Under the pieces are notes generated by a model. The model ran no database searches and was not told the DNA's origin. It worked only from the letters and a program-made list of their open reading frames with translations. This document shows positions 1 through 21,263 of a stretch of DNA of 21,263 bases, piece after piece. The stretch comes from a virus. Location of the stretch: the IMG/VR virus record IMGVR_UViG_3300035698_029829, positions 135,427 to 156,689 of that record. One strand, written 5' to 3'. Both the position numbers and the translations under genes were made by a program. Within the stretch, counting starts at the first letter, position 1; each line of letters begins with the position of its first letter.

Positions 1-128
1 TCATCGCCGATCATGAAAATGGTGTCCTTGTTGTTGAACTGTATGAGAGACCCAACCGGATATTCGCTGAAGGGCCGATTCAAGATCTGATCACACTGCG
101 CATCCCGCTTAAATATCTGGTGATTCAT
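1..128 (-). CDS. Hypothetical protein, N-terminal 42 residues only
   Basis: The gene starts with ATG at 128-126 and runs off the left edge, so only the first 42 residues are visible (beginning MNHQIFKRDAQCDQILNRPF). The start is well supported: GGAGG lies 4 nt upstream, and the ATG overlaps the TGA of the upstream gene (125-1135) as ATGA, implying translational coupling and one mRNA. The visible part contains a stretch (EYPVGSLIQFNNKDTIFMIGD) that reads like strands of a small beta domain. No family is recognised; its role may be linked to the HTH-like protein upstream. Confidence 0.75.
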   Translation of the reverse strand, partial: MNHQIFKRDAQCDQILNRPFSEYPVGSLIQFNNKDTIFMIGD

Positions 129-1135
129 TTTCCCTCCACTGTTGGATTCATCAGCGGATGATCGAGTATCTCTCGAAAGACCGCAATCGGCGTAGTAGCC
201 ACCGGTATGGGAGTCGCACTCTCGAATAGCCGTTCCACCAACTTATCGAAGAACTTCGGGTCCTTCGCCTCCAACACCTTGACGCGCTCTCGCAGGGGGT
301 CCCCGAGGTCCCACACGTCAGCATCGTCGCTAATCTCCTCTGGGTCGCCGCCTACCAACGTCAGCATCTCACGATAGCCCGCTGGAACTCGGCAGACTTT
401 CGCCAGATGATCTACAACCTTATCAAAGAGATCCCAGGCGTCGTCGTTCAGATCGAGTGACAGAACAAGATCCCAATCCTCTTGGGTGATCGGCGGCGCA
501 CCAAGAATAGGATACTCTGCCCACTGGCTTATGAAATTGGGTGGCGTACCAGCCTCCAACGCACCTTCGAAGCGTTCCGGTAATAGCCCCAAGTCGTAGG
601 CAATCTGAAACCGCCCAAACCGTCGGTACAAAGCCTGTGCGAAGGATTCAGCGGTCAGTGGCCCCAGACCGCCACTATCCCACACCTTTTCAGCAAGGTT
701 CCTCAGTTGAACCTTGAAAAGCGGGAAGCGTTCACACAAACCTTCAAGCTCGTCGTTCAAGTCGTTCGCCTCACAGGCGGTAGACAGATGGGTGTCCTTA
801 CGCCATTCCGGAGCCTCGTAGAGCCACAAGAACTTGGCGAGTAGCGGGTTAGGGGTTACGCTCGGAGTTTTAATACCCTCTTGAAGTCCCTTCAAAGCCT
901 CGCCTGCTTCTTGATCTCGGAAGGCGACCTCCTTTAGAAGAGTTACGAGGGCCGACCGATAGCGTTTAATGAACCGTTCGCTGATCGCAGGGACAAGACC
1001 AGCCTCCGCGCGCGAGATGTTCGCCTGCCAGACATGCGCATGGTTCGCGACGAGGACCTGCGAGAATTTGAACCTTTTTCGGATCGCGATCAAAGGGGCG
1101 AACATCTCCCATCTACGTGGCTTCAACGTCTTCAT
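125..1135 (-). CDS. XRE/Cro-like HTH N-terminal domain protein, 336 aa
   Basis: Start ATG at 1135-1133 has GGAGG 5 nt upstream; an in-frame ATG four codons earlier is possible. Residues about 10-60 read like a lambda-repressor/XRE-type helix-turn-helix: RKRFKFSQVLVANHAHVW followed by QANISRAEAG and LVPAISERFIKRYRSALVTLL, matching the usual 'R..r.lSQ..lA...g.....ISR.E.G...p....l..y..AL' pattern. The remaining ~270 residues are acidic and helix-rich, with many Trp, and are not recognised; they could be a sensing or oligomerising domain. It is first in its unit and is followed, with ATGA overlap, by the partial gene at the edge. It is a plausible transcription regulator, but the HTH match is by eye and weaker than for a typical repressor. 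Confidence 0.6.
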   Translation of the reverse strand: MKTLKPRRWEMFAPLIAIRKRFKFSQVLVANHAHVWQANISRAEAGLVPAISERFIKRYRSALVTLLKEVAFRDQEAGEALKGLQEGIKTPSVTPNPLLAKFLWLYEAPEWRKDTHLSTACEANDLNDELEGLCERFPLFKVQLRNLAEKVWDSGGLGPLTAESFAQALYRRFGRFQIAYDLGLLPERFEGALEAGTPPNFISQWAEYPILGAPPITQEDWDLVLSLDLNDDAWDLFDKVVDHLAKVCRVPAGYREMLTLVGGDPEEISDDADVWDLGDPLRERVKVLEAKDPKFFDKLVERLFESATPIPVATTPIAVFREILDHPLMNPTVEGK

Positions 1136-1151
1136 ACAAACCTCCATCCCC

Positions 1152-1180
1152 TGCCTACCAAAGTCTAAGCGGTTTGTCAA
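1152..1180 (-). promoter_or_regulatory. Promoter P1 (weak -10), upstream of the XRE-like gene
   Basis: TTGACA (1180-1175) is followed by 17 bp and TAGGCA (1157-1152), a poor -10. The sequence around the -35 (CTCTTGACAAAC) is the same as in the other promoters here, but there is no TGAAC inverted repeat upstream. The expected mRNA start would lie almost on the SD, giving a very short leader. Confidence 0.45.
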
Positions 1181-1401
1181 GAGTTTTCGCGTCTTAGCCA
1201 CCAGAAAAATTTTTTGGCGCATTTTTTTAACTCAAGGATTTTAAGATTTTTAACTCTCTATGCGCGCGGGAATGAGCAAGCGCGGCGTACGCGAAGCGGG
1301 TCAGCGCGATGACACCCCCCACTGGGGCGATTTTTTTCACACCGGCACGCTTTGACTCGGCGCGTCAATTTTTTCTGAGTATAGGGGAGAAAAGGTGGTT
1401 T

Positions 1402-1445
1402 GCCCTCCTCCTCCTCCCGCTGAATACGGGCACTCGGAGGAGGGC
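1402..1445 (-). terminator. Hairpin after the 1452-2144 gene, probable terminator
   Basis: A 10-bp perfect stem (GCCCTCCTCC / GGAGGAGGGC, 1402-1411 with 1436-1445) contains an inner CCCG/CGGG stem (1416-1419 with 1427-1430). It starts 6 nt after the TAG stop of the leftward gene. The T-rich tract (CCTTTTCTCC on the minus strand) is about 8 nt beyond the stem, so it is not a textbook intrinsic terminator. Confidence 0.5.
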
Positions 1446-1451
1446 GGTAGG

Positions 1452-2144
1452 CTATTGGGTGGGGCTCACTTGAAGCCGGGTGACCGGCTTGTACTCGTAT
1501 TGGGGTTGACCGTCGTCGTCGCGGCCGACGAGCGCGAAAACGCGCACCCAGTCGCGAACGAATAGCTTGGCCCGCCGTCCGGTGCCCTTGATCTCGGAGC
1601 CCAAGCGACTGAAAATGGTTCCAGTGCGCTTGGCGGTGCCGTCGGCCCGATCCACATAAATGGGGAACCGTGTTTTGCACGCGCCGTATTCTTCGAGCAG
1701 GAGGGCTCGCACCTCGGCCAAGGTTGCGCATGGAGTCACGGTCTTGTCGCCACGCCGCTGCCAATTCTTTCCTCGGCCAGGTCGCCTCACGGTGTGAACC
1801 ACCTCGACCAAGAAAGCGGGGTCGTCGACTGGATCGTCGTCGGCCTCGGGGTCCCACTCCAGGACGCCGTTGTCGTCGAAGCCGTCGGGGCCGGTCCACT
1901 CGTTTATGGGGGTGAAGCCGCCTATGACGAGACCCATGTCGTCGTGGTGCCAGACGATCTCTTGCCCATCGATCTTCTCGCGAAGATCACCGGAGCCTTC
2001 ACTCGCTCCGAAGGCACGTGCTAAGGCACGCACACCGTGTCCGCTTCCGATGTGTGCAACGCGTTCACCCTTGAAGGCCAGAGTCCACAGACCGCTCATG
2101 GGGTGACCACTCAGGCCGCTGATTATGTCTCGGTAGAACTTCAT
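1452..2144 (-). CDS. Hypothetical protein, 230 aa, Asp-rich centre
   Basis: ATG at 2144-2142 has AAGGAG 6 nt upstream and overlaps the stop of the preceding small gene as ATGA, so the two form a coupled unit from P2. The first ~55 residues contain repeated short Gly-rich strand/turn segments (SGLWTLAFKGERVAHIGSGHG). Residues ~85-115 are very acidic (FDDNGVLEWDPEADDDPVDD). The C-terminal third is basic with alternating strands (RRAKLFVRDWVRVFALVGRD). No catalytic motif or membrane segment is visible and no family is recognised. A hairpin just after the stop probably ends transcription. Confidence 0.8.
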   Translation of the reverse strand: MKFYRDIISGLSGHPMSGLWTLAFKGERVAHIGSGHGVRALARAFGASEGSGDLREKIDGQEIVWHHDDMGLVIGGFTPINEWTGPDGFDDNGVLEWDPEADDDPVDDPAFLVEVVHTVRRPGRGKNWQRRGDKTVTPCATLAEVRALLLEEYGACKTRFPIYVDRADGTAKRTGTIFSRLGSEIKGTGRRAKLFVRDWVRVFALVGRDDDGQPQYEYKPVTRLQVSPTQ

Positions 2145-2404
2145 GTTCGGCTCCTTCTTTGATGCTGCGGTTGACTGAGTTTGTGGTTGCGCTGGCTCAC
2201 GGGGCCGTGCGGTAGGTTCAAGCCGGTAGAGCGCTTGAAGGCGCGCCGCAAGGTTCTCACCTCTACGATCTTGTCGTGTTGGTGGTTACAACAACTGGTA
2301 TCGAGCTTGGGTGCCTGGGTACAGAAGTCACCGAAATCTCGGCAAACTGTGTACTTGCGAACCAGTTCGTCCAGTTGGTTGGGAGCAGGGTTTATTCGTT
2401 TCAT
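2141..2404 (-). CDS. Small Cys/His-containing protein, 87 aa
   Basis: This is the first gene after P2. ATG at 2404-2402 is preceded by AGAGGAA at good spacing; an in-frame ATG (MREESS-M) lies close to the expected mRNA start and could be used instead. Residues ~20-50 contain C-x6-C, then a CCNHQH cluster (KYTVCRDFGDFCTQ ... DTSCCNHQHDK), which could bind a metal. The C-terminal 35 residues are basic and Gln/His-rich, suggesting nucleic-acid contact. The N-terminus MKRINPAPNQLDEL faintly resembles the shared MSRINPFHPLNDLL start of two proteins at 14542-15825. Not otherwise recognised. Confidence 0.75.
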   Translation of the reverse strand: MKRINPAPNQLDELVRKYTVCRDFGDFCTQAPKLDTSCCNHQHDKIVEVRTLRRAFKRSTGLNLPHGPVSQRNHKLSQPQHQRRSRT

Positions 2405-2433
2405 GCTTGATTCCTCTCTCATCTTGTAAGCCT

Positions 2434-2485
2434 ATTATATCAGAACTTGCAAGGTTTGTCAAGAGGAAATGAACGGCTTCGTTCA
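2434..2485 (-). promoter_or_regulatory. Promoter P2 with TGAAC-N6-GTTCA inverted repeat
   Basis: Consensus TTGACA (2462-2457), 17-bp spacer and consensus TATAAT (2439-2434). The perfect inverted repeat TGAACG-AAGC-CGTTCA (2485-2470) lies 7 bp upstream of the -35 and a few bases after the TAA of the preceding gene (2488-2486). It drives the 2404-1452 unit. Confidence 0.9.
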
Positions 2486-3040
2486 TTATTTTACGTCGAT
2501 GGTCAGAACCACGGTCGGTTTGTCGTCCACGGTCTCCAGCTTCACGTCGCCGATCTTCAGGCTCGACTGGCGGTCCTCGATGACGGCGGTTCGAGCTGCG
2601 TCGGTTAAGGCCACCTGGAGCACCGTTTCGGGGTCGCCACCTGCCACGAGTGTGAAGAGGGGTGTAACCAGGTCGAGGACCTTTTGGGTCGCCTCGGGTT
2701 TGGCTTCGGGTACAACTTTGGGCTCGATCCACTGACCACGGGAAAGGGCGGTATGCTTAATCCAATTCAGGTTGTTTGGATCGTCGGTTCGACCAAACTT
2801 TGTCTGAATGGCTTCCATGAAGCCCAGGTACTCAGCGTAAGTACAGTTGTCGTCGAGGAACTGATTCTCGATTCCGGCGGTAACGTAGCAGAATCCGCAC
2901 ATCTTCTGTCCGGAGCCGTTCTCCCCCTGGCCGGTGTCGCGGGTACTCTTGCCGCACTTGGTGCACGTATAGGCACTGTTGGGGGCCTCGGAGGAAAATG
3001 TCGTCGTAGTACCGGTGCTATCGTCTTTCATTTCGGGCAT
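2486..3040 (-). CDS. Zinc-ribbon protein, 184 aa
   Basis: ATG at 3040-3038 has AAGGAG 5 nt upstream, preferred over an in-frame start further up. A Thr/Ser-rich N-terminus (~28 aa) is followed by a four-cysteine zinc ribbon at about residues 24-50 (YTCTKCGKS ... KMCGFCYV). A helical middle part follows, then a C-terminal domain of about 85 residues (VLDLVTPLFTLVAGGDPETV ... VVLTIDVK) ending in alternating strands. It is the only full gene after P3 and lies behind an unusually long leader. Role unknown; zinc ribbons in phage proteins often mediate nucleic-acid or protein contact, which is inference here. Confidence 0.8.
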   Translation of the reverse strand: MPEMKDDSTGTTTTFSSEAPNSAYTCTKCGKSTRDTGQGENGSGQKMCGFCYVTAGIENQFLDDNCTYAEYLGFMEAIQTKFGRTDDPNNLNWIKHTALSRGQWIEPKVVPEAKPEATQKVLDLVTPLFTLVAGGDPETVLQVALTDAARTAVIEDRQSSLKIGDVKLETVDDKPTVVLTIDVK

Positions 3041-3312
3041 GGCCACTCCTTTTACGATCTTTGAAGACCCGATGCGAGGCGGCTTAGGCACCCCGCCTAA
3101 ACACCTGACCGCCCGTCAACTTGCCGCGTAGCTGCTGATCTCAGTCGTAGCCCCCGGCAGGAGGTTGCACTCCTGAAGCAGCTTCCCGCTTATCGGCCTG
3201 AGCTGATTCACGGCTAAAGACGTTTTTCAGCCTCCTTCTTCTCTTCCAAACGCTGCCGCGCTTCACCCCACATCAAGTCATCAAAGATCGTGTTCTTCTC
3301 ATTTACAGCCTT
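3041..3312 (-). other. Long (~270 nt) 5' leader of the zinc-ribbon gene, possibly structured
   Basis: From the expected P3 start to the ATG there are about 270 nt, unlike the 10-60 nt elsewhere. It contains small hairpins such as TTAGGC-GGGGT-GCCTAA just before the SD and AGGAG-TGCAAC-CTCCT further up, plus two overlapping tiny reading frames (see 3214-3273). No known riboswitch class is recognised. Confidence 0.4.
3214..3273 (-). CDS. Possible 19-aa micro-ORF in the P3 leader
   Basis: ATG at 3273-3271 encodes MWGEARQRLEEKKEAEKRL, a charged amphipathic helix. It is not preceded by an SD, but its ATG shares a base with the TGA of an upstream 9-codon frame (MRRTRSLMT, 3302-3273) as TGATG, a usual arrangement for re-initiation. 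The same frame continues upstream without a start as NEKNTIFDDL, which looks coding, so this could instead be the remnant of a longer gene that lost its start to a small indel. Confidence 0.3.
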   Translation of the reverse strand: MWGEARQRLEEKKEAEKRL

Positions 3313-3366
3313 ATTATACTAAATAATGAGAGTTTTGTCAAGAGGAAAGTGAACGCTCTTATTCAC
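3313..3366 (-). promoter_or_regulatory. Promoter P3 with inverted repeat overlapping a stop codon
   Basis: TTGACA (3341-3336), 17 bp, TATAAT (3318-3313). The repeat (TGAAT-AAGAGC-GTTCA, one arm base changed; flanking G and C also pair; 3366-3349) begins with the TGA stop of the upstream gene (3365-3363). It drives the zinc-ribbon gene. Confidence 0.85.
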
Positions 3367-4028
3367 TTACCCTTGGGCTTGTCCAACTTGGCTTCTCGCT
3401 GAGCTACGGCCGCCTCACGAGCCTTCAGAACTTCATCGCGCTCGCGCATCTTCTGAGCCTGGCTGCGCTGGCTCTCAGTGTCGTAGGCCAGCATCTCGAT
3501 CCGATGATAGAGCGGCTCCTCCTTTTTAATTTTAGTCCCGACGCTTAAAATTGTCTTCCCAGCCAGATCCAAGGGAAGGTGCTGCTCGATGTACAGCATG
3601 TGACCGGCCAGTTTGTACGACACATGCCCTTCGTCCCCATGATCTGTCCAAACCTCGGCGACGAGCAGCTCGCAATTATGGTACGCACCCAGGTTGGGAC
3701 CGCTCAGCAAACCGTCATCAAGTGCCTTGCGGGCAGCCTTCGGTATCCGCATTTGCAGCTCGTGGAAAGTCATGAACTCGCCGTGGTGGTCGTAGAGACC
3801 GGTTTGATAGACACGGCCAGTCGCCAGCCGCAGGGGATTGCCGATCTTACGACTGTTCCCTTCGTCGTCGGTGGGATGTAGTACGAACTCGGTCGGCAGG
3901 TCGAAAGTGAAGAATCGCCCAGACCGTAGTAGCTCGCCCAGCCAGGGCGGCGCAGGTTCGTGCGCTCGGTACAGGACATTTAAGTCCAGCAAGGTAGGGT
4001 GTACCGGCTTCTCAGATTTCTTGGTCAT
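3363..4028 (-). CDS. Hypothetical protein with C-terminal coiled coil, 221 aa
   Basis: ATG at 4028-4026 lies 1 nt after the TGA of the gene before it, with GAGGGGA as SD; the alternative GTG five codons upstream is less likely. The N-terminal ~165 residues form a mixed domain (TLLDLNVLYRAHEPAPPWLG ... YHNCELLVAEVW ... HMLYIEQHLPL). The last ~45 residues are a Lys/Glu/Arg-rich coiled coil (SQRSQAQKMRERDEVLKARE...). It is the last gene of a seven-gene unit; its stop codon forms one arm of the P3 inverted repeat. No family recognised. Confidence 0.8.
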   Translation of the reverse strand: MTKKSEKPVHPTLLDLNVLYRAHEPAPPWLGELLRSGRFFTFDLPTEFVLHPTDDEGNSRKIGNPLRLATGRVYQTGLYDHHGEFMTFHELQMRIPKAARKALDDGLLSGPNLGAYHNCELLVAEVWTDHGDEGHVSYKLAGHMLYIEQHLPLDLAGKTILSVGTKIKKEEPLYHRIEMLAYDTESQRSQAQKMRERDEVLKAREAAVAQREAKLDKPKGK

Positions 4029-4029
4029 G

Positions 4030-4398
4030 TCATCTCCCCTCACTGAGAATGGTCATACCAAGGGTACAACAACGCTCGCCGCTCCGTAGCACCACATCTG
4101 ACTGAGACTGCCCGATCACTTCCACCAGGAAACCTTCGTCATTCACGAGATGCGCCATCTTTTTCCTCGCTTGCGTCCATGTATCAGCCTCCACCGTCAA
4201 GATTGTTATCTTTTTCGGTGTTTCCTCCTCAATGTTCTTCGAGCGTCGCTCCAACTCCGCTGTCAGCGCCTCCGCCTCGGAGTGAGCCACCTCCAGGCAC
4301 TTGACAAGCCATCCTCCCCCATCGCCTTCGCGCTCCATCGCCTCGGCCAACTGCTGTTGGGCCTTCGCCTTCGCTGATTCAGTGATCTTAACCATCAT
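4030..4398 (-). CDS. Hypothetical protein, 122 aa, paralogue of the next gene
   Basis: Starts at tandem ATGs (4398 or 4395) behind AGAAGA; I take the first. Residues 1-62 are an Ala/Glu-rich helical extension. Residues ~63-122 (TILTVEADTWTQARKKMAHL, then EVIGQSQSDVVL, then CTLGMTILSEGR) align over their whole length with the 64-residue protein encoded at 4434-4628: TW, the QSQS-(D/E)-VVL block and the MT-(I/V)-LSE end are shared. This points to a tandem duplication with one copy gaining or losing an N-terminal domain. The compact alpha/beta core recalls small interaction modules, but function is unknown. Confidence 0.8.
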   Translation of the reverse strand: MMVKITESAKAKAQQQLAEAMEREGDGGGWLVKCLEVAHSEAEALTAELERRSKNIEEETPKKITILTVEADTWTQARKKMAHLVNDEGFLVEVIGQSQSDVVLRSGERCCTLGMTILSEGR

Positions 4399-4433
4399 CG
4401 TCTTCTTTCTGCACACATATGTGCCAGCTTGAT

Positions 4434-4628
4434 TTACTCCGCCTCGCTGAGGACGGTCATCGTCAGGACACACCGGCATTTGCCGTTTGGCAGGACCACC
4501 TCCGACTGGGATTGAGCGAGCACCCGGACGGGTTCCTTCCTCGCCAGGAGACGCAGCATTTCGTCGCCTGCCTCCTTCCATGTTGGTTCCGTGGCCATCA
4601 ATATCCATAACTTGTCTTTCGCGCTCAT
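4434..4628 (-). CDS. Small protein, 64 aa, single-domain paralogue
   Basis: ATG at 4628-4626 overlaps the preceding stop (ATGA) and has AGGAGG 5 nt upstream. It is the stand-alone version of the C-terminal domain of the protein at 4030-4398: WILMATEPTWKEAGDEML, AQSQSEVVLPNG and CVLTMTVLSEAE line up with that protein. Predicted fold from the pattern is strand-helix-strand-strand. The 35-bp gap after it contains the palindrome CACATATGTG (4415-4424). Function unknown. Confidence 0.8.
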   Translation of the reverse strand: MSAKDKLWILMATEPTWKEAGDEMLRLLARKEPVRVLAQSQSEVVLPNGKCRCVLTMTVLSEAE

Positions 4629-5062
4629 CGTGCCCTCCTCGCTTCCACGTCCTTGAAGGTGACATGACGTTCCACGACTCCAGCCTCCTCAGCTTTCCGG
4701 ATGCGTCCCAAAAGGGGAGCCCAGTACAAACTGGTCGAGAAGTGGTCCATCACGGTTATGGTCTCATCCGGCAAGTCTTCGATGATTGACTCCAGCATGG
4801 GAGATGGGACCAAGAACATGGCCAACATGAGGTTGCCGTAGGTCTCAAGGGCCGCCTCCCAGGTGATCGGATACGGTAGCTTTGCGGCGCGCCTGGTAGC
4901 CAACTTGGCGGCGGCGTGTAGAAACCGCGCCAACAGAGGCCGGTCTTCGGCCGCCAGCCGGACGATCTCTAATTGGGTGGCGTGCGACAAGCGCGCCGGA
5001 TCGTGATCCGTCGTACCTGGCACACGTCTCAACAGGTCCCTGGGGGTGATCCGAGTATTCAT
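4625..5062 (-). CDS. Hypothetical helical protein, 145 aa
   Basis: ATG at 5062-5060 overlaps the upstream TGA as ATGA; GAGG lies 6 nt before it. The sequence is dominated by amphipathic helices (HATQLEIVRLAAEDRPLLAR, FLHAAAKLATRRAAKLPYP) with a hydrophobic centre (LMLAMFLVPSPMLESIIEDL) too short and interrupted to be a clear membrane segment. The C-terminus is basic (EARRAR). Central position in the seven-gene unit from P4. No family recognised. Confidence 0.8.
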   Translation of the reverse strand: MNTRITPRDLLRRVPGTTDHDPARLSHATQLEIVRLAAEDRPLLARFLHAAAKLATRRAAKLPYPITWEAALETYGNLMLAMFLVPSPMLESIIEDLPDETITVMDHFSTSLYWAPLLGRIRKAEEAGVVERHVTFKDVEARRAR

Positions 5063-5517
5063 AGTCCACCTCTCTCGGCGAACTCTTTCAGGGAGATCTC
5101 CTTGTCCGGCACGAAGATCACGGCGTCCTGAACCTCGTAGTCGAACCGGTAGAACGATCCTTCGCCGTGCTTTTCCAGGGCGGCGTGGATACGCCGGGTC
5201 CCGCCATCGGTGACCTTGAGCTTCATTCCTTGATCGCCCATCCGGACGCCCACATGAAAGCGTTGTACCTCTTTGGCGGTGTAGACCTTGATCTCGGCCA
5301 GATCGGTTATGACCTTGGTCGGCTTGTTCCCTGCTTTCCACGACGGCTTCAGGTAGGGCTTCCCCTCGGGGGTCAACGCCGGGGATGACCAGGACATATC
5401 GGGGTCGGACAAGTCAACGCTCTCCCAAACGGCGACGCCGCCTCGATTCGCGATCCAATCCAGGAACTTCGCGGCATTCTCGGCCGCGCACTCGTGTCTG
5501 TATTTATTCGTTGTCAT
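5059..5517 (-). CDS. Hypothetical protein, 152 aa
   Basis: ATG at 5517-5515 has AAGGAGAGG upstream and overlaps the previous stop as ATGA. The N-terminus is basic with a helix (KYRHECAAENAAKFLDWIAN); the middle contains VAVWESVDLSDPDMSWSSP and a Lys-rich turn; the C-terminal half looks like a beta-rich domain with a short helix (RRIHAALEKHGEGSFYRFDY, DAVIFVPDKEISLKEFAE). No signal peptide or catalytic motif. Not recognised; likely co-translated with its neighbours. Confidence 0.8.
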   Translation of the reverse strand: MTTNKYRHECAAENAAKFLDWIANRGGVAVWESVDLSDPDMSWSSPALTPEGKPYLKPSWKAGNKPTKVITDLAEIKVYTAKEVQRFHVGVRMGDQGMKLKVTDGGTRRIHAALEKHGEGSFYRFDYEVQDAVIFVPDKEISLKEFAERGGL

Positions 5518-5828
5518 GACCTCTCCTTTTTCTGCGGCTTACCATCTTTCCATTGAAAACCAAACAATTTTACGCCACCTGGTACTGCCGATAAAATCGC
5601 CAAACCACGCGCCAAATCGTTGAATGCTTTTGCTGACCGTCCCTTTTCTTTCTTTGTTTTTGGGGCGTGAAACAGGTACTCACCGAAATGCGCCAAATCT
5701 GAAGCAATTTTCCCCGTTTCGCCGGATGAAAGGAATTCACCCAACGTATCTGGCAACTTGAGTTGATTGAACCACATCGGCACAGCTACCTGAAGTAGAT
5801 CAACCAACATTGTCTGTTGCTCATTCAT
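5514..5828 (-). CDS. Hypothetical protein, 104 aa
   Basis: ATG at 5828-5826, SD GGAG, ATGA overlap with the gene before. Mostly helical: a hydrophobic N-terminal helix (TMLVDLLQVAVPMWFNQL), a central segment (SGETGKIASDLAHFGEYLF), a Lys-rich linker and a C-terminal hydrophobic stretch (LARGLAILSAVPGGVKLFGF) ending in a basic tail. The DNA is A/T-richer than the adjacent genes, which could mark a separate origin. No family recognised. Confidence 0.8.
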   Translation of the reverse strand: MNEQQTMLVDLLQVAVPMWFNQLKLPDTLGEFLSSGETGKIASDLAHFGEYLFHAPKTKKEKGRSAKAFNDLARGLAILSAVPGGVKLFGFQWKDGKPQKKERS

Positions 5829-6532
5829 GATTTCTCCAGGAGACTATTTTCCTTGGCCACTTGGCCGGGGTGTCCTTCTAGGTAAGCGAGATAAGCGATC
5901 TTTTCGCTGTTGTTGGTTCGCACACACACCCCGCAGATGATCTCGGAGTTATCGTTGATGTAGTACTCGGCTTGCCAGAAACGGGAGTCCGCGCTCGTCC
6001 GTATGATCTTGGAGCATCGGTGGCACGTGTCATACCCGTCGGAGAAAACGCACTCGCCGATGGGCAGACCCAGCGGCCCGGCTACGAAGTCGGCGTCGTC
6101 GGGGGTGTCGTCGCCCAGGTTAACCGCGTCGCCCAACTCCGTGCGCGCTTCCTCCAGGAGGCAATACAGATCGGAGCACAGGCGTTCCTTTTTGTTGGCG
6201 TAGAACCACAGGGTAGCCTCGCGCAGAAGATCCAAGGCAATTTGGGTTGTCCAGTCGTGAACGATCACGAGCTGCTCGTCGTCGTGATCTTTGCCGACGA
6301 AGGCGATCCCTTCGTGATCTCCGAAATTGGGGGTCTCAGGATCGGACGGCCCTTCCACACCAAGGAGAACACCCTGCCCGGGCACACGGTGATCGGCGAC
6401 CACGGTATTCAGGTAAGCCAACGCCAGCGCCTGGCCCTCGTTGAAGTGAGAGTTGTACTCATCCTTCTCGTGGGAACCGATGCGATCCTTGAGGAATTTC
6501 AAGGTGTTAGCCTGAATCGGGTTTGTTGTCAT
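5825..6532 (-). CDS. Zinc-ribbon-containing protein, 235 aa
   Basis: First gene of the seven-gene unit from P4. ATG at 6532-6530 is preceded by AAGGAA and overlaps the stop of a 6-codon leader frame (MKETNK, 6549-6529) as ATGA; upstream in-frame ATGs lie at or before the expected mRNA start and are rejected. Residues ~1-120 are a mixed alpha/beta domain (FNEGQALALAYLNTVVADHR, EGIAFVGKDHDDEQLVIVHD), residues ~125-155 are acidic, and residues ~165-210 hold a split zinc ribbon (DTCHRCSKI ... EIICGVCVR). Function not recognised. Confidence 0.8.
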   Translation of the reverse strand: MTTNPIQANTLKFLKDRIGSHEKDEYNSHFNEGQALALAYLNTVVADHRVPGQGVLLGVEGPSDPETPNFGDHEGIAFVGKDHDDEQLVIVHDWTTQIALDLLREATLWFYANKKERLCSDLYCLLEEARTELGDAVNLGDDTPDDADFVAGPLGLPIGECVFSDGYDTCHRCSKIIRTSADSRFWQAEYYINDNSEIICGVCVRTNNSEKIAYLAYLEGHPGQVAKENSLLEKS

Positions 6533-6560
6533 TTGTTCGTTTCCTTCATCGTGTAATCCC

Positions 6561-6612
6561 ATTGTACCATAACTCACCTAGTTTGTCAAGAGGAAGTGAA
6601 CGGGGCCGTTCA
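6561..6612 (-). promoter_or_regulatory. Promoter P4 with inverted repeat overlapping a stop codon
   Basis: TTGACA (6589-6584), 17 bp, TACAAT (6566-6561). TGAACG-GCCC-CGTTCA (6612-6597) sits 7 bp upstream of the -35; its first three bases are the TGA stop of the upstream membrane-protein gene. It drives the seven genes at 6532-3363. Confidence 0.9.
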
Positions 6613-6807
6613 TTCATCAGCGCCGTCCTCCGTTACGTCCTTCATGCAAGGACACTCCTCAGCGACGATCTTGAGCTTTTCAAGCTCGACCCTCTGCGAC
6701 GAGGAAAGGCCAGTATCGACATTAACAATGTCGTCGCATGGCCCCAGGAAGAACGCTATCGCCACCGCGCACAGAGCTATGACCACTACGGCCGTCCACT
6801 TATCCAT
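6610..6807 (-). CDS. Small single-pass membrane or exported protein, 65 aa
   Basis: ATG at 6807-6805 with AAGGAG upstream. Residues 5-22 (TAVVVIALCAVAIAFFLG) are a hydrophobic helix preceded by one Lys, consistent with a membrane anchor or uncleaved signal. The remaining ~43 residues are acidic and contain CPC near the C-terminus (EECPCMKD). A lipobox is not met, because Pro precedes the candidate Cys. It is the second gene of the P5 unit, 20 bp after the 324-residue gene. Could be a membrane-targeted host modifier; function unknown. Confidence 0.75.
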   Translation of the reverse strand: MDKWTAVVVIALCAVAIAFFLGPCDDIVNVDTGLSSSQRVELEKLKIVAEECPCMKDVTEDGADE

Positions 6808-6827
6808 CGTCCCTCTCCTTTCAATTA

Positions 6828-7802
6828 TTACGCCTTCCGCCCGTTCGGATCAACGTACCAACCGCCCGAGACGAGGTCATCGCGGATGGCCATATCCCAG
6901 CCAACACCGCGCGCCTTCAGTTCATCGAGGGTCCCAGGTTCCTTACCCAGGATAATCTCAGTTCCGTCGACACTCGTCACGTATCGCAGCTCAGTGGTCA
7001 CCTCATCGATGAAGTTGTAAAGCCGGTCACCCTGCTGGTAGTCGAACCTCATACCGTTTTCATCCCACTCCTCGTTGGTCACGGGCACCCATCCGGGGCT
7101 TAGGTCTTTCTTCGACACCTCGGTAGGCTTCCCGTGCTCATTTTCGATGGTGATCCTGTCGGTTTGCCGGTCAAAGTCGAGGACGCGTAGCTTCCCCAAC
7201 AACTTCCACCCACACGAGGTTTTCTCTCCCCGAGATAGAATGCTATCCTTGGTCGGCACCAACGCCCGGCCGTACCAATCCGGCAGATCGAAGCGGAGGC
7301 GGTAGAGCGGAGCCCAGTACGCTTCGAAAAAGTCGAAGCCGCCTGCGTCGATGCCTAACAGATGGCCGAAGTCGCCATTGTAGACGTAGAAACCCAGGCT
7401 GGTGATCTCGCTCACGTGGTCTTTCACCCACTCATCGTCGGTTGCCTGTGCCATCCAACCCCATGCCGCCGGATAGGCGTACTCAGGATAGGCTTGGGAC
7501 AGGTCGTATTCGTCCTCAAAGTCTTCGGAGCACTCTGGACAGCGGGCGAACAGATCTTCATCCTCGGGGAGGTCCGCCTGGAACTCGTCAAGACCGGCCT
7601 TGTGACCGCAGTGCGGGCACTCGCGGTTCGGAGAACCAACCAACTCCAGCACATCCCCACAGTGCGTGCCGTCGGCCAAGCAAAGGCCCTCCTCGGCGGC
7701 GCGATGGGCTTGGGCAATCAGGCCGGTGGGGATCATGGCGAAGTCGCGGTCTACCCACCGACGAACTTTCGTGTCGAAGTCATGGTGTAATTCTCTGTAC
7801 AT
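6828..7802 (-). CDS. Phage-type conserved hypothetical protein with zinc ribbons, 324 aa
   Basis: ATG at 7802-7800 with AAAGGAG upstream. Residues ~60-95 hold two CxxC pairs forming a zinc ribbon (ECPHCGHK ... ARCPECSED). Residues ~115-170 carry the segment GFYVYNGDFGHLLGIDAGG followed by FDFFEAYWAPLYRLR. From memory, many uncharacterised phage proteins have a similar 'GF.(V/I)Y....G...GI...G(Y/F).FYEAHW.PLY..R' stretch, so I take it as a member of that phage family, without a known role. The C-terminal ~150 residues are beta-rich. First gene of the P5 unit. Confidence 0.8.
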   Translation of the reverse strand: MYRELHHDFDTKVRRWVDRDFAMIPTGLIAQAHRAAEEGLCLADGTHCGDVLELVGSPNRECPHCGHKAGLDEFQADLPEDEDLFARCPECSEDFEDEYDLSQAYPEYAYPAAWGWMAQATDDEWVKDHVSEITSLGFYVYNGDFGHLLGIDAGGFDFFEAYWAPLYRLRFDLPDWYGRALVPTKDSILSRGEKTSCGWKLLGKLRVLDFDRQTDRITIENEHGKPTEVSKKDLSPGWVPVTNEEWDENGMRFDYQQGDRLYNFIDEVTTELRYVTSVDGTEIILGKEPGTLDELKARGVGWDMAIRDDLVSGGWYVDPNGRKA

Positions 7803-7831
7803 GAAATCTCCTTTCGTTTATCCTCAATTGC

Positions 7832-7883
7832 ACTTTAGCAAAACGTAGGAGGTTTGTCAAGGACAAATGAACGAGGTTGTTCA
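7832..7883 (-). promoter_or_regulatory. Promoter P5 with inverted repeat
   Basis: TTGACA (7860-7855), 17 bp, TAAAGT (7837-7832). TGAAC-AACCTC-GTTCA (7883-7868) lies 7 bp upstream. Unlike its siblings, this repeat does not abut a stop codon: about 320 bp of gene-free DNA lies upstream. Confidence 0.85.
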
Positions 7884-8205
7884 TTTTTTTGTTCGTCCTC
7901 TGTATCCTGTACCTACGCGCGCACACGCGCACGCATCGCGTGCGAGGCAACCGCCCACCGATGTTCAACCGACGCTGGAACGTCACGGCGGCAAAAGTGA
8001 ACACAAGTGACGCTCAAACTACCATCGTAAGTATCGAGAAAATAGTGTGTTTCGAAAAAGTGAAAACTATTTTTTGAAGTCGTTGGGCTAGGTGGTAAGG
8101 TATAGTGGCGGAGCCACTATGCCTACGATCAGTAGATGGCAAACTATAGATGGGTAATCCGGTAGTTCGAAAGATGGCAGCCTGACGAAGGGGCAGCCTG
8201 GTAAC
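7884..8205. other. Gene-free region of ~320 bp with several hairpins
   Basis: Lies between the P5 repeat and the 3' end of the 8206-9147 gene. It holds an A/T hairpin AAAATAGT...ACTATTTT (8039-8046 with 8066-8073), a tight hairpin ATAGTGGC-GGA-GCCACTAT (8102-8120), a 9-bp direct repeat GGCAGCCTG (8176-8184, 8192-8200) and a run of alternating CG/CA (7917-7940). Small reading frames lack SDs. It may be the 3' end of the upstream transcript, a non-coding RNA or a binding region; I cannot tell. Confidence 0.45.
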
Positions 8206-9147
8206 TCAGGACGAGGAGCACAGCAGCTTGACAATCTGAAGTGTAGTTGCCGGAAGAACACCCTGAATGTTCAGATTGGCAGTACCCCCTGTGATGGTCA
8301 CATCGCCAAACCGGAACGAGGCTGTCTTGTCGTCCACCAGGTTTATCATGGTCAGTCGGAGACGTTGTTTCTCCTCATCGGGGACGCCGTAGCCTCCAGC
8401 TTCCCTCACCAGGCTTTTCCATAGCTTGTTTCCCTCGGTGATCCACCGATCCCGCCTGATCTTGGTTAACAGCGCCTCGGTGTTGGGGATGATAAAAGCC
8501 GCTACCAGGCGACGCATCACATCGTTGGCCAGGGCTTTTGAGCTCCGCTTACCAACGCTCATCTTGATCGTGATATCGTCGGTGCCGACAGCCACGCACT
8601 CGCGACCGTTGGTGTCCTTCGGCCACACACCCCTCACCTTGATATTACCAGCCCCGCTCTCCATCGCGCAGAAACTTATCCGCATCTCCGATGACGGGGA
8701 TATGGCTTCCAGAGTCCACCATGTGCCTGGTTCATCATTCTCCTGATCAACCCACCAGCCCTTCATCTCCTTCACGATCTTGCGGAAGTAGTTACGGGCA
8801 GCGGCGGCTGTACCGAAGCGGAGGGGTTTGTCCGGAACGAGCCACGGCGTCAATTCGATCAGAGCGTGAGCCAGGCTCCTGTGATCCAAGTGGCTGAAGG
8901 TGTACTCGGTGCACACGCCTTCGGGGGGGTCGTAGCGATTAACACGTAGAATTCGTTCATCGTCCCTGTGTTCACCGTGAGCGAAAACCAACATGTCCTC
9001 GTAGGGATCATCGTGGTGAATGTAAAGCTCGGCATCCTTGGTGGGAGCACCAGGTCTCGAATTGACAGTCCATCCTTCGCCCAGTTCGGCGATGGCTCGT
9101 TCCAAGGTTTCCCTCAATGTGACTAACGCCTCGTCTCGGTACTTCAT
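8206..9147 (-). CDS. Hypothetical protein, 313 aa
   Basis: ATG at 9147-9145 has AGGAGG 5 nt upstream and overlaps the HTH gene's stop as ATGA. The N-terminal ~100 residues look like an alpha/beta domain (LRETLERAIAELGEGWTVNS, DAELYIHHDDPYEDMLVFAH). Residues ~110-150 contain aromatic WWVDQ...GTWWTLEAI. The C-terminal ~170 residues begin with a basic helix (SKALANDVMRRLVAAFIIP) and end in strands (TASFRFGDVTITGGTANLNI). Last gene of the P6 unit. Its link to the HTH protein is only positional. Not recognised. Confidence 0.8.
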   Translation of the reverse strand: MKYRDEALVTLRETLERAIAELGEGWTVNSRPGAPTKDAELYIHHDDPYEDMLVFAHGEHRDDERILRVNRYDPPEGVCTEYTFSHLDHRSLAHALIELTPWLVPDKPLRFGTAAAARNYFRKIVKEMKGWWVDQENDEPGTWWTLEAISPSSEMRISFCAMESGAGNIKVRGVWPKDTNGRECVAVGTDDITIKMSVGKRSSKALANDVMRRLVAAFIIPNTEALLTKIRRDRWITEGNKLWKSLVREAGGYGVPDEEKQRLRLTMINLVDDKTASFRFGDVTITGGTANLNIQGVLPATTLQIVKLLCSSS

Positions 9148-9380
9148 GCTTGCCTCCTCTGGTCCCAACCGTAACTCTTCACATTCTCCTTGTACCAGGC
9201 GATCAGGTAAGCGGGGAAGAAGTGACGGCCGTGTCGCATGGCTGTCTTACCGTGCAAAGGCCCAGGCTGGTTCTTCCGACACTTCGCTTGAAGGTGTCTT
9301 CGGATTGTGGACGGCTTTCGTCCTACCGCCTCGGCAAACTCAGCCAGGGTCAATTCGCTTTTCGGGGGCTTTGTCGTCAT
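9144..9380 (-). CDS. Small HTH DNA-binding protein (excisionase/MerR-like), 78 aa
   Basis: ATG at 9380-9378 with AAGGAA upstream. Residues ~9-30 (ELTLAEFAEAVGRKPSTIRR) are a clear helix-turn-helix of the winged type used by phage excisionases and MerR-like or AlpA-like regulators: 'LT..EfA...G.....tiRr.l'. A Lys/Arg-rich segment (AKCRKNQPGPLHGK) and a short strand/helix (GRHFFPAYLIAWYKENVK) would form the wing and cap. Such proteins bend DNA or act as repressors or activators; with no integrase in the window, regulation is more likely than excision. Second gene of the P6 unit. Confidence 0.75.
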   Translation of the reverse strand: MTTKPPKSELTLAEFAEAVGRKPSTIRRHLQAKCRKNQPGPLHGKTAMRHGRHFFPAYLIAWYKENVKSYGWDQRRQA

Positions 9381-9403
9381 TGAGATTTCCTTTCAGATCC
9401 ACT

Positions 9404-9703
9404 TCATCGGCGTTGAGCCTGAAACCACCGAAGATCCCGACGATGATTTTCCAAGTCGGAGATATGTTTCTGGCATAGGGCCTTCACGTCGGAACGGCCT
9501 TCAGACCTAGCCTGTTCGATAGTGACACGAGCGAAATTATAGCCATAACGCCATTGCCCGATCAGAGACCCCAGGTTGCAGGTCTTCGTCTCCGGATAGG
9601 GACAGGCGTTCCAGGGCTTTTCATCCAACCGAGCTTGCGCTCCCTGCCAGTAGGCTAAAGCCCGCGAAAGACTTCCCATGGTTGGTTTTGTACTTGGTAC
9701 CAT
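9404..9703 (-). CDS. RMF/CrpP-like small protein, 99 aa
   Basis: First gene after P6; ATG at 9703-9701 with GGAGG about 10 nt upstream. Residues ~15-62 (RALAYWQGAQARLDEKPWNA, then CPYPETKTCNLGSLIGQW, then RYGYNFA) match the layout of the ribosome modulation factor family: a helix ending in a G..A pattern, a central CPY, then a helix with G-x-W. RMF (about 55 aa) binds stationary-phase ribosomes and promotes 100S dimers. Here the domain is extended at both ends and the usual Arg/Trp positions are only partly kept, so the match is suggestive. A phage copy could affect host translation. Confidence 0.5.
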   Translation of the reverse strand: MVPSTKPTMGSLSRALAYWQGAQARLDEKPWNACPYPETKTCNLGSLIGQWRYGYNFARVTIEQARSEGRSDVKALCQKHISDLENHRRDLRWFQAQRR

Positions 9704-9730
9704 TTATCCCGTTCCTCCGTCGTTGAAGAC

Positions 9731-9783
9731 AGCTTAGCAAATCGTACGGAGTTTGTCAAGGTAAAAATGAACGGGAGGGTTCA
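9731..9783 (-). promoter_or_regulatory. Promoter P6 with inverted repeat next to a stop codon
   Basis: TTGACA (9759-9754), 17 bp, TAAGCT (9736-9731). TGAAC-CCTCCC-GTTCA (9783-9768) begins immediately after the TAG stop of the upstream gene (9786-9784) and ends 8 bp before the -35. Confidence 0.85.
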
Positions 9784-10209
9784 CTAAACGGATGGAGTGA
9801 GGTGCAGGGCCGCTCGCGTCCAGGAGGTCAAGGCATTCCAGAAACGCCAGCGCCAAAGAGCCTGGTGCTCACACCAGGTAACGAGGTAATCACTGCGCCG
9901 AACGCGCACGTACCGGTTTAAGCTGTCGAGATGCTCAACGAACGCGCGCAGAGGAGTGAGGACTTCCTCGGTGGCACGCTCCTCGATGAAAACCTCGATC
10001 ATCTGTTTGGCACGAGGGATATTTTCCATGTATATGGAAGAAATGTCACCAACCTTCATCCGAACCACCTCGCGAGTGCCGAACTTAAAGCCGTCAAAGG
10101 TACCGACGACAACCTTGCCACGCAACTCTGCACCACTTGACAGGCGGAACTGTACCCAGGTGCCCTTTCCCTTCATGAGAGCGGAGTGTCGTATTGTGGT
10201 TGCGGTCAT
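9784..10209 (-). CDS. Hypothetical protein with Sm/SH3-like N-terminal region, 141 aa
   Basis: ATG at 10209-10207 with AAGGTGAAGGA directly upstream. Residues ~12-70 (GTWVQFRLSSGAELRGKVVV, then FKFGTREVVRMKVGDISSIY) show the five-strand alternation of a small beta barrel of Sm/Hfq or SH3 type; I infer this from pattern only. A helical, Arg/Trp-rich C-terminus follows (YVRVRRSDYLVTW, RFWNALTSWTRAALH), consistent with nucleic-acid or membrane contact. Single gene under P7. Confidence 0.7.
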   Translation of the reverse strand: MTATTIRHSALMKGKGTWVQFRLSSGAELRGKVVVGTFDGFKFGTREVVRMKVGDISSIYMENIPRAKQMIEVFIEERATEEVLTPLRAFVEHLDSLNRYVRVRRSDYLVTWCEHQALWRWRFWNALTSWTRAALHLTPSV

Positions 10210-10228
10210 TCCTTCACCTTTCGCAACC

Positions 10229-10257
10229 AGTATATCAGATGTTCGGGAGTTTGTCAA
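10229..10257 (-). promoter_or_regulatory. Promoter P7, without inverted repeat
   Basis: TTGACA (10257-10252), 17 bp, TATACT (10234-10229), with the usual CTC before the -35 and AACTCC after it. There is no TGAAC repeat upstream; instead two GATACC palindromes lie 120-205 bp upstream. Confidence 0.8.
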
Positions 10258-10376
10258 GAGCTTTTTGAAGGCAGCGCGTCTTACGAAGGATCGCGCGCGA
10301 GGAGTAGGACTGTTCTCCTGGCGTAAGGGGCGCTGCATCGGACCGGACGGGACCGCCGGAGGCGGCGGGGCTATTA

Positions 10377-10394
10377 GATACCACCGGTGGTATC
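10377..10394. repeat. 18-bp palindrome, copy 1
   Basis: Perfect GATACCACCGGTGGTATC, with one more matching base on each side (A...T). Confidence 0.9.
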
Positions 10395-10444
10395 TTAAAT
10401 GCAGAGCGTCTACAGATAGGCGTTTTCGGGAGGCTCACTAAGGA

Positions 10445-10462
10445 GATACCACCGGTGGTATC
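10445..10462. repeat. 18-bp palindrome, copy 2
   Basis: Perfect GATACCACCGGTGGTATC, 68 bp from copy 1 (start to start). Confidence 0.9.
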
Positions 10463-10471
10463 ATATAGGTA

Positions 10472-10499
10472 GATACCAAAAACTCGGCCACCTGGTATC
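10472..10499. repeat. Split variant of the palindrome
   Basis: GATACCA and TGGTATC arms separated by 14 bp instead of 4. The right arm contains the TGA stop (10500-10498) of the last array gene. Confidence 0.6.
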
Positions 10500-11154
10500 A
10501 AGGCAGATCGGTTTCCACCAGCTTCTCGATCAGCTCGTAGGGCTGCAACCGCCGGAGTTTGACTGGCGTAGCGGTGTACTCGAAGTCCCGTCCCTGGTGC
10601 ACGTGGTAGGCGCTGAACACGCCCACCTTCTCGCCGTCGGGGGCCAAGGATAGCAGCGTGTCATCGCGGCCACCCATGCACAAATCATGAATCTTCGGAT
10701 CGTCCTTTGAAACCGTGGTGCCCCACCGTCTAATGAGCAACACATCCCCCTCGTCGTCCTCCAAGGCGAAGGCGTAGCGGACGGTGAGCATCTCTCGCTG
10801 GCCGAGTCCTTCGAGGGCGGCGAGATGGTTAGCCAGGTTGATCTCCAGGGCGCTCATCCTCCCTGGGTCACCAGGTACCGCCACGGCTGGTCTCCAACGG
10901 CGCGGCGTATCGTAGTCCCATTGTGGGATGGTGTAGTCCCAAGTCCGGATCATGCTCAAATCGCGCTTCACGTCGGGAAGTTCGGGCGTCGGTCGGACTA
11001 GGTAGGCGAGGTAGTGGAGCCACTTGGGCTCCGGACGACCGAAATGTTGGAACATCTCACCCTTCGTCCTGATCTGGACAGGTACCTGGGTGGGTCTACC
11101 CCCCGCCTTCCCGACGAGTCCCATGATAGCCGCACTGAGTTTATTCTTGGCCAT
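10498..11154 (-). CDS. Array member 8 (last), 218 aa, C-terminal LVETDL motif
   Basis: ATG at 11154-11152 lies inside the preceding gene (14-nt overlap); its SD GGAAGAAG is formed by codons of that gene's LVEEA motif. A basic N-terminal helix (MAKNKLSAAIMGLVGKAGG) leads to a Trp/Pro-rich segment (WDYTIPQWDYDTPRRWRP) and a domain with strands (MLTVRYAFALEDDEGDVLLI, RRWGTTVSKDD). It ends in LQPYELIEKLVETDLP, the array-wide motif. As the last gene it has no downstream start to serve, and its motif has ET where upstream members have EE. Function unknown. Confidence 0.8.
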   Translation of the reverse strand: MAKNKLSAAIMGLVGKAGGRPTQVPVQIRTKGEMFQHFGRPEPKWLHYLAYLVRPTPELPDVKRDLSMIRTWDYTIPQWDYDTPRRWRPAVAVPGDPGRMSALEINLANHLAALEGLGQREMLTVRYAFALEDDEGDVLLIRRWGTTVSKDDPKIHDLCMGGRDDTLLSLAPDGEKVGVFSAYHVHQGRDFEYTATPVKLRRLQPYELIEKLVETDLP

Positions 11155-11380
11155 CGGCTTCTTCCACCAGGCGTTCAATTGCCTCGGTTATGGTTGCTGA
11201 CCGTGACCAAGCACCACCGTAATTGTCGATCTCAATGAAAACAACTTGAGGATTGCCGGTCAAAGAGTTAGTCCTTTCGTAAAATCCGTCCTCCTTTTCT
11301 AAGTCCCACCATCGAGACCAACCATCAAGAACCCGGGCAGTAAAGGCAGCCAATTCTATTGTAGCCTGGTTGTCCCTCAT
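11141..11380 (-). CDS. Array member 7, 79 aa
   Basis: ATG at 11380-11378 overlaps the previous stop (ATGA). A short helix (RDNQATIELAAFTARVLDGW) is followed by FIEIDNYGGAWSRSATITEA and IERLVEEADGQE. The part from F-x-E-x-D onward aligns closely with members 6 and 5 (F.E.D..G..W.R..T..E), so these three are clear paralogues. The codons of VEEA form the SD for member 8. Possibly only a minimal domain carrying the common motif; function unknown. Confidence 0.8.
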   Translation of the reverse strand: MRDNQATIELAAFTARVLDGWSRWWDLEKEDGFYERTNSLTGNPQVVFIEIDNYGGAWSRSATITEAIERLVEEADGQE

Positions 11381-11778
11381 CCCAAATCCTCTTCGACCAG
11401 AAAGCCGATCAGTTCAATGGGCGTCACCGGACGAGACCATTTCCGTCCGTAATCGTCATCCTCGGAGAAGAAAACTGTCTGAAATGGCAGATGGGTGGTT
11501 TCAACCTGTTCGGTTGAAACTGGGCGATATGAACCTGTTCGGTTGAAACCGAGTGGTATAAACCTATTCGGTTGAAACCAACCGTGTTCCTCGCGCCACG
11601 TTCTTTCCAAATCTCCCATTATCTTACGGTCGATGTCCAGGGCTATCTCTTGGGCCAGTGTTTGGGTAATCTCCTTCTCACCAGGGAAATCCTCAGTCTC
11701 ATCGTCGAGGTCGAGGGATTGCTCGGAAATGGTCTTTACGATGTTTACTCCTTCGTAGATGTGCTTGTCACCCGTCAT
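11377..11778 (-). CDS. Array member 6, 133 aa, contains 29-bp DNA repeats
   Basis: ATG at 11778-11776, ATGA overlap, SD GAGG inside the preceding IKEDMG codons. An acidic N-terminal part (SEQSLDLDDETEDFPGEKEI) and helix (TLAQEIALDIDRKIMGDLER) lead into residues ~68-98 encoded by three copies of an 18-bp DNA repeat read in three frames (FQPNRF, GFNRTG, VSTEQV). The end, FFSEDDDYGRKWSRPVTPIE then LIGFLVEEDLG, is the family motif and aligns with members 5 and 7. Function unknown. Confidence 0.8.
   Translation of the reverse strand: MTGDKHIYEGVNIVKTISEQSLDLDDETEDFPGEKEITQTLAQEIALDIDRKIMGDLERTWREEHGWFQPNRFIPLGFNRTGSYRPVSTEQVETTHLPFQTVFFSEDDDYGRKWSRPVTPIELIGFLVEEDLG
11503..11578. repeat. Three iteron-like direct repeats, 29-bp period
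   Basis: AACCTGTTCGGTTGAAAC occurs at 11503-11520 and 11532-11549, and as AACCTATTCGGTTGAAAC at 11561-11578, with unrelated 11-bp spacers. Each copy has internal dyad AACC-N5-GGTT; copy 1 extends to 9-bp arms (GTTTCAACC / GGTTGAAAC). The period is not a multiple of three although it lies within a gene. Confidence 0.9.
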
Positions 11779-11996
11779 CCCATATCCTCTTTGATAAACA
11801 GATTCATCGCCTCATAAGCCGTTAACGGCCGCCACCACTTACGACTGAATCCATCCTTCTCAATAAAATGCGTGCTAGATTCAGTCAACAGCGCACCACG
11901 GCCCGCACCGAGGACGGCGTTATTCGGAGCAAGTCGAAAACCCCGTGCTCTGTAATCAGCAGCAACCAACCTAGCCAACACCGAAGACATCTTCAC
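11775..11996 (-). CDS. Array member 5, 73 aa
   Basis: Starts with GTG at 11996-11994, forming GTGA with the preceding stop; AGGAGG lies 7 nt upstream inside the LVEEEL codons of the gene before. An ATG two codons later is possible but worse spaced. A short helix (SVLARLVAADYRARGFRLAP) precedes strands and the family end (STHFIEKDGFSRKWWRPLTA, YEAMNLFIKEDMG), aligning with members 6 and 7. Probably a minimal version of the shared C-terminal domain. Function unknown. Confidence 0.78.
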   Translation of the reverse strand: MKMSSVLARLVAADYRARGFRLAPNNAVLGAGRGALLTESSTHFIEKDGFSRKWWRPLTAYEAMNLFIKEDMG

Positions 11997-12406
11997 GGCA
12001 GTTCCTCCTCGACCAGGTAATCCAAGAGGTCGGCCGGATCGACGAGGCGCATCCAGCCCACCTGATGTTCATCGCCGTTCAGCTTTGGCTCCGGTATCAG
12101 ATCGACCACCGTTTCGTCGTCAAGCGATCCCATGAGATTCCCCTCCTTGAAGCCATCGAAGGCAGGGATCTCGATCTCCAGGATAGTCGTTGGGTTCGTC
12201 GGTACCCGATACCAGGCATACGCGCCTTCGGCGTCGACTCTGACAAGCTGTACCCGGAAGCACCCTGTTGGGAAGACAGCCGGTTTTGGGAGCCTGGCGA
12301 AGGTACAGTCAGGCGGTCCATGAACGGCGAGGGTGGAGCAACTCGGCCCCTGTCTGTGGATGCGGTCGGTCATCTCGATCACCTCGTTGAGGAGGCTCTT
12401 GGTCAT
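11993..12406 (-). CDS. Array member 4, 137 aa
   Basis: ATG at 12406-12404, ATGA overlap, SD GGAGGAG encoded by the MPEERS tail of member 3. The N-terminus has a helix (KSLLNEVIEMTDRIHRQ), then a Cys/Pro-rich stretch and beta-type segments (CFRVQLVRVDAEGAYAWYRV, TTILEIEIPAFDGF). The end, VGWMRLVDPADLLDYLVEEE then LP, fits the family motif, and its GAGGAGG serves as the SD of member 5. The N-terminal part is unlike the other members. Function unknown. Confidence 0.8.
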   Translation of the reverse strand: MTKSLLNEVIEMTDRIHRQGPSCSTLAVHGPPDCTFARLPKPAVFPTGCFRVQLVRVDAEGAYAWYRVPTNPTTILEIEIPAFDGFKEGNLMGSLDDETVVDLIPEPKLNGDEHQVGWMRLVDPADLLDYLVEEELP

Positions 12407-12984
12407 GACCGCTCCTCCGGCATTATTACCAGTTCGTCGAGGTGGAGTGTACCGGTTCGACCTTCCAAGTCGGCAGCCACCAGGCCGTCGAGCACTTCAC
12501 GAGGGCTTGGATAGTAGATGTCGCCGTGGAACACGTGGTACCGAGTTGTTCCCCAAAGGTCAGTGACGCCTGTCTCTTGAAACCGGTGTGTGTACAGCCG
12601 AAAGAGGTGTTCACTGCCCCTTGAAAAGTCATCGAAAGGAACGTTTTCTTTATCGTGCGGCCACGCTCCCTCCGACATAATTACGTAGTCGTCGGTGCCG
12701 ATTATTTGAAAACAAGTTGCCATTTCCTCCATTAAAAACTCGTGCCGTTCATCGGCTTGAGCACTTTCGGGAGGACTGGGGCTCCAGGTGATCGAGACCG
12801 AACCAACTAAAGGGGATACCTTCAACTGGTACAGGCCGGAAACCATGGCGCGGTGTTTCGTAATATGGAAAATGCTCCAAAATCGTCGGCCGTCGCGTCG
12901 TAGACTCTCTCGTATTTCGCGCTCCGCGTTCATAGTGAACGTCTTGCCGATATTGCGACCTACTTGGATGCTCTGACGAGTCAC
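12403..12984 (-). CDS. Array member 3, 193 aa, motif with C-terminal extension
   Basis: Starts with GTG at 12984-12982 (GTGA overlap), SD GAGGAGG inside the LVEEE codons of member 2. A basic N-terminal helix (AEREIRESLRRDGRRFWSIF) is followed by a beta-rich body. The motif appears as YPSPREVLDGLVAADLE, with the Glu pair changed to Ala-Ala, and then 19 more residues end in MPEERS. In this gene the SD for the next gene comes from that EE tail rather than from the motif. Function unknown. Confidence 0.8.
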   Translation of the reverse strand: MTRQSIQVGRNIGKTFTMNAEREIRESLRRDGRRFWSIFHITKHRAMVSGLYQLKVSPLVGSVSITWSPSPPESAQADERHEFLMEEMATCFQIIGTDDYVIMSEGAWPHDKENVPFDDFSRGSEHLFRLYTHRFQETGVTDLWGTTRYHVFHGDIYYPSPREVLDGLVAADLEGRTGTLHLDELVIMPEERS

Positions 12985-13391
12985 GTCTCCTCCTCGACCA
13001 GGAATTCCACTACCTCACTTGGCATAGCAGCTCGCACCAGATGTAAGCGGCTACCTGGTGGCGCTCTGAAGCGGTGCGTTTTCTCAAAGGTAGCTTCAAC
13101 CTGGCTATGCGGCGGCACAAGGCCAACTGGCGTGTACATCCAGGTGGGACCGACATTGTCGACGACGATGTGCCCTTGCAATTCAGAGTAAGATTTGTCG
13201 TCTATCATCCAACTGGCAATCGCCTCACCGTGGATCGACGCATCATAGTGGATCACGTCGCAGACGGTAAGCCGGATCGTGAGCGTCTCATCGTCCAAAT
13301 CGTACGGAGCAGGCTCCGCTACCTTTATCTCGTGACCGAGAAATGTGCTGTGGACAATGAAAACTTTATTTGCCTTCGGTTGTGTTCTCAT
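12981..13391 (-). CDS. Array member 2, 136 aa
   Basis: ATG at 13391-13389, ATGA overlap; the SD region is AGGGGTGG in the tail of member 1. A beta-rich body (KVFIVHSTFLGHEIKVAEPA, TLTIRLTVCDVIHYDAS, ELQGHIVVDNVGPTWMYTP) ends with LHLVRAAMPSEVVEFLVEEE then T. The VEEE codons (GAGGAGGAG) are the SD of member 3. No membrane segment or catalytic motif. Function unknown. Confidence 0.8.
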   Translation of the reverse strand: MRTQPKANKVFIVHSTFLGHEIKVAEPAPYDLDDETLTIRLTVCDVIHYDASIHGEAIASWMIDDKSYSELQGHIVVDNVGPTWMYTPVGLVPPHSQVEATFEKTHRFRAPPGSRLHLVRAAMPSEVVEFLVEEET

Positions 13392-14056
13392 CGCACCACC
13401 CCTAACGCCCGACGGAGTTTGCCTCGATTAGGCTTCGCCAATTCGGTAGCCAACTCTACCTCAGTCTCGACCAGGCGCTCCATCAACCATGCCGGAGTCA
13501 CTAAGTTGACGCGGGACTCCCAGGCGTTCTTCGCCTCCTGCGGCGGAGCCACTGGTGTACCACGTAACGCCGAACGCGTTCCGGGGGTTAAGTTGGCGAT
13601 CAGATCCTGAACCAAGCGGATGTCCTCCTCGGCCAGGTTGGCAACCAGCTTCGTGGGCACCACGTAGACGTGCTCCGTCCGTTCAACTCCCTTCCAATCG
13701 CCGATCTGTAATACTCCAGCGGTCTTTGTACCCAGCACCACTACGCCGGAATTCCCCTCGGCATCTCCAATAGTGAGAAAAGCGCGTAAGTCGATTCGCA
13801 CAATCCAGGGACCGAAGGGTGACGTAATTTGCTGAGGTAATTGAACCCGTGTGTTGAAAGGGGATGGCGGAGGTGGAACGGGTGGCCGCTGTCCGGAGAC
13901 ACGGCCTTTGGGATCATGGAGGATCAAAACGGTGCCCTCGGGCTCGAAATGCAGGTGTGCCACAGCACAGAGGCCAGTCGGAGGCTCGCCCCCGAAGGCA
14001 AGCACCAAAGTTTCGACAGTCCGAGCCGTCGGGGATATGACTCGTGGGCCTTCCAT
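13388..14056 (-). CDS. Array member 1 (first), 222 aa
   Basis: ATG at 14056-14054 has only a weak SD (GGTAAG), unusual here. The body has strands (CAVAHLHFEPEGTVLILHD), a Pro-rich linker (QRPPVPPPPSPFN), further strands (WIVRIDLRAFLTIGDAEGNS) and a helix. The family motif occurs as NLVTPAWLMERLVETEVE, followed by 22 extra residues with a basic end (RGKLRRALGVVR), so as in member 3 the motif is internal and carries ET instead of EE. A strong hairpin lies 25 nt upstream. Function unknown. Confidence 0.78.
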   Translation of the reverse strand: MEGPRVISPTARTVETLVLAFGGEPPTGLCAVAHLHFEPEGTVLILHDPKGRVSGQRPPVPPPPSPFNTRVQLPQQITSPFGPWIVRIDLRAFLTIGDAEGNSGVVVLGTKTAGVLQIGDWKGVERTEHVYVVPTKLVANLAEEDIRLVQDLIANLTPGTRSALRGTPVAPPQEAKNAWESRVNLVTPAWLMERLVETEVELATELAKPNRGKLRRALGVVR

Positions 14057-14073
14057 GTGTTTATCTTACCACG

Positions 14074-14113
14074 AAAAAGCGAAACGGCGACCGATGAAGC
14101 CGGTCGCCGTTTC
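14074..14113 (-). terminator. Strong intrinsic terminator or attenuator before the array
   Basis: A perfect 13-bp stem (GAAACGGCGACCG 14081-14093 with CGGTCGCCGTTTC 14101-14113), 7-nt loop, followed on the minus strand by GCTTTTTCG. It could end the 14197-16206 operon or act as an attenuator in the leader of the array. Confidence 0.85.
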
Positions 14114-14160
14114 TAGTTCTTCAACCCTAACTGCCAAACGCCCCGTTTAGAGCGTGTCAC

Positions 14161-14189
14161 ACAATTTCAGATATTGGGTGGTTTGTCAA
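14161..14189 (-). promoter_or_regulatory. Candidate promoter P8 (degenerate -10)
   Basis: TTGACA (14189-14184) then 17 bp and AATTGT (14166-14161), a poor -10. The context TTGACAAACC matches the other promoters; there is no TGAAC repeat. It is the only visible promoter between the 14197 stop and the array, and the hairpin at 14081-14113 lies between it and the array. Confidence 0.4.
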
Positions 14190-14196
14190 GTGAAAA

Positions 14197-14511
14197 CTAA
14201 GGGTGGACAACCTCGTGCATAACCTTCCCTCGCTGGACGTATCCACCGGCCAACTCATCCTTACGAGTTTTGAGGGCCATTGGTTTGCCGAAGTAGGTGG
14301 TGGCGTATTCGAGGTTGACCCGGCTGACTTTGATGATCTTGCCGCTTTGGGAGGAGACGCGGCGACTGCCAACAGTCTTGAAGATGTCGCCCACCTTGAT
14401 CTCATTAAAGGTGATCGGGTCGCCCCAGGTATGGCCGGGCTTCAGCTCGGGGCGCTCGGCTTCAACGAGCATCTCGTCGACAGTGCGGAGGTCTCGCTTC
14501 AAGGCATCCAC
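14197..14511 (-). CDS. Hypothetical protein, SH3/KOW-like centre, 104 aa
   Basis: The start is GTG at 14511-14509; ATG two bases later is out of frame. The only SD-like sequence, GGTGG, is in the right arm of the palindrome (14518-14535), about 10 nt upstream. A helical N-terminus (KRDLRTVDEMLVEAERPEL) is followed by ITFNEIKVGDIFKTVGSRRV and SGKIIKVSRVNLEY, which reads like a small beta barrel ('vGdi........sGkiikV'), and a basic C-terminal part. Last gene of its operon. Function unknown. Confidence 0.72.
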   Translation of the reverse strand: MDALKRDLRTVDEMLVEAERPELKPGHTWGDPITFNEIKVGDIFKTVGSRRVSSQSGKIIKVSRVNLEYATTYFGKPMALKTRKDELAGGYVQRGKVMHEVVHP

Positions 14512-14517
14512 CTACGA

Positions 14518-14535
14518 GATACCACCGGTGGTATC
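14518..14535. repeat. 18-bp palindrome, copy 3
   Basis: Perfect copy, symmetry extended by GA...TC to 22 bp. Sits in the 30-bp gap between two genes and may supply the SD of the downstream one. Confidence 0.9.
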
Positions 14536-14541
14536 TCTTTC

Positions 14542-15006
14542 TCAGCTTGGGAACATATGAGCAATGGGGTAACCCAGGTTGACGATAATACGGTCAGCGC
14601 CTCTCTTCAAGGTAACGCTGATCTTTTCAGCGTTGGTCTTAGCCTTAACGGCAGCTTCGAGCTTCGGTTTATACGCCTCCAACTCCTCCGCATCGTCGTT
14701 AATGATGACGACCTGTATCCACCAAAGTCTTTCGTCGATGAAGTTCCAGTGTTTCTCGTGGAGATGTACCTGGGCGGACGGGAAGTCGACGGCGAGGAAA
14801 TCATTGAAGGCTTTTTCTATCCGGTCACGAAGCTGCTTGTTGGCGGCTTCGACGCTCCGTTGAAGGTCCTTCACGGTACGGTCAATCCCAGCAAGGTCCT
14901 GGGAGCCTTCATCGAGCGGTGTCTCATCCGGCTCGGAGTAGGGGGTGGCCGGTACATCCTCAGCCAAGAGGTCGTTCAACGGGTGAAAGGGGTTGATGCG
15001 ACTCAT
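14542..15006 (-). CDS. Tagged protein A, 154 aa (shared MSRINPFHPL N-terminus)
   Basis: ATG at 15006-15004 has AAGGAG 6 nt upstream, so the upstream in-frame ATG is not used. The first 26 residues (MSRINPFHPLNDLLAEDV then PATPYSEP) are identical to those of the protein at 15517-15825, with only scattered silent changes in the DNA. After that the sequences diverge: here a coiled coil (RTVKDLQRSVEAANKQLRDR) and an alpha/beta domain (ERLWWIQVVIINDDAEELEA ... RIIVNLGYPI) follow. The tag is rich in Pro and acidic residues and might be a docking or packaging signal; this is inference. Confidence 0.85.
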   Translation of the reverse strand: MSRINPFHPLNDLLAEDVPATPYSEPDETPLDEGSQDLAGIDRTVKDLQRSVEAANKQLRDRIEKAFNDFLAVDFPSAQVHLHEKHWNFIDERLWWIQVVIINDDAEELEAYKPKLEAAVKAKTNAEKISVTLKRGADRIIVNLGYPIAHMFPS

Positions 15007-15016
15007 GTCAATCTCC

Positions 15017-15481
15017 TTAATCAACTATGTCTTCGATTTTGCCATGGTACTTCAGCGCACGCCGAAGAATTTTATCGAGTGAGACGACTTCCTGGTAGAA
15101 GTAATCGCAGTTCTGGAGCACCTGGTCGAGCTTTGCCACGGGAATTTTCGATCCTGTTAACGGCTCCTCGAACGGCCATGCTTTGGTTTCGAGGAGCATG
15201 TCGCCGATGATCTGATCTTCGTCGTTACCGTCGACCTTGAAATAGAGTCGAATCCGCGTGGTGGCCAATTTCTCTTTCTTGATGTACTCATCTCCGAAGC
15301 GCTTGAAGCCGTGTTTGCTGAAGATTGGTCCCAGCTTGGTTTGGAGATCGAGTGCTTCCTTGCTCGGGCTAGCCGCTTCGTCGACACCCTTCCGCAGGTG
15401 CGATGGGGCCTTCGGATTCGTTGGCCCAGGGTTCTCTCGCCAGTCATTAAGCACCTGGTCTACGCTGCGTTGGTCCTTCAT
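15017..15481 (-). CDS. Hypothetical protein, 154 aa, between the two tagged genes
   Basis: ATG at 15481-15479 with GAAGGGA upstream. The N-terminal ~45 residues are Pro/Asn-rich and probably disordered (ENPGPTNPKAPSHLRKG). The rest is an alpha/beta domain (LGPIFSKHGFKRFGDEYIKK, TTRIRLYFKVDGNDEDQIIG) followed by helices (AKLDQVLQNCDYFYQEVVSL, DKILRRALKYHGKIEDIVD). It lacks the shared MSRINP tag. Placement between two tagged proteins suggests a common complex. No family recognised. Confidence 0.8.
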   Translation of the reverse strand: MKDQRSVDQVLNDWRENPGPTNPKAPSHLRKGVDEAASPSKEALDLQTKLGPIFSKHGFKRFGDEYIKKEKLATTRIRLYFKVDGNDEDQIIGDMLLETKAWPFEEPLTGSKIPVAKLDQVLQNCDYFYQEVVSLDKILRRALKYHGKIEDIVD

Positions 15482-15516
15482 GGTGGTTCCCTTCTCAGAG
15501 TGTCTTGTGAATGGCG

Positions 15517-15825
15517 TTAACCGAGCGACCGATTCAAACGCTGTCGTACTTTCTGAATCTCGCTGTTCATGCGAGCGTAAATGTCTGCGTCGCTGTTCCA
15601 TTCACCGCCGCTCTTGCGAAACTGCTTGACGGCGTTCGCTATTTTATCCGTTGCCTGGTCGAGGTGTTTCACCGCATCCTTGAGGTCGGTGTGGATATCC
15701 TTGTTCAACTGCGTCGCCTCGTCGATAGGCGGTGCTGATTCCACACCCGGCTCGGAGTAAGGAGTGGCCGGTACATCCTCAGCCAGGAGATCGTTCAGCG
15801 GGTGGAAAGGATTGATGCGGCTCAT
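15517..15825 (-). CDS. Tagged protein B, 102 aa (shared MSRINPFHPL N-terminus)
   Basis: ATG at 15825-15823, AAGGAG 6 nt upstream; an in-frame ATG six codons earlier is too far from the SD. The N-terminal 26 residues are identical to tagged protein A; then a different body begins: an acidic helix (LNKDIHTDLKDAVKHLDQAT DKIANAVKQF as one long coiled coil) and a C-terminal helix (ARMNSEIQKVRQRLNRSLG). The whole protein looks helical. The tag's N-terminal position on unrelated bodies indicates duplication of only the 5' end of the gene. Confidence 0.83.
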   Translation of the reverse strand: MSRINPFHPLNDLLAEDVPATPYSEPGVESAPPIDEATQLNKDIHTDLKDAVKHLDQATDKIANAVKQFRKSGGEWNSDADIYARMNSEIQKVRQRLNRSLG

Positions 15826-15853
15826 GCCGGTCTCCTTCGTCATCTACAGAGGA

Positions 15854-15871
15854 GATACCACCGGTGGTATC
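15854..15871. repeat. 18-bp palindrome, copy 4
   Basis: Perfect copy; its last base belongs to the TAG stop (15873-15871) of the membrane-protein gene, and it lies 28 bp from the next start. Confidence 0.9.
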
Positions 15872-16206
15872 TATTCGTTATCCCTCTTCTTTTTGGCTTT
15901 CTTAATGACCTTCTCCGGGTCCTTGCCCTGGCCCTTCAGCAACTCTTCCAGCATGGCGTTGGTGGCGTCCTGTTTTTCCATCTGTTTTTCCTGTTCCAGA
16001 TTCGCGTTGAACTGCTCCAACTGATTGGTAAGGTTTTTCAAGTTTTGATTGGTCAGAGCGCTTTCTTTCTTCAACTCGGCGATTTCTCTGTCGTTCTCCT
16101 TGTCCTCGGCGTAGGTGTAGCTGAGATTGCCTATGAGACCACCGACGAAGGCAACGATGAGCAAGATCATCGGTATCTTGATGAAGCGCCCGTTGGTATT
16201 CGGCAC
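15871..16206 (-). CDS. Membrane-anchored coiled-coil protein, 111 aa (spanin-like layout)
   Basis: Starts with GTG at 16206-16204 behind GGAGG at 6-nt spacing. Residues ~10-30 (IPMILLIVAFVGGLIGNLSY) are a membrane helix preceded by basic residues. Residues ~38-85 form a Lys/Glu/Gln/Asn-rich coiled coil (ENDREIAELKKESALTNQNL), and the tail is strongly basic (EKVIKKAKKKRDNE). An N-terminal anchor with an extended coil is the layout of i-spanins (Rz-like) but also of many other phage membrane proteins; no o-spanin partner or lysis cassette is seen, so lysis is speculative. First gene of a five-gene unit. Confidence 0.75.
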   Translation of the reverse strand: MPNTNGRFIKIPMILLIVAFVGGLIGNLSYTYAEDKENDREIAELKKESALTNQNLKNLTNQLEQFNANLEQEKQMEKQDATNAMLEELLKGQGKDPEKVIKKAKKKRDNE

Positions 16207-16354
16207 GACCGACCTCCCGATGGTGTTCCAGCGTCACCGTTATCTTCATCGCACCCACAGAGCCAGTGCAGAGAAGATACCGGGTAGGTAGTTAGGAGTC
16301 CGGCGCGGCCGGACGTTGTTTAGGTCAAGGCTAGGACAGGAAAGGAGAATCACC
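16207..16354. promoter_or_regulatory. Divergent intergenic region with a GC-rich inverted repeat
   Basis: Separates leftward and rightward halves. Contains the perfect repeat GTCCGGC-GCG-GCCGGAC (16298-16314) and a half-palindrome GATACC followed by CGGG (near 16275). No consensus -35/-10 pair is visible for either side, unlike elsewhere in the window, so these genes may use another polymerase, an activator or distant promoters. Confidence 0.45.
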
Positions 16355-17824
16355 ATGTCCAAGAGAAAGCCATCTCTGCCCTCTCACAAAAAAGTCGATG
16401 TCACAACCAAACCGATGCGGAAAAAGACCCGTCCTTACAAGGCCGTCTGTAAGGTCTGCTCCAGGGAATTCCAGAGCGCCAAACCGACAGAGGTGTGTCT
16501 CAATTGCCGTGCCGAGGGATCTGAAGCCGCCGAGGAACTGATCCGCCTCGAACGCCTCCAAGAAAACGTGGATGAGACAATGCGCCTCGAACGCCTCAAA
16601 GAGGAGGCGAATGCAGATCACTGGTTCCACTGCAACGATTGCGAGACGGAGTTCCGCGCCGAGGACGAGGACCCGAACTACGACGGCACCATCGAGGCGT
16701 TAGACAACCTCGTCTGTCCGGAGTGCGCCAGTGCCAACCTTTCAGGGATAGCATATTCGCCGATCAAACTTGCGAAGAAAACACTCACCTTTAACGATGT
16801 GATCGGACAATGGGAAGCCGAAGCCACCCTCAAAATCTTGCACCCGAGCTTAACCAGGGCACTCGAAGGAGGAGTGTACGGCCAATCTGATGTCGACCGG
16901 CTGCGTCTTGCTCTCGTGCACCAGGTCAACAAGCAGGTTGAACGGCACTTACCTGATTCGGCAAAGACCACGGCGAAGGGCGAGATGCGCGATCTTGCGT
17001 ACACCCTTCACCGCCTGGCAAACCTGGCAGACCCCACACCCTCGGCGTCTGTCCGCATCAATCCGGATATCCTGAAGGAGATTGCGAACCTTCACGGTCC
17101 CGGCAGTCTCAAAGAACTACGAGACATCGTTGATGAGAAGGCCCAGCGCCAAATCGACGAATTCCGGAAGGAACACGACTCGGCCAATCTAACCTCCGGC
17201 GAGCGGTATCTCAAGCAACACGGAAAGGGTGGCTACTTTTATCCCTATGGTATGGCGGGGGAGTTCTTGTTGGCCTTCATGAACCGCCTGGCGTCTTACT
17301 TCGGTTCCCAGGGACACGTGACCAACCGGCTCTACGATCTGCTAAAGGTCGCAGGCGTCGTCCCCGATCCCGGTGAGCCATGGGAGCGGTCGCGTGCCCG
17401 AGCAGTGCGGGTCGAGCTGTTCAACGTAGTGTGCTACAACACGATGATGGGCATTACAAATCGAATGCGTGACCGGCTTGTCAAGGACTGTCGATTTCAG
17501 ACCAAGGAAGAGTTGGGGCGGGACTTTGTAGACCGGAGCCAGCTGGAGCTGTGGTTTATTGATAACTGGTTTGGCTGGATGACCAAGGCCCGCGAGGAAG
17601 CGTTTTGGGTTGGTGAGTTTGCTTTGAAGACGCACCAGTTTGAAGTATGGAAGGAACGAACCGCCGTACTCTTCAATCAAGTGACGCGCGAACCAAGCGA
17701 CACTTTCACGACCGCCGAGGTGCTCGTCGACGTACTGAATTTCTGCAAGGAACGCGTGACCGAGAAGTTTCTGGCTGAAGTACCACTGCGGCCAGGAGTG
17801 GTCGAGATGGAATCGACGGAGTAG
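16355..17824 (+). CDS. Zinc-ribbon protein, 489 aa
   Basis: ATG at 16355 follows AAAGGAG; upstream in-frame ATG lacks an SD. A basic N-terminal tail leads to a first ribbon at residues ~31-50 (AVCKVCSREF ... EVCLNCRAE), a coiled segment (EELIRLERLQENVDETMRLE), and a second ribbon at ~87-125 (FHCNDCETEF ... LVCPECASAN). The remaining ~360 residues are helical and contain conserved-looking aromatic stretches (GKGGYFYPYGMAGEFLLAFM, LWFIDNWFGWMTKAREEAFW). No nuclease, polymerase or helicase motif is visible. It is the largest gene in the window and the first rightward one, ended by a structured element. Function unknown. Confidence 0.85.
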   Translation: MSKRKPSLPSHKKVDVTTKPMRKKTRPYKAVCKVCSREFQSAKPTEVCLNCRAEGSEAAEELIRLERLQENVDETMRLERLKEEANADHWFHCNDCETEFRAEDEDPNYDGTIEALDNLVCPECASANLSGIAYSPIKLAKKTLTFNDVIGQWEAEATLKILHPSLTRALEGGVYGQSDVDRLRLALVHQVNKQVERHLPDSAKTTAKGEMRDLAYTLHRLANLADPTPSASVRINPDILKEIANLHGPGSLKELRDIVDEKAQRQIDEFRKEHDSANLTSGERYLKQHGKGGYFYPYGMAGEFLLAFMNRLASYFGSQGHVTNRLYDLLKVAGVVPDPGEPWERSRARAVRVELFNVVCYNTMMGITNRMRDRLVKDCRFQTKEELGRDFVDRSQLELWFIDNWFGWMTKAREEAFWVGEFALKTHQFEVWKERTAVLFNQVTREPSDTFTTAEVLVDVLNFCKERVTEKFLAEVPLRPGVVEMESTE

Positions 17825-17838
17825 GATAAGGCACGACA

Positions 17839-17912
17839 GGCCAGGTGCTTACGTGTAGCCGCCCCCAGGGGGATGATACCACCGGTGGTATCATGCAGGT
17901 GAGTGCCTGGCC
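17839..17912 (+). terminator. Large structured 3' element with nested palindrome
   Basis: A 14-bp outer stem allowing G-U pairs (GGCCAGGTGCTTAC 17839-17852 with GTGAGTGCCTGGCC 17899-17912) encloses two inner hairpins: CCCC-CAG-GGGG (17863-17873) and the GATACC palindrome copy 5. A CCTTTCAATTTC tract follows. It lies 15 bp after the stop of the 489-residue gene and is probably its terminator or 3' structure. Confidence 0.6.
17875..17892. repeat. 18-bp palindrome, copy 5
   Basis: Perfect copy. Its flanks are AT...AT rather than GA...TC, yet remain complementary, extending the symmetry to 22 bp. Confidence 0.9.
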
Positions 17913-18127
17913 CTTTCAATTTCTTCAATGATTACAAGTGGTAGGAGATACCACCGGTGGTATCTCAGCGTCCCCTCGGCACGCGGCGCGCCGAAAAACC
18001 GAGGCGGCGGAGGTGAAGAGTCCCCGCCACCCCGTGCCACAACTCGCGGCTCTTACACGGAGATAGATCCACATGGCGTCTCTTATCTTCAGCAGCCTGG
18101 GAATCGACGTGCTCGTTCACTTTTCTC
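17913..18127. other. Gene-free spacer before P9
   Basis: Apart from copy 6 it contains a GGCGG...CCGCC pairing (about 18002-18030) and a 26-codon frame (18074-18151, starting MASLIFSSLG behind a distant GGAG) that runs through the P9 promoter and is unlikely to be made from it. No supported gene. Confidence 0.45.
17947..17964. repeat. 18-bp palindrome, copy 6
   Basis: Perfect copy, extended to 22 bp by GA...TC. 72 bp from copy 5 (start to start). Confidence 0.9.
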
Positions 18128-18156
18128 TTGACAAACCTCCTATCATATGATACGAT
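18115..18156 (+). promoter_or_regulatory. Promoter P9 with half inverted repeat
   Basis: TTGACA (18128-18133), 17 bp, TACGAT (18151-18156). Only the right arm GTTCA (18115-18119) is kept, 8 bp before the -35. No gene stop adjoins it, which fits the repeat being tied to gene ends. Confidence 0.85.
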
Positions 18157-18180
18157 GGGTTTGTTGATTGGGAGAACAAA

Positions 18181-18564
18181 ATGCAAAAGCGAGTTTACAA
18201 TTACCTAAACGTCATCTCTCCAATGCCGTTCATAATCGTTCGAGTACCTGTAGAAGGACGCGCCCCTTGGCACTCAATCCTGAAGGCCCTGACGCCTGTT
18301 ATGCGCAGTCATGGGCTTCGCCAAAAGGATATGTCTGCTATTGAACCGCTTGTTTATTTCCATGAAATACCCCTGGGTTGTACGGGCGATGAAATTCGGA
18401 AAGGTGCGTACACGAGTCTCAATAAACTAAATGAAGAAATGGCCGAATTCGAAAGAAGGGTCAAAAAAGCCTACGAAGGCGATGAAACCTGCGTCCCCAA
18501 TTTTCATCTATACGACTGGCAAGACGGGGGATTTAAGCTGGTACGAAAGGCGACGAAGCAATGA
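18181..18564 (+). CDS. Hypothetical protein, 127 aa
   Basis: ATG at 18181 follows TTGGGAG and lies about 18 nt after the expected P9 start. The N-terminal half has strands and a helix (YNYLNVISPMPFIIVRVPVE, HSILKALTPVMRSHGLR). Residues ~75-105 are a charged helix (SLNKLNEEMAEFERRVKKAY), and the end is DWQDGGFKLVRKATKQ. The DNA is A/T-richer than the leftward genes. Single-gene unit; no family recognised. Confidence 0.8.
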   Translation: MQKRVYNYLNVISPMPFIIVRVPVEGRAPWHSILKALTPVMRSHGLRQKDMSAIEPLVYFHEIPLGCTGDEIRKGAYTSLNKLNEEMAEFERRVKKAYEGDETCVPNFHLYDWQDGGFKLVRKATKQ

Positions 18565-18596
18565 CACGCAGTGAGAACTGCGGCCCCTCATAATAA

Positions 18597-18648
18597 TGAA
18601 CGTGCGCGTTCATCCCCTCTTGACAAACCTCCTAAGATATGAGATAAT
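18597..18648 (+). promoter_or_regulatory. Promoter P10 with inverted repeat
   Basis: TGAACG-TGCG-CGTTCA (18597-18612), 7 bp, TTGACA (18620-18625), 17 bp, GATAAT (18643-18648). The repeat lies 32 bp after the TGA of the preceding gene. Leader ATG at 18657 is in frame with the first gene. Confidence 0.9.
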
Positions 18649-18689
18649 AGCCTTAGATGAGAGAGGCAATTCTAACCAGGAGGAAAGCC

Positions 18690-18872
18690 ATGAAGGACCT
18701 GAGAGAAATCAAAAAGGCTAACGCCATCGCAGCGGCCAAAGCGCCGCGCAAACCCCAACTCCGGATCGATTTCAGAGCCGAACGGTGCTACCAGGCAGCA
18801 GCGTTGGCGGGACGCATCGCCCCCGAGAATTTCGGACGCATCGAACCCTTCCAAACCCAGGCCCAGGCATAG
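18690..18872 (+). CDS. Small basic protein, 60 aa
   Basis: ATG at 18690 has AGGAGG at 6-nt spacing; an in-frame leader ATG at 18657 would add 11 residues (MREAILTRRKA). The N-terminal half is a Lys/Ala-rich helix (LREIKKANAIAAAKAPRKP), and the C-terminal half is less regular (YQAAALAGRIAPENFGRIEP). The high basic content suggests nucleic-acid or ribosome contact, but there is no known motif. First of three genes under P10. Confidence 0.7.
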   Translation: MKDLREIKKANAIAAAKAPRKPQLRIDFRAERCYQAAALAGRIAPENFGRIEPFQTQAQA

Positions 18873-18886
18873 CCAAGGAGGATGCG

Positions 18887-19078
18887 ATGAAAATGGTTGG
18901 AGTGGATCAAGCTGTTAAGAACCTGGCTGCGTGGATCATCGACAGGCACGGCTGCCAGGATTGGAAAGTCAAGGCAGAGGAGTGCTCAGAACCGGTAGCC
19001 GTCGCTTTGGGTGTTCCCTTTGACGGCTTCCGTAAAATGGTAGCCAAAGAAATCATAAGGCAAGACGAAGAGGGGTGA
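18887..19078 (+). CDS. Small protein, 63 aa
   Basis: ATG at 18887 with AAGGAGG upstream, 14 bp after the previous stop. Helical throughout (VDQAVKNLAAWIIDRHGCQD, DGFRKMVAKEIIRQDEEG) with two Cys. The frame can be extended upstream but without an SD and across the previous gene, so the short form is chosen. No family recognised. Confidence 0.75.
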   Translation: MKMVGVDQAVKNLAAWIIDRHGCQDWKVKAEECSEPVAVALGVPFDGFRKMVAKEIIRQDEEG

Positions 19079-19082
19079 AAAG

Positions 19083-19409
19083 ATGATTGTCATTGAAATT
19101 CCGCACCGGATGATCCCAAGAGCCTACGAAACCGATGAGGCCGGACTGATCGAGGAAGCCCACAAAAAGGCCGACGAAGCTGGCCTGGCTTACGAGGCTG
19201 GAGAATTTCCAGATTCAGATTTCACGGAAGCCAATTGGGCGCGGGAGGTCCTCTTTGGAGATCTCGCCTTTGTTCAGGAATTCGACACCATCGGGGAGGC
19301 CCTCCTATGGGCGACGGAGTACGCGAAAGCTGATCACAAAGGATGCTACAACTACCAGGCGTTCGAGGTCGAGGCAGCCGTTGAAGCTCTGGCCGAGCTT
19401 TTGGCTTAG
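19083..19409 (+). CDS. Acidic helical protein, 108 aa
   Basis: ATG at 19083, 4 bp after the previous stop, with GAGGGG upstream. A short strand (MIVIEIPHRMIPRAY) leads into acidic, Ala-rich helices (EEAHKKADEAGLAYEAGEFP, AFVQEFDTIGEALLWATEYA, VEAAVEALAELLA). A negatively charged small helical protein can mimic DNA, as several phage anti-restriction and inhibitor proteins do; nothing specific supports that here. Third gene of the P10 unit. Confidence 0.78.
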   Translation: MIVIEIPHRMIPRAYETDEAGLIEEAHKKADEAGLAYEAGEFPDSDFTEANWAREVLFGDLAFVQEFDTIGEALLWATEYAKADHKGCYNYQAFEVEAAVEALAELLA

Positions 19410-19435
19410 AACCTTCGGGATCAACAGCATAGCAA

Positions 19436-19487
19436 TGAACGCGCACGTTCATTTTCTCTTGACAAACTCTGACAATTATGGTACAAT
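19436..19487 (+). promoter_or_regulatory. Promoter P11 with inverted repeat
   Basis: TGAACG-CGCA-CGTTCA (19436-19451), 7 bp, TTGACA (19459-19464), 17 bp, TACAAT (19482-19487). The repeat starts 26 bp after the preceding stop. Confidence 0.9.
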
Positions 19488-19498
19488 AGACTTACAAA

Positions 19499-19552
19499 AT
19501 GGGGAGAGGACAGCGTCCTCAAAATGAAACCAAAAGCGGGAGAAGACGATGA
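19499..19552 (+). CDS. Possible 17-aa leader peptide of the P11 unit
   Basis: ATG at 19499, about 5 nt from the expected mRNA start and without an SD, opens MGRGQRPQNETKSGRRR and ends at the TGA overlapping the next gene's ATG as ATGA. Comparable leader frames follow P4 and P12. Confidence 0.35.
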   Translation: MGRGQRPQNETKSGRRR

Positions 19553-20292
19553 CCACCAAGCGCACCGACCACCGGAAAGAAACCAAGGGCCTCACGGCCA
19601 GCTTGCTTCTAACCGAACGCGGTAAGAAGGCCACCTCCTTCACCGGCGGCAGGAAGGGTAGCAAAACCCTCGGCCAGGCATACGAGGATCGCACCTCCTT
19701 TCTGAGCAGCGAGATTCAGATCGCCAACGGTGACTACTTCCACGGCATCGTCGATATCAGCCCCGACGAAAGCGGTGAACACGGTGGGACCCTCGTGATG
19801 TTCCCCGTCGAAACCGACTGTTGGGTATGTCGCGAAGCCAAAAAGCGCGTCCCCGAAAGTACTCCCAAAAAGAGCTACGCTTTCAGCAAGGGAATGGGCA
19901 AGTATTCCGTCCGTGACAAGGCGACCGTCGAGCTACGCAAGATCAAACTCAGCCCCTGCCCCCATTGTGTGGGCACCGGTAAGGAACATCTCGCTCGCGT
20001 CGTCGACTTGCACCACGAATTCGACGAGTTCGCCAAACTGACCGGCTTGACCAGGGAAGATGTGTTTCCCTATCGCTACCATTACTTTAGTCACGAAGCC
20101 ATCCAAAACAAGATCGGCTTCAGTGATTACCACGTTGACGAGGACACCGGTTGGTCTGTGGCGGGTGACGATGAGAAATGGGTGGCTCACGTCGAGAAAT
20201 ACCGCAAGCTCCAGCGGACGAAATCTCAGATCATCAAAGCCCACGCTGAGGAGAACGGTATCCCTGTTATCGACCTCGGACTGTCAAAATGA
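19549..20292 (+). CDS. Zinc-binding protein, 247 aa
   Basis: ATG at 19549 with GGGAGAAG upstream. A basic N-terminus (TTKRTDHRKETKGLTASLLL) is followed by strands and two widely spaced CxxC pairs (residues ~91-94 in DCWVCREA; ~140-143 in SPCPHCVGTGKEH), probably one zinc site with an inserted Lys-rich loop. A helical region follows (EFDEFAKLTGLTREDVFPYR), then an aromatic/His stretch (YRYHYFSHEAIQNK) and a C-terminal basic helix. The CPHC-x-G-TGK piece recalls DnaJ-type zinc knuckles but lacks their repeats. First of two genes under P11. Confidence 0.8.
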   Translation: MTTKRTDHRKETKGLTASLLLTERGKKATSFTGGRKGSKTLGQAYEDRTSFLSSEIQIANGDYFHGIVDISPDESGEHGGTLVMFPVETDCWVCREAKKRVPESTPKKSYAFSKGMGKYSVRDKATVELRKIKLSPCPHCVGTGKEHLARVVDLHHEFDEFAKLTGLTREDVFPYRYHYFSHEAIQNKIGFSDYHVDEDTGWSVAGDDEKWVAHVEKYRKLQRTKSQIIKAHAEENGIPVIDLGLSK

Positions 20293-20561
20293 GCATCGTT
20301 TACACCGATATCCAGCTTGGGTTGTGCGCCGTCTGCGGCCGAGAGATCGGAGTCACCAAGCATGGGAAGGCTGTGCGCCACGGGCAGAGGGGTTTCCAAT
20401 CAGGAGTACCAGGCTATCATTACCGATCTCTTAAAGGACCCTGCCCTGGGAGTGGTCAACCTGTTACTGAGCTAACCCGAAAGACCTTCCGAGTGCTGAC
20501 CGGCCTACGCGCGCATGTGAAACGAGGAAAGCTGTACAAAAGAGGAAAACCTGAAGAATGA
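20289..20561 (+). CDS. Small zinc-finger-like phage protein, 90 aa
   Basis: ATG at 20289 overlaps the previous stop as ATGA, with a weak SD. Residues ~13-53 hold CAVCGREI ... VRHGQRG ... GPCPGSGQPV; the C..CG, later H and CPGSG arrangement is common, from memory, in small phage proteins of unknown role. The C-terminal part is basic (RAHVKRGKLYKRGKPEE). It is probably translated by coupling to the upstream gene and might bind nucleic acid. Its stop lies 4 nt before the P12 inverted repeat. Confidence 0.78.
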   Translation: MSIVYTDIQLGLCAVCGREIGVTKHGKAVRHGQRGFQSGVPGYHYRSLKGPCPGSGQPVTELTRKTFRVLTGLRAHVKRGKLYKRGKPEE

Positions 20562-20564
20562 AAG

Positions 20565-20617
20565 TGAACAGAACCGTTCATTTTGCTCTTGACAAACTCG
20601 GTAAGATATGATATAAT
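20565..20617 (+). promoter_or_regulatory. Promoter P12 with inverted repeat
   Basis: TGAAC-AGAACC-GTTCA (20565-20580), 8 bp, TTGACA (20589-20594), 17 bp, TATAAT (20612-20617); full consensus. The repeat follows the TGA of the preceding gene by 3 bp. Confidence 0.9.
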
Positions 20618-20628
20618 AGTCTTAGAGG

Positions 20629-20718
20629 ATGGGGAAGGGAGAAGCCCGAACCCAAAACGAAACCGGGGAAGGAAACCCCAGGACAAAGCTCGAAAGGAGC
20701 AAACCAAATGGAAGTTAA
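20629..20718 (+). CDS. Possible 29-aa leader peptide of the P12 unit
   Basis: ATG at 20629, 11 nt after the -10 and without an SD, encodes a charged peptide (MGKGEARTQNETGEGNPRTK...) whose stop overlaps the first 11 nt of the next gene. It may couple translation of that gene or be fortuitous. Confidence 0.35.
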   Translation: MGKGEARTQNETGEGNPRTKLERSKPNGS

Positions 20719-21002
20719 ACTTCGCAAAGCATCCAACCGCAACACCCCCCTTTCATGAAGTCACGGTCGGCTCGTTGACCCTGTACTTCTCGTACCAAAC
20801 CTGCGTCGCTTTTTACCCGCCGCACGGCGAGCGCGTCATCTCCGAAAATTCGTGGGGGCCGACCACGGGTCGACACCTCAATGAACTGGACGGTGGCCGC
20901 AAGAAGGAACGCGTCCCACGCGCTGAGTTTGAAGAGAAGCTCGCCGAGGTTCTAAGCATCCTCGACGGCAATCCTCACCGGCCCGCGCCGATTCACGGGT
21001 AA
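20708..21002 (+). CDS. Conserved phage hypothetical protein, needs a +1 frameshift
   Basis: ATG at 20708 has AAAGGAG upstream but its frame stops after 16 codons (MEVKLRKASNRNTPLS, TGA 20756-20758). The +1 frame from the C6-TTT run (20745-20753) continues as FHEVTVGSLTLYFSYQTCVA, then FYPPHGERVISENSWGPTTG and RHLNELDGG to the TAA at 21002. Together they make a coherent protein of ~97 residues; its TLYFSY..VAF...WGPTTG.HLN pattern resembles a small phage protein family I recall. The long frame has no start codon between the expected mRNA start and the C run. Either a programmed +1 shift or an indel explains this. Confidence 0.65.
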
Positions 21003-21011
21003 GGAGAGATC

Positions 21012-21206
21012 ATGAGATTTCGTTGGACTATGAAACAGCTTGAAGAATTCAGCGATGCCCGGGTCCTCCGTGGCCTGGTCGTCGAACGAAAATCCGAGTT
21101 GAACCCCTTCACCCCTCTCTCGAAACGGCTGAGCGCGCTTTGCGAGAAGCTGGATAAGAAGGTTCAAGCCGAGGAAATGAAAAAGCAGAGGGGAGACATC
21201 GTATGA
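21012..21206 (+). CDS. Small helical protein, 64 aa
   Basis: ATG at 21012 with AAGGAG 5 nt upstream. The body is one or two amphipathic helices (MKQLEEFSDARVLRGLVVER, SKRLSALCEKLDKKVQAEEM) joined by ELNPFTPL, with a basic end (KKQRGDIV). Its stop overlaps the next start as ATGA. No family recognised. Confidence 0.78.
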   Translation: MRFRWTMKQLEEFSDARVLRGLVVERKSELNPFTPLSKRLSALCEKLDKKVQAEEMKKQRGDIV

Positions 21207-21263
21207 ACAGTGACAAAAGCGGCTACTACGATTACAGCACCTTGAACCTGGAAGCCCTGAAGC
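21203..21263 (+). CDS. Hypothetical protein, N-terminal 20 residues only
   Basis: ATG at 21203 overlaps the preceding TGA (ATGA), with GGGGAG about 9 nt upstream in the tail of that gene. It begins MNSDKSGYYDYSTLNLEALK and runs off the right edge. Nothing can be said about function. Confidence 0.65.
   Translation, partial: MNSDKSGYYDYSTLNLEALK

Follow-up and report, generated by a model that had tools for sequence, protein, structure and literature searches.

The internal proteins of bacteriophage T4 are diverse anti-host proteins that have only a short capsid-targeting sequence (CTS) in common, by which they enter the core of the prohead (PMC3012670; PMC9026906). The window analysed here, 21,263 nucleotides at the right end (bases 135,427-156,689) of the 156,689-base virus record IMGVR_UViG_3300035698_029829, holds an array of eight genes that resembles the T4 IPI, IPII and IPIII set, in that small proteins of one phage have unrelated bodies and one short common sequence, as judged for the array by profile and body tests. 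Therefore, the preliminary description of the array went too far in holding that no system of this form had been described. The likeness extends to the setting, as the T4 internal protein genes also lie among small genes and tRNA genes, but not to the element itself. The T4 CTS is an N-terminal propeptide of about 10 residues removed by gp21, whereas the array module is C-terminal, spans about 30 residues and is predicted to be a hairpin and a helix. A profile of the array motif found no convincing T4 protein. A gp21-type [LI]-x-E can be read in seven of the eight motifs as L-V-E or I-K-E, but at the end opposite to that in T4, and a search of the record for Peptidase_S77, run without a positive control, gave no match.

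Additionally, T4 packs the ADP-ribosyltransferase Alt in its virion, and this protein is processed at both ends (PMC9026906). Alt is thus an example of a packed phage effector with a C-terminal propeptide, and one protein of the present phage (L005:7162-7575) reads like such an enzyme; unlike the array, Alt involves neither a gene array nor a C-terminal module common to unrelated proteins. In cellular systems, the cargo-loading peptides of encapsulins and the encapsulation peptides of microcompartments, each a short terminal peptide or amphipathic helix, bring unrelated proteins to one shell. In T4-type phages, mobile regulatory cassettes reportedly shuffle small genes, as Arbiol et al. 2010 are said to have described. 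The window likewise has several units of a stem-loop and a TTGACAAAC promoter between its small genes, whereas the array differs in being one coupled operon with no such unit inside it. The array is akin to a strategy already known from phages, and the mechanism proposed below is drawn from that analogy.

The record carries a contractile-tail sheath gene, about 50 tRNA genes and one tmRNA, and is that of a large tailed phage without a close relative in the collections searched. The array runs on the minus strand of the window from 14056 down to 10498, and its eight ORFs, named from M8, the first gene of the transcript, to M1, the last, encode 222, 136, 193, 137, 73, 133, 79 and 218 residues. 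All seven junctions overlap, six of them through ATGA or GTGA. In the leader (14057-14113, minus strand), a 14-pair hairpin with a T-run (14113-14081) is followed by an extended -10-like TGGTAAGAT ending 6 nt before the M8 ATG, as judged by consensus matches and reading only; lying directly before the first ATG, these elements suggest that the array has a promoter of its own. The surroundings are small genes with sigma-70-like promoters, and the sheath gene lies at the opposite end of the record. The palindrome GATACCACCGGTGGTATC has six exact copies in the whole record, all within 10377-17964 (at 10377-10394, given no strand, and at 10445, 14518, 15854, 17875 and 17947) and paired at both ends of this 10.4-18.0 kb block, and therefore the array and its tagged neighbours lie within one marked block. 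AAGATAA precedes the array and two N-terminally tagged genes, in each case 11-13 nt ahead of the called start, a link that was drawn post hoc.

The preliminary description had reported eight leftward genes with a related motif that ends six of the proteins and is followed by about 20 residues in two. All of these ORFs and motifs were found where it had placed them; its listing was inconsistent, as motifs were given in coordinate order and members numbered in transcription order, so that its members 1 and 3 are M8 and M6, and its members 5-7 are M4, M3 and M2. The two proteins with the motif 21-23 codons before the stop are M8 (13388-14056; motif 13454-13531) and M6 (12403-12984; motif 12463-12540, about 20 residues before the protein end). 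The motif lies at the C-terminus of M7 (12981-13391; motif 12984-13058) and M5 (11993-12406; motif 11996-12073), and ends likewise M4 (11775-11996; motif 11778-11855), M3 (11377-11778; motif 11380-11457), whose body holds three 29-nt tandem repeats at 11492-11578, M2 (11141-11380; motif 11150-11227) and M1 (10498-11154; motif 10501-10578). The start of M1 is most likely the ATG at 11154, 14 nt within the M2 gene, and not the TTG of the longest ORF at 11178.

Sequence comparison confirmed that the common motif on the array proteins is real. It covers about 26 residues with the consensus W-x-R-x-[VL]-[TSDQ]-P-x-[ED]-[LAV]-[LIM]-x-x-LV-[EAT]-[EAT]-[DE], or more loosely a hydrophobic strand and a turn followed by W-x-R-x-[VL] and [TSDQ]-[PAI]-x-[ED]-[LAV]-[LIM]-x-x-[LF]-[VI]-[EAK]-[EAT]-[DE], from which members deviate in places. 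Across the whole record, the motif profile returned the eight array sites at E 5e-13 to 4e-9, values that include the training members, and two far weaker sites. The unbiased leave-one-out test recovered five of the eight members at E<=0.002 (M3, 3e-9; M5, 2e-4; M1, 3e-4; M2, 7e-4; M7, 0.002) and two weakly (M8, 0.054; M4, 0.11, yet with a pair score of 78 with M3), and missed M6, the weakest member, which is assigned by position and pattern only. Column-permuted profiles with the composition kept never did better than E 0.019 in 40 trials. Over the C-terminal 50 residues, the mean pair score was 34.4 in the array versus 18.9 for other gene pairs of the genome, 23.4 for the next independent eight-gene run in the genome and 24.0 for the best such run in a 46-kb control stretch of T4, and the array is therefore the strongest eight-gene run of common C-termini in the genome. 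Once the last 32 residues were cut away, the bodies showed no detectable similarity in any of the 28 pairs (best z 2.4). M2, M3 and M4, already described as alike just before the motif, are alike over both hairpin and helix, with pair scores of 49-78 where two members score well, and since the hairpin is also common to them, their sequences make them plain homologues over about 35 residues.

An AlphaFold2 model of M4, built with an alignment of the eight paralogous stretches, has strands at residues 43-47 and 53-57 and a helix at 60-72, with a mean pLDDT of 71-79 over residues 41-70 and lower values in the remainder; M7 modelled alone was uninformative (pLDDT 37). This one moderate-confidence model supports the motif being a beta-hairpin followed by an amphipathic helix. 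Of the earlier view that one small helical module sits on different bodies, the single module is supported by the leave-one-out tests, pair scores, permuted profiles and this model, and the lone helix is not. The helix is acidic and N-capped, and it is amphipathic in all eight members, exceeding 79-100% of its own shuffles, and a docking or adaptor role would fit these properties. At identical residues, codon identity was 61 observed versus 50 expected from codon usage, and such barely raised likeness implies that any duplication is old rather than recent, so that the proposed expansion by duplication and domain swapping finds weak support. As an exception, the Leu of the motif is CTG in all seven members that have Leu, while CTG makes up 23-25% genome-wide and 23% for Leu-Val pairs elsewhere. 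A Chi-like reading of the motif CTGGTGG was dropped, as GCTGGTGG occurs at chance level in the genome (9 versus 8.4).

The motif family is new as a sequence family. None of the eight array proteins had a significant match (above cut-off or E below 0.001) in Pfam, PHROG, NCBIfam or PADLOC, and nothing significant came from the PDB sequence search (best E 0.08) or from the fold search with the moderate-confidence model (PDB, best E 1.1; BFVD, best E 0.12). A match of M3 to the T4 head protein Gp23 at E 0.088 was judged to be chance. Scans of viral contigs with M5, the palindrome, the promoter unit, the sheath, the ATPase, the reductase and the 444-aa and 489-aa proteins, and a scan of genome contigs with M1, gave no array relative; tblastn against 50,697 phage records with M6, all eight proteins joined and the extra copy from L003 (X1) reached a best E of 0.6. 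As a specificity check, the motif profile was run against 201 genomes from the phylum of one MAG with a related nuclease gene, a phylum that may not be the host's, and matched none. A literature search on tandem genes with a common C-terminal motif found nothing pertinent.

Within the record, two weak copies of the motif lie outside the array. The one at about L003 19043-19179 (E 0.003) is marginal, with an E value lower than that of any of the 40 permuted profiles; its gene probably starts at the TTG at 19179, directly behind a Rossmann-like gene, which would put the motif in an unrelated protein, close to its N-terminus. The other is at L002:11793-12212 (E 0.02). The same genome also has a separate N-terminal tag, [DE]xR[TS]Vx[DE]LLxE[WD], on other unrelated proteins, some from structural-region genes. 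Its carriers are at least L001:5933-7240, L005:7162-7575, L007:2748-3059 and, with two copies, L007:10351-14064 (four genes, for which leave-one-out E taken over the whole protein was 7e-5 to 8e-4), with L002:13225-13983, L007:761-2290 and window 15017-15481 and 14197-14511 less certain. One tagged body is a putative zinc metallopeptidase by a match to Pfam Peptidase_Mx at E 1e-5, slightly short of the cut-off, and L005:7162-7575, which has no profile match, resembles an ADP-ribosyltransferase by its YHGT...YVTT...A..FA pattern. The tag is like the T4 CTS MKTYQEFIAEA in position, length and the series R-T-V-x-D-L-L-x-E versus K-T-Y-x-E-F-I-x-E. The tag profile did not match the T4 capsid-targeting sequences, and therefore this is likeness, not membership, and the role of the tag is a guess. 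Candidates for the tag are also found among the minus-strand genes just upstream of the array, namely the 104-aa protein of 14197-14511, with a weak tag LRTVDEMLVEA at residues 7-17 (leave-one-out E 0.78, rank 3), and that of 15017-15481, with the tag MKDQRSVDQVLNDW (E 0.026, rank 1). Two further minus-strand neighbours, 14542-15006 and 15517-15825, have the N-terminus MSRINPFHPLNDLLAEDVPATPYSEP in common (84% over 103 nt) and different bodies; the profile test gave no statistical support for the N-terminus of 14542-15006 as a member of the tag family.

Based on these findings, we propose, as the best though tentative explanation, that the motif is a private docking module bringing variable effectors to one common partner, perhaps the core of the virion. 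One coupled transcript would yield eight small proteins together, unrelated in their bodies and each carrying the common module, a beta-hairpin and then an N-capped amphipathic acidic helix, mostly at the C-terminus; the module would bind every array protein to one partner, giving a single assembly with a swappable effector set. The likeliest class of partner would be the virion during its assembly (scaffold or core), as for the CTS of the T4 internal proteins, or alternatively an intracellular complex of the host or the phage. We infer by analogy that the module docks, that all eight have one partner and that they are delivered with the virion, because unrelated bodies joined to one portable hairpin-helix are arranged like cargo fitted with the same plug. 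That the module is portable is suggested by its ending six of the eight genes but not the other two, and by its marginal copy in the L003 protein. The docking reading gains support from at least one other terminal tag in this phage, on metallopeptidase-like and ADP-ribosyltransferase-like bodies, the kind of cargo that T4 packs. Against it, and against delivery with the virion, count the want of a homologue in the phages searched, the hhalign comparison of the C-terminal motif with the N-terminal tag, which supports no relation (probability 0.3%), and the position of the array among small genes with sigma-70-like promoters, far from the sheath gene. The broader idea that two unrelated effector address systems stand side by side, the N-terminal tag and a C-terminal hairpin-helix that would be a new kind of docking domain on one complex carrying eight interchangeable effectors, seems to us rather unlikely.

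The likeness of M2, M3 and M4, each of which also reads as having a helix-like stretch before the hairpin, could come from one fast-diverging family, in which a single small fold was duplicated in tandem long ago, all eight copies still resemble their ancestor in the hairpin-helix, as a functional core or a C-terminal sheet element, and the bodies are unrecognisable relatives rather than modules. By reading, a number of the bodies are beta-rich and lead into the motif through a strand (in M7 from a low-confidence model), and the divergence is old at the codon level; but the proteins range from 73 to 222 residues, their bodies show no similarity, and the motif stands before the end in M8 and M6 and probably near the N-terminus in L003, which makes this origin somewhat less likely than docking. 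It is improbable that the module marks its proteins for turnover, or for association with the membrane or nucleoid, instead of leading them to one protein partner, with a host protease adaptor or a surface recognising the helix: its C-terminal place in six of eight proteins and its amphipathic, acidic character would suit such an address, but a hairpin with a conserved W-x-R in front exceeds what such signals need, two members have 21-23 further residues behind the motif, and acidic helices rarely bind membranes or DNA. Finally, the E-E codons of M5 and M7 are the Shine-Dalgarno sequence, AGGAGG at 4-7 nt from the start, of the gene that follows, and more weakly so in M3 and M4, as expected if the C-termini were by-products of translational coupling, reflecting the next ribosome binding site (GAGGAGG, E-E) and ordinary helix endings. 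However, M1 carries the motif although it is the last gene of the coupled series, in M6 and M8 the motif stands well before the stop codon, and the ribosome binding site begins only after the conserved W-x-R and P-x-E. A ribosome-binding-site origin, now very improbable, was thus rejected as largely refuted.

In conclusion, the array is more than the usual series of small orphan genes. If docking is indeed its role, the module would be a label, readable from sequence only, by which a phage effector set could be found in genomes where all the bodies are orphans; it would also parallel the T4 capsid-targeting sequence at the other end of the protein and could serve in cargo loading. Should it instead be no more than what a single fast-diverging family has conserved at its end, it still joins eight otherwise unannotated genes in a testable unit.

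A perfect 18-bp palindrome, GATACCACCGGTGGTATC, occurs in six copies (window 10377, 10445, 14518, 15854, 17875 and 17947), all of which lie within one 7.6-kb block and nowhere else in the 156-kb record, with copies paired at either end of the block and most of them sitting shortly after a stop codon. The genes at 14542-15006 and 15517-15825, on the minus strand upstream of the eight-gene array, match almost completely in their first 26 codons (84% across 103 nt) and differ in the bodies that follow. Within the array gene M3, three 29-nt tandem repeats (11492-11578) contain the inverted repeat GTTTCAACC...GGTTGAAAC, and because 29 is not divisible by three, each copy is read in a different frame.

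At seven sites in the window (2419-2487, 6546-6614, 7817-7885, 9730-9785, 18589-18660, 19428-19510 and 20563-20640), a recurring stem-loop (ATGAACG...CGTTCAT) is immediately followed by a TTGACAAAC-TATAAT promoter, and the stem-loop is absent from most TTGACAAAC promoters elsewhere in the record. These units resemble mobile regulatory cassettes found in T4-type phages.

Three other stretches of the record (L004, L005 and L006) together hold about 50 tRNA genes, including one with a CTA (amber) anticodon and one for which a 4-base anticodon, TTAA, was called, as well as a tmRNA with the tag ADIELLAA and a tRNA nucleotidyltransferase gene.

A further stretch, L001, encodes two TnpB-like proteins. 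The one at L001:1386-2750 (454 aa) has a Cas12f1-like TNB domain, and no adjoining CRISPR array was noticed. The other (511 aa; L001:15791-17326), whose top PADLOC match is Cas12u4 (E 1e-54), adjoins a CRISPR array (L001:14934-15570) of about 10 repeats near GTTGCGATTACCCCTCAAACGGAGGGTGTTCACACC with a period of 66 nt, the two spanning record bases ~130,360-132,752. This array and nuclease look like a type V-U system carried on the phage.
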